Origin: Lachnoclostridium sp. An169
Lineage (GTDB): Bacteria > Bacillota > Clostridia > Lachnospirales > Lachnospiraceae
Length of the DNA stretch: 64,000 nt
Direction of reading: 5' to 3'
NCBI RefSeq assembly: GCF_002160525.1
Contig: NZ_NFKT01000004.1
Location: forward strand, 1 to 64,000
Shown: one piece after another, positions 1 through 64,000 of the stretch
Layout of the letters: each line of letters begins with the position of its first letter
Position numbering within the stretch: the first letter of the stretch is position 1
Notes under the pieces: model-generated
The model's input: the letters and a program-made list of their open reading frames with translations, nothing else
Database searches by the model: none
Told to the model about the DNA's origin: nothing
Translations under genes and position numbers: made by a program

Positions 1-2
1 TA

Positions 3-266
3 AACATGTTTTCCAAAGAATTACAGGAACTGGATCGGAACACAGTACAGTATATGATCGATGAAATGCAGGCGGAGATTGATGAGCAGGAGAAGCAGTT
101 GAAGGAGAAAGATGCATTAATCTTTGATCAAAGTGCGGCGATTTCGGAGAGGGATACTTTAATCTCTAATCAGAGTGCGGAAATTTCAGAAAAGGATGCT
201 GCCATCTCCTCGCTTACCTCAGAACTCGAAACTCTGCGCCAGCAGTTGGCGGCACTGCAGAAATAA
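3..266 (+). CDS. C-terminal part of a coiled-coil protein, possibly an Rpn-type PD-(D/E)XK nuclease/transposase
   Basis: The reading frame is open to the left edge of the window, so this is probably the end of a longer gene; the ATG at 6 need not be the true start. The visible 86 residues are very rich in Glu, Gln, Asp and Lys and form one long predicted coiled coil. The segment around LDRNTVQYMIDEMQ resembles the C-terminal region of Rpn/PDDEXK-family putative transposases that are common in Lachnospiraceae, which is why I suggest that family, but no catalytic domain lies inside the window. Residues 36-77 hold three copies of a 14-residue (two-heptad) unit. The gene ends 28 bp before a bidirectional terminator. 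The call is by resemblance of the tail only. Confidence 0.45.
   Translation, partial: NMFSKELQELDRNTVQYMIDEMQAEIDEQEKQLKEKDALIFDQSAAISERDTLISNQSAEISEKDAAISSLTSELETLRQQLAALQK
111..236 (+). repeat. Three 42-bp in-frame tandem units encoding two-heptad coiled-coil repeats
   Basis: Copies lie at about 111-152, 153-194 and 195-236. The protein units read DALIFDQSAAISER, DTLISNQSAEISEK and DAAISSLTSELETL. The first two are close at DNA level and the third is diverged. Each unit is exactly 14 residues, so gain or loss of a copy would keep both the reading frame and the coiled-coil register. Confidence 0.6.
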
Positions 267-293
267 GTAACAGAAACAGAAAGTTTCCGGCAT

Positions 294-336
294 AAAAATC
301 CGGCGTCTGCTTCGACATAGCAGGCGCCGGATTTTT
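294..336. terminator. Bidirectional intrinsic terminator
   Basis: An 18-bp inverted repeat (arms 294-311 and 319-336, one mismatch, 7-nt loop) has a GC-rich core. It is flanked by A5 on the left and T5 on the right, so it gives a U-tract in both directions. It sits between the ends of two convergent genes and can serve both. Confidence 0.85.
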
Positions 337-391
337 AGTGCCCAAAGGGCACGATTCTTTTAAAGTCGGACACGATCTTTCCAACCGACTC

Positions 392-2947
392 TTACTGCGT
401 AACGGAGAACATGTATTCTCCGGCAGAAAGGAAATGTCTGTCTCCTCCCGGGAGAACTACATCTGCCGTGCAGTTCGCAGGAACAGTGATCCGGAAGCAG
501 TGTCCTTCCGGTGTTTTCTCCCAGCCGCTTGATACCGTGCCATAGACGGAATCATAGGAAAAGCGGATGTGGGAGAGCTGGCTGACGATGTGAGGTTCGA
601 TGACAAAGTGATTCCTGCGTCCGTCCAGTTTCACTCCGCAGAGGCAGTCAAAGAGCCACTGGCAGCAGGCGCCTTTGGAGTAGTGGTTCAGCGAGGCGTC
701 CGGCGTCCAGTTCTCCCATACTGTGGTGGCGCCCTGTCTTACCTGCTGAACCCATCCGAGTTCCGGATTCATCAGCGTCCGGTATGCGTCTTCGGAAGCG
801 CCTGCTTCGGAAAGCATTTCGAAGACGAAAGGCGTGGTCAGAAATCCCGTGCCGATCCGGTAATTCCGTTTCCGGTTCAGCAGAACGATTTCCTCAAGCA
901 GTTTTTTCCTTGCGCTGCCCTTTGCCAGATTCAGCCCGCAGGGACGGACGTATTTACACATGCGTTCCGACTCAATGGAACCGTTCTTTACGAAATAGTG
1001 GTTGTAAGCTTCTTTTGTCTGTTCTGCAACTTTCCGGTATTTTTCCGCAGCGTTCTCCCTGCCGAGATGGGCTGCCATTTCTCCCATCAGCGCAGCAGAG
1101 TAGGAGAGATAGGCGGTTGCCTCCTCACAGGCAGGCATTACGAGGGAAAGCTTTCCGGGAGCACAGTCTTCGGGCTCCGTCCACTCCCCGAAATGTCTGC
1201 CGCATGCCACGATATAGCGGTCATAGCGGCTGCGCGGCGGAGAAAAAAGGGTCAGGAGATTTCGCTTTCCCATCCTTTTATAGAAGAAGGAGAAACATTT
1301 TTTCATATTTCCCCAGAACTCCCGGATCAAAGCATCGTCGCCATAGCGTTTCCAGAAGTAGTAGGGGATTGTGATCATGGCGTCGCCCCATCCGGAGCTG
1401 CCTTCCATGGAAACCCATTCGAATACTGCCGAGCCGGACGGGGCAGAAGGATTCACGTTGTAGACGAGTCCGCTTTCCTTCTGGCAGTCCGCTACGTCGC
1501 GGAGCCATTTTCGGAAAAAGGCGCGCTGATCCATCATATAATTGCCTGTGTTGAAAAACAGCTGCGCGTCCCCGGTCCATCCGGCGCGCTCCCTTGTGGG
1601 ACAGTCGGTGGGAACATCGAGAAAATTCCCCTTCATACTCCAGAATGTATTGTGTACGATCTGGTTGAGCTCCGGGTCGGAACTGTCAAAACGGAAAGTC
1701 ACATCCATGTCGCTGTACACGGCGATGGCGGTAAAGTTCTCCGGGAGAATCTCATCCCGCCAGTCGCGGAGCAGCACATAGCGGAACCCCATGACCGTAA
1801 AGCGGGGCTTGTAAACATGCGGCTTTCCGTCGCAGACAAAATCAATGGTCTGGAAATGGCACTTGTCGTATTCTTCAGATGAGATATTCCGGTAAGTAAA
1901 GCAGCCGGAGTCATCCAGTTTTTCCCCGAACACCATGCTGCATCTGTCGCCTTTCTTTCCGCAGAGTTTCACTTCCACATATCCGGCAATATTCTGCCCG
2001 AAATCAAGAACTTTATTTCCGTCGGGGCAGGTGAGAATCTCCGGGGTGCTGAATCGTTCTTTCTCATGAATGGGACTGTTGTCCGAGCAGTCTATGATAC
2101 CGTTGTAATCGGTTACTGCCGCTTTTCCCTGAAAATGAGGAACAAAGTTGAAATCAATGGATTCGCCGTCTTTCATATCGGCAAAGCGCACAGGGCCGTC
2201 GTTGCACCAGAGAAAATCTCTGTCTGTGAAGACACACTGCAGGGAGCCGTCTGTTTTACAGATCTCCAGCTGTGCCAGAACCTTGGGCTCATATCCGAAA
2301 GGCTTTGCCTTGTTGAAGACGCCCATGTTGCTGGCATAGTATCCGTCAGCCAGGTCAATATCCCAGACATTTTCCCGATCAATCAGAGAAGTGACGTCAT
2401 AGGCCTGATAGTGGACGCGCTTCTGAAATGCAGTGGAACCGGGGCAGAGCACCTGGTCGCCAGCTTTCTTTCCATTGATGCGCGCCTCGTAGATTCCGCA
2501 GGCGGTAATGTAAAGCCTTGCCTGACGGATTTCTCCGTCCACGGAGAATACTTTGCGGAAGCAGTCCGCCGGATAACGATCTTTGCCGGACGAGCTGTGC
2601 GTGTAGTTGCCCATGATCCAGCGGGCACTCCAGTCCTGCCTGTCCAGAAGACCCATCTCAAAAGATGCGGATTCACTCCATTCCCCGGTTTCGCCTTTCT
2701 CATCAGTCAGACGAATCTGCCAGATAACCCGGTCCCGGCTTGTGAACTTCCACTCCGGACGTGCTGTCATGCGGTCTGTTTCTATTTTCTCAAGTTCCAT
2801 CCATTCGCCGCCGTTTAAGGAAAAGCGGATCTGGTAAGCACTCTGGCGGACGGCATCCTGAACCGTCCAGGACAGCCGGGGCGAACGGATGTCGATTCCC
2901 AGCGGATCGCTGAGATATTCGGTTCTCAAATGTACTGCCTGAATCAT
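392..2947 (-). CDS. GH78 alpha-L-rhamnosidase
   Basis: An 851-residue protein with the layout of bacterial GH78 enzymes: N-terminal beta-sandwich domains (about 1-330), a concanavalin-like domain, an (alpha/alpha)6 barrel and a C-terminal beta domain. The family catalytic motif DCPTRERAGWTGD is intact, giving the expected acidic residues at about D448, E453 and D460. The second conserved glutamate is in TTVWENW near residue 745. No signal peptide is seen, so it probably acts in the cytoplasm on imported rhamnosides, releasing terminal L-rhamnose. I start it at the ATG at 2947 because a GGGAGG site lies just upstream and MIQAVHLRTEYLSDPLGI matches the usual family N-terminus; an upstream extension to 3154 has no such support. 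It stands alone, but the pectin locus at 23-34 kb suggests a shared substrate class. Confidence 0.92.
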   Translation of the reverse strand: MIQAVHLRTEYLSDPLGIDIRSPRLSWTVQDAVRQSAYQIRFSLNGGEWMELEKIETDRMTARPEWKFTSRDRVIWQIRLTDEKGETGEWSESASFEMGLLDRQDWSARWIMGNYTHSSSGKDRYPADCFRKVFSVDGEIRQARLYITACGIYEARINGKKAGDQVLCPGSTAFQKRVHYQAYDVTSLIDRENVWDIDLADGYYASNMGVFNKAKPFGYEPKVLAQLEICKTDGSLQCVFTDRDFLWCNDGPVRFADMKDGESIDFNFVPHFQGKAAVTDYNGIIDCSDNSPIHEKERFSTPEILTCPDGNKVLDFGQNIAGYVEVKLCGKKGDRCSMVFGEKLDDSGCFTYRNISSEEYDKCHFQTIDFVCDGKPHVYKPRFTVMGFRYVLLRDWRDEILPENFTAIAVYSDMDVTFRFDSSDPELNQIVHNTFWSMKGNFLDVPTDCPTRERAGWTGDAQLFFNTGNYMMDQRAFFRKWLRDVADCQKESGLVYNVNPSAPSGSAVFEWVSMEGSSGWGDAMITIPYYFWKRYGDDALIREFWGNMKKCFSFFYKRMGKRNLLTLFSPPRSRYDRYIVACGRHFGEWTEPEDCAPGKLSLVMPACEEATAYLSYSAALMGEMAAHLGRENAAEKYRKVAEQTKEAYNHYFVKNGSIESERMCKYVRPCGLNLAKGSARKKLLEEIVLLNRKRNYRIGTGFLTTPFVFEMLSEAGASEDAYRTLMNPELGWVQQVRQGATTVWENWTPDASLNHYSKGACCQWLFDCLCGVKLDGRRNHFVIEPHIVSQLSHIRFSYDSVYGTVSSGWEKTPEGHCFRITVPANCTADVVLPGGDRHFLSAGEYMFSVTQ

Positions 2948-3117
2948 AAAAAATCCCTCCCTGGGTAAAAATAATTTCCTGGTTTTCAGAATTATTTTAG
3001 CAGATCCGGAGGGTGGGTAACAGAAACGAGATATCTGTCTGCAGGTATCTGGTGAAACTGCGGGGCGGAATTTGTCCGGGATGAAACTGTCGGAATTAAT
3101 TTGGACTGGCACGGCGG

Positions 3118-3146
3118 TTGAAATAAAATCCCCTGCCCGGTATAAT
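3118..3146 (+). promoter_or_regulatory. Sigma-A promoter for the YkgJ-type gene
   Basis: TTGAAA at 3118-3123, a 17-bp spacer and TATAAT at 3141-3146, 37 bp before the start codon. The rest of 2948-3117 is the upstream region of the rhamnosidase; I see no further gene in it. Confidence 0.75.
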
Positions 3147-3182
3147 GGAACCATACTGCTGCAGAAATGAGGTTTTATATCT

Positions 3183-3926
3183 ATGAAAAGAAATGTTGAT
3201 CTGAAAGAAATATCTGACGGAAGGCTCTACTCCTCCGGGGACATGGTGCGCGCCGACTGCCGGGGCTGCGAAGGGTGTTCCGCCTGCTGCCGCGGGATGG
3301 GAGAATCGGTGGTGCTTGATCCCATGGACCTGTACCGCTTAAGCTGTGGAACCGGGCTTGATTTTAACGGTCTGATGGAAAAGTATATCTCGCTGAATGT
3401 GGTGGATGGGCTGATTCTTCCGAATCTGAAGATGGAAGGGGAGAGCGGAGCGTGTGGTTTCCTCGATGAAAAGGGGCGGTGTTCCATTCATTCCTTCCGT
3501 CCGGGAATCTGCAGGCTCTTCCCCCTGGGACGATATTATGAGGAAAACGGATTCCGCTATTTTCTGCAGGTTCACGAGTGTGCAAAGCCTGACCGGAGTA
3601 AAATAAAGATCCGGAAATGGCTGGAGATTCCGGATCTGAAAACCTATGAGAAATATATCTGGGACTGGCACTGTTTCCTGAATCAGTGCGGGGAGGGAAT
3701 GAAAGATCTGGATGACGCCCAGGTTCGGACGCTTTCCCTGTATGTGCTCCGGACGTTTTATCAGACCCCGTATTCCACCGATGGAAGGCTTGAAGGAAGT
3801 TCCGGCGGCGGAAGTACTGCGGACGACCGGACATTTTATACGGCATTTTACAGCCGCCTTCAGGAAGCCTGCAAAACGCTGGGATTTCCCTGTCCGGACC
3901 TGCTGCCCCGCGATCCGGAGAAATAA
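3183..3926 (+). CDS. YkgJ-family cysteine cluster protein
   Basis: A 247-residue soluble protein of the YkgJ/zinc- or iron-chelating family. The N-terminal third carries CRGCEGCSACC, followed by GACGFLDEKGRCSIHSFRPGICRLFPLG and a later HEC, which is the usual set of metal-ligand cysteines. The family's biochemical role is not settled. The C-terminal half has no further motif I recognise, apart from a short Gly/Ser-rich stretch (SSGGGS) near residue 206. It has its own consensus promoter and ends 1 bp before the convergent yitT-type gene, so it appears monocistronic. Confidence 0.8.
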   Translation: MKRNVDLKEISDGRLYSSGDMVRADCRGCEGCSACCRGMGESVVLDPMDLYRLSCGTGLDFNGLMEKYISLNVVDGLILPNLKMEGESGACGFLDEKGRCSIHSFRPGICRLFPLGRYYEENGFRYFLQVHECAKPDRSKIKIRKWLEIPDLKTYEKYIWDWHCFLNQCGEGMKDLDDAQVRTLSLYVLRTFYQTPYSTDGRLEGSSGGGSTADDRTFYTAFYSRLQEACKTLGFPCPDLLPRDPEK

Positions 3927-3927
3927 A

Positions 3928-4581
3928 CTATTCCGTTGCCTCTTCCTTCCGGTATATTTTGAAGTCCTGAATCCGGTCAATGAGGAACGAAGAAACCGTT
4001 ACGGTTACCACGGAAAAGAGAATCCGTGTGTACGGGATATAAGTCAGGGACAATCCCAGGACAACAAGGTCCGTGAAAAGATACGCCCGGGACAGCCGCC
4101 AGTGTGTGACTCTGGAAATCGAGAGAGCCAGCGCATCGTCTCCGCCGCTGGAACCTCCCTGGCGCACGATGATGCCTACGCCGACACCGACGAAGAGACC
4201 TCCGAGCAGTGCGGAGAGCAGCGGGTATGCGGACAGGTCGGGCAGCATATGGGGAAAGAGTTCCCACACTTTGTAAAAGAGAGAGACGCTCAATGTAGAT
4301 ACAATGGAGATCCGGATAAAACGTCCGCCCAGGTATTTATAGGCGGTCAGATAGCACGCCGCATCCAGGATGGGCGTGATCAGGGCAGGGGAGAAACCGA
4401 GCCAGTGTTCGACCAGCAGCATCAGGCCGATGACGCCTCCCTCCGTGATGCCGGTCTGCTGATGGATATTGTGGATGCCGAAAGTACAGATCATGGCTCC
4501 AAGAAGAATGAGCAGGGTGCCCTTGATGGTCAGCCCTTCTGTCAGCCTTCCTGCTACGGCACGTATTTTTTTCTGCAGCAT
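3928..4581 (-). CDS. YitT-family integral membrane protein (short form)
   Basis: A 217-residue protein with five or six hydrophobic segments and typical YitT features: GTLLILLGAMICTFGIHNIHQQTGITEGGVIG near the N-terminus and a glycine-rich GVGVGIIVRQGGSSGGDDALAL segment near residue 145. Most YitT proteins are about 280-290 residues with a cytosolic DUF2179 domain at the C-terminus; this one stops after the last membrane helix. The family is annotated only as membrane protein of unknown role. The start at 4581 is preceded by AGGAGG. It is divergent from the MerR regulator at 4722, which may control it. Confidence 0.85.
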   Translation of the reverse strand: MLQKKIRAVAGRLTEGLTIKGTLLILLGAMICTFGIHNIHQQTGITEGGVIGLMLLVEHWLGFSPALITPILDAACYLTAYKYLGGRFIRISIVSTLSVSLFYKVWELFPHMLPDLSAYPLLSALLGGLFVGVGVGIIVRQGGSSGGDDALALSISRVTHWRLSRAYLFTDLVVLGLSLTYIPYTRILFSVVTVTVSSFLIDRIQDFKIYRKEEATE

Positions 4582-4621
4582 ATATATTCCTCCTACTGAT
4601 TTATGTGATTTATGAGTGATT

Positions 4622-4650
4622 GCAGGATCGGAAGACAGATCGGATCCTGC
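4622..4650. repeat. 8-bp inverted repeat in the yitT/merR intergenic region
   Basis: GCAGGATC at 4622-4629 and GATCCTGC at 4643-4650 are perfect complements with a 13-bp gap. There is no T-run, so it is not a terminator. It could be a protein-binding site or a leader hairpin. Confidence 0.4.
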
Positions 4651-4691
4651 GCAGAAAATATGATTTTCTTCTGTGGAAATATCATAAAGGA

Positions 4692-4704
4692 TATAGTAAC
4701 TATA
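4692..4704 (+). promoter_or_regulatory. Candidate MerR-family operator
   Basis: TATAGTAACTATA is a perfect 6-bp palindrome around one A. It matches the core dyad found in many MerR-family operators, which contain ATAGTAACTAT between the promoter boxes. It lies 7 bp upstream of the AGGAG ribosome site of the regulator, fitting autoregulation. Confidence 0.5.
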
Positions 4705-4721
4705 GTGTCAAGGAGAAAGTA

Positions 4722-5543
4722 ATGAAAAATTTATTCTCAATCGGGGAAGTGGCAAGATATCAGAAGATTTCCAAGCAGACGTTGATCTTTTACGATAAAA
4801 TCGGACTGTTCTGCCCGGTGTACGTGGATCCGGACAACGGGTACCGTTATTACAATGCCAGTCAGCTGGACGAACTGGATACGATCCTGATCATGAAAAA
4901 AATAGGGTTTTCATTAAATGATATCCGGGAGCACATGCAGAACTATAATATTGACAGCAGTCTTGCCGCATTCCGCCAGCAGATGGAAGTGATCGATCAG
5001 AAGATCGATGAGCTGCGTCTGATCCGCAGCAGAGTGGCACAGCGCTGTGCCCAGATGGAGCAGGCAAAAAAATACCTGGATGAAACCGGTACAGGCGTTA
5101 CAGTGGAACAGCTTGAAGAGCAGTACATCCTTGTCAGGGAGATCGGGGAGCCTTATACGCTGCGGGAGACTTCGGTCGCCACAAAACAGTGTTTTGCAGA
5201 AGCTTTTGAGAAGCAGCTTCCGATTTTTTTCGAGTGCGGGGTGATTGTCCCTCTTTCGAAGATCCGGGAGGGAAAGTTTACCGAGGCTTCGCATGCATTT
5301 CTGCTCACGGAAAAGACAGAGCAGGCGGAAGAGATCAGATGCCTCCCGGCGGGCAGGATCGCAGGGACTTTTCACCGGGGAGATTATGCATCCATCGGGA
5401 GCTCGTACCGGAGAATCCTGGATTACTGTGATGCGAACTCACTGGAGATCATTTCTGATTCCTATGAGTTCTGCATCAACGATTACATCACGTCCCACGA
5501 CGAGGATGAATACATTACCAGGATCCTGTTCTACATCCGGTGA
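4722..5543 (+). CDS. MerR-family transcriptional regulator with GyrI-like effector domain
   Basis: A 273-residue regulator. Residues 1-70 are a MerR winged helix (FSIGEVARYQKISKQTLIFYDKIGLF followed by PDNGYRYYNASQLDELDTI), then a dimerising coiled coil (about 75-120), then a C-terminal half that looks like the GyrI/BmrR-type small-molecule-binding fold. Such proteins usually sense cationic drugs or lipophilic compounds and switch on an efflux or membrane gene. I use the ATG at 4722 because it is preceded by AGGAG and begins the conserved domain; the in-frame extension to 4620 adds no family sequence. Neighbours are a divergent YitT protein and a convergent ABC transporter; either could be its target. 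Confidence 0.88.
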   Translation: MKNLFSIGEVARYQKISKQTLIFYDKIGLFCPVYVDPDNGYRYYNASQLDELDTILIMKKIGFSLNDIREHMQNYNIDSSLAAFRQQMEVIDQKIDELRLIRSRVAQRCAQMEQAKKYLDETGTGVTVEQLEEQYILVREIGEPYTLRETSVATKQCFAEAFEKQLPIFFECGVIVPLSKIREGKFTEASHAFLLTEKTEQAEEIRCLPAGRIAGTFHRGDYASIGSSYRRILDYCDANSLEIISDSYEFCINDYITSHDEDEYITRILFYIR

Positions 5544-5612
5544 GCCGGCCATGAAATGGCGCTGACGTGCAGTGAGCCGGCTGCAGAATAGCTCAGACGT
5601 GCGGTGGCAGGA

Positions 5613-8162
5613 TCAATTCTCGAAACTGTGCAGTCTTTCGATGATCGTTTCCCGTGCTGCACAGTGGTAGACAAGGGGCGGGACAGAGAGGCATATCACG
5701 AAGATCGACAGGATCAGAAGGACGACCAGCGAAACCGGATACTCGAACTTTGCATAGTCTGCGATCCCCGGGACTGCCCGGCTGACCAGCAGGAGAAAGC
5801 CGTTTCCGAGGGTGAGGATCAGCCCGGTGGTGATCAGGGCGTACAGCCCGCCTTCCATGGTCAGGGTTCTGCGGATCTGCCTCTTTGTCATGCCTACGCT
5901 TTCCATGATGGCAAATTCATTCTTCCGGGCAATGACTCCGGTGAGCATTACATTAACAAAGTTGATAAGACCCACCAGAATCAGCAGGATGGAAGCACCG
6001 TTTCCAAGGACGGAAAGCCCGGAGAAGAAAGTGTTCCATGTGTCTCTCTGTCCTGCCGCGCTGACCAGATCCACATATGCGCCTGTGAGAGTGCCGGAGA
6101 GTTCCTGAAGACGTGCGTCCACTGCATCCAGTTGGGAAGGATCATCAATATCCACTCCAATGTCACAGATCAGAGCCTGGTCTGTCAGCCGTTTCATGCC
6201 CTGTTCACTTACGAGCACCGCTTCCGGCGCCACGATGCTGATGAGGTCATAACGGCTTTCCGGGTAATGGGAATTCCGGTATTCTCCGTAGGACCAGTAG
6301 CCGTCCACCCGGAATGAGGCAGGTTTCCCATCCTGTGCATCCGCCGTAAACGTGAGTTCCTTACCGGTCAGCTCTTCATCGTACCACTGTCCGGATACGA
6401 TTGCAGTATCGCCCCGCCGGAAAGCTTCCAGGTCGATGGAATCCCCGTGGCTTTGGTTCCAGGCTTCCACCTGGCTGTCCTCCACGGTAAAAATATATGT
6501 GCCGTACCGATTCCGGTCGATCAGATCCTGAATTTCTGCCATCATCTCATCCCGGGACTGGTCTGCCGGAACATACCATTCGCTGTAGACAGCATCCAGC
6601 ATCTCAGAAAACTGTTCCCCGTCAAATTCCAGATTTGCAAAGATCCCGTAACTGACATGAACGCCCGACACCCCTTCCGTGGCGGATACCCGGGAGACAA
6701 AGTCCTCGCTGTACTGCGGGATAAATTCTCCCTCCGGTCCGGGAAAGACGAAAAACTGATCATCCAGAAATTCAAATGAGTAGTTCGTATAATTCTCGAT
6801 ATATTTGTCCGCTGTCAGGCTGCCCAGCACGCCGTTGACGCCAAGGATGCTGACGGTTCCCATAAAAAGGGAGAGGAAAACAAGGAGGGCGCGCTTTTTA
6901 TCCCGGAAAATATTGTGAAAAGCCATGACAAACAGACTGCCTCCGTTTCTGGAACGGCGGGATTTCTGTTTTTTCGGGGCAAAATTCTGGTAGCGCAGTG
7001 CCTCTGTCGGCGAGATCTTTGCCGCTGTTTTTGCGGGAAGGCTGCAGCTGATCCACACGGTCAGTGCAGAAAACAGGATGGAAAACAGAAAAATCAGCGG
7101 CTGGAAGGAGACTACAGTTCCGGTTTTGGAATCGATTCCGGTATATCCTGCCCGCAGTACAAAAGGCACCAGTACGACAGAGACAAGGGCGGCCAGAACG
7201 ATCCCAACAGGAATACCGACACATGCAAACTTAAATGCCTGCCGTTTTACCAGGGACCTCACCTGACGCCGGGAAGCGCCCACTGCTCTGAGCAGTCCGT
7301 AGAAGCGGGTGTCCTTTGTGATGGAGATATACAGCACGTTATAGATGAGCAGATATCCGCTTGCCATAATAAAAAGGACCAGCATGGCAGCTATGATCAC
7401 GATGGAATTTCCGGAGGATGAGCCCGGGGTTCCTATGCCGTTAAAGGACTGTCCCTCTGCGAGGTCTATATCTGCCTCAAGACTGGAAAGATCAAAGGCA
7501 GGATTGCTCAGACGGATGGAGAGAATACCGTCGGTTTCCGTGCGATAGCCGGAAGACCGGCACCAGGCTTCCGAGAAAACTGCCTTTCCTGCTCCCGAGT
7601 AGTCGCGGAACCAGCCGCTTAAAAGAAAGGTGTCGGTGTGTTCCCCGTTTTTATCTGTATAAGACAGGGGAATCTCCATGCCAATGGAAGGAGAAGAGAT
7701 GCCCATCTGGGAGAGTGCTTCCATGTTCAGCATGATCTCATTTGTAGCAGAGGGATAAGAGCCTTTGATATCACTGACAGCTTCCCGGAAATGATTTTCC
7801 CACTCATCGCTGTCGCAGTACATCAGGGCGATATTCAGGGGATTTCCCGCTTCATTTACCTGATCTGCCGTGCCGATCTCGATCTGATGTCCGGTGGATA
7901 TGACATAATCCAGTGCCTTTATCTGTTCCTCCTGTTTGCGGGATGGCATATTCAGGGAAGCGTTCGCCGTTGTTCCTGCCTGGCGGATCTGTGAGATCTG
8001 CATGTTCGTGATGTAGCTGAAGCCCAGGCTGAACACCGTTGCGATCAGGAAAGTGGTCAGTATAACGGCGAGCACGGCAAAGAGGTTGCGGACGCGGTTG
8101 GCCTTCGTCAGCCCTTTTTCTACCTGTCGGAGGGTGGATTTACTGATGGAGTGTGTCTTCAT
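5613..8162 (-). CDS. ABC transporter permease, MacB/FtsX type
   Basis: An 849-residue membrane protein with the doubled FtsX layout. It has an N-terminal helix (about residues 25-55), a large extracytoplasmic domain, three helices near 260-380, a linker, a fourth helix opening the second half near 430, a second large external domain, and three final helices (about 720-840). The cytoplasmic segments after the helices (RAVGASRRQVRSLVKRQ and ESVGMTKRQIRRTLTMEGG) are the coupling regions typical of this class. Members export peptides or lipids or act as mechanotransducers in antimicrobial-peptide resistance. It overlaps the upstream ATPase gene by 4 bp (ATGA), so the two are translationally coupled. 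No two-component system is adjacent, unlike many Bce-type systems. Confidence 0.88.
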   Translation of the reverse strand: MKTHSISKSTLRQVEKGLTKANRVRNLFAVLAVILTTFLIATVFSLGFSYITNMQISQIRQAGTTANASLNMPSRKQEEQIKALDYVISTGHQIEIGTADQVNEAGNPLNIALMYCDSDEWENHFREAVSDIKGSYPSATNEIMLNMEALSQMGISSPSIGMEIPLSYTDKNGEHTDTFLLSGWFRDYSGAGKAVFSEAWCRSSGYRTETDGILSIRLSNPAFDLSSLEADIDLAEGQSFNGIGTPGSSSGNSIVIIAAMLVLFIMASGYLLIYNVLYISITKDTRFYGLLRAVGASRRQVRSLVKRQAFKFACVGIPVGIVLAALVSVVLVPFVLRAGYTGIDSKTGTVVSFQPLIFLFSILFSALTVWISCSLPAKTAAKISPTEALRYQNFAPKKQKSRRSRNGGSLFVMAFHNIFRDKKRALLVFLSLFMGTVSILGVNGVLGSLTADKYIENYTNYSFEFLDDQFFVFPGPEGEFIPQYSEDFVSRVSATEGVSGVHVSYGIFANLEFDGEQFSEMLDAVYSEWYVPADQSRDEMMAEIQDLIDRNRYGTYIFTVEDSQVEAWNQSHGDSIDLEAFRRGDTAIVSGQWYDEELTGKELTFTADAQDGKPASFRVDGYWSYGEYRNSHYPESRYDLISIVAPEAVLVSEQGMKRLTDQALICDIGVDIDDPSQLDAVDARLQELSGTLTGAYVDLVSAAGQRDTWNTFFSGLSVLGNGASILLILVGLINFVNVMLTGVIARKNEFAIMESVGMTKRQIRRTLTMEGGLYALITTGLILTLGNGFLLLVSRAVPGIADYAKFEYPVSLVVLLILSIFVICLSVPPLVYHCAARETIIERLHSFEN

Positions 8163-8893
8163 GGCTGTATCCTCCTCTGGCTGTTGTTCCGGATATTGTG
8201 CTGCTCATAAGAGTGGGTGAGCGTATCACCGGCGATCCTGCCGTCTTCGATCCGGACGACCCGGTCAGCGATAGCGGCGATTTCCGGATCGTGGGTAATC
8301 ATCACAATGGTCTGGCGGAACTCCCGGCTGGTCTTTTTCAGCAGGGCGATGACAGCCTGACTGGTCCTGCTGTCTAGGTTGCCGGTGGGCTCGTCGGCAA
8401 GAATGATGGATGGTTTTGTTGAGAGCGCCCGTGCGATAGCAACGCGCTGCTGCTGTCCGCCGGAGAGGCTGCCGGGCAGACGGTCAAGTTTTCCCTCAAG
8501 CCCCAGCAGGCTGACCAGGCGCATGATAAAGTCCTCATTGGGTCTGTGGTTGTCCAGAGTGATGGGAAAGACGATATTTTCCCACACGTTCAGCACCGGG
8601 ATGAGATTGTAATTCTGAAAGATAAAACCGATATGTCTGCGCCGGAACACAGTCGCAGCCTCGTCTCCAAGGCCGGAGAGTTCGGTGCCGTCGATGGTGA
8701 CACTGCCTTCATCCGGCACATCCAGTCCGCCCAGCATGTTGAGGAGCGTTGACTTCCCGCTGCCGGAAGTGCCGATGACTGCCGTGAACCCGTCCTTTTC
8801 GATTTCCAGATCCACGCCGTCCAGTGCCCTGACAAGCGCTTCCCCGGAACCATAATATTTTTTCAGCCCTTTTGCCTGAAGAATGATGTGCAT
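8159..8893 (-). CDS. ABC transporter ATP-binding protein, MacB/LolD type
   Basis: A 244-residue nucleotide-binding subunit with Walker [10 protein letters not shown] (about residue 41), signature [15 protein letters not shown], Walker [13 protein letters not shown] and a switch histidine in [10 protein letters not shown]. The DEPTGNLDS form is typical of MacB/LolD/Bce-type ATPases that pair with an FtsX-type permease, and that partner follows directly with a 4-bp overlap. The last 20 residues are His/Asn/Arg-rich beyond the usual end of the domain. Confidence 0.93.
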
Positions 8894-8953
8894 ATTCTGT
8901 AACCTCCGTCCTACTGAATGAAATGATAAACGAAATGATACCCCGGATATTTT

Positions 8954-9631
8954 TCAGATATTTTTCTGCAGCCGGTTCTGCTGTCTCTGCGGCAGCCGTA
9001 TGGAGTAGTCCGTCTTCCCTGCATAGACTGCCAGATAAACTGCCCCGTAGAGCGCGATGCCGCAGAGCACGTCAAAGACAGAGTGCTGCTTTAAGAACAT
9101 CGTTGAGAGCACGATGGTCAGGGCGAGGAACCAGGAAGCCAGGCACAGAATCCGGTGCTTCCTCAGGCTTTCGCACCCACCGATGGCAGCGGCCGCAGCC
9201 AGGGAGTTAAATACATGGATACTCGGAAGAATATTGGTGGGAGTGTCGATCTGATACAGGATCCGCACCATTTCCGTAAAGATATTCCCGTCTGCCGTCA
9301 GTGCGGGACGGAGGTCATGCCCGTTGGGATACAGCCAGGACACCAGAAGAAACAGCGTCATTCCGACACCGAGGGATGCCATGAACTGCCAGTATTCCCG
9401 GGTATTTTTCTCAAAACAGGAAAAATAGATCACGGTAGCTGCCACATAAAAGAACCAGAGTACATAGGGAATAATGAAATATTCGCAGAACGGGATCCTG
9501 TCGTCCAGTGACGTGTGGATGATGTGTATTCCGCCGTTTCAGCGCATTTCTAGAAGCCTGAAAGCAAGCAGATAGAAGATGAGATAGCTGATGATCAGCA
9601 GGGGATGTTTTTTCTCAAAGTATTTTTTCAT
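8954..9631 (-). pseudogene. PAP2-family phosphatase gene interrupted by an in-frame TGA
   Basis: From the ATG at 9631 (preceded by AGGAAGG) a 30-codon N-terminus with one membrane helix ends at TGA (9541-9539). The same frame continues without another stop to 8954. The continuation begins NGGIHIIHTSLDDRIPFCEY, runs on into FIIPYVLWFFY, and later carries LPSIHVFNS and STMFLKQHSVFDVLCG, the second and third PAP2 phosphatase motifs. Conservation just after the stop shows that the break lies inside the protein. A one-base change (TGG to TGA) would explain it. A shorter product starting at GTG 9445 would lack the first helices. TGA is a normal stop elsewhere here (for example at 5541), so readthrough is unlikely. 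Sequencing error is the other explanation. Confidence 0.75.
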
Positions 9632-9746
9632 AGTCTGTAACCTTCCTCTCTAATTATCTTATCTGATATCTGTAGGATAGCAGAGGAAGGTTACATTTCA
9701 GGCGCATGGAAGGTTACAGTATTGAAACATAATATGAAATTTAGAG

Positions 9747-9775
9747 TTGAAAACGATTCTCAATTATGTTATTAT
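9747..9775 (+). promoter_or_regulatory. Promoter with Fur-like inverted repeat over the -35 box
   Basis: TTGAAA (9747-9752), 17 bp, TATTAT (9770-9775) form a plausible sigma-A promoter. The segment TTGAAAACGATTCTCAA (9747-9763) is a 7-3-7 inverted repeat with one mismatch per arm, close in form to Fur boxes (TGATAAT/ATTATCA type). A second short dyad, TTGA-AACTA-TCAA, lies at 9789-9801. The remainder of 9632-9835 holds no gene. The Fur assignment is inferred from the pattern. Confidence 0.5.
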
Positions 9776-9835
9776 ACCCGTTGGTTAGTTGAAACTATCA
9801 ATGGTAAGACGTATACAACGATAAGGAGAAGGTGT

Positions 9836-10222
9836 ATGAAAACAAATCCATTTAAAATTCTCTGGCTGGCAGCTGCATTTCTGTTTCTCGGGATCGGGGC
9901 AGTGGGAGTGATCCTTCCGGTGCTGCCGACAACGCCCTTTCTTCTGCTCGCATCTTTCTGCTTTGCGAAGGGCTCGAAGCGGTTCCACAACTGGTTTATG
10001 GGAACGAAACTCTATAGAAACCATCTGGACAGTTTCGTAAAGAACCGGTCCATGACGCTCAAGACGAAGCTGTGCATTCTGCTTCCCGCCTCGGCGATGC
10101 TGATCTGCGCATTCCTGCTCATGCAGAATCTTCCGGGACGGATCTTTATTATCTGCCTGATCATCTTCAAGTATGTCTACTTCTTTACAAAGATCCGGAC
10201 GATTCAGCCGGAGGCGGCGTGA
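9836..10222 (+). CDS. ybaN: YbaN-family (DUF454) inner membrane protein
   Basis: A 128-residue protein with two N-terminal helices and a C-terminal hydrophobic segment. The DUF454 signature GIGAVGVILPVLPTTPFLLLASFCFAKGS is near residue 17, followed by RFHNWFMGTKLYRNHLDSF. Family members are small membrane proteins of unknown function. The ATG at 9836 is chosen for its AAGGAG site and family N-terminus. It is the first gene of a four-gene unit with the YgbA-like protein and two ABC half-transporters, which suggests a helper role in transport or in the stress response that induces the operon. Confidence 0.85.
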   Translation: MKTNPFKILWLAAAFLFLGIGAVGVILPVLPTTPFLLLASFCFAKGSKRFHNWFMGTKLYRNHLDSFVKNRSMTLKTKLCILLPASAMLICAFLLMQNLPGRIFIICLIIFKYVYFFTKIRTIQPEAA

Positions 10223-10282
10223 GCAGGGGCAAAAAGAGGCAGATGACACCTGCAATTTTATGATTCTGGGAGAAATGATGCG

Positions 10283-10723
10283 ATGAAAAGAGATGGAACT
10301 CCGGGAAAGGCTCCGGAGAGGAAAACCGCAGGAAAGCGGGAGAAGGAAAAACAGGTGATGGAGCTGATGATCCGGCTGTACTGCAGAAAGAACCACGGAG
10401 AGCGGCGCAAGAAGGAACTATACAGTTTGGGCAGTGCAGAAGTTCCCGGTCACGGGCAGACAGGAGATGAGCTTTGCAGCGAGTGCCGGGCGCTTCGGGA
10501 TTATGCCATGCTGCGCATCGAGAAGTGTCCGTTCATGGAGACGAAGACATTCTGCAGCAACTGCCGGGTACACTGCTACAGGGCTGAGATGAGGGAGAAG
10601 ATCCGGGAAGTGATGCGTTTTTCCGGACCCCGGATGATTTTTTACCATCCGGTTATGGCGGTCCGCCATGTGGTCAGTTCCATACGGGAAAAGAAGAGAA
10701 TGGAAAGGGAAGAAAGACAATGA
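10283..10723 (+). CDS. YgbA-like (nitrous oxide-stimulated promoter family) protein
   Basis: A 146-residue basic, cytosolic protein with the family's cysteine pattern: LYCRKNH, DELCSECRALRDYAMLRIEKCPF and KTFCSNCRVHCYRAEMREKIREVMRFSGPRM. The ending MIFYHPVMAVRHV is also characteristic. In E. coli, ygbA belongs to the NsrR nitric-oxide regulon; the biochemical role is not known. The paired cysteines could bind a metal or Fe-S cluster (inference). It overlaps the downstream ABC gene by 4 bp (ATGA), which implies coupled translation. Together with a Fur-like box upstream this hints at iron or nitrosative stress. Confidence 0.8.
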   Translation: MKRDGTPGKAPERKTAGKREKEKQVMELMIRLYCRKNHGERRKKELYSLGSAEVPGHGQTGDELCSECRALRDYAMLRIEKCPFMETKTFCSNCRVHCYRAEMREKIREVMRFSGPRMIFYHPVMAVRHVVSSIREKKRMEREERQ

Positions 10724-12462
10724 TTAAACCAAGACTGATGAAGCTGATGAAAGGTTCCGGCAAATATATCGCCGCCAATATCTTCTGGCAGTGGGTAGCG
10801 CTGCTGTTTCAGATCGCCTCGGTGATTTCCGCCGGAGTTCTGATTCAGGAACTGTTTGAAGGTTGGATAAGGCAGGAGACATTTTTAACGACGGCAGGCA
10901 TCGTACTGGCGTCCATTGTTATGCGGTTTGTCTGTGAGAAGCAGGCTGCGCGGGCGTCCTACCGTGCTAGTGCGGACGTGAAGCTCATCCTGCGGAAACA
11001 GATCTATGAGAAACTGCTCCGGCTGGGAGCTTCCTATAAGGAAAAGGTGCCCACTTCCGAGGTGGTGCAGGTCTCGGCAGAGGGCGTGGAGCAGCTAGAA
11101 GTGTATTATGGGAAATATCTGCCTCAGCTTTTCTACAGCCTGCTTGCCCCGGTTACGCTTTTCCTTGTGCTCTCCCCGGTCAGCATGAAGGCGTGCATCG
11201 TCCTTCTTGTCTGTGTGCCGCTGATCCCGGTGTCGATCGTGGCTGTGCAGAAGTTTGCCAAACGGCTGCTGAACAAATACTGGGGGATCTATACGGAACT
11301 GGGCGACAGCTTCCTTGAGAATCTGCAGGGACTGACCACGCTGAAGATCTATCAGGCGGACGGAATGAAAGCGGTGGAGATGGATGAGGAATCCGAGCGG
11401 TTCCGTAAGATCACCATGAAAGTGCTGACCATGCAGCTCAACTCCGTGAGCGTCATGGATATTGTGGCGTACGGCGGCGCGGCGGTGGGAATGATCGTCA
11501 CGGTGCGGGAGTTCCTGGCGGGAAATGTAAGTCTTGCCGGAGCATTTGCCATTATCCTTCTGGCGGCGGAGTTCTTTATCCCTCTGCGGCTTCTGGGATC
11601 TTTCTTTCACATTGCCATGAACGGCATGTCGGCAAGCGACAAGATCTTCCGGATCCTGGACATGGAAGAACCCGTTACACTGTCCGGTGCCGAGCACAAC
11701 ATGCAGAAAGGTACCGGGTCCGGTCTGAGCGTGAGCCTCTCCCACGTGGGATTCTCCTATGAACCGGAGCGTGCAGTGCTTGAGGATATTACGCTGGATA
11801 TTCCGGCGGGAAGCTTTGTCTCCCTGGTGGGAGTATCCGGATGCGGAAAGAGCACCATCGCCTCACTTGTGACCGGGCGGAACAGGGGATTTACCGGAGA
11901 GATCCTTATCAACGGAGTTCCCATCGGGGAGATACGGGAGACGGAACTGATGAAGAAGATCACCCTGGTCCGTCACAACAGCTGTCTGTTTAAAGGGACA
12001 GTGGAAGAGAACCTGAGAATGGCAAAACCGGACGCTACGGCAGAAGAGATGGAGCGGGTTTTAAAAGAAGTAAATCTCTACGGATTTCTTTCCTCACAGG
12101 AAGGACTTTCCACCCGTCTGGAGGAGCAGGGGAGCAATCTGTCTGGCGGACAGAAGCAGCGGCTTGCCATTGCCAGGGCGCTTCTGCATGAGAGCCCCAT
12201 GTATATTTTTGATGAGGCGGCGTCCAATATTGATGTGGAGAGCGAGGAGCAGATCATGCAGGTGATCCGGAATCTTGCCCGCACAAAGACGGTCCTCTTT
12301 ATCTCGCACCGGCTTGCCAACGCGGTAGAGAGCAACTGCATTTACATGCTTGAGAAAGGCAGGATCACGGAGAGCGGGACCCATGAGGAACTGATGAAAA
12401 AAGGCGGAGGCTATGCCGGGCTGTACCGCAGGCAGGAAGAATTACAGGAGGTGAGAGCATAA
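10720..12462 (+). CDS. ABC half-transporter, CydD-like (membrane plus ATPase domains), degenerate Q-loop
   Basis: A 580-residue fusion of six membrane helices (about 15-310) and a nucleotide-binding domain (about 335-575). Walker A is GVSGCGKST, the signature is LSGGQKQRLAIARAL, Walker B is MYIFDEAASNID and the switch histidine is in FISHRLAN. The Q-loop position reads LVRHNSCLF, so the usual Gln appears to be His, and the D-loop is DEAASNID instead of DEPTSNLD. Such asymmetry is common in heterodimeric exporters with one weak ATP site. The partner gene begins at its stop codon (1-bp overlap). Family neighbours include CydDC thiol exporters and siderophore or heme exporters; the substrate is unknown. 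Confidence 0.85.
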   Translation: MIKPRLMKLMKGSGKYIAANIFWQWVALLFQIASVISAGVLIQELFEGWIRQETFLTTAGIVLASIVMRFVCEKQAARASYRASADVKLILRKQIYEKLLRLGASYKEKVPTSEVVQVSAEGVEQLEVYYGKYLPQLFYSLLAPVTLFLVLSPVSMKACIVLLVCVPLIPVSIVAVQKFAKRLLNKYWGIYTELGDSFLENLQGLTTLKIYQADGMKAVEMDEESERFRKITMKVLTMQLNSVSVMDIVAYGGAAVGMIVTVREFLAGNVSLAGAFAIILLAAEFFIPLRLLGSFFHIAMNGMSASDKIFRILDMEEPVTLSGAEHNMQKGTGSGLSVSLSHVGFSYEPERAVLEDITLDIPAGSFVSLVGVSGCGKSTIASLVTGRNRGFTGEILINGVPIGEIRETELMKKITLVRHNSCLFKGTVEENLRMAKPDATAEEMERVLKEVNLYGFLSSQEGLSTRLEEQGSNLSGGQKQRLAIARALLHESPMYIFDEAASNIDVESEEQIMQVIRNLARTKTVLFISHRLANAVESNCIYMLEKGRITESGTHEELMKKGGGYAGLYRRQEELQEVRA

Positions 12463-14132
12463 TGGAAAAGAACAGGAAACGAAGAAGCGGAATCCGGATT
12501 ATGGGGAAACTGATCGGGCTGGTGAGACCTCTGCTGCATGTGATGGCAGCGGCGGTGATCCTTGGAGTTGCGGGATATCTCTGTGCCATTTTCCTGACGG
12601 CTCTGGCAGGTGCGGGTCTTTTAAACGTCATGGGACTGTGGGAGAAAGCATCGCTTACGACCGTGTTCGTCTGTCTTGCGGCAGCGGCGGTTCTGAGGGG
12701 CGTGCTGCACTACGGGGAGCAGGCCTGCAACCACTATATCGCTTTCAAGCTTCTGGCACTGATCCGTCACAAAGTGTTCGCGGTGCTGCGGAAGCTCTGC
12801 CCGGCAAAACTGGACGGCAGGGACAAGGGAAATCTGATCTCGATCATCACCTCGGACATCGAGCTTCTGGAAGTATTCTATGCCCACACGATCTCTCCCA
12901 TCATGATCGCGGTTTTTACCTCACTGATCATGGAAATCTTTTTCTTTCATTACCATGTTCTTGCCGGTCTGTTTGCACTGGCGGGATATGTGGCGGTGGG
13001 AGTGATCGTCCCGGTGTGGAACTCCGGGAGAGGCGCGTCCTGCGGCATGGAGTTCCGGGAGTGTTTCGGGGATCTGAACAGCTTCGTCCTGGAGAGTCTC
13101 CGGGGGCTGGATGAGACGATCCAGTACCAGAGGGGAAAAGATCGGGAAGAGGAAATGGTAAAAAAGAGCAGGCAGCTTGACAGAAAGCAGAAGATCATGA
13201 AGGATCTGGAAGGAACCCAGAGGGGAGTCACCAATACACTGATACTCCTGTTCTCCTTCGGAATGCTGTTCCTGACGGCATATCTCTGTATGCAGGGACA
13301 GCTCTCTTTTGAGGGGGCATTTCTGTGTACCATCCTTATGATGGGATCCTTCGGACCGGTGACCGCCCTTTCCGGCCTGTCCAACAATCTGATGCAGACC
13401 CTGGCAAGCGGCGAGAGAGTTCTGTCACTTCTCGAGGAGGAACCACAGATAGGGGAGGTGAGCGGTCAGGAGCATGCAGAATTCGGAGATGTGAGCTGCA
13501 GCAACCTTGATTTCGCCTATGAGGATGAGCAGATTTTAAAAGATTATTCCATCCGGATTCCCAAAGGGTCCAGAATCGGCATCCACGGACGCAGCGGGTC
13601 GGGAAAATCCACGCTGTTAAAACTTCTCATGCGTTTCTATGATCCTCAGCGGGGAGAGATCTCCATCGGGGAAAGAGGGCTTGTGTCGGTGAATACGAAA
13701 GAACTGCGGGAGATGGAGAGCTATGTGACACAGGAGACAGACCTGTTTCACGATTCCATTGCAAATAATATCGCGGTGGCAAAACCGGGAGCGTCCCGGG
13801 AGGAGATCGAGGAGGCGGCGAAAAAGGCAGCTCTGCATGAATTTATCCTTTCTCTTCCCAAGGGATATGACACGCAGGTGGGAGAGCTGGGGGATACCCT
13901 TTCCGGCGGCGAGCGGCAGCGGATCGGGATCGCCCGGGCGTTTCTCCACGATGCGCCCATGCTCCTTCTGGATGAGCCCACCAGTAACCTGGATTCCCTG
14001 AACGAGGGGATTATTCTCAAGTCCATCCGGGAGACATGCCAGGATAAGACCGTAGTGATCGTATCCCACCGGGAGTCAACCATGGCGGCGGCAGAGAAGA
14101 TCTATGAGATGGAGAACGGAAGGCTTTCGTAG
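12462..14132 (+). CDS. ABC half-transporter, CydC-like (membrane plus ATPase domains)
   Basis: A 556-residue exporter half with six helices (about 20-310) and an ATPase domain with canonical Walker A GRSGSGKST, Q-loop TQETDLF, signature LSGGERQRIGIARAF, Walker B MLLLDEPTSNLD and switch histidine VSHRES. All catalytic residues are present, so in the heterodimer with the preceding half-transporter it would supply the complete site elements. It starts at the last base of the preceding stop codon. It is the last gene of the operon; no clear intrinsic terminator is visible in 14133-14244. Confidence 0.87.
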   Translation: MEKNRKRRSGIRIMGKLIGLVRPLLHVMAAAVILGVAGYLCAIFLTALAGAGLLNVMGLWEKASLTTVFVCLAAAAVLRGVLHYGEQACNHYIAFKLLALIRHKVFAVLRKLCPAKLDGRDKGNLISIITSDIELLEVFYAHTISPIMIAVFTSLIMEIFFFHYHVLAGLFALAGYVAVGVIVPVWNSGRGASCGMEFRECFGDLNSFVLESLRGLDETIQYQRGKDREEEMVKKSRQLDRKQKIMKDLEGTQRGVTNTLILLFSFGMLFLTAYLCMQGQLSFEGAFLCTILMMGSFGPVTALSGLSNNLMQTLASGERVLSLLEEEPQIGEVSGQEHAEFGDVSCSNLDFAYEDEQILKDYSIRIPKGSRIGIHGRSGSGKSTLLKLLMRFYDPQRGEISIGERGLVSVNTKELREMESYVTQETDLFHDSIANNIAVAKPGASREEIEEAAKKAALHEFILSLPKGYDTQVGELGDTLSGGERQRIGIARAFLHDAPMLLLDEPTSNLDSLNEGIILKSIRETCQDKTVVIVSHRESTMAAAEKIYEMENGRLS

Positions 14133-14244
14133 GAGTAATTCTTAAGACTTCATTAATTTAAACTTATGCTTTTCGAGTATCTATTGACCCGTATGGAGAC
14201 GGATGCTATCTTAAAGTCAGAACAATAATAAGAGGGTCAATTCT

Positions 14245-15723
14245 ATGCAGAAGATAAGTATGAATAAGAGAACAAGGGGAACAGTAAGAAAGAGTACAGG
14301 AAGAAAAATATACAGCGGTCGCGGGAGCAGAAATACCCGGCGGAGACTGATGAAAATCGCGCTGGTGATTCTCATACCGCTTCTGGTAGTGCTGGGCGGT
14401 GCGCTGCTGTTTATGAAGCTGCACCCGCTGATTCTGAAAAATGAGGTGGTGGAGCAGGAGCTGAAGGAAGATTTCCATCCCATGCAGAATATCGGCTTTG
14501 TGTTCGGAGGAAAGATAAGCCAGGTGTCTGTGGAAGGGAATGTAGATCTCACAAAACCCGGGGACTATACGCTGACCTACCGGTTCCACAACTATGAGAA
14601 GCAGGCGGTTGTGAAGGTGCGGGATACGAAGCCGCCGGTTCTTGCAGTGAAGCCTTACACTGCTGATCTGACGGAAGAGATTACGCCGGAACTGTTTGTG
14701 GAGTCGGTGGAAGATGCGTCTGAGGTGACATTAAAGTTTGTGAATCCTCAGACCTGGGATCAGCCGGATACATATGATGTCGAAGTTGCGGCTGTGGATT
14801 CCGCCGGAAATGAGACCGTGGAGAAGACCACTTTGACCCGGGTGAAGGATGAAACCGGACCGGAGATCAGCGGAACAGACGATGTGGAGATTCTCCAGGG
14901 AAAGACGTTTGATTTCCAGAATGGTGTGACCTGTACAGATGACATGGATCCGAATCCGGTCCTGGAGGTCAATACAGACCAGGTGGATCTGAATACGCCG
15001 GGCACTTACAAGGCGGTCTATACAGCGAAGGACCGCTCCGGCAATGTGACAACGGTTGAGCGGAAAGTGACGGTGGATAAGAATGAAGAGTACGACCAGA
15101 AGATCGTTTACCTGACATTTGACGACGGACCGTCAGAGAATACGGGAAAGATCCTGGATATTCTGAACCAGTACGGCGTCAAGGCGACATTTTTCGTTAC
15201 CGGTAACAACCAGAAGTATGATTCCATGATCACCCGCGCCTATAAGGAAGGACATTCCATAGGACTGCATACATACACACACGATTATCCGGAAGTATAT
15301 GCATCGGAAGAGGCATATTTCAATGATCTTCAGAAGATATCCGACCTGGTGGAAAGCCTGACCGGAGAGAAGTCGCGGATCATCCGTTTCCCGGGAGGGT
15401 CGAGCAACACGAAGAGTGCCAATTATGTGCCGGGGCTGATGACTTCGCTTGTAAAGAAAGTGCAGGAGAAGGGATACCAGTACTTTGACTGGAACTGTGA
15501 TTCCACAGATGCAACGGGCAACAACGTGGCAGTGGAGAAACTGGTGGCTAACGCCACATCCTGTTCGAAGCAGCATATCAACATTCTGATGCATGACACG
15601 GACGCAAAGGATACGACTGTGGAGGCGCTGCCGCAGATCATTGAATATTACAGGGATAAAGGATATACATTTAAGGCGATCACAGTGGATTCTTTTGCAC
15701 CCCACCATAAGGTGAACAACTGA
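14245..15723 (+). CDS. Membrane-anchored polysaccharide deacetylase with Ig-like domains
   Basis: A 492-residue protein. A basic cytosolic N-terminus (Arg/Lys-rich, about 1-35) precedes one membrane helix (about 36-57). Two or three immunoglobulin-like beta domains follow (about 80-280, with repeated phrases such as PGDYTLTY and PGTYKAVYTAKDRSGN). A C-terminal NodB domain has TFDDGP (about 290), HTYTH and RFPGGSSNT motifs, and a late LMHDT. These are the metal-binding and catalytic elements of carbohydrate esterase family 4. It most likely removes N-acetyl groups from peptidoglycan outside the cell (PgdA-like), which protects against lysozyme. It stands alone between the ABC operon and the SMR gene. 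Confidence 0.88.
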   Translation: MQKISMNKRTRGTVRKSTGRKIYSGRGSRNTRRRLMKIALVILIPLLVVLGGALLFMKLHPLILKNEVVEQELKEDFHPMQNIGFVFGGKISQVSVEGNVDLTKPGDYTLTYRFHNYEKQAVVKVRDTKPPVLAVKPYTADLTEEITPELFVESVEDASEVTLKFVNPQTWDQPDTYDVEVAAVDSAGNETVEKTTLTRVKDETGPEISGTDDVEILQGKTFDFQNGVTCTDDMDPNPVLEVNTDQVDLNTPGTYKAVYTAKDRSGNVTTVERKVTVDKNEEYDQKIVYLTFDDGPSENTGKILDILNQYGVKATFFVTGNNQKYDSMITRAYKEGHSIGLHTYTHDYPEVYASEEAYFNDLQKISDLVESLTGEKSRIIRFPGGSSNTKSANYVPGLMTSLVKKVQEKGYQYFDWNCDSTDATGNNVAVEKLVANATSCSKQHINILMHDTDAKDTTVEALPQIIEYYRDKGYTFKAITVDSFAPHHKVNN

Positions 15724-15735
15724 ACCGGTACTCTC

Positions 15736-15764
15736 TTGACGGAAATACGCCGATCCGTTAGAAT
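15736..15764 (+). promoter_or_regulatory. Promoter of the SMR gene
   Basis: TTGACG at 15736-15741, 17-bp spacer, TAGAAT at 15759-15764. The roughly 60-nt leader that follows shows no guanidine-riboswitch feature I can recognise. Confidence 0.7.
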
Positions 15765-15829
15765 ATGCCTTGGAAAAGCTGCAGTATCAGCTTTATTTCA
15801 GCGGTTTATAAAAAGGAGAGTGCGTACAT

Positions 15830-16159
15830 ATGATGTTGTCTTACGGTTTTCTGGCAGCGGCGATCGTGCTGGAGCTGATCGCCACGTCAGTCCTGAAATA
15901 TACGGAAGGATTCACAAAGCTTTATCCCACGATCGGTTGCATTATTCTGTATATTCTGTGCTTTTTCTGCCTGGCGAGGGCGCTGATGAAGATGAATCTG
16001 GGAATTGCCTACGCCACCTGGTGCGGCGTAGGCATTGTGGTATCGACACTGGTTTCCGTATTTATCTATAAAGAAGGAATTTCCTTCCTGGGCGTAATCG
16101 GAATCATTCTGATTGTGGCAGGATGCGTGATCCTGAATCTTTACGGCACAGCTCACTGA
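15830..16159 (+). CDS. Small multidrug resistance (SMR) efflux protein, EmrE/QacE type
   Basis: A 109-residue protein with four membrane helices. The conserved membrane glutamate is in VLELIATSVLKYTEGF (helix 1, about residue 15), and GIAYATWCGVGIVVSTLVS matches helix 3 of EmrE almost position for position. SMR proteins act as antiparallel dimers that exchange protons for organic cations. A single gene, as here, points to a dual-topology homodimer. The start could be either of two consecutive ATGs (15830 or 15833); AAAGGAGAG lies upstream. Confidence 0.9.
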   Translation: MMLSYGFLAAAIVLELIATSVLKYTEGFTKLYPTIGCIILYILCFFCLARALMKMNLGIAYATWCGVGIVVSTLVSVFIYKEGISFLGVIGIILIVAGCVILNLYGTAH

Positions 16160-16227
16160 GTGCCGGGCTGAATCGGCGGGCGGCACGAGCAGATTAACGT
16201 CGAGTGCAGCGGAAAGGCGGCGGGGCA

Positions 16228-18162
16228 TCAGTGCTCCGCCATTTTTGCGTGCCGCTGCTTCCAGGTGAGCAGGAAAGCGGAGTTGACGATGACAAGCACC
16301 GAGCCTGCATTGTGGACAAGGGCTCCCACTACAGGATTTAAAATACCGGTAATCGCAAGGATGATTGCGACGAAATTCAGGGTCATGGAAAATGTCAAAT
16401 TGATCCGGATCGTCGTCATCATCCTTTTTGCAAGTCGGAGAAGGTGGGGAAGCTCCCGGATATCATCGTTGACGAGGGCAATGTCCGCGGCATCCACGGC
16501 GATATCGCTTCCGATTCCGCCCATGGCGATGCCCACAAATGCTTTCCGCAGCGCCGGCGCGTCGTTGATCCCGTCGCCGATCATGCATACCTGACGGTTA
16601 TTTTTCTGGTCTTCGTCAATCCATTTCAGTTTGTCTTCCGGGAGACAGTCTGCATGTACCTGGCTGATGTGGAGCTGCTCTGCAATGTGCCGCGCCGCAT
16701 TTTCGTGGTCTCCGGTAAGGAGCACCGGTGTGACGCCTGTCCGGATGACTTCATCGATCGTCGATGCGGCGTCCTCCCGCAGCGTATCGGAGAGGGCGAT
16801 AAATCCGGCAGGCTGCTGATCCACAGCGATGTAGATCACCGTACAGCCGTCCTGCAGGCAGGAGGCGGCAGCGGTTTTGACGGAATCCGGCAGCAGGACC
16901 CCATGTTCCCGGAAAAGCTCCGGATTGCCCGCAAGGATGGCATGCCCTTCGGCGACAGCCTGAACTCCCCGCCCGGGAAGCATGTGGAATTCTTCCGGGG
17001 ATCCGGGAGTCTCGCCGTTCTCTTTTTTATAGCACTGTACGATGGCTTTCCCCAGGGGATGTTCCGAATTCTGTTCAGAACATGCGGTATACCGGTAGAG
17101 CTGCGCCTCGGAAATGCCGGGAAGGAAGCTTTTTACCGCAGTAACCCGTGGAGTTCCGTATGTAAGAGTTCCGGTTTTGTCAAATGTGATATCGCTGACG
17201 GTGGCAAGCCGTTCCAGGGCGTCGCCCTCACGCACGAGAAACCCGTGCTTCGTGGCATTTCCGATTGCCGCCATGATGGCGGTAGGCGTGGCCAGGACAA
17301 GCGCGCAGGGGCAGAAAACTACGAGGATGGTGACAGCGCGGATGATCTCTCCGGTGACCAGCCAGGTCAGGGCAGCAGCCGAGAGGGCGATGAGCACGAT
17401 CCAGGTTGCCCATCGGTCCGCGATTCCTACGATTTTCGCCTTTCCAGCGTCTGCAGACTGGACGAGGCGGATCATGCGCTGGATGGAACTGTCCTCGCCG
17501 ACCTTGACCGCTTCCATCTCAAATGCGCCGAACTGGTTGAATGTGCCGCTTGATACTTCATCGCCCGGTCCTTTGTCAACAGGCAGGGACTCCCCGGTCA
17601 TGACAGCCTGGTTGACCGAGGTTTCCCCGGTGAGGATTACGCCGTCCACGGGAATAGTCTCTCCGGGATGCACGCGCAGACGGTCGCCGACCTGTACCTC
17701 TTCCGCGGGGATGATCTCTTCCTTGGTACTGACGGATGTGCCGGACGCCGGGGATGCTGTAGAAATGGAACTTTTTGTGATCCGCCGGGCAGTCCGGGGA
17801 GTGAGATGGACAAGCTTCTCAATGCCTGCCCGCGCCTTTGCCACCGTCAATTCCTCAAGAAGCCCTCCCAACTGCATGATAAAGGCGACTTCTCCGGCGG
17901 CAAAGTCTTCCCCGATGATCACCGAGGCAATCAGGGCGATAGACACCAGTACGTCAGCTTTGATATCAAAGGCGGTGACCAGACCGATGACTGCTTCCAG
18001 GATAATCGGGATCCCGCACAGAATGATGGCAATCCACGCCATGTCAAAGGGGAAAGGGGAGAGTCCGGCAATGCTTGCAAGAAGGGCGGCGCCGGATATG
18101 ACGAGAAATGCAATGTCCCGTTTCGTCCCGCCCCATTCCAGAAGTTCTTCCAGTTTCTTCAT
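16228..18162 (-). CDS. Heavy-metal translocating P1B-type ATPase without N-terminal metal-binding domain
   Basis: A 644-residue pump with all P-type motifs: TGES (about 190), membrane metal site CPC (about 284-286), phosphorylation site FDKTGTLT (Asp about 328), SEHPLGKA nucleotide-site motif and GDGINDAPAL. The N-terminus has no HMA (GMTCxxC) domain, and there is a Ser/Thr-rich insertion around residues 130-145. The CPC motif fits Cu(I), Zn or Cd transport. Regulation by the CsoR protein at 18452-18727, inferred from two CsoR-type boxes in the promoter, favours copper. I start at 18162 because GGAG precedes it; an ATG 12 bp upstream would overlap that site. Confidence 0.9.
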   Translation of the reverse strand: MKKLEELLEWGGTKRDIAFLVISGAALLASIAGLSPFPFDMAWIAIILCGIPIILEAVIGLVTAFDIKADVLVSIALIASVIIGEDFAAGEVAFIMQLGGLLEELTVAKARAGIEKLVHLTPRTARRITKSSISTASPASGTSVSTKEEIIPAEEVQVGDRLRVHPGETIPVDGVILTGETSVNQAVMTGESLPVDKGPGDEVSSGTFNQFGAFEMEAVKVGEDSSIQRMIRLVQSADAGKAKIVGIADRWATWIVLIALSAAALTWLVTGEIIRAVTILVVFCPCALVLATPTAIMAAIGNATKHGFLVREGDALERLATVSDITFDKTGTLTYGTPRVTAVKSFLPGISEAQLYRYTACSEQNSEHPLGKAIVQCYKKENGETPGSPEEFHMLPGRGVQAVAEGHAILAGNPELFREHGVLLPDSVKTAAASCLQDGCTVIYIAVDQQPAGFIALSDTLREDAASTIDEVIRTGVTPVLLTGDHENAARHIAEQLHISQVHADCLPEDKLKWIDEDQKNNRQVCMIGDGINDAPALRKAFVGIAMGGIGSDIAVDAADIALVNDDIRELPHLLRLAKRMMTTIRINLTFSMTLNFVAIILAITGILNPVVGALVHNAGSVLVIVNSAFLLTWKQRHAKMAEH

Positions 18163-18294
18163 GATACACTCCAATCCGCCGCCGTAGGTTCTGTAAATGC
18201 GGTCTGTAAATGAGATCCATAAATGAAATCTATAAATGAGACCCGACAGGAAAGAATACCGGCTCCGGCAGCTTAAAATATTATGAAAACAAAT

Positions 18295-18310
18295 ATACCT
18301 ATGTGGGTAT
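18295..18310. promoter_or_regulatory. CsoR-type operator box 1
   Basis: ATACCTATGTGGGTAT is a near-palindrome of the ATACC(N)6GGTAT form typical of CsoR-family operators. It lies in the P-type ATPase leader, just downstream of the -10 box on the minus strand. Confidence 0.6.
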
Positions 18311-18316
18311 GGGTAT

Positions 18317-18347
18317 ATTATATACCTATAGGGGTATAGGGTGTCAA
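18317..18347 (-). promoter_or_regulatory. Promoter of the metal ATPase gene with embedded CsoR box
   Basis: On the minus strand, TTGACA (18347-18342), a 19-bp spacer and TATAAT (18322-18317). The long spacer contains a CsoR-type box, so a bound repressor would block polymerase. A -10 choice two bases closer (TATATA) gives a 17-bp spacer. Confidence 0.65.
18322..18337. promoter_or_regulatory. CsoR-type operator box 2
   Basis: ATACCTATAGGGGTAT has arms ATACC and GGTAT with a G-rich centre, close to published CsoR operator patterns. It sits between the -35 and -10 elements of the ATPase promoter, 11 bp from box 1. Confidence 0.7.
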
Positions 18348-18384
18348 GAGGAAGAGAAGATAATTCTGCAGAAAAAAGACCATA

Positions 18385-18426
18385 AAAAAATCGAACGATC
18401 TTATTGATAAAACCGTTCGATTTTTT
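18385..18426 (-). terminator. Intrinsic terminator of csoR
   Basis: A 13-bp perfect stem (AAAAAATCGAACG pairing with CGTTCGATTTTTT) with a loop of about 16 nt. It is A/T-flanked and so works in either direction. It lies 26 bp beyond the csoR stop codon on the minus strand and separates it from the ATPase promoter. Confidence 0.8.
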
Positions 18427-18451
18427 ATAAAATACTCTATCTCAAAGTAAT

Positions 18452-18727
18452 CTATTTCATATTCGCAAACCGTTCCACAGCCTTGGTAAAACTGGCGATC
18501 GTCGCATCCACATCCCCATGCTCGATCCCGTCTTTTACACAGTGGTTAATATGTCCTTCCAGAACGATCTGCCCGACTTTATGGAGGGCAGATTTTGCTG
18601 CGTTGATCTGGGAGAGAACATCTTCGCAGGGAATGTCTTCGTCAATCATCCGGTCGATTGCCTGCACCTGGCCGATGATCTTCTTCAGACGGCGATGCAG
18701 ATTATCCGAGTCCATACACTGTTTCAT
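18452..18727 (-). CDS. csoR: CsoR-family copper-sensing repressor
   Basis: A 91-residue all-helical protein of the CsoR/RcnR family. The copper-ligand set is present: Cys34 (IPCEDVL), His59 and Cys63 (GHINHC), the C-H-C pattern of Cu(I) sensors. Members bind DNA as tetramers in the apo form and release it on metal binding. The start at 18727 has AGGAGG upstream. Its probable targets are the two boxes in front of the P-type ATPase; its own upstream region (18728-18861) has a promoter but no such box that I can see. Confidence 0.9.
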   Translation of the reverse strand: MKQCMDSDNLHRRLKKIIGQVQAIDRMIDEDIPCEDVLSQINAAKSALHKVGQIVLEGHINHCVKDGIEHGDVDATIASFTKAVERFANMK

Positions 18728-18811
18728 AAGTAAGCCTCCTTCTATCAATATATCCGCAAACCGAAAGCATTGTCGCTGTTTTCCGGTCCGGAACGTGACA
18801 TTACTTTTCTT

Positions 18812-18840
18812 ATTATAAGTGATGGAAATGAGAAAGTAAA
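18812..18840 (-). promoter_or_regulatory. Promoter of csoR
   Basis: Minus strand TTTACT (18840-18835), 17-bp spacer, TATAAT (18817-18812), about 85 bp before the start codon. Confidence 0.6.
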
Positions 18841-18861
18841 CTGCAAAACCGGATTTCCAGA

Positions 18862-20352
18862 TTACAGCACGCTGATAAACCTGCGGAAAGCTTCCAGTCC
18901 TTCCTCTGTGCATTTGAACACTCCGGCGTCCTCGAGCACCTGGCAGAAGACCTTACCGACTTCCTGCTCCAGAATGTGGTCGATGTTGCTTTCATTGACG
19001 TCAGAATAGGTGGGAAGGAACTCGTCAACCCAGTCCGCATGCTTCTCAATCTGGTCGTTGCTGCGGATATCCTTCCCCTCCAGAATGTATTCCCGCAGAA
19101 GTTCCATCTCGCCTTTTAATCTTGCAGGAAGGACAGCGAGTCCCATGACTTCGATCAGCCCGATATTTTCCTTCTTGATGTGATGGAGCTTCTCGTGAGG
19201 GTGGTAGACCCCAAGGGGGTGCTCATCTGTTGTAATGTTGTTCCGAAGCGTCAGGTCGAGCTCATAGAGATCCCCGCGCCTGCGTGCGATCGGAGTGATC
19301 GTGCTGTGGGGCGTGCCGTCTGTCTCCGCAAAAATAAAGGCGGATTCGTCAGTATATCCTCTCCATTTCCCGAGAATATGGTCTGCCAGGTCGATGATTC
19401 TCTCCGGATCTTCGCTCTGGAGACGGATGACAGAGAGAGGCCATTTTACAATCCCGGCTTTCACGTCCTCATAGCCGGAGACGGTAAAGTTCTCGATAAT
19501 CGGCGCCTTAGCCATGGCGAAAGTATAGTTTCCGCCCTGGAAATGGTCGTGGCTTAAGATGGAACCGCCCACAATCGGAAGATCCGCATTGGATCCCAGG
19601 AAGTAGTGGGGGAACAGTTTGATAAAGTCGAACAGCTTGGCAAATGCCGCGCGGTCCACCTTCATCGGGATATGCTCTCCGTTGAACACGATACAGTGCT
19701 CATTATAGTACACGTAGGGAGAGTACTGGAATCCCCATTTCTTTCCCTGGATTGTGATGGGGATGATCCGGTGATTCTCACGGGCGGGATGGTTCGCCCT
19801 GCCCGCATATCCTTCGTTCTCCATACAGAGCTGACATTTCGGGTAGGAAGAAGATTTTGCCTTCCCGGCTGCAGCGATGGCTTTTGGGTCCTTTTCCGGT
19901 TTGGACAGGTTAATGGTGATATCCAGTGTGCCATATTGCGTTTCTACCGTCCACTTCTTGTCCTTTGCGATGCGGTAGCGGCGGATGTAGTCGCTGTCCT
20001 GGCTTAAAGTATAGTACCAGTCCGTCGCCTCTTTCGGGGAGACTTCATATTTCTTCCAGAAAGTATCCTGCACCTGCGCCGGACGCGGCATCAGGCAGTT
20101 CATAAGTTTTGTGTCGAAAAGATCCCGGTAGGTTACGGAATCCTCGATAATACCGCGCTTTACCGCCTCGTCCAGCAGTTCCTTAAGCACATCCTCCAGG
20201 ACAATATTGTCCAGATCACATTCCACATCCTCATAACTGTCTTCCTTCATCATATCCAGAAGAAGATTCGTCGTATAGATCCTCTCTGTCTCCGGAGTAA
20301 GTCCCGTGCTGATCCCATACTGAACCAGCTTCTTGATTGCTTCATAGAGCAT
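18862..20352 (-). CDS. galT: UDP-glucose--hexose-1-phosphate uridylyltransferase, class II
   Basis: A 496-residue Leloir-pathway enzyme of the Gram-positive class II type, which is longer than class I GalT. Family segments are LMPRPAQVQDTFW, the CQLCMENEGYAGR cysteine region, HRIIPITIQGKKWGFQYSPYVYYNEHCI and VGGSILSHDHFQGG, which holds the histidine cluster of the active site. It exchanges UMP between UDP-glucose and galactose-1-phosphate. It follows galK by 21 bp on the same strand, so the two are co-transcribed. galE is not in the window. Confidence 0.94.
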   Translation of the reverse strand: MLYEAIKKLVQYGISTGLTPETERIYTTNLLLDMMKEDSYEDVECDLDNIVLEDVLKELLDEAVKRGIIEDSVTYRDLFDTKLMNCLMPRPAQVQDTFWKKYEVSPKEATDWYYTLSQDSDYIRRYRIAKDKKWTVETQYGTLDITINLSKPEKDPKAIAAAGKAKSSSYPKCQLCMENEGYAGRANHPARENHRIIPITIQGKKWGFQYSPYVYYNEHCIVFNGEHIPMKVDRAAFAKLFDFIKLFPHYFLGSNADLPIVGGSILSHDHFQGGNYTFAMAKAPIIENFTVSGYEDVKAGIVKWPLSVIRLQSEDPERIIDLADHILGKWRGYTDESAFIFAETDGTPHSTITPIARRRGDLYELDLTLRNNITTDEHPLGVYHPHEKLHHIKKENIGLIEVMGLAVLPARLKGEMELLREYILEGKDIRSNDQIEKHADWVDEFLPTYSDVNESNIDHILEQEVGKVFCQVLEDAGVFKCTEEGLEAFRRFISVL

Positions 20353-20373
20353 AATTCTTTCCTCCCTGCCTTT

Positions 20374-21543
20374 TTACTCGATTCTGGAGGCGCCGTCCCC
20401 CACATCAACGGTATAGAACTCCGCCTCATGTCCGACTTTCTCCTGATAAGCCTTTCCGATGCTTTCAATGAAGAGATCCACCGCGTCGTTCTTTACAATG
20501 CTGACCGTACAGCCGCCGAATCCGCCTCCGGTGATACGGGAACCCACAACGCCCGGAATGTTCCATGCCAGATCCACCAGAACATCGATCTCCTCGCAGG
20601 ATACTTCATAGTCGTCCCGGAGGGAGATGTGGGACTGGTTCATGAGCTGTCCGAACTTTACAATATCTCCGCTCTTTAATGCAGCTACTGCATCGATGGT
20701 GCGCTGGTTTTCATATACGGCGTGTTTCGCCCGCTTTAACTGTATCGGATCGGTGATCAGCCCTTTGTGTGCCTCAAAGACTTCCGGAGTCAGATCGCCG
20801 AGTGCTTTGATGTCCAGTTCTTTCTGAAGGGCGGCGAGGGCGTCCGCACATTCCTGTCTGCGGTCGTTGTAAGCGGAATCCACCAGACTGTGCTTTACCT
20901 TGCTGTTCGTGATGATGATCTTCGCATCCTCAAGTACAATGGGCGCGTACTCGTAATTCAGTGTGGATGTATCCAGGAAGATAGCGTTATCCTTCTTTCC
21001 CATGGCAACTGCAAACTGGTCCATGATTCCGCAGTTGCAGCCGTTGAAATTGTTCTCCGAATACTGGCCGATGAGGGCAAGATCCGTCATGGAAAGACTG
21101 TCAAATCCGAAGAGGTCTCTTAAAATCACACCGGTGAGCACTTCAAGGGAAGCGGAAGAGGACAGACCGGAACCGTTTGGAATATTGCCCCAGATCACCA
21201 TGTCAAATCCGTTTTCCAGAGTATAGCCTTTCTCTGAAAAAGCCCAGACAACACCCAGCGGATAGTTTGCCCAGTTGTAGGATTTCTGATAGGAGAGGTC
21301 GTCCAGAGACACCTCCACTACGCCGAAAGATGTCAGGTTCATAGAGTAAAAATGAATCAGACGGTCATCTCTTCTGCGTGCAGCCCCGTATGTACCCAGT
21401 GTCAGGGCGCAGGGGAAGACATGTCCGCCGTTATAGTCTGTGTGTTCTCCGATCAGGTTGACGCGGCCCGGTGAAAAGTAGAGGCGCGCGCCCTCAGAAC
21501 TGCCGAAAAGTTCTGCAAATTTGTCAAAAAGCTTCGTTTTCAT
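20374..21543 (-). CDS. galK: Galactokinase
   Basis: A 389-residue GHMP kinase. The galactokinase signature GRVNLIGEHTDYNGGHVFP is at about residues 27-45, the ATP-binding GSGLSSSASLEVL near 123 and GSRITGGGFGGCTVSIV near 335. It phosphorylates galactose at O1. First gene of the galK-galT pair, divergent from an AraC regulator. The 215-bp upstream region has TATAAT on the minus strand (21634-21629) but no good -35, which would fit activator-dependent expression. Confidence 0.95.
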   Translation of the reverse strand: MKTKLFDKFAELFGSSEGARLYFSPGRVNLIGEHTDYNGGHVFPCALTLGTYGAARRRDDRLIHFYSMNLTSFGVVEVSLDDLSYQKSYNWANYPLGVVWAFSEKGYTLENGFDMVIWGNIPNGSGLSSSASLEVLTGVILRDLFGFDSLSMTDLALIGQYSENNFNGCNCGIMDQFAVAMGKKDNAIFLDTSTLNYEYAPIVLEDAKIIITNSKVKHSLVDSAYNDRRQECADALAALQKELDIKALGDLTPEVFEAHKGLITDPIQLKRAKHAVYENQRTIDAVAALKSGDIVKFGQLMNQSHISLRDDYEVSCEEIDVLVDLAWNIPGVVGSRITGGGFGGCTVSIVKNDAVDLFIESIGKAYQEKVGHEAEFYTVDVGDGASRIE

Positions 21544-21699
21544 CTGATGTTTCCCTCCTGAAAGATGATATTGTAAAAGATCTGCTGACGCAAAAAAGGA
21601 CTGCTGTCCGTTTATCAGTTCTGATTTTATTATAATAGGAGAAACGGCGGCAGTATATAAAAATTACGTGCAACTATATGTAAAAATGTTGCATGATGG

Positions 21700-21728
21700 T
21701 TGCGGAACGAGGATAGCCGGTCTATAAT
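21700..21728 (+). promoter_or_regulatory. Promoter of the galK-divergent AraC regulator
   Basis: TTGCGG (21700-21705), 17 bp, TATAAT (21723-21728), 30 bp before the start codon. Confidence 0.6.
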
Positions 21729-21758
21729 ACAGACAGAAGAAAAACCGGGAGGCACAAA

Positions 21759-22610
21759 ATGAGCGAGACATACAAACATTCTTATAAAGTGGGAGAGATT
21801 CTGCTGAATTCTCTCTCGGTGTATAATGTGGGATACCAGAAATGCGAGCCCGAGTACCAGTGGGGACCGGGGGTGCGCGACCACTACTGTATCCATCATA
21901 TTCTCTCGGGAAGCGGTTATTACACGACCGGAAAAGTATCGGTCCGCTTAAGCGCGGGGGATACGTTTATCCTTTTTCCGGGCGTGGAACTTGAATACCG
22001 GGCGGACAGGGACGAGCCATGGGAGTACGGCTGGGCGGGATTCATGGGAGCGGATGCGGCGTCAATCATCCGCAATACAGAATTCTGCCGGGAGACCCCT
22101 TATATCCGCAGGGGGCTTGTGCCGGATGAGAAGATCCGGGAGGGAATCGAACGGATTTACCAGGCAAAGGGCGGTACTTACGATGCCGCAGTTGCCATGG
22201 CAGGCGGACTGTATACCCTCCTGTCCGTATTTATGCACTATTCCCGCAGGGAAGAGCATGAGACGGACAGTCAGGTGATGTACGTGGAGAAGGCGGAAGG
22301 ATATATCGAGACCAACTATTCCTATCCCATCACTGTGGAGGATGTGGCAGCCTATGTGGGAATCAGCCGCAGCCATCTGTTCCGGTCTTTCCAGAATTAT
22401 ATGAGGAAATCACCCAAGGAATTTCTCACCGGGTACCGGATCAAACAGGCCTGCAGACTGCTGCGGGAGACGGATCTCTCGGTATCCGCCATCGCCTACT
22501 CGGTAGGGTTTGAGAACAATCTGTATTTTTCCAAGGCGTTCCGCAAACAGAAGGGATTAAGCCCTTCGGAATACCGCAGGGACAGGAGAAACACTACAGA
22601 CTTTTCCTGA
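21759..22610 (+). CDS. AraC-family transcriptional regulator (probable galactoside regulator)
   Basis: A 283-residue regulator. The N-terminal cupin-like sugar-binding domain (about 1-170, with HHILSGSGYYTTG and GDTFILFPGVELEYRAD) resembles MsmR/RafR-type proteins. The C-terminal double helix-turn-helix (about 180-275) has ISRSHLFRSFQNYMRKSPKEFL and the family signature SAIAYSVGFENNLYFSKAFRKQKGLSPSEYR. It is divergent from galK-galT, which makes activation of these genes in response to a galactoside the natural proposal (inference). Its 3' end overlaps the opposite-strand AraC gene by 17 bp. Confidence 0.88.
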   Translation: MSETYKHSYKVGEILLNSLSVYNVGYQKCEPEYQWGPGVRDHYCIHHILSGSGYYTTGKVSVRLSAGDTFILFPGVELEYRADRDEPWEYGWAGFMGADAASIIRNTEFCRETPYIRRGLVPDEKIREGIERIYQAKGGTYDAAVAMAGGLYTLLSVFMHYSRREEHETDSQVMYVEKAEGYIETNYSYPITVEDVAAYVGISRSHLFRSFQNYMRKSPKEFLTGYRIKQACRLLRETDLSVSAIAYSVGFENNLYFSKAFRKQKGLSPSEYRRDRRNTTDFS

Positions 22611-23412
22611 ATGCGCTGGGCGACTCCCCGTAATATTTACTGAAAGCTTTTGAAAAGCTGTACTGGTCCGGATATCCCACATCCTGTGAAATCTGTGCTA
22701 TGCTGTCGTAGGTGGTTATGAGCAGACTGGCGGCAAGCTTCATACGGCATTCAATCTGGTATCGCTTTGGCGATATCCCGATATCGTGGTTAAACTTGCT
22801 TATGAAATACTTCTCGCTCATTCCGGTATTTCTGGCAAGTTCCTTTATGGACAGGTTTTCCGTGCAGTGTTCATGGATGTAGATCAGGGTTTTGATTAAT
22901 TCCTGTGACACATTCACCTGCTTTTTATTTTCAAGCGGAGTAAAGTCTGCGGCGGTGAACATTGTGCTAAGCAGCTGCATAAAGTCGCATAAAGAGGACA
23001 GCATGTAATTTTCACCTGTCCTTTTTCTTTTGAAATAATTCTTCTGAAAGAGTTTTGCCTGTCTGTTGAGTTCTTTGTTATAGTAGAGTCCGGAGGCGTT
23101 TCTGCTGTGGAAAATATCGATCATGTTGCCGGTCCCCATCTTAAAAAACAGGAAGATAAAGCTGCATTTTTCACAGTCCGTATATGCGCTGTAAGAATCT
23201 CCCGGGTAAAACAGAATCACGTCATGGGTGGATGCCTTGATGGTATTGCCATTCATTTCTACAATGATATTCCCGTTGGTGACAAGCCATAAAGTATAGT
23301 CTTTATTCGTCTTATGCTCATTCCAGGACGCATCCTTGTCAACGTTGTGCTGAAAGATTATTGAAAGAGATATGTTCTGGAAGATATCAAATATTTTTTT
23401 GATTTCATTCAT
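22594..23412 (-). CDS. AraC-family transcriptional regulator (probable regulator of the pectin operon)
   Basis: A 272-residue protein with a cupin-type N-terminal domain (about 1-110; NGNIIVEMNGNTIKASTHDVILFYPGDSYSAY) and a C-terminal AraC domain (NLSIKELARNTGMSEKYFISKFNHDIG and a final ISQDVGYPDQYSFSKAFSKYYGESPSAFR). It reads away from the GH42/transporter/lyase operon, with 239 bp between the starts, so it is the likely local activator. The start at 23412 has AAGGAAG upstream. The intergenic stretch is A/T-rich without a clear consensus promoter for the operon, as expected if an activator is required. Confidence 0.86.
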   Translation of the reverse strand: MNEIKKIFDIFQNISLSIIFQHNVDKDASWNEHKTNKDYTLWLVTNGNIIVEMNGNTIKASTHDVILFYPGDSYSAYTDCEKCSFIFLFFKMGTGNMIDIFHSRNASGLYYNKELNRQAKLFQKNYFKRKRTGENYMLSSLCDFMQLLSTMFTAADFTPLENKKQVNVSQELIKTLIYIHEHCTENLSIKELARNTGMSEKYFISKFNHDIGISPKRYQIECRMKLAASLLITTYDSIAQISQDVGYPDQYSFSKAFSKYYGESPSAFRKSL

Positions 23413-23651
23413 AATTTCTTCCTTTCTGCCTGTCTGCCTGCACAGACGGGCATCTGTTCATAGCCTGAAAGAGGCTTCCAAATGGCATTCTACATCAGGG
23501 ATCATACTTTTTGACAAATATATAATACCATTTTCTATGTCATTTTAAAAGGCATAATGATATAAAAAATATAGGACTTGTACAAAGTTCGACTTTGAGA
23601 TCACGGGGCGGTTTTCCTGAGTATTTTACAGCGAAACGCCGGGAATACAGT

Positions 23652-25721
23652 ATGGGAGGGAAGAAAAAGAGCAGGATGGGAGAAAAAAAGAGTATATTGA
23701 TAGGTACAAACTATCATCCTCATGACTGGGACAGAGAAAGATGGCCGGTGGATATCAACCTTATGAGAGATTCGGGGTTTAATGCCGTACGTGTAGGGCA
23801 TCTTTGCTGGGACAGCTTTGAACCGGAGGATGGCATTTATACCTTTGAGTGGTTCGATGAAGTCATGGACTTATTTTACAGGGCAGGATTTAAAGTTTTT
23901 CTGGATATATCCATTCATCCGGCACCGGTATGGGTTCATAAAAAATGTCCGGGAGTCAATATTGTCTCACGCACGGGAACGAAACAGGCGAGTCTCCGCA
24001 GATATATGGAAGACATGGCGGATCCGGAATACCAGCATTATGCATTCCGGTTTGCTGAAGTATTCATAGAAAGATATAAAGATCATCCCGCATTATATGC
24101 ATTCAGCATGTGCAATGAAATAGGCAGCGGCAGGATGTCGTTTTCTGAATATTCAAGACAGCGATTTATCGGTTGGCTGAAAAGAAAATACGGGACAATC
24201 GAAGCGCTCAATCATGCCTGGTCAACGCAGAGGTGGTGCAGAAGGCTTTCGTCGTTTGAGGATATTGTTTTCCCCGAGAATGAGATATCCGTGGCAATGC
24301 CTGAGGCAAGGTTGGACATGAGAAGGTTTTTCTCTGATGGTCTCGTAGATTTTATGCAGAAATTCAGCAGGATTATAAAAAGACTTGCGCCGGGAATTCC
24401 TTATACGACGAATCTGTATCCGGGGGCAAGAGAAATCGGATATGACTACCTTAACTCGGCGGATACATTCATGGATTATCCGGGAATGGGGTATTATCCG
24501 GGATTTGATGTAGATGGGGATATGCAGAAGTATTTCTATACCATTATAAAAGAAAATCTGAATGAGCTGGGAAAACCGTTGTGGTTTCTTGAATTTCAGA
24601 CCGGAAAGGAAGGAATCTGGTACGGACCGGAAGGATATACCTACATGCAGCTTATGTCAGCCCTGTTAAACAGAGGCGAGGTTTTCCTTGCCTGGACATG
24701 GCGGACCATGTACAGCGGAGAAGAGCAGTTTTACTACGGACTGCTTGGGCATGACGGCATCCCCGGTCCTAACCTGAATGAATTCAAAAGAGCAGCGGCA
24801 GATATGAAAAAACTGGAGCGTTATGGTTTCCCTTATATGCCAGAACCGGAAGTTGCCCTGGCTTTTGACTATGAAAGTTGGTGGTTTTCACAGTTTCATC
24901 CCGGACGATTCAAAACGGGCTATACACATCTGATAATGAACGCGCAGAAAGCTTTGACAGATGTGAATGTGGAGTGGAATATGATCAGCATGAAGAAAAT
25001 GAAACAGGCATATAAACTGGTCATAATACCGAATCATATTGTGATTGATGCAGAGACGGCAGAGGCTGTCAGAGAGTATGTCAGGAACGGAGGATGTGTT
25101 GTCATGACTGCGGAAACAGGAATGGTAGACGGAAACGGACATGCCCATACTTCTCCGCATCCGGGACTTCTGGCAGATGTATTCGGAGTCCGGGCTGCAG
25201 GATTTTACAGAACAGATATGCCCTGGAGTTTCTCGGAGAAGACAGAGAGAAAGAATAATCAGGAAAATGTGCGGGAGAGCGTGGAAGTCAGTTTCGGCGA
25301 TGAAAAAGTGGTTACAGATACTGCTTACTATGAAGTGCTGGAACTCAAAGGTGCAAAAAAATTTGCCGGATTTACAGGCAAAGACATAACGGCAGTATCT
25401 GTCAATCAATATGGAGAAGGCTCGGCTTACTATGTCGCTGTGGAAACGGACAGAAAGGTTCTTACGAAAACTCTCGACTTCATAACAGAAAAACTTGGTA
25501 TCAGAAGGGAGATTGAGCTTCCTGACGGCATACAGGGGAGAGAAATATCAAAAGGACAGTTTTTCCTGGTAAATACAACGGATCATGAAATAAACGTGAA
25601 GCTTCCCGTAAAAGGAAAACGTGTTTTGGATGCTGAGGATTTTACAGGTGAGATGGTACTGGGGGGCTATCAGAGCGAACTTATTGTATCAACAAGTAAC
25701 GACGGGAGGAACAATGTATGA
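23652..25721 (+). CDS. GH42-type beta-galactosidase homologue (A)
   Basis: A 689-residue cytosolic glycosidase with the GH42 layout: TIM barrel (about 15-390), a glutamine-amidotransferase-like trimerisation domain (about 400-600) and a small beta domain. The acid/base glutamate is in MCNEIGSG (about E156) and the nucleophile in WFLEFQTG (about E314). It lacks the cysteine cluster that binds zinc in many GH42 enzymes and in paralogue B here. The start is uncertain: ATG 23652 is the first ATG in frame, and ATG 23676 begins nearer the conserved sequence; a GGGAGGG lies between them. It is the first gene of the operon and its stop overlaps the next start by 4 bp. It may act on galactan or another galactoside. 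Confidence 0.85.
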   Translation: MGGKKKSRMGEKKSILIGTNYHPHDWDRERWPVDINLMRDSGFNAVRVGHLCWDSFEPEDGIYTFEWFDEVMDLFYRAGFKVFLDISIHPAPVWVHKKCPGVNIVSRTGTKQASLRRYMEDMADPEYQHYAFRFAEVFIERYKDHPALYAFSMCNEIGSGRMSFSEYSRQRFIGWLKRKYGTIEALNHAWSTQRWCRRLSSFEDIVFPENEISVAMPEARLDMRRFFSDGLVDFMQKFSRIIKRLAPGIPYTTNLYPGAREIGYDYLNSADTFMDYPGMGYYPGFDVDGDMQKYFYTIIKENLNELGKPLWFLEFQTGKEGIWYGPEGYTYMQLMSALLNRGEVFLAWTWRTMYSGEEQFYYGLLGHDGIPGPNLNEFKRAAADMKKLERYGFPYMPEPEVALAFDYESWWFSQFHPGRFKTGYTHLIMNAQKALTDVNVEWNMISMKKMKQAYKLVIIPNHIVIDAETAEAVREYVRNGGCVVMTAETGMVDGNGHAHTSPHPGLLADVFGVRAAGFYRTDMPWSFSEKTERKNNQENVRESVEVSFGDEKVVTDTAYYEVLELKGAKKFAGFTGKDITAVSVNQYGEGSAYYVAVETDRKVLTKTLDFITEKLGIRREIELPDGIQGREISKGQFFLVNTTDHEINVKLPVKGKRVLDAEDFTGEMVLGGYQSELIVSTSNDGRNNV

Positions 25722-26620
25722 CGAAATCGAAAAAATCTTTTAAACTATTTCTTTTTGTTTTGCCGGGAATTATTCTGATCCTGATCTTTCATTATCTCCC
25801 TCTGTGGGGATGGTCGTTTGCATTTTTTCAGTATAAACCCGGAAGAAGTCTTCTGGACAGCGTCTTCGTGGGACTGGATAATTTCCAACAGCTGTTCGGC
25901 AATTCCATCATGCGGAGAAATCTGGGAAGAGTACTGCTGAACACCTTTGGAATTCACTTCCTTGGCTATCTGTTCACACCCCTTCCGCTTCTTTTTGCAG
26001 TGCTGCTCAGTGAGCTGAAAAATACAAAATTTCAGAAGTTCGTCCAGACAGTAACCACGCTCCCGAATTTCATAAGCTGGGTAATTATGTTTTCCCTGAC
26101 ATTTTCCATATTCGGGACTTCGGGACTGATCAATACGGTTCTCAGTGATATGGGCAGTGATCTTCAGGTCAACATACTGAATACAAACAAGCATGTCTGG
26201 CTGATTATGGTGCTGCTGCAGCAGTGGAAGAGCCTGGGATGGAACGCAATTATCTATTTTGCGGCAATTGCCGGACTGGATCAGTCCATTTTTGAGGCTG
26301 CGGCTGTTGACGGGGCGAGCCGATGGCAGAAGATCAGATACATTACGATTCCTCAGCTGATACCCACCTACTTTGTACTGTTGATCATGAGCATAGGAAA
26401 CTTCCTCAACACAGGAGTTGACCAGTATCTGGCGTTCGGAAATGCGCTGAATATGGAGAGCATAGAGGTGCTTGACCTTTATGTATATAACCTGGGAATC
26501 GGAAGCGGACAAATCTCATACAGTGTGGCAGTAGGTATTATGAAATCCATTGTTGCCGTAGTGCTTTTCGCCACAGCAAACGGGGTGTCAAAAGCAGTGC
26601 GCGGGACAAGTGTATTTTAA
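25718..26620 (+). CDS. Carbohydrate ABC transporter permease, LplB/YtcP-B type
   Basis: A 300-residue permease with six membrane helices. The N-terminus FVLPGIILILIFHYLPLWGW is typical of the LplB branch, and the EAA coupling motif reads EAAAVDGASRWQKIRYITIPQL (about residue 190). It forms the importer with the next two genes. It overlaps the GH42 stop codon (ATGA). In Bacillus, relatives import rhamnogalacturonan or complex oligosaccharides and are energised by a shared ATPase (MsmX). Confidence 0.9.
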   Translation: MTKSKKSFKLFLFVLPGIILILIFHYLPLWGWSFAFFQYKPGRSLLDSVFVGLDNFQQLFGNSIMRRNLGRVLLNTFGIHFLGYLFTPLPLLFAVLLSELKNTKFQKFVQTVTTLPNFISWVIMFSLTFSIFGTSGLINTVLSDMGSDLQVNILNTNKHVWLIMVLLQQWKSLGWNAIIYFAAIAGLDQSIFEAAAVDGASRWQKIRYITIPQLIPTYFVLLIMSIGNFLNTGVDQYLAFGNALNMESIEVLDLYVYNLGIGSGQISYSVAVGIMKSIVAVVLFATANGVSKAVRGTSVF

Positions 26621-26630
26621 GGAGGACGCA

Positions 26631-27509
26631 ATGTATAGGAAAAAGCATTTAAGTGATAAAACTGCAGATTTCATTCTGTATCTTGTTTTCATAATTATTG
26701 CATTGATCTGTATCTTTCCGTTTTACTATCTGCTGATCTGCACCATCAGTGACAGCAAGGCGGTTGACCTGGGACAGGTATTATTTCTGCCGAAGAATGT
26801 TACGTTCCGGAATTATATCGAAGTTTTCCAGGTGCAGAATCTCTTCCAGTCATTTCTTGTGACGGTGGCGAGAACGCTTATCGGAACCGTAGGAGGAGTT
26901 CTGGCTTCCGCATATGTGGCGTATTTTTTCACAAAAGAGAATATGTGGGGGAGAAAGTTCTGGTATCGGTTTACGATTGTGACCATGTATTTTTCCGCAG
27001 GAATCATTCCGGTTTATCTGAATATGCGTATGCTGGGACTTCTGAATAATTTCTGGGTTTATGTGATACCATCGCTTGTCAATGTCTACAACATGATACT
27101 GATCAAGACTTCGATTGAATCCATGCCTGCGGAGCTGGAAGAGTCGGCTTATCTTGACGGAGCAGGATATTTTACCCGGTTTTTACGGGTTGTCCTGCCC
27201 CTGCAGAAACCGATCCTGGCTACGGTCGCTCTCTTCAGTGCGGTATCGCACTGGAACGATTTCTTTTCGACCAAGCTTTATATTACGGACACAAGCCTGT
27301 ATACATTACAGTTCCAGTTATATGAATTCTTAAGTCAGATCAGTTCGGCGGCGGAACAGCTTAATACCGCAGATGCTCTTACGTCAATTACACCGACGGG
27401 GATCCGGCTTACGCTTACGGCAATTGTTATTGTTCCAATCATATTGGTTTATCCGTTTATACAAAAATACTATGTAAAGGGAATCATGATCGGAGCAGTA
27501 AAAGGATAA
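26631..27509 (+). CDS. Carbohydrate ABC transporter permease, LplC type
   Basis: A 292-residue second permease with six helices. It has the LplC-type phrases IFPFYYLLICTISDSKAV and ISSAAEQLNTADALTSITPTGIRLTLTAIVIVPIILVYPF at the end, and the EAA motif EESAYLDGAGYFTRFLRVVLPLQKP. The start at 26631 has AAGGAGG 6 bp upstream; the earlier in-frame start at 26610 would lie in the previous gene. No ATPase gene accompanies the permeases. Confidence 0.9.
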   Translation: MYRKKHLSDKTADFILYLVFIIIALICIFPFYYLLICTISDSKAVDLGQVLFLPKNVTFRNYIEVFQVQNLFQSFLVTVARTLIGTVGGVLASAYVAYFFTKENMWGRKFWYRFTIVTMYFSAGIIPVYLNMRMLGLLNNFWVYVIPSLVNVYNMILIKTSIESMPAELEESAYLDGAGYFTRFLRVVLPLQKPILATVALFSAVSHWNDFFSTKLYITDTSLYTLQFQLYEFLSQISSAAEQLNTADALTSITPTGIRLTLTAIVIVPIILVYPFIQKYYVKGIMIGAVKG

Positions 27510-27531
27510 TATTATTTCAAGGAGGAAAAGG

Positions 27532-29259
27532 ATGAAAACAAAAGCAGCAAAAAGAGTATTGTCAGCAGCACTTACAGCAGTGATCACTGCATCAGCAGTA
27601 ATCGGATGTGCAGGTCAGGGAGATTCGGAGCAGGAAAAAGGCGGCTCCGGCAGTTCCGCTCTGCCGACAATTACAATGTATCCGGCAAATGCCAGCCTTA
27701 CAAGCGGACTTGTGGGGGGCCATAAGGGAGAGTTCTTTGCGGAGAACGGATTCAATCTTGAAGTATGGGCTCATTCTGACGAGAGAACCAACGCGATTTT
27801 ATCAAGTGGAGACCTTCCGGATATTATGTATGTGCCGAAAGAGAATCTGAATGACATGATTGAGGGCGGCATGCTCTTAAATCTGGATGATTATATGGAC
27901 CAGCTCCCGAACGTGACGGACAACGAGAAAATGGATGTGGCCCTGAACTATATCAGAACTTATAACAGTGCGGATACAGGCTCTCTCTATTGTCTGCCCC
28001 TGAATGTGGGTGATCTGATCACGGTATATGGCTTTAATGACCAGACAGAAAGAAATGCACTGAAACTGCTCTGGGAGCAGTTCGAAGACATCGGAGCGCC
28101 TGAGATCGAGAACTTCGACGATCTTCTTGATGTGATGGAAGAAATGATGGCTGCATCTCCGGAGGATGAAGCGGGGAACCCGTTCTATGGAACTGTGCTG
28201 AACAGCGGTTCCGACACCGATTATTTTGCGGGAGTAACCCTCTATTACCGCTGGCAGGGATATGACACGGCACTGCTTGGCTATCTGCTTGAGGAAGATA
28301 TGGTAAACGGAACAGTCAGCTCAATTCTCAGTACTGACAGCAAATACTATGAGGCGCTGAAGTGGCTGAATGAGGCCTATACCCGCGGCCTTCTTGATCC
28401 TGACAGCATTAACACGGACCGCCAGTCCATGTGGAATAAGACTGCGAACCACGTAATGGTTCCGTCAGGAACGCTTCCGGGATGGGCAGACGGCGGATAC
28501 TATCAGTATCTTGTTCCGGGAACAAAGATTTACTTTAACGGTACATCCACGTATGGAAACGGCGACTATGTTATTGCCATAAGTGCAGAGACGGAACATG
28601 TGGAAGAGTGTCTGACACTTCTCAACCTGTTTAATGATCCTGATGCCATCTTCCGGATTCTCAACGGACCTGCAGGAGAGGGGAATATTTATACGATTGA
28701 AGGCGATGTGATCAGTCTTACCGATGAGTATCTGGACTGGTATGAAAATACGGACCACAGCGAAGCATTCACTTTGGCAAGCGGCGAGCAGGAATCTTTC
28801 TGGAATACAAGCTTCTGTGTAAATACCGGAGAACTTCTTTCCTACAAGGATTCGGAAGGTAACTACAGAACCCAGAGACTGGAAGGATTCCAGGAGCTCA
28901 AGGATATTGCTGCTGAAAATGCAACATATAAGACATGGCAGGAAACAACCGGCCATACGGACTGGATGGAGTGGCTCGAGTCAGAAGGCGCACTTGTAAC
29001 AGAAAGCGATCTGAATAATATCAGTACTTTTGCAGCTATACCGGATGATACGATGAAGCTTACAATCTCCGCTATCAAGGATACGGTTGTGAATGCAAGC
29101 TGGCAGATGGTATACGCTCAGTCAGATGAAGAATTTGAGCAGGTCTGGAACAGCATGGTTTCCGATGCCGAGGAGCTTGGCGCAGAAGAAGTGATCGAGT
29201 GGAAACTGGCGGATATTGATAACGCAAAACAGCTTCGTGACGCTCTTGCCACGGAATAA
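27532..29259 (+). CDS. Extracellular solute-binding lipoprotein, LplA type
   Basis: A 575-residue lipoprotein. It has a basic N-terminus, a hydrophobic segment and a lipobox VIGC with the lipidated Cys at residue 26, then a Gly/Ser/Glu-rich linker and a family 1 solute-binding fold. The length of about 550-575 fits the LplA/YtcQ group, which is longer than ordinary sugar-binding proteins. It lies 22 bp after the second permease with an AAGGAGGAAAAGG ribosome site. Role: captures the oligosaccharide outside the cell and passes it to the two permeases. Confidence 0.91.
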   Translation: MKTKAAKRVLSAALTAVITASAVIGCAGQGDSEQEKGGSGSSALPTITMYPANASLTSGLVGGHKGEFFAENGFNLEVWAHSDERTNAILSSGDLPDIMYVPKENLNDMIEGGMLLNLDDYMDQLPNVTDNEKMDVALNYIRTYNSADTGSLYCLPLNVGDLITVYGFNDQTERNALKLLWEQFEDIGAPEIENFDDLLDVMEEMMAASPEDEAGNPFYGTVLNSGSDTDYFAGVTLYYRWQGYDTALLGYLLEEDMVNGTVSSILSTDSKYYEALKWLNEAYTRGLLDPDSINTDRQSMWNKTANHVMVPSGTLPGWADGGYYQYLVPGTKIYFNGTSTYGNGDYVIAISAETEHVEECLTLLNLFNDPDAIFRILNGPAGEGNIYTIEGDVISLTDEYLDWYENTDHSEAFTLASGEQESFWNTSFCVNTGELLSYKDSEGNYRTQRLEGFQELKDIAAENATYKTWQETTGHTDWMEWLESEGALVTESDLNNISTFAAIPDDTMKLTISAIKDTVVNASWQMVYAQSDEEFEQVWNSMVSDAEELGAEEVIEWKLADIDNAKQLRDALATE

Positions 29260-29311
29260 GGGCAAATGAATGAAAATGAATACATGAATTTAGTGAGGAC
29301 AGAGGACAGTT

Positions 29312-31345
29312 ATGACAGGAAATGCTAAGGGAAAGAAAATCTTATATGGCGGCGACTATAATCCGGAGCAATGGCCTGAGGATACATGGGAAGGCGATCT
29401 GAAACTTTTAAAGAAAGCACATATCAATATTCTTACACTTAATGTGTTCAGCTGGGGACTGCTTCAGCCAAAAGAGGATGAGTATGACTTTACCATGTTG
29501 GACAAAATAATGGCACTTGTAAAAAAATATGATTTCAAGGTATTTATGGCAACTTCAACAGGAGCACATCCGGCGTGGATGCCGAAAAAATACCCGGATA
29601 CTGTCCGGGCAGAGTCAAACGGTCTCAGGAGGAAATATGGCAGACGTCACTCTCTTTGCCCTAACAGTTCCAATTACAGAAAATTTTCAGCCGCTCTCGC
29701 CGGGGAGCTGGCAAAAAGATATGCGGGCTACGATAATATCGTAGCCTGGCATGTCAATAATGAATATACTGGCATGTGCTTTTGCGAGAACTGCGAAAAA
29801 GCATTCCGTATCTGGCTGAAAGACAGGTATCAGACAATAGAGAACGTGAATAAAGCATGGAATGCGAACTTCTGGAGTCATACATATCATGAGTTTGATG
29901 AAATTGTTGTTCCGGGTGCTCTTTCTGAGGCACATATGAGATGGGGCAAAATGAAGTCGTTCTTCCAGGGGCTTTCCCTCGATTATTCCAGGTTTATGTC
30001 TGACAGCTTTCTTGAATGTTTCCTGGCGGAGAAAGAAGCAATCCGGAAATATTCAAAAGACGTTCCGGTGACAACAAATTTCCAGGGAATCATCAAGCAG
30101 CTTGATATGCATAAGTGGGCAAAACACCTGGACGTGGTCGGTTGGGATAATTATCCCGGATATAAAGAAGAACCGGCGGCGGTGGGATTCCGGCATGAAA
30201 TCGTATACGGACTTCAGGATGGCAGGCCCTTTGCTCTGATGGAGCAGTCCCCGGGTGTAAATAACTGGGACGAATACTGCAGGCTGAAGCGCCCGGGCGT
30301 TATGCGCCTCTGGAGCTATCAGGCACTTGCGCACGGCTCCGACACGGTTATGTTTTTCCAGATGAAGAGAAGCGTCGGCTCCTGTGAAAAATTCCACGGG
30401 GCAGTGATTGACCACTGCGGAAGAGATGATACAAGAGTTTTCCGGGAAGTTGCAGACCTTGGAGATGAACTTGAGAACAGGCTGAAAGGAGAGATCCTGG
30501 GCGCCCGGACCAGATCAGACGTGGCGATTATCTTCGACTGGGAGAACTGGTGGGCAGCTGAGTATTCGGCAGGACCATCCTCGCACATAGACTACATGGC
30601 CGAGACAGTCAGATTTTATAAAGGGCTCTTCAAAGGAAATATCAGTGTTGATGTGATAGGGACGGATGCGGATTTCTCAAAATATAAACTGATTATTGCG
30701 CCGATGCTGTACATGAACAAGAATGGTTTTGATGAGAAGCTGCGAAACTATATCAGGGAAGGCGGAAATTTTGTGACGTCCTTTTTCAGCGGCTATGTAG
30801 ATGAAAATGATAATATAATTACCGGTGGCTATCCCGGAAAATGGAGAGATTTTATGGGACTGTGGATCGAGGAATCGGATGCACTTCCGCCGGAGGAAAA
30901 GAATTTCTTTACCTATAAGGGAAAAACATATGAAGCCGGATTTATCTGTGACCTTTTAAGACTGGAAGGGGCGGAAAGCCTTGCAGTGTATGGAAGAGAT
31001 TTCTACAAAGGCGTGCCTGTTCTGGCGAGAAACAGGTTTGGAAAAGGAAATACCTGGCATGTAGGGGCGAGAGCAGATGATGATTTTTACAGAGATTTCC
31101 TGAAAGATATCTGTATGGAACTGGAAATCCGGCCGATATCCGCGGCAGCGCCTGAAAACCTGGAGGTCACGGTAAGAGAGAATGACAATGGCAGGTTTAT
31201 TTTTCTGTTGAACCATGACAGCAACGAGATCTGTTTTGAATCAGATATGACAGGAGTGGATATGCTCAGCGGGAATCAGATCACTGCAGGGAAAGCGATG
31301 ACAATTCCGGGTTACGGAGTAGTTGTGTTAAAGCAGAACAGGTAA
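29312..31345 (+). CDS. GH42 beta-galactosidase (B)
   Basis: A 677-residue GH42 enzyme. It begins ILYGGDYNPEQWPEDTWEGDLKLLKKAHINI, the standard family N-terminus. The acid/base is in HVNNEYTG (E151) and the nucleophile in LMEQSPG (about E311). Cysteines in HSLCPN and MCFCENC reproduce the structural zinc site known from GH42 enzymes. No signal peptide, so it acts on imported oligosaccharides, probably releasing galactose from galactan or arabinogalactan side chains. It lies between the binding protein and the YetA-like lyase gene; it differs clearly from paralogue A. Confidence 0.93.
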   Translation: MTGNAKGKKILYGGDYNPEQWPEDTWEGDLKLLKKAHINILTLNVFSWGLLQPKEDEYDFTMLDKIMALVKKYDFKVFMATSTGAHPAWMPKKYPDTVRAESNGLRRKYGRRHSLCPNSSNYRKFSAALAGELAKRYAGYDNIVAWHVNNEYTGMCFCENCEKAFRIWLKDRYQTIENVNKAWNANFWSHTYHEFDEIVVPGALSEAHMRWGKMKSFFQGLSLDYSRFMSDSFLECFLAEKEAIRKYSKDVPVTTNFQGIIKQLDMHKWAKHLDVVGWDNYPGYKEEPAAVGFRHEIVYGLQDGRPFALMEQSPGVNNWDEYCRLKRPGVMRLWSYQALAHGSDTVMFFQMKRSVGSCEKFHGAVIDHCGRDDTRVFREVADLGDELENRLKGEILGARTRSDVAIIFDWENWWAAEYSAGPSSHIDYMAETVRFYKGLFKGNISVDVIGTDADFSKYKLIIAPMLYMNKNGFDEKLRNYIREGGNFVTSFFSGYVDENDNIITGGYPGKWRDFMGLWIEESDALPPEEKNFFTYKGKTYEAGFICDLLRLEGAESLAVYGRDFYKGVPVLARNRFGKGNTWHVGARADDDFYRDFLKDICMELEIRPISAAAPENLEVTVRENDNGRFIFLLNHDSNEICFESDMTGVDMLSGNQITAGKAMTIPGYGVVVLKQNR

Positions 31346-31357
31346 AGGAATATTGCT

Positions 31358-34018
31358 ATGAAGATACATTTACTGGAAAACAGGACAATATCCGGCTATA
31401 CAACATTCGGGAGCGTCTACAGGAAGGGAGAGGTTTCCGGTGACAGCCGGTTTGCTTTGAAAGACTCTTCAGGGGGAAATGTGCCGGTGCAGACAAGGAT
31501 CTCTGCATACTGGCCTGATGGAAGTGTAAAATGGGCGGCGCATACGGCAGATTCAAAGCTGCTCGGAAGGACTGGGGTGTTGGAACCAGCCGGGATAACA
31601 GCAGCTGTTCCATGTACGGAGTATCCTGCTTCGATAACTCTGAACGAACATGAAAACGGATTTACGATTGATACAGGAAAAATACAGGTGGAAGTTCCGC
31701 GCAACAGCGGGGCTTCTGCTTCTCCGTTAATGAGAATCCGTTCCTGTTCCGGGAAGGCGGGGGATACAGAGGTGTATCCTGTTTTCAGACTGGAACAGAG
31801 AATATCCGGTGATGGTTCCGAAAAGATCCTGCGGGAAGAATATCCCGGGGCAGCGGAGGAGATAACGCTCCTTGAAGCAGGTCCCCTGCAGGTGGTTGTC
31901 CGTCTGAAAGGTCCATATAAGAGCAGAACCACAGAACACAGAAGCATGCAGTGGATTATCTATGCATATCTGTGGGCCGGAAGCGAGGAAATCAAATTTG
32001 TACATACCTTTCTTTATGACGGTGATGCCGACAGAGATTTTATCAACGGCTTCGGTATCCGCCTGCTGACACACCTTTCGGGAAAACCATACAACAGACA
32101 TGTGAAATTCGGAACCGGCGAAGGGGTATTCCATGAGACAGCACAGAGTCTGTTTTCATGCAGCCCCCGGCTTCCCGACAGTGTGTTTGAGGCACAGATG
32201 CAGGGAGCGCTCTCTTTTGGAGAGTACGATGAAATGGCTGATGAGGCATCCAAAGATCTGCCGGTGTGGAATGAGTATGTACTTGCCCAGAACAGCATAT
32301 CTGACTATTTCATAAAAAAGAGAACCTGCGGTGAGTGCTGCTATCTTGACAGCGACCATGGATTGCGGGCACAAGGGACGGTATCCGTTACGGGAGAAAA
32401 GGGCGGAATTGCGGCAGGAATAAAGGATTTCCGGCAGAAATACCCGGGAGCGGTTCAGGTAAGAAACCTTGCGGGGGATTCAGCGGAGACCACGCTGTGG
32501 TTCTACTCTCCCTTTACAGAGAGCTATGATCTGAGACACTATGACAGACGGAGTTATGTAAAGACCCTGTATGAAGGATATGATTTTGTTCAGGCGAGCC
32601 CATACGGTATAGGAGTGACAAGTGAATGCAGGGTGAAGTTGGTGGGGTGTCTGCCACGGAATGAGGAGATAAAAAAATTCGGCAGGGAAGTGCAGAGACC
32701 TCCGGTCTATGCTGCTGATCCGGAATATTATTATGCGAAACGTGCGTTTGGCTTCTGGAGCCTGAAGCAGACGGACACAGAAGTTGAAGAAGAAATAGAA
32801 GACCAGTTAAGGCGAGCTGTCCGGTTTTATGAAGATGAGATCAGGCAAAGACAGTGGTACGGGCTGTTTGACTACGGGGACGTCATGCACAAATACGATC
32901 CAGTGCGGCACAGATGGAGATATGACATGGGTGGATTTGCCTGGCAGAATACGGAGCTGGTTCCAACTTACTGGCTGTGGATTTCTTTCCTGAGAAGCGG
33001 AGAAAGTGATATTTTTGATATTGCAGAAGCCATGACGAGACACTGCAGTGAAGTTGATATGTATCACATAGGACCGCTGAAAGGAATCGGCACAAGACAC
33101 AATGTAAGGCACTGGGGATGTCCGTGTAAAGAGCCCAGAATCAGTATGGCGGGACACCACCGGTTTTTCTACTATCTTACGGGAGACTACCGGATTAGGG
33201 ACGTGATGCGTGACAGCGCAGACGCAGAACGGTCAATGAGGAATCTCAGGACAGCGGTAGTTGAAAAGTCGAAAACGGATGGGAAAGAGAAAGTGTTAAT
33301 CAGGAGCGGCCCCGACTGGACAAGTTTTGTCTGTAACTGGATGACGGCATATGAGCAGACACTGGATCAGACATATCTGCAGAAAATCCTCAACGGTATC
33401 GACGATATCTGCAGAATGCCTTTCGGTCTGGCGTCCGGACCCGAATTCCTCTTGGATGAGGAGAACGGACATCTGGAATATACAGGTGAACATGAGGAAT
33501 CCATTAACATGCACCTGCAGGTGTGCCAGGGCGGGACGCATATCTGGCTAGAACTTATGGATATGCTGGATGGTTATTCTGATTATGGAACAAGATTTGC
33601 AAAGCTTCTTGCAGAGTACGGAAAGTTCTATATGCTTTCACCGGAAGAAAAAAGAAAAGCCACCAATGGGCTGATCGACCGCAGACCTTTCTCGTTTCCT
33701 TATTTTGCGTCCGGGCTCGCAGCATTTTCTTCCGCATTTTACAAAGATGAACAACTGGCGGGGAAGGTACTGGGGAAGATTTTTTCTGTATTATATTCTC
33801 CATCCGATTATTCGGGATTCAGAAAAGAAAAATATATGGCTGCCGAAAACGGGATGGACAGGTATGAAATCCCATGGATAAGCACTAATATGGTTTCCCA
33901 GTGGTCGCTGAATATGATACTGGTTATGGAGTTCCTGAAAGAAAAGCTTCCGAAGTCATCAAAGGAACTGAAAGAAATTGTGTCATCAGCAGAAGCAGAA
34001 AGTTATAAAAAAGGATAA
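31358..34018 (+). CDS. YetA/PcRGLX-like exo-rhamnogalacturonan lyase family protein
   Basis: An 886-residue protein without signal peptide. The N-terminal beta-sandwich has VPVQTRISAYWPDGSVKWAA, the pattern of the PcRGLX/YetA-like N-terminal domain. The middle and C-terminal parts contain aromatic-rich segments such as WRYDMGGFAWQNTELVPTYW and INMHLQVCQGGTHIWLELMDM, and look like an alpha/alpha toroid. Relatives include Penicillium exo-rhamnogalacturonan lyase (PL26) and B. subtilis YetA, which follows lplABCD; the gene order here is similar. Proposed reaction: beta-elimination of rhamnogalacturonan I chains in the cytoplasm. Last gene of the operon, followed by a terminator. Confidence 0.7.
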   Translation: MKIHLLENRTISGYTTFGSVYRKGEVSGDSRFALKDSSGGNVPVQTRISAYWPDGSVKWAAHTADSKLLGRTGVLEPAGITAAVPCTEYPASITLNEHENGFTIDTGKIQVEVPRNSGASASPLMRIRSCSGKAGDTEVYPVFRLEQRISGDGSEKILREEYPGAAEEITLLEAGPLQVVVRLKGPYKSRTTEHRSMQWIIYAYLWAGSEEIKFVHTFLYDGDADRDFINGFGIRLLTHLSGKPYNRHVKFGTGEGVFHETAQSLFSCSPRLPDSVFEAQMQGALSFGEYDEMADEASKDLPVWNEYVLAQNSISDYFIKKRTCGECCYLDSDHGLRAQGTVSVTGEKGGIAAGIKDFRQKYPGAVQVRNLAGDSAETTLWFYSPFTESYDLRHYDRRSYVKTLYEGYDFVQASPYGIGVTSECRVKLVGCLPRNEEIKKFGREVQRPPVYAADPEYYYAKRAFGFWSLKQTDTEVEEEIEDQLRRAVRFYEDEIRQRQWYGLFDYGDVMHKYDPVRHRWRYDMGGFAWQNTELVPTYWLWISFLRSGESDIFDIAEAMTRHCSEVDMYHIGPLKGIGTRHNVRHWGCPCKEPRISMAGHHRFFYYLTGDYRIRDVMRDSADAERSMRNLRTAVVEKSKTDGKEKVLIRSGPDWTSFVCNWMTAYEQTLDQTYLQKILNGIDDICRMPFGLASGPEFLLDEENGHLEYTGEHEESINMHLQVCQGGTHIWLELMDMLDGYSDYGTRFAKLLAEYGKFYMLSPEEKRKATNGLIDRRPFSFPYFASGLAAFSSAFYKDEQLAGKVLGKIFSVLYSPSDYSGFRKEKYMAAENGMDRYEIPWISTNMVSQWSLNMILVMEFLKEKLPKSSKELKEIVSSAEAESYKKG

Positions 34019-34035
34019 GAATAAGAGTAATCAAG

Positions 34036-34065
34036 CCTCCGGATCTGTCAGAGTCCGGAGGTTTT
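34036..34065 (+). terminator. Intrinsic terminator of the pectin operon
   Basis: Stem CCTCCGGA (34036-34043) pairing with TCCGGAGG (34054-34061), 10-nt loop, followed by TTTT. It lies 17 bp after the last gene of the operon. Confidence 0.85.
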
Positions 34066-34168
34066 GCTGTTGGATTCTGCTTCTTTCGAGAAGGATATGA
34101 CTCAAAGGAATCGGGGACATTCCATTTGGCATATAATTTGGTTGAAAATAAAAAAGGTGGAAAATACC

Positions 34169-34909
34169 GTGAAAAAGAGCAGTACGACTCTGAAAAAACA
34201 GATGCAGGCTCTCGGGTTGGTTCTCCTGCTCTGGATATGGCCATTGACAGACAGTTTTATTCCGCGGGAGATATCGAAAGATGTGTCAGGGACAGGGAAG
34301 GCAGGAACAGAAATTTCAGAGGCGGATGAAGCCGGAGCAGAAGTTCCTGTGCGCCCTATGGTCGCCCTGACCTTCGATGACGGACCGAATGCGGAATACA
34401 CAGAGCAGCTTCTGGACGGACTCCTCAAGCGGGATGTGAAGGCGACCTTCTTTGTCATCGGCGTGAACATTGAGAAAGAGGGGAATGAGAAGATCATCCG
34501 GCGGATGTATGAGGAGGGGCATCTGATCGGCAACCACACCTACCATCATGTAAACCTGGCGAACCTGAGCTATGAAGATATGGAACGGGAGATCCGGATG
34601 ACGGACGATCTGGTACGGGAGATCACAGGGGAGGAGCCGTTCCTGGTGCGTCCGCCTTTCGGATCTTTTCCCGAATGCGCGGAGGAAGAAGATAAGCTGT
34701 ACGTGAAATGGACGGTGGATTCCGGGGACTGGTCTCTGAAAAATACGCAGGAAATTGTGCGAAGGGTAGTGACGGATGTGGAAGAAAATGATATGATTCT
34801 CATGCATGACTGTTATGAGACATCCGTGGAAGCAGCCCTGCAGATCGTTGACATACTACAGGCAGAAGGTTACGAGTTCGTCACTGCGGACCGGCTGCTG
34901 ATGGACTGA
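34169..34909 (+). CDS. Polysaccharide deacetylase (NodB/CE4), secreted or membrane-anchored
   Basis: A 246-residue protein. An N-terminal signal-anchor (about residues 8-25, LGLVLLLWIWPLTDSF) precedes an acidic linker and a compact NodB domain with TFDDGP, HTYHH, RPPFGSFP and LMHDCYETS motifs. I propose the GTG at 34169: it is 8 bp after AAGGTGG and gives a normal signal sequence. Reading from 34064 adds an unlikely hydrophilic extension. Likely a peptidoglycan or chitooligosaccharide deacetylase. It is about half the length of the deacetylase at 14.2 kb and has no Ig-like domains. tcdA and rarA follow on the same strand. Confidence 0.83.
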   Translation: MKKSSTTLKKQMQALGLVLLLWIWPLTDSFIPREISKDVSGTGKAGTEISEADEAGAEVPVRPMVALTFDDGPNAEYTEQLLDGLLKRDVKATFFVIGVNIEKEGNEKIIRRMYEEGHLIGNHTYHHVNLANLSYEDMEREIRMTDDLVREITGEEPFLVRPPFGSFPECAEEEDKLYVKWTVDSGDWSLKNTQEIVRRVVTDVEENDMILMHDCYETSVEAALQIVDILQAEGYEFVTADRLLMD

Positions 34910-34984
34910 CAGCATCCGGTCCGCAGTACGGCGGAACAGGCGGTTGTCCCGGCAGGAACAAAAAGCAGTGACAGGAGAAGTAAG

Positions 34985-35722
34985 ATGACAGTAAATGAAT
35001 TTTCCAGGACAGAGATGCTTCTGGGGACAGAGGGGATGGAACGGCTTGAGAGGGCGTCTGTCCTCGTGTTCGGCGTGGGCGGCGTGGGGAGCCACTGTAT
35101 CGAGGCGCTGGCGAGAAGCGGCGTGGGCAGGCTCATCCTTGTAGACAGCGATGTGGTGTCGGTGACGAATATCAACCGCCAGTCCATCGCGCTCCACAGT
35201 ACAGTGGGGCGATATAAAACAGAAGTGATGAAGGAGAAGATCCGTGATATCAGCCCCCGGATCAGGGTGGAGATACAGAATGTGTTTGTGCTGCCGGAGA
35301 ACATCGGTGAGATCATGGACTGCGGTGCAGACTATGTGGTGGATGCGGTGGACACGGTAACTGCGAAGATTGCCATTGTGGAAGAGTGCCGGAAGCGGGG
35401 GATTCCCCTGATCAGCAGCATGGGTACGGGAAACAAGCTGCACCCGGAGCTTTTTGAGATTACTGATCTCTCAAAGACAAGTGTATGCCCCCTCTGCCGG
35501 GTGATGAGAAGAGAGTTAAAGCAGCGGGGCATTTACAGCCTGAAAGTGCTCTATTCCAAAGAGAAGCCGCTGACGGTAAAAGAAGGGACGGAAGAGCCGC
35601 CTGAAGGACGCCGCGCCGTGCCCGGAAGCATCTCTTTTGTGCCTCCCGTGGCGGGGCTTCTGATCGCCGGGGAAGTGATCCGGGAACTCGCTTTGACAGA
35701 AATGACAGAGAAAGGAAGATAG
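34985..35722 (+). CDS. tcdA: tRNA threonylcarbamoyladenosine dehydratase (E1-like)
   Basis: A 245-residue ThiF/MoeB/E1-like ATP-dependent enzyme. Nucleotide-binding FGVGGVGSHCIEALARSGVG is near residue 30, followed by LVDSDVVSVTNINRQ, the conserved DAVDTVTAK and LISSMGTGNKLHPE, then SVCPLCRVMRRELKQRGI. It cyclises the t6A modification at position 37 of ANN-decoding tRNAs to ct6A. It lies 3 bp before rarA and is likely co-transcribed with it. Confidence 0.92.
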   Translation: MTVNEFSRTEMLLGTEGMERLERASVLVFGVGGVGSHCIEALARSGVGRLILVDSDVVSVTNINRQSIALHSTVGRYKTEVMKEKIRDISPRIRVEIQNVFVLPENIGEIMDCGADYVVDAVDTVTAKIAIVEECRKRGIPLISSMGTGNKLHPELFEITDLSKTSVCPLCRVMRRELKQRGIYSLKVLYSKEKPLTVKEGTEEPPEGRRAVPGSISFVPPVAGLLIAGEVIRELALTEMTEKGR

Positions 35723-35725
35723 AAC

Positions 35726-37042
35726 ATGGATCTGTTTGATTATATGAGAGAGGCGAACAGGGAGAAGGAAGCGCCTCTTGCCTCAAGAATGCGCCCTACC
35801 ACGCTGGACGAGGTGGTAGGACAGCAGCACATTATCGGGAAGGACAGGCTTCTCTACCGCGCCATTAAGGCGGACAAGTTAAGTTCGGTGATTTTCTACG
35901 GACCGCCGGGAACCGGCAAGACCACCCTTGCCAAAGTGATTGCAAGTACCACGAGCGCGGAGTTTAAGCAGATCAATGCCACCGTGGCGGGGAAAAAGGA
36001 TATGGAGGAGGTCGTGAAAGAGGCGAAGGACCTGCAGGGAATGTACGGGAGAAAGACGATCCTCTTTATCGATGAGATCCACCGTTTCAACAAGGGACAG
36101 CAGGATTATCTGCTCCCGTTTGTGGAGGACGGAACCATTATCCTGATCGGCGCCACCACGGAGAACCCTTACTTCGAGGTCAACGGAGCTCTGCTCTCCC
36201 GGTCCAGTATCTTTGAGCTGCAGCCTCTCTCCCAGGAGGATATCAAGGTTCTGATCCGGCGGGCGGTTACGGATACGGAGAAAGGAATGGGCAGTTTTCA
36301 TGCGCAGATTGATGAGGATGCCCTGGAGTTTCTCTCCGATATGGCGGGGGGAGACGCAAGAAATGCCCTGAACGCCGTGGAGCTTGGTATCCTTACCACG
36401 GAGCGCAGCGCTGACGGTATCATCCATATTACTCTGGATGTGGCGTCCGAGTGCATCCAGAAGCGGGTGATCAACTATGACCGGCAGGGGGACAACCATT
36501 ATGATATCATCTCTGCATTTATCAAGAGCATGAGGGGATCGGATCCGGATGCGGCGGTATTCTATCTGGCAAAAATGCTAAATGCCGGGGAGGATGTGAA
36601 GTTTATCGCCCGGCGCATCATGATCTGCGCCTCGGAAGATGTGGGGAATGCAGATCCCATGGCGCTGACCGTAGCGGTCTCGGCAGCTCAGGCGGCGGAG
36701 CGCATCGGCATGCCGGAGTCCCAGATCATCCTCTCCCAGGCGGCGACTTACGTGGCCTGCGCGCCCAAGAGCAATTCGGCTTCCCAGGCGATCTTTGCGG
36801 CAAACGAGGCGGTCCGGAAATACAGGACCACGGTTCCGGTTCACTTAAAAGACGCTCACTATAAAGGGGCGGCAAAGCTGGGGCATGGCACCGGGTACAA
36901 GTACGCCCACGATTACCCCGGGCATTATGTGAAGCAGCAGTATCTTCCGGACGAAATAAAAGACGCCAGATTCTACGAACCCGGCGTCCTCGGTTATGAA
37001 AAAAATATCAGAGAATACCTACAGGAGATCCGCGAGGATTGA
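35726..37042 (+). CDS. rarA: Replication-associated recombination protein A (MgsA/RarA)
   Basis: A 438-residue AAA+ ATPase with N-terminal PLASRMRPTTLDEVVGQQHIIG, Walker A GPPGTGKTT (about 54), Walker B ILFIDEIHRFNK and sensor GATTENPYFEVN. The C-terminal clamp-loader-like domain contains GSDPDAAVFYLAKML and the late YKGAAKLGHGTGYKYAHDYP. It acts at stalled replication forks. Its last 24 bp overlap the 3' end of the opposite-strand DUF4364 gene, so transcripts of the two are complementary there. Confidence 0.94.
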   Translation: MDLFDYMREANREKEAPLASRMRPTTLDEVVGQQHIIGKDRLLYRAIKADKLSSVIFYGPPGTGKTTLAKVIASTTSAEFKQINATVAGKKDMEEVVKEAKDLQGMYGRKTILFIDEIHRFNKGQQDYLLPFVEDGTIILIGATTENPYFEVNGALLSRSSIFELQPLSQEDIKVLIRRAVTDTEKGMGSFHAQIDEDALEFLSDMAGGDARNALNAVELGILTTERSADGIIHITLDVASECIQKRVINYDRQGDNHYDIISAFIKSMRGSDPDAAVFYLAKMLNAGEDVKFIARRIMICASEDVGNADPMALTVAVSAAQAAERIGMPESQIILSQAATYVACAPKSNSASQAIFAANEAVRKYRTTVPVHLKDAHYKGAAKLGHGTGYKYAHDYPGHYVKQQYLPDEIKDARFYEPGVLGYEKNIREYLQEIRED

Positions 37043-37531
37043 TGTGTAGATATCCTGGCTTTTGGCGTCCCAGTTGTTGGCGATGGATTCGGCCTCCTTC
37101 TCGGTCGGAACGGTAAGTTTCAGATCGATGAGGCTGTATCCGTTCTCCACAATCTGGCAGCGCACTTCAAATTCGCGGTTTGTGTTCAGATAATAGTCAG
37201 CTTTTACAGCCACTTCTTCTTTCAGATCATACTGTTTTTCCTTTAAAAAATCATCAATGTCCTGGCGGATTGCCGGGGAGATCTTATTGCTGAAGAAATG
37301 GATCGTCTCAGCCCCGTTTTCCGTGAGATGGTAGAGGGTCCGGTTATGGGTTGTCTCTGCTTTGAGAAGTCCGGAGTCGGTCAGCTCCGAGAGGGTCTCC
37401 TGAAGCCGGAAATAGGAGGTGTATCCCTTATCCAGTATAAATTCGGATATCTGCGAGGTCGCAAGAGGGAAATCCACTTTTTCAAGCATATACAGAACGA
37501 TCAGTTTATACAGTGTAAATGTTTCAGCCAT
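37019..37531 (-). CDS. DUF4364 family protein (winged-helix-like)
   Basis: A 170-residue cytosolic protein of the Clostridia-wide DUF4364 family. The first 75 residues (FTLYKLIVLYMLEKVDFPLATSQISEFILDKGY, then LQETLSELTDSGLLKAE) look like a PadR/MarR-type winged helix, so a regulatory role is possible; none is established. The start at 37531 has AAAGGAG. It overlaps the end of the upstream yhcC-like gene by 8 bp and is the last gene of the malic enzyme-yhcC-DUF4364 group. Confidence 0.86.
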   Translation of the reverse strand: MAETFTLYKLIVLYMLEKVDFPLATSQISEFILDKGYTSYFRLQETLSELTDSGLLKAETTHNRTLYHLTENGAETIHFFSNKISPAIRQDIDDFLKEKQYDLKEEVAVKADYYLNTNREFEVRCQIVENGYSLIDLKLTVPTEKEAESIANNWDAKSQDIYTSILADLL

Positions 37532-38474
37532 AATACTCCTTTCCCTGCCAGATGTCATTTTCCTTCAGATACTGGTTCAGTCGGTTTAAAACCGTGCGTT
37601 TTGCCCCGGTCCACGCAGGGGCGATGAGCAGGTCTTTCGGTCCGTCTCCGGTCAGCCGGTGGATGACGGTCTCCGGGTTAAGCCGGGCAATGCATGTCCC
37701 GAGCAGTTCGATATATTCTTCCATGTCAGGCACATGGAAAGGCGCCTTCCCGTATTCCCGGGCAAGATCTGTCCCCCGCAGTACGTGGAGAAGCTGCAGC
37801 TTGATTCCCTGGATGCCGGCGCGGTTCAGATAGTCAATGGTCCCGAGCATCTGTTCCCGGCTTTCTCCGGGGAGGAAGAGAATCACATGCACGATGACGG
37901 GGATTCCGGCAGCGCGCAGTCTCTTTACCGCTTCCTCAAAAACAGGCAGTTCATAGCCCCGGCGGATATAGCGGGCAGTGTCCGGGTGAATGGTCTGCAG
38001 TCCCAGCTCCACCCAGACCGGACGGATCCGGTTCAGGCGGGAGAGCAGCTCCATCACATCGTCGCCGAGACAGTCCGGGCGGGTGGCGATAGAGAGCACT
38101 TTCACCTCCGGATCATCCAGTGCCTCGGTAAAGATCCTTTCCAGATACGGCACCGGAGCGTAGGTGTTGGTAAACGCCTGAAAGTATGCAATGTAGGAGC
38201 GCACCGGACGCTTTGAGAGAAGATCGGCCTTCCCTTTCCGGAGCTGTTCCGTTATGGAGAGTGCGGCGTCCCCCGCAAAATCTCCGGATCCCGCGGCACT
38301 GCAGAAGATACAGCCGCCTCTTCCGATATGACCGTCCCGGTTGGGACAGGTCATGCCGCCGTTCAGTGTGATCTTGTAGACTTTCTCCCCGAATGTGTGT
38401 TTCAGGTAGTAATCCAGGGAATAGTACCGCTTTTCGCCCCAGCGCCTTTTATCTTCTGATTTCTCTTTCCCCAT
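37524..38474 (-). CDS. yhcC: TIGR01212-family radical SAM protein (YhcC)
   Basis: A 316-residue radical SAM protein. It begins with the family phrase RYYSLDYYLKHTFGEKVYKITLNGGMTCPNRDG. The Fe-S cysteines are spaced as in TIGR01212 (CPNRDGHIGRGGCIFC), followed by SAAGSGDFAG and LGLQTIHPDTARYIRRGY. The substrate is not established. Its ATG shares one base with the TGA stop of malic enzyme (TGATG), so it is translationally coupled. Confidence 0.9.
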   Translation of the reverse strand: MGKEKSEDKRRWGEKRYYSLDYYLKHTFGEKVYKITLNGGMTCPNRDGHIGRGGCIFCSAAGSGDFAGDAALSITEQLRKGKADLLSKRPVRSYIAYFQAFTNTYAPVPYLERIFTEALDDPEVKVLSIATRPDCLGDDVMELLSRLNRIRPVWVELGLQTIHPDTARYIRRGYELPVFEEAVKRLRAAGIPVIVHVILFLPGESREQMLGTIDYLNRAGIQGIKLQLLHVLRGTDLAREYGKAPFHVPDMEEYIELLGTCIARLNPETVIHRLTGDGPKDLLIAPAWTGAKRTVLNRLNQYLKENDIWQGKEYYG

Positions 38475-39622
38475 CAGATGAGTTCCCTGACTGCGCGGCT
38501 GACGGTCTCGGCAACCCTGGGATCGAAAGCCTCGGGGAGGATGTTGTTTTCATTCAAATCCTCGTCTGCCACAAGACCGGCGATGGCTTTGGCGGCAGCC
38601 AGCTTCATCTCTTCGGTAATCTGTGTGGCGCGTCCCTCCAGGGCTCCCTTGAAGATTCCCGGGAAAGCGACCACGTTGTTTACCTGGTTCGGGAAATCCG
38701 ATCTTCCGGTACCGACAACTTTTGCGCCTGCCGCCTTTGCCAGATCCGGCATGATCTCCGGAACCGGGTTGGCCATGGCAAAGAGGATGGCGTCTTTATT
38801 CATGGAAGATACCATCTCCTGGGAAACGATGCCGGGAGCGGACACACCGATAAAGATATCCGCGCCTTTGAGGGCGTCGGCGAGGGTGCCGGTTCTGTGT
38901 TCCAGGTTGGTCACCTCTGCCATCTCTTTCTGCATCCAGTTCAGATTCGGGGAATCCGTGGAAATGATTCCGTTGATATCGCACATGGTAATGTGCGGGA
39001 AACCGTAGGTGAGGAGAAGCTTTGTGATTGCCACTCCGGCGGATCCGGCGCCGTTTACCACAACGCGGCAGTCCTCCTTCTTTTTCCCGGTCACTTTCAG
39101 GGCGTTGATGATTCCGGCGAGGACGACGATGGCGGTGCCGTGCTGGTCGTCATGGAATACCGGAATGTCAAGAAGCTCTTTTAAGCGTGTCTCGATCTCA
39201 AAGCACCGCGGTGCGGCGATGTCCTCCAGATTGATGCCGCCGAACGCCGGGGCGATGTTCACGACGGTGCGGATGATCTCCTCGGTATCCTGGGTGTCCA
39301 GGCAGATCGGAACCGCATTGACGCCGCCGAATTCCTTGAAGAGTACCGCTTTCCCTTCCATAACCGGCATGGCGGCAAGTGCGCCAATGTTGCCAAGGCC
39401 GAGGACGGCGCTCCCGTCGGAGACGACGGCAACCGTGTTGGCTTTCATGGTATATTTGTATGCAGCCTCCGGATCTTCTGCGATCACCTTACAGGGCTCC
39501 GCGACGCCGGGGGTATAGGCGATGGCAAGATCCTCCCTGGAGTTTACATGGGCCTTTGCTGTTGTCTCGATCTTACCGTTCCACTGTTCATGCATCTGCA
39601 ACGCTTTTTCACTGTTCGTCAT
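38474..39622 (-). CDS. NAD(P)-dependent malic enzyme (oxaloacetate-decarboxylating)
   Basis: A 382-residue short-form malic enzyme. It has IAYTPGVAEPC near residue 35, then DGSAVLGLGNIGALAAMPVMEGKA, VFHDDQHGTAIVVLAGIINALK (metal and substrate site) and the Rossmann motif VVVNGAGSAGVAITKLL. It converts malate to pyruvate and CO2 with NAD(P)+ reduction. The length of about 380-410 is normal for the bacterial type without a phosphotransacetylase domain. First gene of a three-gene minus-strand unit, transcribed from a promoter that shares its -35 region with the rho promoter. Confidence 0.93.
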   Translation of the reverse strand: MTNSEKALQMHEQWNGKIETTAKAHVNSREDLAIAYTPGVAEPCKVIAEDPEAAYKYTMKANTVAVVSDGSAVLGLGNIGALAAMPVMEGKAVLFKEFGGVNAVPICLDTQDTEEIIRTVVNIAPAFGGINLEDIAAPRCFEIETRLKELLDIPVFHDDQHGTAIVVLAGIINALKVTGKKKEDCRVVVNGAGSAGVAITKLLLTYGFPHITMCDINGIISTDSPNLNWMQKEMAEVTNLEHRTGTLADALKGADIFIGVSAPGIVSQEMVSSMNKDAILFAMANPVPEIMPDLAKAAGAKVVGTGRSDFPNQVNNVVAFPGIFKGALEGRATQITEEMKLAAAKAIAGLVADEDLNENNILPEAFDPRVAETVSRAVRELI

Positions 39623-39660
39623 TTGCTTTACCTCACTTTTCGTCTCTTCTTCATTCCGTT

Positions 39661-39689
39661 ATAATACCACTGATTTCTGTGGTTGACAA
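39661..39689 (-). promoter_or_regulatory. Promoter of the malic enzyme operon
   Basis: Minus strand TTGTCA (39689-39684), 17-bp spacer, TATTAT (39666-39661), about 39 bp before the start codon. The -35 hexamer overlaps the rho -35 hexamer by 5 bp. Confidence 0.7.
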
Positions 39690-39711
39690 GAGGACGCTCT
39701 GCTTGTATAAT
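39683..39711 (+). promoter_or_regulatory. Consensus promoter of rho
   Basis: TTGACA (39683-39688), 17-bp spacer, TATAAT (39706-39711): a perfect sigma-A consensus. The predicted leader is about 125 nt long, room for the autogenous control known for rho in other bacteria (inference); I see no obvious hairpin terminator in it. Confidence 0.85.
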
Positions 39712-39845
39712 AAGAACATATTTTGGTGCATATTTTCGATTTACGTCATTTCAGACGATAATTCCCGAAGCATTTAAAATGAAAAACGAACTGAATCAGT
39801 AAAGAAATAACAGCAGTCTTGTTTTGAACAGAAAGGATAGGTTTT

Positions 39846-41348
39846 ATGACAAGAGAAAAGTATGAATCTCTGCCGCTGGCGACTCTGAAGGAACTGGCAA
39901 AAGCAAGAAAGATGAAAGGAATCTCCGGTCTGAAGAAAAGCGACCTGATTGACGCGATGCTGGCTCTTGACGAACAGGAAGCGCAGAAAGAAGCTCCTGC
40001 CGAGGAGAAAGAGGCAAAATCCGTCAAAGAGGCAAAAGAGGGAAAAGAGACAAAGGCAAAGAGAGAAAAGAAGACGGAGAAAGCCGAGAAGGAAGAGAAG
40101 CGCGAGGAGAAAAAGGACCGCGAAGAGAAGAGAGAAGGACGCGCGGACAGGCACGACCGGAGAGACGACAGAGAGAAGGATCACGATAAAGATAAGGAAG
40201 AGACCGATATCGAGCAGCTTGACAGCGGATATACGGCAAACGGTATCCTTGAGGTGCTTCAGGACGGCTACGGATTCATCCGCTGCGAGAATTATCTCCC
40301 CGGAGAAAATGACGTCTATGTATCGCCTTCCCAGATCCGCAGATTCGGTCTGAAAACCGGAGATATCCTTACGGGAAATACAAGGATCAAGACGCAGGGA
40401 GAGAAGTTCAGCGCTCTTTTGTATGTCTCAGCAATCAACGGACTCCGTCCGGCGGAGGCAATGAAGAGGAAGAATTTCGAGGACCTGACTCCGATCTTCC
40501 CGAATAAGAGGATCCGTCTGGAAACGCCGGGATGTACGACTGCAATGCGCATCGTGGATCTGGTATCCCCCATCGGAAAAGGACAGAGAGGTATGATCGT
40601 CTCCCCGCCGAAGGCCGGTAAGACGACGCTGTTAAAGGAAGTGGCGCTCTCTGTTCAGAAGAGAGAACCGGACATGCATCTGCTGATTCTGCTCATCGAT
40701 GAGCGCCCGGAGGAGGTTACGGATATCCGGGAAGCCATCGCCGGCCCCAACGTGGAAGTGATCTACTCTACCTTCGACGAGCTGCCGGAACACCACAAGA
40801 GAGTGTCGGAGATGGTGATTGCCCGCGCGAAACGTCTTGTGGAACACGGCAAGGACGTAATGATCCTGCTGGACAGTATTACAAGGCTTGCAAGAGCATA
40901 TAACCTTACCGTTCCGCCGTCAGGAAGAACTCTCTCCGGAGGTCTTGACCCGGCTGCTCTCTACAGCCCGAAGCGTTTCTTCGGTGCTGCAAGAAACATG
41001 CGCGAGGGCGGAAGCCTTACAATTCTCGCAACAGCTCTTGTGGATACGGGAAGCAAGATGGACGATGTGGTGTATGAGGAGTTCAAGGGAACCGGAAACA
41101 TGGAACTGATGCTTGACCGCAAGCTCCAGGAGAAGAGAGTGTTCCCGGCGATCGATATCCCGAAGTCCGGTACGAGAAGAGACGACCTTCTCCTGACCAG
41201 GGAGGAACAGGAGGCGGCGGATATCATGCGCAGGGCGATGAACGGCATGAAGGCAGAGGAAGCAGTGGACAATCTTCTCAACATGTTTGCCCGCACGAAA
41301 ACCAACGCTGAACTCGTCCATCAGATCATAAGACAGAAGTTTATCTAA
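39846..41348 (+). CDS. rho: Transcription termination factor Rho
   Basis: A 500-residue Rho. The N-terminal helical domain (LKELAKARKMKGISGLKKSDLIDAML) is followed by an 80-residue Lys/Glu/Arg/Asp-rich insertion (about 44-125), then the RNA-binding cold-shock-like domain (GYGFIRCENYLPGENDVYVSPSQIRRFGLKTGD) and the ATPase core with Walker A PPKAGKTTLLKE (about 255), LIDERPEEVTDI, Q-loop GRTLSGGLDP and DRKLQEKRVFPAIDI. It is an RNA-dependent helicase that ends transcription. The charged insertion is absent from E. coli Rho but of a kind seen in several Gram-positive Rho proteins. Confidence 0.96.
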   Translation: MTREKYESLPLATLKELAKARKMKGISGLKKSDLIDAMLALDEQEAQKEAPAEEKEAKSVKEAKEGKETKAKREKKTEKAEKEEKREEKKDREEKREGRADRHDRRDDREKDHDKDKEETDIEQLDSGYTANGILEVLQDGYGFIRCENYLPGENDVYVSPSQIRRFGLKTGDILTGNTRIKTQGEKFSALLYVSAINGLRPAEAMKRKNFEDLTPIFPNKRIRLETPGCTTAMRIVDLVSPIGKGQRGMIVSPPKAGKTTLLKEVALSVQKREPDMHLLILLIDERPEEVTDIREAIAGPNVEVIYSTFDELPEHHKRVSEMVIARAKRLVEHGKDVMILLDSITRLARAYNLTVPPSGRTLSGGLDPAALYSPKRFFGAARNMREGGSLTILATALVDTGSKMDDVVYEEFKGTGNMELMLDRKLQEKRVFPAIDIPKSGTRRDDLLLTREEQEAADIMRRAMNGMKAEEAVDNLLNMFARTKTNAELVHQIIRQKFI

Positions 41349-41355
41349 AAAAGTA

Positions 41356-41384
41356 TTGCAAATAGATATAACTTATGATACAAT
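41356..41384 (+). promoter_or_regulatory. Promoter of rpmE
   Basis: TTGCAA (41356-41361), 17 bp, TACAAT (41379-41384), in the short gap between rho and rpmE. It would let L31 be expressed independently of rho. Confidence 0.6.
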
Positions 41385-41439
41385 TTAAAAGCTGTTTAGA
41401 AATGATAATTAGTAATTTTGAAATAGAGAGGTGAAAATC

Positions 41440-41640
41440 ATGCGCGAAGGAATCCATCCGGAGTATCATCAGGCAACTGTAACCTGCAACTGCGGAAACA
41501 CATTTGTGACAGGATCTACAAACAAGAGTATCCACGTAGAAATCTGCTCCAAGTGCCACCCGTTCTATACAGGTCAGCAGAAAGCGGCTCAGGCCCGTGG
41601 CCGTGTTGATAAGTTCAACAAAAAATACGGTATTAAATAA
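41440..41640 (+). CDS. rpmE: 50S ribosomal protein L31, zinc-binding type
   Basis: A 66-residue L31 ([22 protein letters not shown]). The zinc ligands CNC and CSKC are present (the C+ form). The final [24 protein letters not shown] is standard. I start at the ATG 41440 with GAGAGGTG upstream; a GTG 9 bp earlier would add three residues and overlap the ribosome site. Confidence 0.95.
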
Positions 41641-41705
41641 GAAAGATTTGCTGGAGGCTGAGGTGGTTGCATCTCAGCCTCTTCTACGTTTACACAGGAG
41701 GCAGT

Positions 41706-42623
41706 ATGAAATCATCGAATATCGGCGGACAGGCTGTGCTGGAAGGAATCATGATGAGAAACGGCGGAAAATATTCCGTTGCAGTCCGCAAAACCGACGG
41801 AGAGATCGCTGTGGATATTCAGGATTACAAGAGCGTAATCCCCTGGAAGACGCCTCTTAGGATCCCTTTTATCCGGGGAATTTTCAATTTCATTGATTCC
41901 CTTGTGCTGGGGATGAAGACACTGATGTTTTCTGCCAGCTTTTTTGAGGATGATGAGGAGGAAGAGGTGGTCACGGCGGAAGAAGCCGCAAAGCGGGAGA
42001 AGCAGGACCGTCTGATTATGAATATCACGGTTGCTGTTTCGGTGGTGCTGGCTGCGGTAATTTTCATGGTTCTGCCGTATTTCTTGAGTACGGTTGTGGA
42101 AAGGTACACATCTTCGAGAATTATCATGACGGTTTTTGAGGGCATCATCCGAATGGTGATCTTTCTTCTCTATATCTTCTTTATATCAAGGATGAAGGAT
42201 ATCCGCAGGACTTTTATGTACCACGGCGCGGAACACAAGTGCATCAACTGTATCGAGCACGGACTGGAGCTGAACGTGGAAAATGTAAGGAAGAGTTCAA
42301 AGCAGCACAAGAGATGCGGAACCAGCTTCCTTTTCTTCGTCATGATTGTGAGTATTATCTTTTCCTTTTTTATCACTGCCCAGTCCCAGGTGCTCCGGGT
42401 ACTTCTGAGGATCGCCCTGCTTCCCGTCATTGCGGGAGTCTCCTACGAGATCATCCGTCTGGCAGGCAACAGTGATAATCCCTTTGTCAATCTCCTGAGC
42501 AGACCGGGCATGTGGGTACAGAACATGACGACAAAGGAGCCGGACGACAGTATGATCGAAGTCGGGATCCGCGCCGTTGAGGAAGTCTTTGACTGGCGTA
42601 CCTGGCAGAAGGAGAATCTGTGA
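41706..42623 (+). CDS. yqhQ: DUF1385 family membrane protein (YqhQ)
   Basis: A 305-residue protein with three to four membrane helices (about 55-80, 115-140, 150-170 and 210-255). The family hallmarks are IGGQAVLEGIMMRNG at the N-terminus, YHGAEHKCINCIEHG in the middle (a His/Cys pattern that could bind metal) and KRCGTSFLFFVMIVSI. Function is not established. AGGAGG precedes the ATG at 41706. Its TGA overlaps the prmC start (TGATG). Confidence 0.9.
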   Translation: MKSSNIGGQAVLEGIMMRNGGKYSVAVRKTDGEIAVDIQDYKSVIPWKTPLRIPFIRGIFNFIDSLVLGMKTLMFSASFFEDDEEEEVVTAEEAAKREKQDRLIMNITVAVSVVLAAVIFMVLPYFLSTVVERYTSSRIIMTVFEGIIRMVIFLLYIFFISRMKDIRRTFMYHGAEHKCINCIEHGLELNVENVRKSSKQHKRCGTSFLFFVMIVSIIFSFFITAQSQVLRVLLRIALLPVIAGVSYEIIRLAGNSDNPFVNLLSRPGMWVQNMTTKEPDDSMIEVGIRAVEEVFDWRTWQKENL

Positions 42624-43570
42624 TGACCGCAGGTTTCCCCGCAGGCGGGGAAAAGCACCGGACGGGGCTGCCGGCAGTTCCGGGAGAGAAAACAGAAACG
42701 CTCAAAAGTGCCCTGAAAAAGGGGACTGACGTGCTGCAGCAGGCAGGAATCGCGGATGCGGATCTCGACGCCTGGTATCTTCTGGAGTATGTGACGGGGA
42801 CAGACCGGGCACACTATCTGGCAGATCCCGACTGCATTATGGCGGAAGAAGATAAGGAAAAATATAAGAGCTGCATTTCCCGCAGGGCGGGACGGGTTCC
42901 CCTGCAGCATATTACCGGGGAACAGGAATTTATGGGCCTGTCATTCCATGTCAGCGAACATGTGCTGATCCCCAGGCAGGACACGGAGATTCTTGTGGAA
43001 CAGGCACTGGGACTGCTGAAGCAGGGAGAGGTGCCGGTGGGAGGCTCCGCTCCCTTTACCGGCCGGATTTTAGATCTGTGTACCGGATCCGGGTGTATTC
43101 TGATCAGTATCCTTCACTGGGCACAGACGGCTCTGGAAGGAGTGGGTTCGGACATTTCCAGGGAAGCACTGGAGGTGGCGCAGGAGAATGCGCGGAATCT
43201 GGGACAGAAGAACGCAGAGTTCATCTGCTCGGATCTCTTTGAGAAAATCAGCGGGACGTTCGGGATGATTGTATCCAATCCGCCGTATATCCGCAGTGCA
43301 GAGATCCGGACTCTGGAAGATGAGGTGAAACTTCACGATCCCCTGCTGGCTCTGGACGGAAAAGAAGACGGCCTGTATTTCTACCGCAGGATTACGGATG
43401 AGGCGGGGGATTATCTGGAGCCGGGCGGTTATCTTCTCTTTGAGATCGGCTGCGACCAGGCGCAGGACGTGAAGAGTCTCATGGAGAAGGCAGGATTCGA
43501 GGAGACTGCGGTGGTGAAGGACCTGGCGGGGCTTGACCGGGTTGTACTGGGCCGCATGCCGTATCGGTAG
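42623..43570 (+). CDS. prmC: Peptide chain release factor N5-glutamine methyltransferase
   Basis: A 315-residue SAM-dependent methyltransferase. An N-terminal helical domain (about 25-110) precedes the catalytic domain with ILDLCTGSGCILISI (SAM site), the NPPYI motif that holds the target glutamine and a late YLLFEIGCDQAQDV. It methylates the Gln of the GGQ motif in release factors. The target gene prfA lies 93 bp downstream, the usual pairing. The first 30 residues (TAGFPAGGEKHRTGLPAVPGE) look like a non-conserved extension. Confidence 0.93.
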   Translation: MTAGFPAGGEKHRTGLPAVPGEKTETLKSALKKGTDVLQQAGIADADLDAWYLLEYVTGTDRAHYLADPDCIMAEEDKEKYKSCISRRAGRVPLQHITGEQEFMGLSFHVSEHVLIPRQDTEILVEQALGLLKQGEVPVGGSAPFTGRILDLCTGSGCILISILHWAQTALEGVGSDISREALEVAQENARNLGQKNAEFICSDLFEKISGTFGMIVSNPPYIRSAEIRTLEDEVKLHDPLLALDGKEDGLYFYRRITDEAGDYLEPGGYLLFEIGCDQAQDVKSLMEKAGFEETAVVKDLAGLDRVVLGRMPYR

Positions 43571-43663
43571 TGCGTTCTGCATACCGGTGCCGTTCTGTCC
43601 GGTTCTCCGGAGAGATATTTTGGAAAAAGTTGTATTTAGATTCAGGAAGAGGAACGATAGAAA

Positions 43664-44734
43664 ATGTTTGACAGATTAGACGATCTACTGATCCGTTATG
43701 AGGAACTGATGGGAGAGCTCCAGGAGCCGGATGTGGCGAATGATCCGGAGCGCTTCCGTAAACTGATGAAAGAGCAGAGCGATCTGGCTCCCATCATTGA
43801 AGCGTACAAAGAGTACAAGCAGTGCAGGCAGAACATTGAGGACAGCCTTGCCATGCTGGAAGAAGAATCCGATGAGGAAATGCGGGAACTGGCAAAAGAA
43901 GAGTTAAATGAGTCCCGCGCCAGAGTGGAAGAGCTGGAGCAGCAGCTCAAGATTCTTCTGCTTCCCAAGGACCCCAACGATGACAAGAACGTTATCGTGG
44001 AGATCCGTGCCGGCGCAGGCGGGGATGAAGCAGCGCTTTTCGCGGCGGAGATCTACCGCATGTATGTGCATTATGCGGACAGCAAGGGGTGGAAGACGGA
44101 GATGATCTCGCTCAATGAGAACGGGATCGGCGGTTTCAAAGAATGTGTGTTCATGATCTCCGGACAGGGCGCTTACTCCCGGCTGAAATATGAGAGCGGC
44201 GTCCACCGTGTACAGAGGGTCCCGGAGACCGAGAGCGGCGGAAGAATCCACACTTCCACGATCACTGTGGCGATTATGCCTGAGGCGGAGGAAGTGGATG
44301 TTGTGATCGACGAGAAAGATATCCGGATCGACGTGATGCGCGCCTCCGGAAACGGCGGACAGTGTGTCAACACAACAGACTCTGCGGTACGTCTGACCCA
44401 CTATCCGACAGGCATTGTCATCTACAGCCAGACGGAGAAATCCCAGCTTCAGAACAAGGAGAAAGCCTTCCGGCTGCTCCGCTCCAAACTCTACGATCTG
44501 GAGCTTGAGAAGCAGCAGGCATCTGAGGCAGAGGCGAGAAGAAGCCAGATCGGTACCGGGGACCGGTCGGAGAAGATCCGCACATACAACTTCCCGCAGG
44601 GAAGGGTGACAGACCACAGAATCAAACTGACTCTGCACAAGCTTGACTCGGTCCTAAACGGGGATCTGGACGAGATTATCGACAGTCTGATCGCCGCGGA
44701 CCAGACCGCAAAACTTGCAAAAATGGAGGATTGA
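43664..44734 (+). CDS. prfA: Peptide chain release factor 1
   Basis: A 356-residue class I release factor for UAA and UAG. The codon-recognition tripeptide PET lies in [14 protein letters not shown] and the catalytic GGQ in [20 protein letters not shown] (about residue 230). Full length with the N-terminal helical domain. It follows prmC on the same strand. Confidence 0.97.
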
Positions 44735-44740
44735 TAAAGT

Positions 44741-45670
44741 ATGACAGAACCAGTGTTCAAACGGCCTGAACTGGAAGATAAGGAGTGCATCAGCCATTAT
44801 TTCCGGGAATCGCCCAGCAGGAGCTGTGAGCGGACGTTCGTGAACGTATATCTCTGGTCAAGGTACTACAAAGTAAAATTCGCCGTTATCGAGAATACCC
44901 TTGTTTTCAGGAGCGAGGATGAGGGCACGGCGTTTTCCTATCCCGCCGGGGAGCCGGAAGATGTGAGGCGGGCGCTTGAATATCTGATGGCATACTGCAG
45001 GGAAAAAGGATGCCCGTTCGTTCTCTACAACGTGACACCGGAGTATTTTTCCCAGCTCGACGGATGGTATCCGGGACGTTTCCGGATCGAGTACGACCGG
45101 GATGTGGCGGACTATGTCTATGAGACAGAGAAACTGGCGACTCTGGCGGGCAAGAAGCTTCACGGAAAGAGAAACCATATCAACAAGTTTAAGACCCTCT
45201 ATCCGGACTGGTGTTATGAGAGCATCGGGGAGGAGAACGTGGAGGAATGTTTCCAGATGGCGCTCAAGTGGCGGAACCAGAACGGGTGCGATGACGATTC
45301 GGAGAAAAATGCCGAGATGTGTGTGACTCTCAACTCGCTGCGGCTCTATAAAGAGCTCGGATTAAGAGGCGGCCTTCTGAGAGTGGGAGGCAGGATCGTG
45401 GCGTTTTCCCTGGGAGAACCCCTCTGCGATGATACTTTTGTCGTCCATATCGAGAAGGCATTCCCGGATGTGGAAGGGGCATATACGATGATCAACCAGC
45501 AGTTCGTGCAGCATGAATGCATGGATTATAAATACGTCAACCGTGAGGATGATACCGGAGCGGAAGGGCTCCGGAAAGCAAAACTTTCCTACCGTCCCGC
45601 ATTTCTCGAGGAAAAGGGACTGGTGACGGAGACGGCGGAACCGGCACGGATGGAAGAAGAAAATAATTAA
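44741..45670 (+). CDS. DUF2156 (GNAT-like, phosphatidylglycerol lysyltransferase-related) protein
   Basis: A 309-residue soluble protein. Typical phrases are SCERTFVNVYLWSRYYKVKF, KLHGKRNHINKFKTLYPDW (about 140), GLRGGLLRVGGRIVAFSLGE and a C-terminal MDYKYVNREDDTGAEGLRKAKLSYRPAFLEEK. This is the soluble C-terminal-type domain of MprF-like aminoacyl-phospholipid synthases without the membrane flippase part. The substrate is unknown. It starts 6 bp after prfA, so it belongs to that operon. Confidence 0.85.
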   Translation: MTEPVFKRPELEDKECISHYFRESPSRSCERTFVNVYLWSRYYKVKFAVIENTLVFRSEDEGTAFSYPAGEPEDVRRALEYLMAYCREKGCPFVLYNVTPEYFSQLDGWYPGRFRIEYDRDVADYVYETEKLATLAGKKLHGKRNHINKFKTLYPDWCYESIGEENVEECFQMALKWRNQNGCDDDSEKNAEMCVTLNSLRLYKELGLRGGLLRVGGRIVAFSLGEPLCDDTFVVHIEKAFPDVEGAYTMINQQFVQHECMDYKYVNREDDTGAEGLRKAKLSYRPAFLEEKGLVTETAEPARMEEENN

Positions 45671-45687
45671 GAAATGGAGTGACAGAG

Positions 45688-46878
45688 ATGATTTCAAAGA
45701 AAATGGAAAACATGGTGGCAAACAGCTCGGCAATCCGGGCAATGTTCGAGGAAGGTAACCGTCTGGCAAAGATCTACGGCGCGGAGAACGTCTATGATTT
45801 CAGCCTCGGGAACCCTAACGTTCCGGCGCCGGAATCGGTGAAGAAGGCGATTATCGATCTTCTGAACGAAGAAGATCCGGTCGTACTGCACGGCTATACG
45901 AACAGCAATGCCGGCTATGAGGATGTGCGCCAGGCAGTGGCAGAGTCTCTCAATGAGCGCTTCGGCACGAATTTTGCCGCACGCAATATCACGATGACCG
46001 TGGGCGCCGCAGGAGGGCTCAATGTGATCCTCAAGGCCCTGCTCAACCCGGGAGATGAAGTCATCGTCTTTGCTCCTTACTTTGGAGAGTACAGAAGCTA
46101 TGTGAACAACTACGACGGCGTGATCGTGGAGATCTCTCCGGACACTGCCACTTTCCAACCGAAACTGGACGAGTTCGAGGCGAAGATCACCCCGAAGACA
46201 AGAGCGGTGATCGTGAATACGCCCAATAACCCGACGGGAGTGGTGTACTCGGAGGAGACCATTAAGAAGCTTGCGGCCATTCTGGAGGCAAAGCAGAATG
46301 AGTACGGTACGGATATCTATCTGATCTCCGACGAGCCTTACAGAGAGCTGGCTTACGACGGGGTGGAAGTTCCCTATCTGACGAAATATTACGCGAATAC
46401 AGTTGTGGGATATTCCTACAGCAAGTCTCTGTCCCTGCCGGGCGAGCGGATCGGTTATCTGGTGATTCCGGATGAGGCGGCGGACAGCGAGAACCTGAAT
46501 GCGGCTGCGAATGTGGCGACACGTATTCTCGGATTTGTCAACGCTCCAACACTTCAGCAGAAAGTGGTGAAGGCATGCCTGAACGAGAAGACCGATATCT
46601 CCTTCTATAACAGAAACCGGGAGACACTTTACAACGGGCTGAAAGAGCTGGGATTCGAGTGCATCAAGCCGGAGGGCGCTTTCTATCTGTTCGTTAAATC
46701 TCCGGTGGCAGACGAGAAAGAGTTCGTCGCGGCTGCGAAGAAGTACAATATCCTCATTGTTCCGGGAAGCTCTTTTGCATGCCCGGGGTATGTGCGTATC
46801 GCATACTGTGTATCCTATGAGACAATTGTGAACTCTCTGCCGAAATTTGCGGAGCTTGCGGCAGAATATAAAAAATAA
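45688..46878 (+). CDS. PLP-dependent aminotransferase, class I/II
   Basis: A 396-residue fold-type I aminotransferase. It has FSLGNPNVPAPESVKKAI, substrate-binding NTPNNPTGVVYS, SDEPYRELAY and the PLP lysine in SYSKSLSLPGERIGYLV (about residue 250), plus the C-terminal arginine region CPGYVRIAYCVS. This subgroup is usually annotated as aspartate/aromatic-type aminotransferase; specificity cannot be read from sequence. The ATG at 45688 has GGAG upstream. It lies 17 bp after the DUF2156 gene and before hisC. A role in feeding aryl-pyruvates to the ior cluster at 59 kb is possible but unproven. Confidence 0.9.
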   Translation: MISKKMENMVANSSAIRAMFEEGNRLAKIYGAENVYDFSLGNPNVPAPESVKKAIIDLLNEEDPVVLHGYTNSNAGYEDVRQAVAESLNERFGTNFAARNITMTVGAAGGLNVILKALLNPGDEVIVFAPYFGEYRSYVNNYDGVIVEISPDTATFQPKLDEFEAKITPKTRAVIVNTPNNPTGVVYSEETIKKLAAILEAKQNEYGTDIYLISDEPYRELAYDGVEVPYLTKYYANTVVGYSYSKSLSLPGERIGYLVIPDEAADSENLNAAANVATRILGFVNAPTLQQKVVKACLNEKTDISFYNRNRETLYNGLKELGFECIKPEGAFYLFVKSPVADEKEFVAAAKKYNILIVPGSSFACPGYVRIAYCVSYETIVNSLPKFAELAAEYKK

Positions 46879-46958
46879 GAACCGCCGGGCACTGCAGACC
46901 TGCCAGGGAAAACAGTGAACCGGAGCGGACACAGCAGACCAGAAAGGAACGAAAGACA

Positions 46959-48014
46959 GTGAGAGCAGAACTTTTAAAGAATATCCGTGCAGCAGAACCT
47001 TATGTGCCCGGGGAACAGCCCCGGAACAAGGTGATCAAACTGAATACAAACGAGAACCCCTATCCGCCGGCCCCGGGAGTCGGGCGCGTCCTCCGGGAGA
47101 TGGATGCGGACTGTTTCCGACTCTATCCGGATCCCACTGCGGGAGACCTGGTAAACGCTCTGGCGGATTTCTACGGTGTGGGAGAAGATCAGGTATTTGT
47201 GGGCGTGGGCTCGGATGACGTGCTCTCCCTGTGTTTCCTTACCTTTTTCAATTCCGGCAGACCGGTGCTTTTCCCGGACATTACCTATTCTTTCTACAAG
47301 GTGTGGGCCGGACTTTACCGGATCCCGTACGAATGTCCGGAACTGGATGAGAATTTCCGGATCGTAAGAGAGGACTATTACCGTGAGAACGGAGGAATCA
47401 TCTTCCCGAACCCGAATGCTCCGACGGCAATCTATGAAGAACTGGACTTTGTGGAGGATATTCTCTCCCACAACCGGGATTCCATCGTGATTGTGGATGA
47501 GGCATATGTTGATTTTGCAGGAAGGTCGGCCATGGAACTGATTGACAAATATGACAACCTGATTGTTGTACAGACATTTTCCAAGGCCCGCAGCATGGCA
47601 GGAATGCGGATCGGCTATGCAGTGTCCAATCCGGAACTGATCCGGTGCCTGAACAATGTAAAATACTCCTTCAATTCCTACACGATGAGCCAGGCTGCGA
47701 TCGCCTGCGGCGTGGAGGCTGTAAAAGACCGCGAATATTTTGAGCAGGGAGTACGCAGAATAACAGAGACGCGGGAATGGGCAAAGGAAGAACTCGCAAA
47801 ACTGGGATTCGTATTCCCGGATTCAAAGGCAAACTTTATCTTTGCCAGACATCCGGAGCATGACGCCGGAGAGCTTTTTGAAAAACTCCGGGCGGACGGT
47901 ATCTTTGTCAGACACTGGAACGGGGAAAAGATCGGGCAGTATCTGAGAATTACCGTGGGAACCAGGGAGGAGATGCAGACACTGTTCGATTTCCTGAAAA
48001 AGGAGCTGGGATAA
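46959..48014 (+). CDS. hisC: Histidinol-phosphate aminotransferase family protein
   Basis: A 351-residue PLP enzyme of the HisC family with a GTG start 11 bp after AAGGA. Motifs are KLNTNENPYPPAPGV at the N-terminus, FRLYPDPTAGDL, NPNAPTAIYEE, VDEAYVDFAG and the PLP lysine in TFSKARSMAGMRIGYA (about residue 210). The C-terminal FVRHWNGEKIGQYLRITVG is typical HisC. No other histidine gene is nearby, so it may be an orphan hisC or act on related substrates such as aromatic amino acids. Confidence 0.87.
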   Translation: MRAELLKNIRAAEPYVPGEQPRNKVIKLNTNENPYPPAPGVGRVLREMDADCFRLYPDPTAGDLVNALADFYGVGEDQVFVGVGSDDVLSLCFLTFFNSGRPVLFPDITYSFYKVWAGLYRIPYECPELDENFRIVREDYYRENGGIIFPNPNAPTAIYEELDFVEDILSHNRDSIVIVDEAYVDFAGRSAMELIDKYDNLIVVQTFSKARSMAGMRIGYAVSNPELIRCLNNVKYSFNSYTMSQAAIACGVEAVKDREYFEQGVRRITETREWAKEELAKLGFVFPDSKANFIFARHPEHDAGELFEKLRADGIFVRHWNGEKIGQYLRITVGTREEMQTLFDFLKKELG

Positions 48015-48036
48015 AAGACTCCCTCCTTTTCAAGCG

Positions 48037-48065
48037 TTGACAGCATAGAATGAAATCCGTATAAT
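48037..48065 (+). promoter_or_regulatory. Consensus promoter of the small membrane protein gene
   Basis: TTGACA (48037-48042), 17 bp, TATAAT (48060-48065): a perfect sigma-A consensus, 31 bp before the start codon. Confidence 0.85.
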
Positions 48066-48095
48066 GAAAAGGAAGAAAATGAAGGGAAGTATTTT

Positions 48096-48554
48096 ATGAT
48101 TCAGAAAAACAGTGAAGAAAAACGTAATACGCTGTGGAGAGCGGTGATGAGCGTATCCTCGGTTCTCATTGTTATTATCGCCGTATTTTTCATTATCCGT
48201 CTCTTTACGGGCAATCCCATCGAGGGCACCTGGGTAAGTGAGGATAGCGGCGTGACCCTTGAGATCGGCGGAGACGGGAAGGCGACAGTGACGGGAACAG
48301 ACGAAAACGGTGAGGAGTTCTCTGTCACGGCGGATTTCACAGTGGATAAAGATATAAAGACCTTTACCATATATGATGACGGTACAGAGCTGTCCCGGGA
48401 AGTGACGGACGAGTCGGAGAGCGCGGCGGACGGTACCGGGATCTTTGTGGATGCAGAGTCTCTTGCCGGCACATATGACTACAGTGTGGAGCAGGACAGG
48501 CTCACGCTGACCGAGCGGGAATACGGCGACTGGATGGTCTTTGAACGCAGATAA
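48096..48554 (+). CDS. Small membrane-anchored protein with a lipocalin-like beta domain, unknown function
   Basis: A 152-residue protein. A 15-residue charged N-terminus precedes one membrane helix (about 16-38, VMSVSSVLIVIIAVFFIIRLF), then an acidic, Thr/Gly-rich external domain beginning GTWVSEDSGVTLEIGGDGKATVTG and ending YDYSVEQDRLTLTEREYGDWMVFERR. The GTW...L....DG.. pattern and final W-x-F resemble the small DUF5640/lipocalin-like domains of Clostridia surface proteins. It has a perfect consensus promoter, so it is probably well expressed. I cannot assign a role. Confidence 0.7.
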   Translation: MIQKNSEEKRNTLWRAVMSVSSVLIVIIAVFFIIRLFTGNPIEGTWVSEDSGVTLEIGGDGKATVTGTDENGEEFSVTADFTVDKDIKTFTIYDDGTELSREVTDESESAADGTGIFVDAESLAGTYDYSVEQDRLTLTEREYGDWMVFERR

Positions 48555-48683
48555 TCCGGCTTCGGCGGGAAAGAATACGGAGGAATATAAGAGAGGAGGT
48601 TACCGGGCGAAGGACAGGCGGAGAGCCTGTTCCGGGCATCGGAAATTTCTTCTCTGTTTTTGTCTATGGAAAGGAGAACAGAT

Positions 48684-49739
48684 ATGTACAGAAACCAGAC
48701 GAAAGAGATCAGAATCGGCAGTGTGAAGATCGGCGGGGACAACCCGGTGGCGATCCAGTCCATGACCAACACAAAGACGGAGGATGTGGAGGCAACCGTC
48801 GCCCAGATCCTTCGGCTCGAGGCAGCGGGATGTGAGATTATCCGCTGTGCTGTTCCGACCATGGAGGCGGCGCAGGCTCTGGGGGAAATCAAAAAGCGGA
48901 TCCATATTCCTCTTGTGGCGGATATACATTTTGACTACCGCCTGGCAATTGCAGCCATCGAGAACGGGGCGGACAAGATCCGGATCAATCCCGGAAACAT
49001 CGGTTCTCCGGAGCGCGTAAAGGCAGTGGTGGACTGTGCGAAGGAGCATGGTATTCCGATCCGCGTGGGTGTCAACAGCGGATCTCTGGAAAAGCATCTT
49101 CTGGAGAAATACGGGGGAGTCACTGCAGAGGGAATCGTGGAGAGCGCCCTGGACAAAGTACATATGATCGAAGAGATGGGGTACGACAATCTGGTGGTCA
49201 GCATCAAGTCCTCGGATGTGCTCATGTGCGTCCGTGCCCATGAGCTGATCGCAGAGCAGTGTCCTTACCCGCTCCATGTGGGGATTACCGAATCGGGCAC
49301 CGTTTACTCCGGCAATGTGAAGTCGTCCGTGGGTCTTGGAATCATCCTCTACGAGGGAATCGGCAATACCATCCGTGTGTCTCTGACCGGAGATCCGGTG
49401 GAAGAGATCCGCACGGCGAAACTGATTCTCAAAACACTTGGGCTCAGAAAAGGAGGAATCGAAGTTGTCTCCTGTCCCACCTGCGGGCGCACGAAGATCG
49501 ACCTGATCGGTCTTGCCAACCAGGTGGAGGAGATGGTTGCGGATATTCCTCTTGACATCAAAGTGGCAGTCATGGGCTGCGCCGTGAACGGACCGGGAGA
49601 GGCGAAAGAAGCCGATATCGGCATCGCAGGCGGCGTCGGTGAAGGGCTGCTGATTAAGAAGGGACAGATTGTGAAAAAGGTAAAAGAAGAGGAACTTCTA
49701 AATACCCTGCGTCAGGAGTTGTTAAATTGGAACAGGTAA
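48684..49739 (+). CDS. ispG: (E)-4-hydroxy-3-methylbut-2-enyl-diphosphate synthase, flavodoxin/ferredoxin-dependent
   Basis: A 351-residue IspG of the non-mevalonate isoprenoid pathway, converting MEcPP to HMBPP. Motifs are [19 protein letters not shown] at the N-terminus, [16 protein letters not shown] and the [4Fe-4S] cysteines in [11 protein letters not shown] and [10 protein letters not shown]. The ATG at 48684 has AAGGAG upstream. In many Clostridia the order is dxr-rseP-ispG-polC; here the first two are missing next door and only ispG-polC remain. The stretch 48555-48683 contains a small GGACAGGC/GCCTGTTCC hairpin (48612-48633) and no gene. Confidence 0.95.
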
Positions 49740-52700
49740 AGAGCGAAAAAACATTTTTTCATGTATTTCCCACTCTGAAAGTGGACGATGATATGCGGAT
49801 CCTTTTTGCGGATGTGGAGGTGCAGAAGATCACCACCAATTCCACCCGGGATTTCCTGCATGTACATATTTTCAGCCATCATCTGATCCAGAAGAAGCAG
49901 ATCTGGCAGATGGAGCAGCGCATCAAGGAGCAGCTTTTCGGAAAGACGAATGTCTCCGTGAGAATCATGGAGCAGTACCGTCTGTCCGGACAGTATAACC
50001 CCCGTGCGCTCATGGAGGAGTACCGGGAGAGTATTATTCTGGAGCTTAAGGAACTGAGTGTGCTGGCAGCGAATATGTTCGCCCACGCGGATATCCGCTA
50101 TGAGGACGGCAATGTGGTCTGTCTGGAGCTGCTGGATACGATTGTGTCGGAGGGCAGGAAAGAGGAGATTATCGGAAAGCTGGAGGAGATCTTCAGCCAG
50201 CGTTTTCATATCACTGCCGATATCCGCGTGTCGTACCGGGAAGCGGAGAAGAGCGGGTCGCGGGAATACGATGAGCAGAGGATACAGCAGGAGATCAATG
50301 CCATCTTTGAAAGGAGAGCGAGACAGCGCGGCGAAGACAGGCACCGCGGCAGCCAGCCGGCTAAGGAGCAGGAATCTTCCGGGAAGAACGGTGTCACGAA
50401 GAGCTCCTCTTCCGCTCATCCGAAGGGCGGAGCCGGGGCTTCCGGAGGCGGAAAGGACGCCGGCGGGAAGAAAGAATTCCACAGGAAAGATTTCCGGAAG
50501 AAGGATTATGTGCGTCCGGTGAAGATCGGCGATGACCCGAACCTGATCTACGGAAAGAACTTTGACGATGAGCCCATGCCTCTCGAGCAGGTGGTTACGG
50601 AGATGGGAGAGATTACGGTTCACGGCAAGATTGTCAGCTTTGATACCCGGGAGATCCGCAACGAGAAGACGATCGTCATGTTTGCGGTGACGGATTTCAC
50701 GGATACGATTACAGTCAAGATGTTTGCCAGAAACGACCAGCTCCCGGAGATTTTAGGAGAGCTGAAAAAGGGAGCTTTCATCAAGATCAAGGGCGTGACG
50801 ACCATCGACAAGTTCGACGGAGAACTGACCATCGGTTCCATCACGGGCATCAAGAAAATCGGGGACTTTACCGTTTCCCGCCAGGACCTGAACCCGGAGA
50901 AGCGGGTGGAGCTTCACTGCCATACGAAGATGAGCGATATGGACGGAGTTTCCGAGGTGAAGGATATCGTAAAGCGCGCCCACGACTGGGGACATCCCGC
51001 CATTGCCATCACGGATCACGGCGTGGCCCAGGCTTTCCCGGACGCCAACCACTACATCGAGACGCTGGACAAGGATGATCCTTTCAAAGTGATCTACGGT
51101 GTGGAGGGCTATGTGGTGGACGATATGACGGATATCGCGGTCAATGCCGGGGATCAGCACCTGGACGATACCTATATTGTGTTCGATATCGAGACCACCG
51201 GCTTCAGCGCGATCAACGACCGGATCATCGAGATCGGTGCGGTCAAGGTGGTAAGAGGAGAGATTACGGACCGGTTCAGTACCTTTGTGAATCCTCAGCG
51301 GCCGATCCCCTTTGAAATCACCAATCTGACGAGCATCACCGACGAGATGGTGATCGACGCGCCCCCCATCGATGTGATTCTGCCGCAGTTCCTCGAATTT
51401 GTCGGCGATGGCGCTCTGGTGGCGCACAATGCGGGATTTGATGTGGGATTCATCGAACAGAACTGCCGCAATCTCGGAATCGAGCAGAAATTTACCTATG
51501 TGGATACGGTGGCGCTGGCCCGTGTGCTTCTGCCCACGCTGTCCAAGTACAAGCTGAATATTGTGGCAAAGGCTCTCGGTATTTCCCTGGAGAACCACCA
51601 CCGCGCCGTGGACGATGCCGGGGCGACGGCGGAGATCTTCGTGAAATTCGTGGAAATGCTCAAAGACCGGGAGATTACCACGCTTAAGGAGATGAATCAT
51701 TTCGGAGACCGCAATGTGAACGCGATCCGGAAGATGACTACCCACCATATCATTATTCTGGCGAAAAATGATATCGGCAGGTACAATCTCTATCAGCTGA
51801 TCACAGCCTCCCATCTGACTTACTATGCAAGGCGGCCGCGTATTCCGAAAAGCCTGTTGAATGAACACCGGGAGGGGCTGCTTATCGGAAGCGCCTGCGA
51901 GGCGGGAGAGCTGTACCGCGCCGTCCTGGAGAAACGGTCCTCGGAACAGATTGCAAGGCTGGCGGATTTTTACGATTACTATGAGATTCAGCCTCTGGGG
52001 AACAACCGATTCATGATCGGAAGCGACAAGGTTCCGGAGGTGAGTTCGGACGAGGACTTAAAAGCGCTGAACCGCCAGATCGTAGAGCTGGGGGAAAAGT
52101 TCAACAAGCCCGTTGTGGCGACCTGCGATGTCCATTTCCTGGATCCGGAGGACGAGGTGTACCGTCGGATTATCATGGCAGGGAAAGGCTTTGATGATGC
52201 GGATACACAGCCCCCGCTGTTTTTGCGGACAACAGATGAGATGCTGGAAGAGTTCTCTTACCTGGGCTCGGCGAAGGCCCATGAGATCGTGATCGAAAAT
52301 CCCGCGAAGATCGCGCAGATGATCGAGAAGATCTCGCCGGTCAACCCCAACAAGTGTCCGCCGGTTATCGAGAATTCCGATCAGGAGCTGAGGGATATCT
52401 GTTACCGGAAAGCCCATGAGATGTACGGCGAAAACCTGCCGGTACAGGTGGAGAGCCGCCTGGAAAAAGAGCTTAACTCCATTATTTCCAACGGCTACGC
52501 CGTGATGTATATCATCGCCCAGAAACTGGTATGGAAATCCAACGCAGACGGATATCTGGTAGGTTCCCGTGGATCGGTCGGGTCTTCCTTTGTGGCCACC
52601 ATGGCGGGAATCACGGAGGTTAATCCCTTAAGCCCTCACTATTACTGTAAGAAATGCCATTACAGCGACTTCGATTCCGAGGAAGTTAAGGCATTCGCCG

Positions 52701-54289
52701 GGGGCTGCGGATTCGACATGCCGGATAAAACCTGCCCGGTGTGCGGGGAAAAACTTGTGAAGGCGGGATTCGACATTCCGTTCGAGACTTTCCTCGGATT
52801 CAAAGGAGACAAGGAGCCGGATATCGACCTGAACTTTTCCGGAGACTACCAGGCTAAGGCGCACAAGTATACAGAGGTTCTCTTCGGCGAGGGACATACC
52901 TTCAAGGCGGGAACTATCGGAACCCTGGCGGACAAGACTGCCTACGGTTTCGTGAAGAATTATTATGAAGACCACGGGCAGAGAAAACGCCGCTGCGAGA
53001 TCGAGAGGATCACGGAAGGGTGTACCGGAATCCGCAGAAGTACCGGGCAGCATCCGGGAGGTATCGTCGTGCTTCCACACGGACACGACATCAATGAGTT
53101 CACCCCGGTGCAGCATCCGGCAAACGACATGGAGTGCGGAATTACCACAACTCATTTCGACTACCACTCCATTGACCATAACCTTCTGAAGCTGGATATT
53201 CTCGGACACGATGATCCCACCATGATCCGTACCCTGGAGGACTATATTACATCCGACGCCATGGACAATGAATATAATGCGGAACATCCCTTTATCGCAA
53301 CCGACATTCCCCTGGATGACAGGCAGGTGATCGAGCTGTTCCACGGCACGGAAGTGCTCGGCATCAAGCCGGAGGACATCGACGGCTGCAAGCTGGGCTG
53401 TCTCGGAATTCCCGAGTTCGGTACGGATTTCGTTATCCAGATGGTGGAGGATACAAAGCCCCAGACCCTTTCCGACCTGATCCGTATTTCCGGTCTGTCC
53501 CACGGGACAAATGTGTGGCTGGGAAACGCCCAGGAGCTCGTCAAATCGGGCAAGGCGACCATTTCCACCGCCATCTGTACCCGCGACGACATCATGATCT
53601 ACCTGATCAACCAGGGGGTGGACAGCGCCCAGGCGTTCACCATCATGGAGAGCGTCCGTAAGGGTAAGGGACTCAAACCCGAGTGGGAAGAGATCATGAA
53701 GGAAAACAATGTTCCGGACTGGTACATCTGGTCCTGTAAGAAGATCAGCTACATGTTCCCGAAAGCCCATGCGGCTGCGTATGTCATGATGGCATACCGC
53801 ATCGCCTACTGCAAGATCAACTATCCGCTTGCCTACTATGCGGCTTACTTCGGCATCCGTGCCGACGCCTTCTCTTATGAGATCATGTGCCAGGGCAAGG
53901 ACAAGCTGGACTACTATATGAAAGACTACAAGCGCCGCAGCGATTCCCTGAGCAAAAAGGAGCAGGATGTCATGAAAGACATGAAGATCGTGCAGGAGAT
54001 GTATGCGAGGGGATTCGAGTTTATGCCTATCGATATCTACCGCGCCAAGGCAAAGATGTTCCAGATCATCGACGGAAAGCTCATGCCTTCCCTGGCAAGC
54101 ATCGAGGGAATGGGCGATAAGGCGGCAGAGGCGGTGGAGGAGGCGTCCAAGGACGGCCCTTACCTGTCACTGGATGATTTCCGCCAGAGAACCAAGGTCA
54201 GCAAGACCGTCATCGACCTGATGAACGATCTGGGGCTGTTCGGGGACCTGCCCGAAAGCAACCAGCTGTCCCTCTTTGATTTTACGTAA
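49727..54289 (+). CDS. polC: DNA polymerase III alpha subunit, PolC type
   Basis: A 1520-residue Gram-positive replicative polymerase. Order: N-terminal domain (1-180), a low-complexity linker (about 190-265, Gly/Ser/Lys/Arg-rich), OB domain (about 285-385), PHP domain split around a proofreading exonuclease ([15 protein letters not shown] near 395; [23 protein letters not shown] near 485), the polymerase core with [17 protein letters not shown], a zinc site CKKCHY...CPVCG (about 970-1005) and catalytic aspartates in PDIDLNFSG (about 1030), then a helix-hairpin-helix and C-terminal domain. The start is TTG at 49727, 8 bp after AGGAG and 13 bp inside the ispG end, which implies coupling. The last codon and stop lie inside a large inverted repeat. 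Confidence 0.95.
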
Positions 54290-54534
54290 AAATTAAGCTT
54301 GTGTTTACAGATAAGGTCCGTCCCCGGCAGGGGCGTCATGACGCAGGACCGTTCCGCTTTACCTCAAAGATTGGAATGTTTGTAACGCCATCCTGCATGT
54401 TCGTGCAGAGGCACTCCATACAGGATGACTAACAAACAGAACCAATGCTTTTCGGAACGCTCTCACTTAAAGTCCTGCTCTCATGACGCCCCTACCGGGG
54501 ACTCACTTTATCCGTACCCCAACTTATTTTTTAC
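54286..54534. repeat. 249-bp rod-like inverted repeat starting at the polC stop codon (structured RNA or palindromic mobile relic)
   Basis: The two halves fold back on each other through ten helices. Outermost is GTAAAAA with TTTTTTAC (54286-54292/54527-54534). Then come TAAG-TTG/CAACTTA, GATAA/TTATC (54310-54314/54508-54512) and a 22-bp helix with a single C/A mismatch (54320-54341/54481-54502). Next are GCAGGAC/GTCCTGC (54343/54472), CGTTCCG/CGGAACG (54350/54453, with a 12-nt bulge at 54460-54471), ATTGG/CCAAT (54370/54442), TGTTTGT/ACAAACA (54377/54432) and CATCCTG/CAGGATG (54389/54421). It closes with GTGC-AGAG-GCAC at the apex (54403-54414). Nothing in it looks protein-coding. The outline resembles 6S-like rod RNAs or a MITE; I do not recognise the family. 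Confidence 0.75.
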
Positions 54535-54553
54535 TTCATGGGAAAAACTGTTT

Positions 54554-54626
54554 CTTTCTTATAGCGATAACGAAATCCCCTGTCAGGGGATGTATGTGAG
54601 TCGGTATAAGAAAGTTTAATTTTTTC
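54554..54626 (+). terminator. Composite hairpin with U-tract: terminator or aptamer-like leader
   Basis: A 10-bp basal stem (CTTTCTTATA 54554-54563 with TATAAGAAAG 54605-54614) encloses a second, GC-rich hairpin (ATCCCCTG 54575-54582 with CAGGGGAT 54584-54591) and single-stranded flanks. It is followed by TTTAATTTTTT. It lies 20 bp after the large inverted repeat and 58 bp before the ECF sigma gene. It may end polC transcription or control readthrough into the sigma operon. Confidence 0.6.
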
Positions 54627-54683
54627 AATTTCTCTGTCAGGATTCGGGGAGATGGTGTGTCTAATCAGGTGAAAGGGGGATCA

Positions 54684-55181
54684 ATGATGCCGGCAGAAGA
54701 AAACCTTTTGGACAGACTGATGAATGAATATGGAGACGATATTCTGCGGGTGTGCTGCCTGTATCTGAAAGACTACCATCTTGCCGAGGACGCGGTTCAG
54801 GAGACATTTATCCGGGCAATGCGGTCATACGGCGGGTTTGAGCACCGGTCAAAGGAGAAGACATGGCTTACCCGGATTGCGGTCAACTGCTGCAAGAACA
54901 TTCTTCGGAACAGATGGTACAGGACAGGAATGGATGAGCTTGACGAGAATCTTTCCGTACAGGGCAATGATCCGGTGGAACAGCTGATCGAGCAGGAGGG
55001 CATTTCGCAGGGGATTTTAAGGCTGGATCCGGAGGAGCGGGAGATCATTCTTCTCTACTATTACCAGGAACTTCGGATGAAGGAAATCGCATCCATAATC
55101 GGCACGTCTGAAAACGCGGCTGGGCAACGGCTCAGCAGAGCGAGAAAGAAACTGCGAAGAATTCTGGAAGGAGAAGTGTAA
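54684..55181 (+). CDS. ECF-type RNA polymerase sigma factor
   Basis: A 165-residue sigma factor with region 2 (DILRVCCLYLKDYHLAEDAVQETFIRAMRSYGGFEHRSKEKTWLTRIAVNCCKNILRN) and region 4 (LRLDPEEREIILLYYYQELRMKEIASIIGTSENAAGQRLSRARKKLRRIL). It lacks regions 1 and 3, as in the extracytoplasmic-function group. The start may be either of two consecutive ATGs (54684 or 54687) after AAAGGGGG. The gene for its likely membrane partner follows after 3 bp. Confidence 0.9.
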   Translation: MMPAEENLLDRLMNEYGDDILRVCCLYLKDYHLAEDAVQETFIRAMRSYGGFEHRSKEKTWLTRIAVNCCKNILRNRWYRTGMDELDENLSVQGNDPVEQLIEQEGISQGILRLDPEEREIILLYYYQELRMKEIASIIGTSENAAGQRLSRARKKLRRILEGEV

Positions 55182-55184
55182 AAG

Positions 55185-55240
55185 ATGGAAAATGGCAGGA
55201 CAATGGAAAATGGCAGGATAATGGAAAACAGCAGGACAAT
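55185..55240 (+). repeat. 18-bp tandem repeat, three copies plus a partial, each with its own ATG
   Basis: The unit ATGGAAAATGGCAGGACA occurs at 55185, 55203 and 55221 (the last two with a few changes), followed by a partial fourth copy from 55239. Each unit encodes ME(N/R)(G/S)R(T/I) and carries a CAGGA stretch 2 bp before the next ATG, so each copy can be both coding sequence and start site. Confidence 0.8.
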
Positions 55241-56153
55241 GGAAAGAAGCGAGGTTAAAGCGGAGCTTGGCAGAGAGCTTGACAGGATCCGGCTGTCTGA
55301 GGCGATGAAGGATAAGATCCGCATGGCAGCCGGAGCTGAGAGTTGCGGGAAGAATTGCGGGAATAATTACGGGCGAAATGACCGGGCGGAAAGTGAACGG
55401 ATGAGGAGTGATCAGGCGGGCACGAAACGAATCAATATGCTGAAAAAGAAGAAAGCAATGTATCAGCGGATTCTGCGGACTGCGGCGGCGTTTGCGGCGG
55501 TGGTTGTGCTCGGCGGTACCACGGTTTATGCAGGGTACCGTTTCCTGAACAAGATTAATGTAAACGACCAGACATTGCCGGAGCTTGACCAAATGAAAGT
55601 GGTAGATGTACCCGCTTTTCCGGGAGAGCCGGATGAGTGCGGGCTGATCGATGCGGATTACAGTTCCTATGACAGGGTGAACAGCCTGCTGGGAAACCGT
55701 TTCCTGGATTCAGATCTGGAAGGGGAAAATCCTTACATGCAGGTCAATGTTTACACGGACAACAAAGACTTCGGTATAATCAGCGTGGAAAATTATCTTG
55801 TGGGTGATACGGACGACTATCAGCTTGTGGAAGATGTAGGGCGCTACAACTGTGATCCCGGAGCAGTCTATTCTTCTTCGGTTTCCCTGAAAGTCAGCTA
55901 CATGCTCAGCACAGAGCAGGAAGAAAACGGATGGGATTCGGACTATCTTGGTTACTACGAGTATCTGGATTCCTACGTTTCATCCGCCGGCTACCGCGTG
56001 AATCTGATCGGCAGCACCACCAATACGGACCCGCATTTTGTCACGGAAAAGACCGCAGTCTTTGTGGCGGACGGCGTCCGCTATGAACTGCAGGGCAGGG
56101 TATCCATGGAGACGCTCAAAGAGATTGTGGACAGTATGAAGAGCAGTAGTTAA
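55185..56153 (+). CDS. Membrane protein, probable anti-sigma partner of the ECF factor
   Basis: A 322-residue protein. The cytosolic N-terminus (1-95) begins with a six-residue repeat (MENGRT, MENGRI, MENSRT) and contains KAELGRELDRIRLSEAMKDKIRMAA, the type of short helix that binds sigma factors. One membrane helix follows (about 97-118, TAAAFAAVVVLGGTTVYAGY), then an external domain of about 200 residues rich in Tyr/Asp. It ends in a DUF4367-like stretch (AVFVADGVRYELQGRVSMETLKEIVDSM). It is 3 bp after the sigma gene, which together with topology supports the anti-sigma call. Which of the four repeated ATGs is used is open; the AGAAGTGTAAAAG upstream of 55185 is a weak ribosome site. Confidence 0.72.
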   Translation: MENGRTMENGRIMENSRTMERSEVKAELGRELDRIRLSEAMKDKIRMAAGAESCGKNCGNNYGRNDRAESERMRSDQAGTKRINMLKKKKAMYQRILRTAAAFAAVVVLGGTTVYAGYRFLNKINVNDQTLPELDQMKVVDVPAFPGEPDECGLIDADYSSYDRVNSLLGNRFLDSDLEGENPYMQVNVYTDNKDFGIISVENYLVGDTDDYQLVEDVGRYNCDPGAVYSSSVSLKVSYMLSTEQEENGWDSDYLGYYEYLDSYVSSAGYRVNLIGSTTNTDPHFVTEKTAVFVADGVRYELQGRVSMETLKEIVDSMKSSS

Positions 56154-56215
56154 GCAGAGCAGACAAACAAAAAGGAACAGCTGAGCAAAGAGAAAGCAAG
56201 GAGAAACAGTGAAAC

Positions 56216-56233
56216 CTGCAAAAAATTTTGCAG
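56216..56233. promoter_or_regulatory. Palindrome over the glyA -35 region
   Basis: CTGCAAAA-AA-TTTTGCAG: two perfect 8-bp arms with a 2-bp spacer. The right arm contains the TTGCAG -35 hexamer of the glyA promoter, so a bound protein would compete with polymerase. Confidence 0.55.
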
Positions 56234-56257
56234 TCCGTGCCATACCTGTGATATAAT
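56228..56257 (+). promoter_or_regulatory. Promoter of glyA
   Basis: TTGCAG (56228-56233), 18-bp spacer, TATAAT (56252-56257). Predicted start near 56263, giving a leader of about 73 nt. Confidence 0.65.
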
Positions 56258-56273
56258 GACCAGGTAGGCAGAG

Positions 56274-56301
56274 AAAAGCCGCATTTACAAGCGGCTTTTT
56301 T
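56274..56301 (+). terminator. Intrinsic terminator-like hairpin in the glyA leader
   Basis: AAAAGCCGC (56274-56282) pairs with GCGGCTTTT (56291-56299), 8-nt loop, followed by more T. It lies about 100 bp after the anti-sigma-like gene but also about 10 nt after the predicted glyA start site. It may be the terminator of the upstream operon, an attenuator, or both. Confidence 0.75.
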
Positions 56302-56335
56302 CAGGTCAGATTAAACAGGATGGAGGATAATGAGA

Positions 56336-57571
56336 ATGTACGACTTCGACGAAATCATGACAACAGACCCGGAGATCGCAGCGGCGATTGATGCGGAGAT
56401 GAAAAGACAGAACTCCCACATCGAGCTGATCGCATCCGAGAACTGGGTGAGCAAGGCTGTAATGGCGGCAATGGGAAGCCCTCTGACAAACAAGTACGCG
56501 GAAGGATATCCGGGAAAACGTTATTACGGCGGATGCCAGTGCGTGGACGTGGTGGAGGATCTCGCCAGAGAGCGTGCAAAGGAACTGTTCGGATGCGAGT
56601 ACGCGAACGTTCAGCCGCACTCCGGAGCGCAGGCGAATATGGCGGTATTTTTCGCCATGATGCAGCCGGGAGACACATATATGGGAATGAATCTGGACCA
56701 CGGCGGACACCTGACTCACGGATCACCGGTCAACATGTCAGGAAAATATTTCCACGTAGTTCCATACGGGGTAAACGATGAGGGTGTGATCGATTACGAC
56801 AAGGTGCTGGAGATTGCGAAGGAATGTAAGCCGAAGCTGATCGTTGCCGGGGCGAGCGCCTATGCGCGCACTATTGATTTCAAACGGTTCCGCGAGATCG
56901 CTGATGAAGTCGGAGCGTATCTTATGGTGGATATGGCGCACATTGCCGGACTGGTGGCAGCAGGACTCCATCCTAGCCCGATTCCGTACGCGCATGTGAC
57001 GACAACGACGACGCACAAGACCCTGAGAGGACCCCGTGGCGGTATGATTCTTTCGAGCAATGAAGTGAACGAGAAGTTCAATTTTAACAAGGCGGTATTC
57101 CCGGGGATCCAGGGAGGCCCGCTGATGCATGTGATCGCGGCGAAAGCGGTGTGCTTCAAAGAGGCGCTGCAGCCGGAGTTTAAGGAATACCAGAAGCAGA
57201 TATTAAAGAACGCCAAAGCGCTCTGTGAAGGTCTGAAAAAGCGCGGTGTGAAGATTGTATCCGGCGATACGGACAATCATCTGATGCTGGTGGACCTGAC
57301 GGAGACGGATGTCAGCGGAAAAGAGCTGGAGAAGCGCCTGGACGATGCCTATGTCACCTGCAACAAGAATACGATTCCCAATGATCCCAGATCTCCGTTT
57401 GTCACCAGCGGCGTAAGGCTTGGAACACCGGCAGTTACAACCCGGGGCATGAAAGAGGAAGATATGGATAAGATCGCAGAGATCATTGCCATGGTCATCG
57501 AGAGCGAGGACAACGTTGAGGCTGCCAGAAAGATGGCAGAAGAACTGACGGCAAAATATCCGCTTTGCTGA
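56336..57571 (+). CDS. glyA: Serine hydroxymethyltransferase
   Basis: A 411-residue PLP enzyme that interconverts serine and glycine with tetrahydrofolate. Motifs are [39 protein letters not shown] at the N-terminus and the PLP lysine in [15 protein letters not shown] (about residue 225). The ATG at 56336 has GGAGG at the right distance (9 bp); the ATG at 56330 is too close to it. Followed by a terminator at 57617. Confidence 0.96.
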
Positions 57572-57616
57572 TCGGCGGAAGCCGGCTGCCGGAGGCGGCC
57601 TGCAGTGCGGGAAGAG

Positions 57617-57652
57617 GAGAGCCAGCGGCGGAAGGTGCCGGGGCTCTCTTTT
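57617..57652 (+). terminator. Intrinsic terminator of glyA
   Basis: GAGAGCC (57617-57623) pairs with GGCTCTC (57642-57648); the stem is extended by inner GC pairs and followed by TTTT. It lies 45 bp after the glyA stop codon. Confidence 0.75.
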
Positions 57653-57687
57653 CGTTTCCGGAGAACGGAGAGAAAGAGGAGGAAAAA

Positions 57688-58044
57688 ATGAATCTTGATA
57701 TGTTTTGTGAGAGCCTGGGAATAGACCGGGCAAAGACCATGGAACGCTTTGCGGGAAACGAACAGCTCTATGTAAAGTTTCTGAAGAAATTCAGCTCGGA
57801 TCCGGCATTTTCACAGATTACGTCTGCGGCGGAATCGGAGCCTGCGGACCTGGATGTGCTTGCGAAAAGTGCCCACACGCTGAAAGGAGTGGCGCTGAAT
57901 CTGGGGCTGGACCGTCTCGGCGGCGCCTGCCAGGCGCTCGTTGCAGCAGCCCGGGAGAAGCGCACGGATGAGATACCGGAACTCTATGACGCCTGCAGCA
58001 GGGAGTACCGGGCCGTCCTGGCTGCCCTGGAACTGCTCGGCTGA
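57688..58044 (+). CDS. Hpt (histidine phosphotransfer) domain protein
   Basis: A 118-residue four-helix protein. The phosphorylatable histidine is His63 in AKSAHTLKGVALNLGLDRLGGACQALV, the standard Hpt motif. Such stand-alone domains relay phosphate between hybrid kinases and response regulators. No kinase or receiver lies in the window, so partners are elsewhere. AGAGGAGG precedes the ATG at 57688. It sits alone between terminated glyA and the paaK promoter. Confidence 0.85.
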   Translation: MNLDMFCESLGIDRAKTMERFAGNEQLYVKFLKKFSSDPAFSQITSAAESEPADLDVLAKSAHTLKGVALNLGLDRLGGACQALVAAAREKRTDEIPELYDACSREYRAVLAALELLG

Positions 58045-58093
58045 GCAGGGGTGTGTACGTCTGTATAAACAGGAAATTATTTTATTTTCGCAC

Positions 58094-58122
58094 TTTAACT
58101 CACCAAAGTATTATGGTATACT
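58094..58122 (+). promoter_or_regulatory. Promoter of the paaK-ior cluster
   Basis: TTTAAC (58094-58099), 17 bp, TATACT (58117-58122), 41 bp before the first gene of the cluster. AAGGAGGG follows at 58149. Confidence 0.6.
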
Positions 58123-58163
58123 GGAGAAAGGCGAATGTTTATCAGACGAAGGAGGGTACATCA

Positions 58164-59474
58164 ATGATATGGGCAAAGGAAGAGACTCTGCCGAGAAGCG
58201 AGATCGAGGCCATACAGCTTGCAAAGCTTAAGGACACGGTGCGCTATATCTATGACAGGGTAAAGCCTTACCGCGACAAGATGGACGCGGCACATATAAA
58301 ACCGGAGGATATTCATACTCTGGAAGACTTGAAGAAGATGCCTTTTACATACAAGGCAGATTTCCGCGACAATTATCCGGACGGCCTGTTTGCGGTGGAT
58401 AAAAAGGAGATCATCCGCTACCACGCAAGTTCGGGGACGACGGGAAAACCGACGGTTGTCGGCTATACAAGAAACGACCTGGACATGTGGCTGAACAATG
58501 TGGCGAGACTGGCGTGCATGGGCGGCGCAACTGCAGACGATGTGGCGCAGATCTCATTCGGATACGGGACGTTTACCGGGGCTCTCGGGCTTCACGGGGG
58601 ACTGGAGAAGATCGGGGCATCCGTGATTCCCATGTCTTCGGGCAATACCAACAAGCAGATCATGTTTCTGCAGGATATGGGGGTGACTCTTCTCGTGGCG
58701 ACTCCTTCCTATGCGCTTCACCTGGGTGAAGAGATCAGGAAGAGAGGGATTGACCCGGAGAAAGACCTGAAACTCCGGATCGGCCTTTTCGGCGGCGAGG
58801 GCATGACGGAGCCCATGAGGGATGAGATGCACAAAGTCTGGGGACCGCAGTTTGTCTGTACGCAGAACTACGGGATGAGCGAGCTCTGCGGACCGGGCGT
58901 GGCAGGAGAGTGTACCGAACTGTGCGGCATGCATATCAATGAGGACTGGTTTATTCCGGAGATCATTGACCCGGATACGGAGGAAGTACTTCCGCCGGGA
59001 GAGCTGGGAGAGCTGGTAGTGACCTGTCTCGGCAAGGAGGCGCTGCCCCTTGTCAGATACCGCACCGGAGATCTGACAAGACTGATGTATGAGCCATGCA
59101 AATGCGGAAGGACGACTGCGAGGATGGAGATCATCTCCGGACGTGCGGACGACATGCTCGTTATCCGCGGCGTGAATGTATTCCCGACCCAGATCGAGGA
59201 AGTACTGCTCAAGATCGATGAGATCGGACCACACTATGAGATTCTGGTGGAGCGGAAGAACCGCCTGGATGTGATGACCATCACCGTGGAACTCATCGAC
59301 GACAGGCTGCTCGACAGTTACGGCAAATTAAACGAACTGGAGGCAAGGATCAAATCCATGCTGAAATCCCAGCTTGGACTGGCAACCCAGATCCGGCTTG
59401 TGGGACCGAATTCTCTGAAGCGTTTCGAGGGAAAGGCAAAGAGAGTGACAGATTTACGAAAGGATGGACTGTAA
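58164..59474 (+). CDS. paaK: Phenylacetate--CoA ligase family protein (1)
   Basis: A 436-residue adenylate-forming enzyme of the PaaK group. The ATP motif is YHASSGTTGKPTVVGYT (about residue 90). Later segments are GLFGGEGMTEPMRDEM, YGMSELCGPGVAGEC, GELVVTCLGKEALPLVRYRTGDLT and the C-terminal GRADDMLVIRGVNVFPTQIEEVLLKI with a final FEGKAKRVTD lysine region. It links aryl acids to CoA with ATP, or runs in reverse to yield ATP from aryl-acetyl-CoA (inference from the fermentation context). It is 3 bp before iorA. A second copy lies at 62330. Confidence 0.92.
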   Translation: MIWAKEETLPRSEIEAIQLAKLKDTVRYIYDRVKPYRDKMDAAHIKPEDIHTLEDLKKMPFTYKADFRDNYPDGLFAVDKKEIIRYHASSGTTGKPTVVGYTRNDLDMWLNNVARLACMGGATADDVAQISFGYGTFTGALGLHGGLEKIGASVIPMSSGNTNKQIMFLQDMGVTLLVATPSYALHLGEEIRKRGIDPEKDLKLRIGLFGGEGMTEPMRDEMHKVWGPQFVCTQNYGMSELCGPGVAGECTELCGMHINEDWFIPEIIDPDTEEVLPPGELGELVVTCLGKEALPLVRYRTGDLTRLMYEPCKCGRTTARMEIISGRADDMLVIRGVNVFPTQIEEVLLKIDEIGPHYEILVERKNRLDVMTITVELIDDRLLDSYGKLNELEARIKSMLKSQLGLATQIRLVGPNSLKRFEGKAKRVTDLRKDGL

Positions 59475-59477
59475 AAT

Positions 59478-61223
59478 ATGGCAGAGAAAGTGATTATGCT
59501 TGGAAATGAGGCGATTGCCCGCGGCGCTTACGAGGCGGGCGTGAAAGTGTCGTCTGCATATCCGGGAACTCCGAGTACGGAGATCAGTGAATACCTGGTG
59601 CAGTACCGGGACGATGTATATGAGGAATGGGCGCCAAACGAGAAGGTGGCGACCGAGGTGGCAGTCGGAGCCAGCCTGGCGGGAGTCCGGGCCATGGCAT
59701 GTATGAAGCATGTGGGACTCAATGTGGCTGCAGATCCTCTCTATTCCGTGTCTTACATGGGGGTAAACGGCGGCCTTGTCATTGTCGTGGCAGACGATCC
59801 GGGACTTTACAGTTCCCAGAACGAGCAGGATACGAGAATGGTGGCGAGAGCGGCGCAGATCCCGGTGATCGAGCCATCCGACAGCGCGGAGGCAAAGGAT
59901 CTGTTCAAGGAAGCCTTTGAACTGAGCGAAAAGTTTGACCGCCCCTTTATCTTCCGCACCACCACAAGGCTCGCCCACTCCCAGGGACTTGTAGAACTGT
60001 GTGAGCGGAAAGAACCGGAAGACAAACCTTATGTAAAGAATGTGCAGAAGAACGTCATGATGCCGGGCAATGCCAAAGTACGTCATGTGGCGATTGAAAA
60101 ACTGAACAATGAGCTGGCAGAGGCGGCAAATACGCTGCCCATGAACCGTGTGGAGATGAACGACACAAAGATCGGCGTCATCACAAGCGGTATTCCTTAC
60201 CAGTATGTAAAAGAAGCACTTCCGAATGCATCCGTGCTCAAACTGGGAATGGTGAATCCTCTTCCGAGAAAACTGATCGAAGACTTTGCCTCGAAAGTGG
60301 AGACACTTTATATTGTGGAGGAGCTTGACCCGGTGATTGAGGAGCAGGTGAAGTCCTGGGGAATCAAAGCCATCGGAAAAGAGATCCTGACGGTTCAGGG
60401 CGAGTACAGCGCCAATATGTTAAGAGAAGCGATCCTGAAGGAGGACCTTCACCTGAAGGCGCCGGCACAGGCTCCGGGACGTCCGCCCATTCTCTGTCCG
60501 GGATGTCCTCACAGAAGTGTGTTCTATGTGCTGAACAAGCTGAAAATGCATGCGGCAGGAGATATCGGATGCTATACATTGGGCGCGGTCGCACCTTTGA
60601 GCGTGATCGATACGACCATGTGCATGGGCTCCAGTATTTCCACGCTCCACGGCATGGAGAAGGCAAAGGGAAAAGATTACATCAAAAACTGGGTGGCAGT
60701 GATCGGCGACTCTACATTTATGCACACCGGAGTTAACTCTCTGATGAACATGGTTTACAATCAGGCGACGGGAACTGTAATCATCATGGACAATTCCACC
60801 ACGGGAATGACCGGGCATCAGGACCATGCGGCAACCGGAAAGACACTCCAGGGTGATCCCACATACGCTATCAGTATCCCGGGAATCTGCAGGGCAATGG
60901 GAATCAGAAATGTGGTAGAGGTCAACGCCCTTGACATTGCCCTTCTGGAGAAGACGGTGAAAGAGGAAGTGGCAAAGGACGAGATCTCCGTCATTATCAC
61001 GAAGACTCCCTGCGTGCTTCTCGACAAGAGGAAGAAACCGCTCTACACCGCCCATGCAGACAAGTGTAAGAAGTGCGGAGCCTGCATGAAGCCGGGCTGT
61101 CCCGCAATGACGAGAAACGCGGACGGAACCATACATATCGACGACACCATGTGCACAGGCTGCGGACTCTGCGAGACTCTGTGTAAATTTGACGCGATTG
61201 AACTTGTTAGGGAGGGTGAGTAG
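59478..61223 (+). CDS. iorA: Indolepyruvate:ferredoxin oxidoreductase, alpha subunit
   Basis: A 581-residue thiamine-diphosphate enzyme. Order: pyrimidine-binding domain (GNEAIARGAYEAGVKVSSAYPGTPSTEISEYL near residue 8), middle domain, TPP domain with CPGCPHRSVFY (about 337) and GDIGCYTLG, and VIGDSTFMHTGVNSLMNMVYN. A C-terminal ferredoxin domain has CKKCGACMKPGCPA and CTGCGLCETLCKFDAI, enough for two [4Fe-4S] clusters. With the beta subunit (3 bp downstream) it oxidises indole-, phenyl- and hydroxyphenylpyruvate to the aryl-acetyl-CoA, CO2 and reduced ferredoxin. Confidence 0.95.
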   Translation: MAEKVIMLGNEAIARGAYEAGVKVSSAYPGTPSTEISEYLVQYRDDVYEEWAPNEKVATEVAVGASLAGVRAMACMKHVGLNVAADPLYSVSYMGVNGGLVIVVADDPGLYSSQNEQDTRMVARAAQIPVIEPSDSAEAKDLFKEAFELSEKFDRPFIFRTTTRLAHSQGLVELCERKEPEDKPYVKNVQKNVMMPGNAKVRHVAIEKLNNELAEAANTLPMNRVEMNDTKIGVITSGIPYQYVKEALPNASVLKLGMVNPLPRKLIEDFASKVETLYIVEELDPVIEEQVKSWGIKAIGKEILTVQGEYSANMLREAILKEDLHLKAPAQAPGRPPILCPGCPHRSVFYVLNKLKMHAAGDIGCYTLGAVAPLSVIDTTMCMGSSISTLHGMEKAKGKDYIKNWVAVIGDSTFMHTGVNSLMNMVYNQATGTVIIMDNSTTGMTGHQDHAATGKTLQGDPTYAISIPGICRAMGIRNVVEVNALDIALLEKTVKEEVAKDEISVIITKTPCVLLDKRKKPLYTAHADKCKKCGACMKPGCPAMTRNADGTIHIDDTMCTGCGLCETLCKFDAIELVREGE

Positions 61224-61225
61224 AG

Positions 61226-61801
61226 ATGGCAGTAAAGAATATTATGATCGTCGGAGTCGGCGGACAGGGCACCCTGCTCACAAGCCGGATCCTCGGCGGA
61301 CTTACGATTGCAGGCGGCTATGATGTGAAATTATCCGAGGTGCACGGAATGGCGCAGAGAGGCGGAAGCGTTGTCACATTTGTGCGCTACGGCGACAAGG
61401 TGGCGGAGCCCATCGTGGAAGAGGGGCAGGCGGATGTGATCATCGCATTTGAGCGGCTTGAGGCTTTAAGATACGCGCATTTTCTCAAAAAGGACGGAGT
61501 GCTGATCGTCAATGACTGGAGGATCGATCCCATGCCGGTTGTGATCGGGGCGGCAGAGTATCCGGAACACATTCTGGAAAACCTTGAGAAAGAGTACAAG
61601 GTATACAGGGTTGACGCCACAGAGGAGTCGAGAAAGCTCGGAAACCCGAAGGTGTTTAACCTGATCGTCCTGGGCGTTGCGGCGCAGCATATGGACTTTA
61701 CGAAAGAACAGTGGTATGAGGTGATCGAGAAGACCGTGCCTCCGAAGACCATTGAGATCAACAAGAAAGCATTTGATGTGGGATATACCCTGAACGCATA
61801 A
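61226..61801 (+). CDS. iorB: Indolepyruvate:ferredoxin oxidoreductase, beta subunit
   Basis: A 191-residue gamma-type domain subunit beginning NIMIVGVGGQGTLLTSRILGGL, with LSEVHGMAQRGGSVVTFVRYGDKV, the standard KOR-family sequence. It completes the IorAB enzyme with the preceding gene. Confidence 0.95.
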   Translation: MAVKNIMIVGVGGQGTLLTSRILGGLTIAGGYDVKLSEVHGMAQRGGSVVTFVRYGDKVAEPIVEEGQADVIIAFERLEALRYAHFLKKDGVLIVNDWRIDPMPVVIGAAEYPEHILENLEKEYKVYRVDATEESRKLGNPKVFNLIVLGVAAQHMDFTKEQWYEVIEKTVPPKTIEINKKAFDVGYTLNA

Positions 61802-61830
61802 ATACAGACAGGAAGAAAGGAGGGGAGAAG

Positions 61831-62250
61831 GTGATCAGACAGATATCGGTTTTTGTAGAAAATCAGCCCGGGAGCATGATGGAAGTTACCTCCGTGCTCA
61901 CAGAGGCGCAGATCAATATCCGGGCAATCTCAATGTTTGATGCTCCGGAGTTCGGGATCATGCGGCTTGTGGTGAGCGATCCCGCCCGGGCGAAGGAAGA
62001 ACTGACGAAAAGAGGATTTGTGAACCGTGTAAACAACGTGATCGGCGCGGAGCTGATCGATGAGAACGGCAACCTGAACCATATGCTTAAGATTCTTGCG
62101 GACGGGAAGATCAACGTAAATTATATCTATTCTTTTGTGATCCGGCAGGGAAGGGCACCGGTCATGGTGCTCCATACAGACGATTTCGACAGGGCGGAAG
62201 AAGTTCTGAAAGCAGCGGGCGTAAAGCTTGTGGAAGAGGAAGAACTGTAG
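61831..62250 (+). CDS. Tandem ACT-domain protein (1)
   Basis: A 139-residue protein made of two ACT domains: residues 1-70 (IRQISVFVENQPGSMMEVTSVLTEAQINIRAISM) and 72-139 (LNHMLKILADGKINVNYIYSFVI). ACT pairs bind amino acids and regulate partner proteins. Here the partner may be the ior/paaK enzymes, with an aromatic amino acid as ligand (inference from position). GTG start after AGGAGGGGAGAAG. Confidence 0.87.
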   Translation: MIRQISVFVENQPGSMMEVTSVLTEAQINIRAISMFDAPEFGIMRLVVSDPARAKEELTKRGFVNRVNNVIGAELIDENGNLNHMLKILADGKINVNYIYSFVIRQGRAPVMVLHTDDFDRAEEVLKAAGVKLVEEEEL

Positions 62251-62329
62251 GAGAGAACCATATGTTCAGCGGAAGAGTCTCGCAAAGGAGAAGCTTCAGA
62301 AGGAGAAACTTTTAGAAGGAGAAACAGAA

Positions 62330-63661
62330 ATGGCGGCAGTATCATTAGAAAACTGGGTTGAGCGGATCCGTGACCCGAAAATTGAATGCATGAGCAGGGA
62401 TGAGATGAGCGCCCTGCAGAGCAGACGCCTTGTGGATGTTGTAAACAGGGTGTACAACAATGTGGAGTTCTACCACAAAAAGATGAAAGATATCGGGCTG
62501 GAACCCGGAGATATCAAATCCATCGAGGATATCGAAAAACTTCCGTTTACCACAAAGGAGGACCTGAAGAACAACTATCCATTCGGACTCCTTGCAATCC
62601 CCATGAAGGATGTGGTCCGTGTCCAGGGAACATCCGGAACGACGGGAAAACTGACGATCGCTCCCTATTCCCAGAAAGATGTGGATGTATGGGGAGAGTG
62701 TGTCGCAAGAGGTCTCGTGATGGCGGGACTTACCAATGAGGATATCATCCATGTATGTTACGGGTACGGGCTTTTTACCGGAGGGATGGGACTTGATTTC
62801 GGCGCAAAGGCGCTGGGAGCGACAGCGATCCCCATGTCTGCGGGAAACACGAAGCGCCAGATGATGTGCATGGAGGATCTGGGGGCAACCGCTTTTGCCT
62901 GCACGCCGTCCTACGCCCTTTACCTGGCAGAATCCCTCCAGGAAGCGGGTGTTGTGGATCGTCTGAAACTGAAGGCGGGAATCCACGGAGCTGAGCCCTG
63001 GACGGAAGAGATGCGCAAGAAGATCGAGAGCATTCTCCATATTAACTGCTTCGACATCTACGGTCTCTGCGAAGTCACGGGACCGGGTGTTGCCCAGGAC
63101 TGCATCCACCATGCGGGACTCCATGTGCATGAGGATTATTTCTATCCGGAAGTACTCAATCCTGCGACTCAGGCAAAATGTGCAGACGGCGAGACCGGTG
63201 AGCTTGTATTCACCACTCTTGCAAAGGAGGCCATGCCGCTGATCCGCTACCGCACAAAGGATCTGACAAGCATCGACCACAGCACGTGCGAGTGCGGAAG
63301 AACTCTTCCGAGAATTTCCAAGTTTACGGGAAGAACCGACGACATGAAAGTGATCCGCGGCGTGAACGTATTCCCGACCCAGGTGGAGACTGCACTTCTG
63401 AGTATGGGCGGGGCAGTGGCGCCGCACTACATGATGATCGTCGACAGAGAGGACAACCTGGATGTCCTGACGGTCATGGTGGAAGTGGACGAGTCCATGT
63501 TCTCCGACGAGATCCGGAAACTGGATGCACTCAGAGACAAGATCGCTGCCGTACTCAAGACAGCTCTCGGCATCTCCGTACGCGTGAAACTCGTGGAGCC
63601 GAAAACGATCCAGAGAAGCGAAGGCAAGGCTGTCCGCGTGATCGATAACAGAAATCTGTAA
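62330..63661 (+). CDS. paaK: Phenylacetate--CoA ligase family protein (2)
   Basis: A 443-residue paralogue of the ligase at 58164. The ATP motif is VQGTSGTTGKLTIAPYS. Later segments are GIHGAEPWTEEMRKKIE, YGLCEVTGPGVAQDC, GELVFTTLAKEAMPLIRYRTKDLT and GRTDDMKVIRGVNVFPTQVETALLSM. The AMP-loop (GKLTIAPY against GKPTVVGY) and the metal-binding stretch differ from copy 1, so the two may have different aryl acids. AGAAGGAG precedes the ATG; the 79-bp gap before it holds three near-copies of AGAAGGAGAAAC. Confidence 0.92.
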   Translation: MAAVSLENWVERIRDPKIECMSRDEMSALQSRRLVDVVNRVYNNVEFYHKKMKDIGLEPGDIKSIEDIEKLPFTTKEDLKNNYPFGLLAIPMKDVVRVQGTSGTTGKLTIAPYSQKDVDVWGECVARGLVMAGLTNEDIIHVCYGYGLFTGGMGLDFGAKALGATAIPMSAGNTKRQMMCMEDLGATAFACTPSYALYLAESLQEAGVVDRLKLKAGIHGAEPWTEEMRKKIESILHINCFDIYGLCEVTGPGVAQDCIHHAGLHVHEDYFYPEVLNPATQAKCADGETGELVFTTLAKEAMPLIRYRTKDLTSIDHSTCECGRTLPRISKFTGRTDDMKVIRGVNVFPTQVETALLSMGGAVAPHYMMIVDREDNLDVLTVMVEVDESMFSDEIRKLDALRDKIAAVLKTALGISVRVKLVEPKTIQRSEGKAVRVIDNRNL

Positions 63662-63678
63662 AAAGGGAGGTATTTACT

Positions 63679-64000
63679 ATGGGAATCACCATTCAACAAT
63701 TATCCGTTTTCCTGGAAAACAGAGAGGGACGTCTGGATGAAGTCCTGTCCGTCCTCGCGGGAAATGACATCAACATCGTTGCCCTGAGCCTGGCTGATAC
63801 CGCAGAGTACGGGATGCTGAGGATGATTGTCTCCGATCCGAACAAGGGGAAGGCTGTCCTCAGAGAAAACGGGATTACTTCCATGCTGACAGATGTGGTT
63901 GCTCTGCGCGTACCCCACGAGACCGGATCTCTGAGCCGGGCAATGCATCAGATTGTAGAAGGCGACGTGAACATTGAGTACATGTATGCCTTTGCAAACG
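63679..64000 (+). CDS. Tandem ACT-domain protein (2), cut by the window end
   Basis: The first 107 residues of a protein like the ACT protein at 61831: TIQQLSVFLENREGRLDEVLSVLAGNDINIVALSL, then a second ACT beginning SLSRAMHQIVEGDVNIEYMYAF. It follows paaK copy 2 by 17 bp with GGGAGG upstream. The paaK-ACT unit is thus present twice around iorAB. Confidence 0.85.
   Translation, partial: MGITIQQLSVFLENREGRLDEVLSVLAGNDINIVALSLADTAEYGMLRMIVSDPNKGKAVLRENGITSMLTDVVALRVPHETGSLSRAMHQIVEGDVNIEYMYAFAN

What the first reader, a model, noticed from the sequence alone, without database searches (positions are those of the whole stretch)
54286..54534. Rod-like 249-bp inverted repeat that begins inside the polC stop codon
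Almost every base of this stretch can be placed in one fold: ten nested helices, one of them 22 bp with a single mismatch, separated by small internal loops and one 12-nt bulge, closing on a GTGC-AGAG-GCAC apex. This goes far beyond an intrinsic terminator. The outer stem uses the polC stop codon, so folding of the mRNA end or termination could be tied to polC translation. Known rods of this size are 6S-like RNAs, and palindromic MITEs also look like this. Within each long arm a CCCC-N4-GGGG hairpin can form instead, so two alternative folds exist. I do not recognise the family.
Basis: partly seen in the sequence, partly recalled or inferred. Interest (0 to 1): 0.7.

Follow-up and report, generated by a model that had tools for sequence, protein, structure and literature searches.

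The report
Giant palindrome replacing a gene-end terminator
The rod-like palindrome after polC is one copy of a family of very large, paired hairpin elements scattered through the gut-bacterium genus Mediterraneibacter, which sit at gene ends and here stand where related species have an ordinary transcription terminator.

Summary
The fold is real (z = -12, 0 of 200 shuffles as good), but it is neither a 6S-like RNA nor unique. It is one unit of a dispersed family: 9 matches in this genome, matches in 44 of 58 genomes of its genus, Mediterraneibacter, 66 in one complete 2.7-Mb genome, and none in 245 other genomes drawn from the order. Units share a 113-nt core on the window's minus strand with covarying helices and invariant bulges, and close neighbours form divergent pairs (36 of 36 distinct pairs). 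At a site shared by 11 species the core is 93% identical, the arms 73%, yet 98% of pair cells hold. G.U exceeds A.C on the minus strand, so one strand seems to act as RNA or single-stranded DNA. Element ends fall on gene stop codons (33 of 46 ends; 154 of 3000 random positions). At polC two related species have an ordinary terminator where this genome has the element, which now supplies the stop. Best reading: a giant, genus-restricted, BIME-like palindrome that displaces terminators; the enzyme that moves it was not found.

The parts
54286..54534 (.).
   Evidence: fold z -12.2, inverted repeats
54350..54460 (-). Conserved 113-position core of the family (sense strand = window minus strand)
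   Evidence: match to covariance model R1, 117.5 bits, E 4.3e-29
54461..54471 (-). Conserved one-sided bulge, TTTAAGTGAGA in sense orientation
   Evidence: sequence; conserved in the orthologues
54356..54369 (-). Conserved internal loop strand CTTTGAGGTAAAGC in sense orientation
   Evidence: sequence; near-invariant columns
54403..54414 (-). Apex hairpin GTGC-CTCT-GCAC (sense); stem covaries between copies
   Evidence: helix 5: 3 of 4 pairs with changes on both sides
54541..54626 (.). Hairpin 2 of the element, without a core; ends in a T-tract
   Evidence: inverted repeat I2; resembles the core-less second hairpin at C8 (by eye)
54287..54289 (+). polC stop codon, supplied by the end of the element
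   Evidence: polC ends ...GATTTTTAA in G006 and G016 but ...GATTTTACGTAA here
49727..54289 (+). polC, the gene whose 3' end abuts the element
54657..55181 (+). Downstream sigma-factor gene; same neighbour of polC in G006 and G016
   Evidence: Pfam Sigma70_r2 and r4_2; sequence after polC

Best explanation
The rod is one hairpin unit of a genus-restricted, dispersed, paired palindromic element that works like a giant BIME. In the full form two rods of roughly 200-250 nt lie in divergent orientation, sense 3' ends outward. One strand of each rod (the window's minus strand) folds into a shape with invariant bulges that is kept by selection, which suggests recognition as single-stranded DNA or RNA. 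The element sits at gene 3' ends with its end repeat on or next to the stop codon and takes the place of the native terminator. At polC it stands where relatives have an intrinsic terminator, supplies the stop codon and, by inference, now ends polC transcription. Shown: the family, pairing, covariation, strand bias, stop-codon abutment, absence of the native terminator at polC. Inferred: that copies move as a strand-specific hairpin handled by an unidentified enzyme, that displacement happens on insertion rather than later, and that the element terminates transcription.
For: Family: 9 matches in G000, 44 of 58 genus genomes, 66 in G028, 0 of 245 others in the order. Structure: 17 of 30 pairs (A1) and 21 of 78 pairs (A2, 11 species, one site) change on both sides and stay paired, none of 500 shuffles as high. 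Conservation at that site: core 93.3%, coding flank 82.9%, arms 72.9%. Strand: G.U to A.C 158:86 in arms, 100:57 in inner core (104 units); 26 to 7 with 7 ties in 40 dissimilar units. Geometry: 36 of 36 distinct close pairs divergent; in G028 31 divergent pairs take up 62 of the 66 cores. Position: 33 of 46 ends on stop codons against 154 of 3000 random positions; 58 of 92 non-redundant units have a convergent frame ending 60-200 nt beyond the core, control 372 of 1960. Empty sites: polC in G006 and G016; the L111 gene pair in G008, 76 bp apart with a hairpin between.
Against: No mobilising enzyme found; RAYT and Rpn genes do not fit. No target-site duplication. No two strains of one species were compared, so movement is inferred from distribution. 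Only two sites (polC, L111) have the same gene neighbours on both sides with and without the element. The simple scan finds no terminator on the plus strand around the rod. One covariation measure on A2 (further pair types) is not above shuffles (142 of 500).
Confidence: 0.6

Rival explanations
1. A structured RNA gene family: the sense (minus) strand is transcribed as a discrete RNA of about 250 nt that acts in trans, and the copies are paralogous RNA genes.
For: Covariation and the G.U bias on one strand; invariant bulges.
Against: Promoter-like sites are not above chance around the units. Copy number differs from 0 to 66 matches between species of one genus. Placement on stop codons of varied genes is not expected of RNA genes. 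No Rfam match.
Confidence: 0.17
2. An ordinary MITE: a deletion derivative of a DNA transposon, cut and pasted by that transposon's enzyme.
For: Terminal inverted repeats, many similar copies, nested guests and core-deleted forms.
Against: No target-site duplication. No transposase flanked by these ends found; the IS630-like genes inside two copies have their own ends. A plain MITE does not explain covariation, strand bias or stop-codon abutment.
Confidence: 0.12
3. Terminators that grew in place: native terminator hairpins lengthened by palindrome-extending errors, with arm-to-arm repair, and copies homogenised by gene conversion.
For: The element fills the space between stop codons; one site has inverted flanks around it as if set in a native hairpin (L134).
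Against: A shared core and end repeats at unrelated loci need copying between loci; related species have unrelated sequence at the same sites; arm-to-arm repair predicts no strand bias and would remove, not keep, the bulges.
Confidence: 0.08

Closest known systems
REP / BIME / REPIN elements with RAYT (TnpA-REP) transposases (PMC8266576, passages read; others seen as listings)
   Same: Dispersed extragenic palindromes; two hairpins in inverse orientation; strand-specific hairpin with a conserved bulge; restricted to one lineage.
   Different: Units of about 250 nt instead of 20-50 nt; no GTAG tag seen; invariant internal loops inside a rod; sits directly on stop codons; the genus has RAYTs, but those read are flanked by other, short palindromes.
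MITEs
   Same: Terminal inverted repeats, no gene of its own in the basic form, many copies.
   Different: No target-site duplication, no parent transposon found, strong selection on the fold, genus-restricted.
ERIC / RU intergenic repeat units of enterobacteria (PMC2759123, listing and start of abstract; palindromic nature recalled)
   Same: Intergenic repeats of 100-170 bp described as small mobile sequences.
   Different: About half to a fifth of the size of the elements here; the paired rods, stop-codon abutment and strand bias are not in what I saw of that paper.
Intrinsic (Rho-independent) terminators
   Same: Hairpin with A and T tracts at the sides, right after a stop codon, in place of a terminator in two relatives.
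   Different: Ten times longer, mobile-like family with conserved loops and a conserved core; terminator activity untested.
6S RNA
   Same: Long rod-like fold (recalled).
   Different: No covariance-model match; many copies at gene ends.

Membership tests
[quoted passage not shown]
   Rod of 249 nt; no GTAG tag noticed in the alignments (by eye)
REP/BIME/REPIN-RAYT | Two hairpins in inverse orientation | tested here: met
   36 of 36 distinct close pairs divergent; 31 pairs in G028
REP/BIME/REPIN-RAYT | RAYT gene flanked by the same palindromes | tested here: not met
   15 loci with long Y1_Tnp proteins read: none holds the core of this family; 13 hold GGACGTAGT repeats, 2 hold GTGCCGTGTACTTT repeats. 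Elements of weaker similarity were not excluded
REP/BIME/REPIN-RAYT | Strand-specific recognition of the folded hairpin | tested here: inconclusive
   Sequence bias for one strand; binding cannot be tested here
MITE | Terminal inverted repeats | tested here: met
   G028 ends AAATTTGTA(G/T)TTGTTGG
MITE | Target-site duplication | tested here: not met
   0 of 23 elements at 6 nt or more; at 4 nt 1 against 0.99 in shuffles, at 5 nt 1 against 0.17
MITE | Autonomous transposon with the same ends | tested here: inconclusive
   Genes inside or beside some copies have their own ends; genomes were not searched with the end repeats alone (one search failed)
6S RNA (Rfam) | Match to the covariance model | tested here: not met
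   No match at gathering score in the window; none of the six weak matches is 6S
Intrinsic terminator | GC-rich stem followed directly by a T-tract on the gene strand | tested here: inconclusive
   Simple scan finds none on the plus strand of 54200-54720, but its loop and stem limits exclude long rods; T-tracts close both hairpins
Intrinsic terminator | Ends transcripts in vivo | not testable with these tools
   needs term-seq or a reporter

The most novel reading that the evidence does not exclude
A new class of selfish element that specialises in replacing transcription terminators: it spreads as a folded single strand (ssDNA or an RNA copy), lands on the stop codon, removes the native terminator and stands in for it, so that the host gene comes to depend on it. 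More than one rod family may compete for the same gene ends in this genus.
Probability: 0.3. Interest if true: 0.85.

Novelty: new variant of a known kind. Interest (0 to 1): 0.62.

Why it matters
If right, the 3' ends of bacterial genes can be taken over by large mobile hairpins that then provide the stop codon and probably the terminator. One complete genome with 31 paired copies gives a natural system in which the old question of how extragenic palindromes spread, and why they sit at gene ends, becomes directly testable, and the invariant bulged rod on one strand is a concrete bait for finding the enzyme.

Tried and rejected
RAYT as mobiliser: proteins with a Y1_Tnp domain are in 49 of 58 genus genomes. 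The 15 loci with long ones that I read do not hold our core; they hold other short palindromes. G028, richest in elements, shows one Y1_Tnp match only, in a 159-residue frame (IS200-like in my reading).

Rpn (PF04754) as mobiliser: in G028 all 6 genes lie beside elements, 5 of them between two. But G004, G036 and G015 (34, 30 and 21 core matches) have no PF04754 match and G066 (32) has one, so it does not look required.

IS630-like transposases inside two G028 copies: nested guests with other ends.

Phage or plasmid origin: no match in the phage or plasmid collections; no viral contig with the pattern.

Target-site duplication: none. Insertion into the loop of a native hairpin: one case of 23 (L134); otherwise flank complementarity is as in shuffles. 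Promoters for a sense RNA: not clearly above chance.

The first G.U count was biased because my pattern fixes bases of the outer core helix; one search leaves those positions out and the bias remains. The MFE difference (sense lower in 184 of 193) partly reflects fixed loops; with loops replaced, the arms alone favour sense in 33 of 40.

Rows dropped: chance pattern hits L161, L164, L169, L217 and also L179, L232; in the 11-species set the L202 subtype and the second, inverted units of L030 and L049. Of six doubtful named loci (L161, L164, L169, L179, L217, L232) only L164 passed my unit filter and was folded; it is not this rod. In one search only 23 G028 elements with both ends recognised were used, out of 31 pairs. 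Of 30 polC loci fetched, L305 was not recognised and L292 breaks off 42 nt after polC.

Literature: searches list no report of this family; the library holds only open-licence papers. I read passages of PMC8266576 and PMC2864571; all other papers were seen as listings with the start of the abstract.

Full report
Observation. The stretch folds as described. As RNA the plus strand of 54270-54550 has -117.4 kcal/mol (z -12.2; none of 200 shuffles as good), the minus strand -138.9 (z -11.9). The long arms 54306-54341 / 54481-54516 are 86% complementary. The polC stop TAA is 54287-54289, inside the outer arm. A second, smaller hairpin follows at about 54541-54626.

A family, not a singleton. BLAST of the 249 bp in the same genome (G000, 4.85 Mb) gives further copies on contigs C88 (two, inverted), C45 (two, one without its apex), C51 and C8. 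Of 61 genomes (G000 included) 21 match, all in the same genus; the 24 genomes of other families do not. I aligned 30 copies (A1) and built a covariance model (R1). R1 finds 44 of 58 genomes of the genus, G000 with 9 matches, which adds C3 and C4, and 66 matches in the complete genome G028. In 246 genomes drawn from the order only G000 matches, so 0 of 245 others, among them other genera of the same family; stricter filters were used there. Contig lengths tie handles to names (G007 C1, 302259 bp, M. glycyrrhizinilyticus An427; G020 C10, 50754 bp, M. catenae SW178), so I take the window to be from a Mediterraneibacter. Phage, plasmid and viral collections gave nothing.

Anatomy. The conserved part is a 113-position core on the window's minus strand (54350-54460), which I call sense. 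Its outer helix GCGTTCCG/CGGAACG, a one-sided loop CTTTGAGGTA[A/G]AG, a bulge TTTAAGTGAGA just outside, and a GA/GAA internal loop below the apex are largely conserved, while the inner stem changes but stays paired. Among all loci held, 36 of 36 distinct neighbouring pairs closer than 900 bp have sense strands pointing apart. In G028 31 such pairs take up 62 of 66 cores, most with core starts about 455 or 655 bp apart. There the pair makes an element of about 760 bp with a central palindrome and end repeats AAATTTGTA(G/T)TTGTTGG. In the window only one unit has a core; the partner is the core-less hairpin, as at C8:80606 (by eye).

Selection on the fold. On A1, 17 of 30 pairs have changes on both sides that keep pairing (500 shuffles: mean 10.6, none as high; slid structures at most 7), and 98.1% of cells are paired. 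One site, after a gene that I read as an acyl-CoA-dehydratase activase (no family search run), is occupied in many species. For 11 of them the core is 93.3% identical, the 3' coding flank 82.9%, the arms 72.9%, yet 97.8% of pair cells hold and 21 of 78 pairs change on both sides (shuffles 10.8 +/- 1.9, none as high; slid at most 5); further pair types are not above shuffles there (142 of 500). Gene conversion between copies could help keep the core alike, and arm-to-arm repair could keep pairing, but neither should favour one strand. Leaving out positions fixed by my search pattern, G.U exceeds A.C on the sense strand 158:86 in arms and 100:57 in the inner core (104 units). In 40 mutually dissimilar units 26 lean to G.U, 7 to A.C, 7 tie (one-sided sign test p 0.0007), and arms alone fold better on the sense strand in 33 of 40. 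So the sense strand seems to act as RNA or single-stranded DNA.

Place in the genome. On the sense 3' side a convergent open frame of at least 100 codons ends within 125 nt of the core in 129 of 170 units; on the 5' side in 11 of 170. Many of those units are near copies; in 92 non-redundant units 58 have such an end at 60-200 nt, against 372 of 1960 random positions. In G028, for the 23 elements with both ends recognised, a stop codon of a frame of 60 or more codons lies at the boundary at both ends in 13, one end in 7, none in 3: 33 of 46 ends, against 154 of 3000 random positions; in 21 ends the stop starts 1-2 bases before the end repeat and overlaps it. There is no target-site duplication.

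Empty sites. The PolC C-terminus is found in 55 of 58 genomes. Of 29 polC ends read among 30 loci fetched, only G000 has the core or half of it within 400 nt (one locus breaks off after 42 nt). G006 and G016 have the same neighbours (polC, then the sigma gene) with what looks like an ordinary terminator right after ...GATTTTTAA. In G000 the sequence reads GATTTTACGTAA, PolC gains one threonine, the element supplies the stop, and recognisable common sequence resumes before the sigma gene (in A3, gap placement inside the spacer is not meaningful). At the G028 site L111 the same convergent gene pair lies 76 bp apart in G008, around a hairpin with A and T tracts, against an element from stop to stop in G028. 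At most other G028 sites tested against G008 gene order differs, so they show only that the element is absent there.

Mechanism. Shown: dispersed family, divergent pairing, selected fold with strand bias, placement on stop codons, element in place of the polC terminator. Inferred: copies spread as a folded single strand handled by an enzyme not yet known, and the element acts as terminator. RAYT, Rpn and IS630-like proteins were considered and not supported. Promoter-like sites for a sense RNA were not clearly above chance.

Against what is known. It works most like BIMEs/REPINs (inverse hairpins, strand-specific, bulged; PMC8266576, passages) but fails the size, tag and RAYT-flank criteria, so I do not file it as a REP. 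It has MITE-like ends but no target duplication. It matches no Rfam family in the window. Literature searches listed no report of it.

Verdict. A real and, as far as these searches show, undescribed family of giant paired palindromes that hold gene ends in one bacterial genus. It is more interesting than the single rod suggested; the mode of movement is the open part.

Noticed in passing
L358-L372 (e.g. L363, L365): Genus RAYT-like Y1_Tnp proteins lie beside short palindromes GGGGACGTAGTAAAA..TTTTACTACGTCCCC (13 of 15 loci) or GTGCCGTGTACTTT repeats (2 of 15): probably genuine REP systems of this genus.
   Followed up: partly
L382, L322, L324, L315 (after gene stop codons): A second kind of large palindrome sits at gene ends in G008, G006, G016 and G007; in G008 it holds the very site that carries our element in 11 other species. 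A 120-nt piece folds with z -8.6.
   Followed up: partly
L049 (G020:C10:18077-24556): A 6.4-kb segment with ABC-transporter-like genes is bounded by two inverted, nearly identical units at a site where relatives have a single unit.
   Followed up: partly
G028:C1 (172315, 478844, 515359, 782280, 844145, 2166295): All six Rpn-like (PF04754) genes of G028 lie beside elements, five of them between two.
   Followed up: partly
L142, L143: Two different IS630-like transposase genes are inserted at the same TA-rich point inside the central part of the element.
   Followed up: no
L157, L158, L148: Some G028 elements carry a nested palindromic insert of about 190 bp (ATGTCGGGG...CCCCGACAT) in their centre.
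   Followed up: no
window 54350-54471; A2 columns 57-69 with 162-174: The near-invariant GCGTTCC can pair with CGGAACG or, shifted, with GGTAGAGC, so two registers of the lower core are possible.
   Followed up: no
L134 flanks: One G028 element has inverted flanks (ATGTCAAGAGGG / CCCTCTTGACAT), as if set in the loop of a native hairpin.
   Followed up: partly
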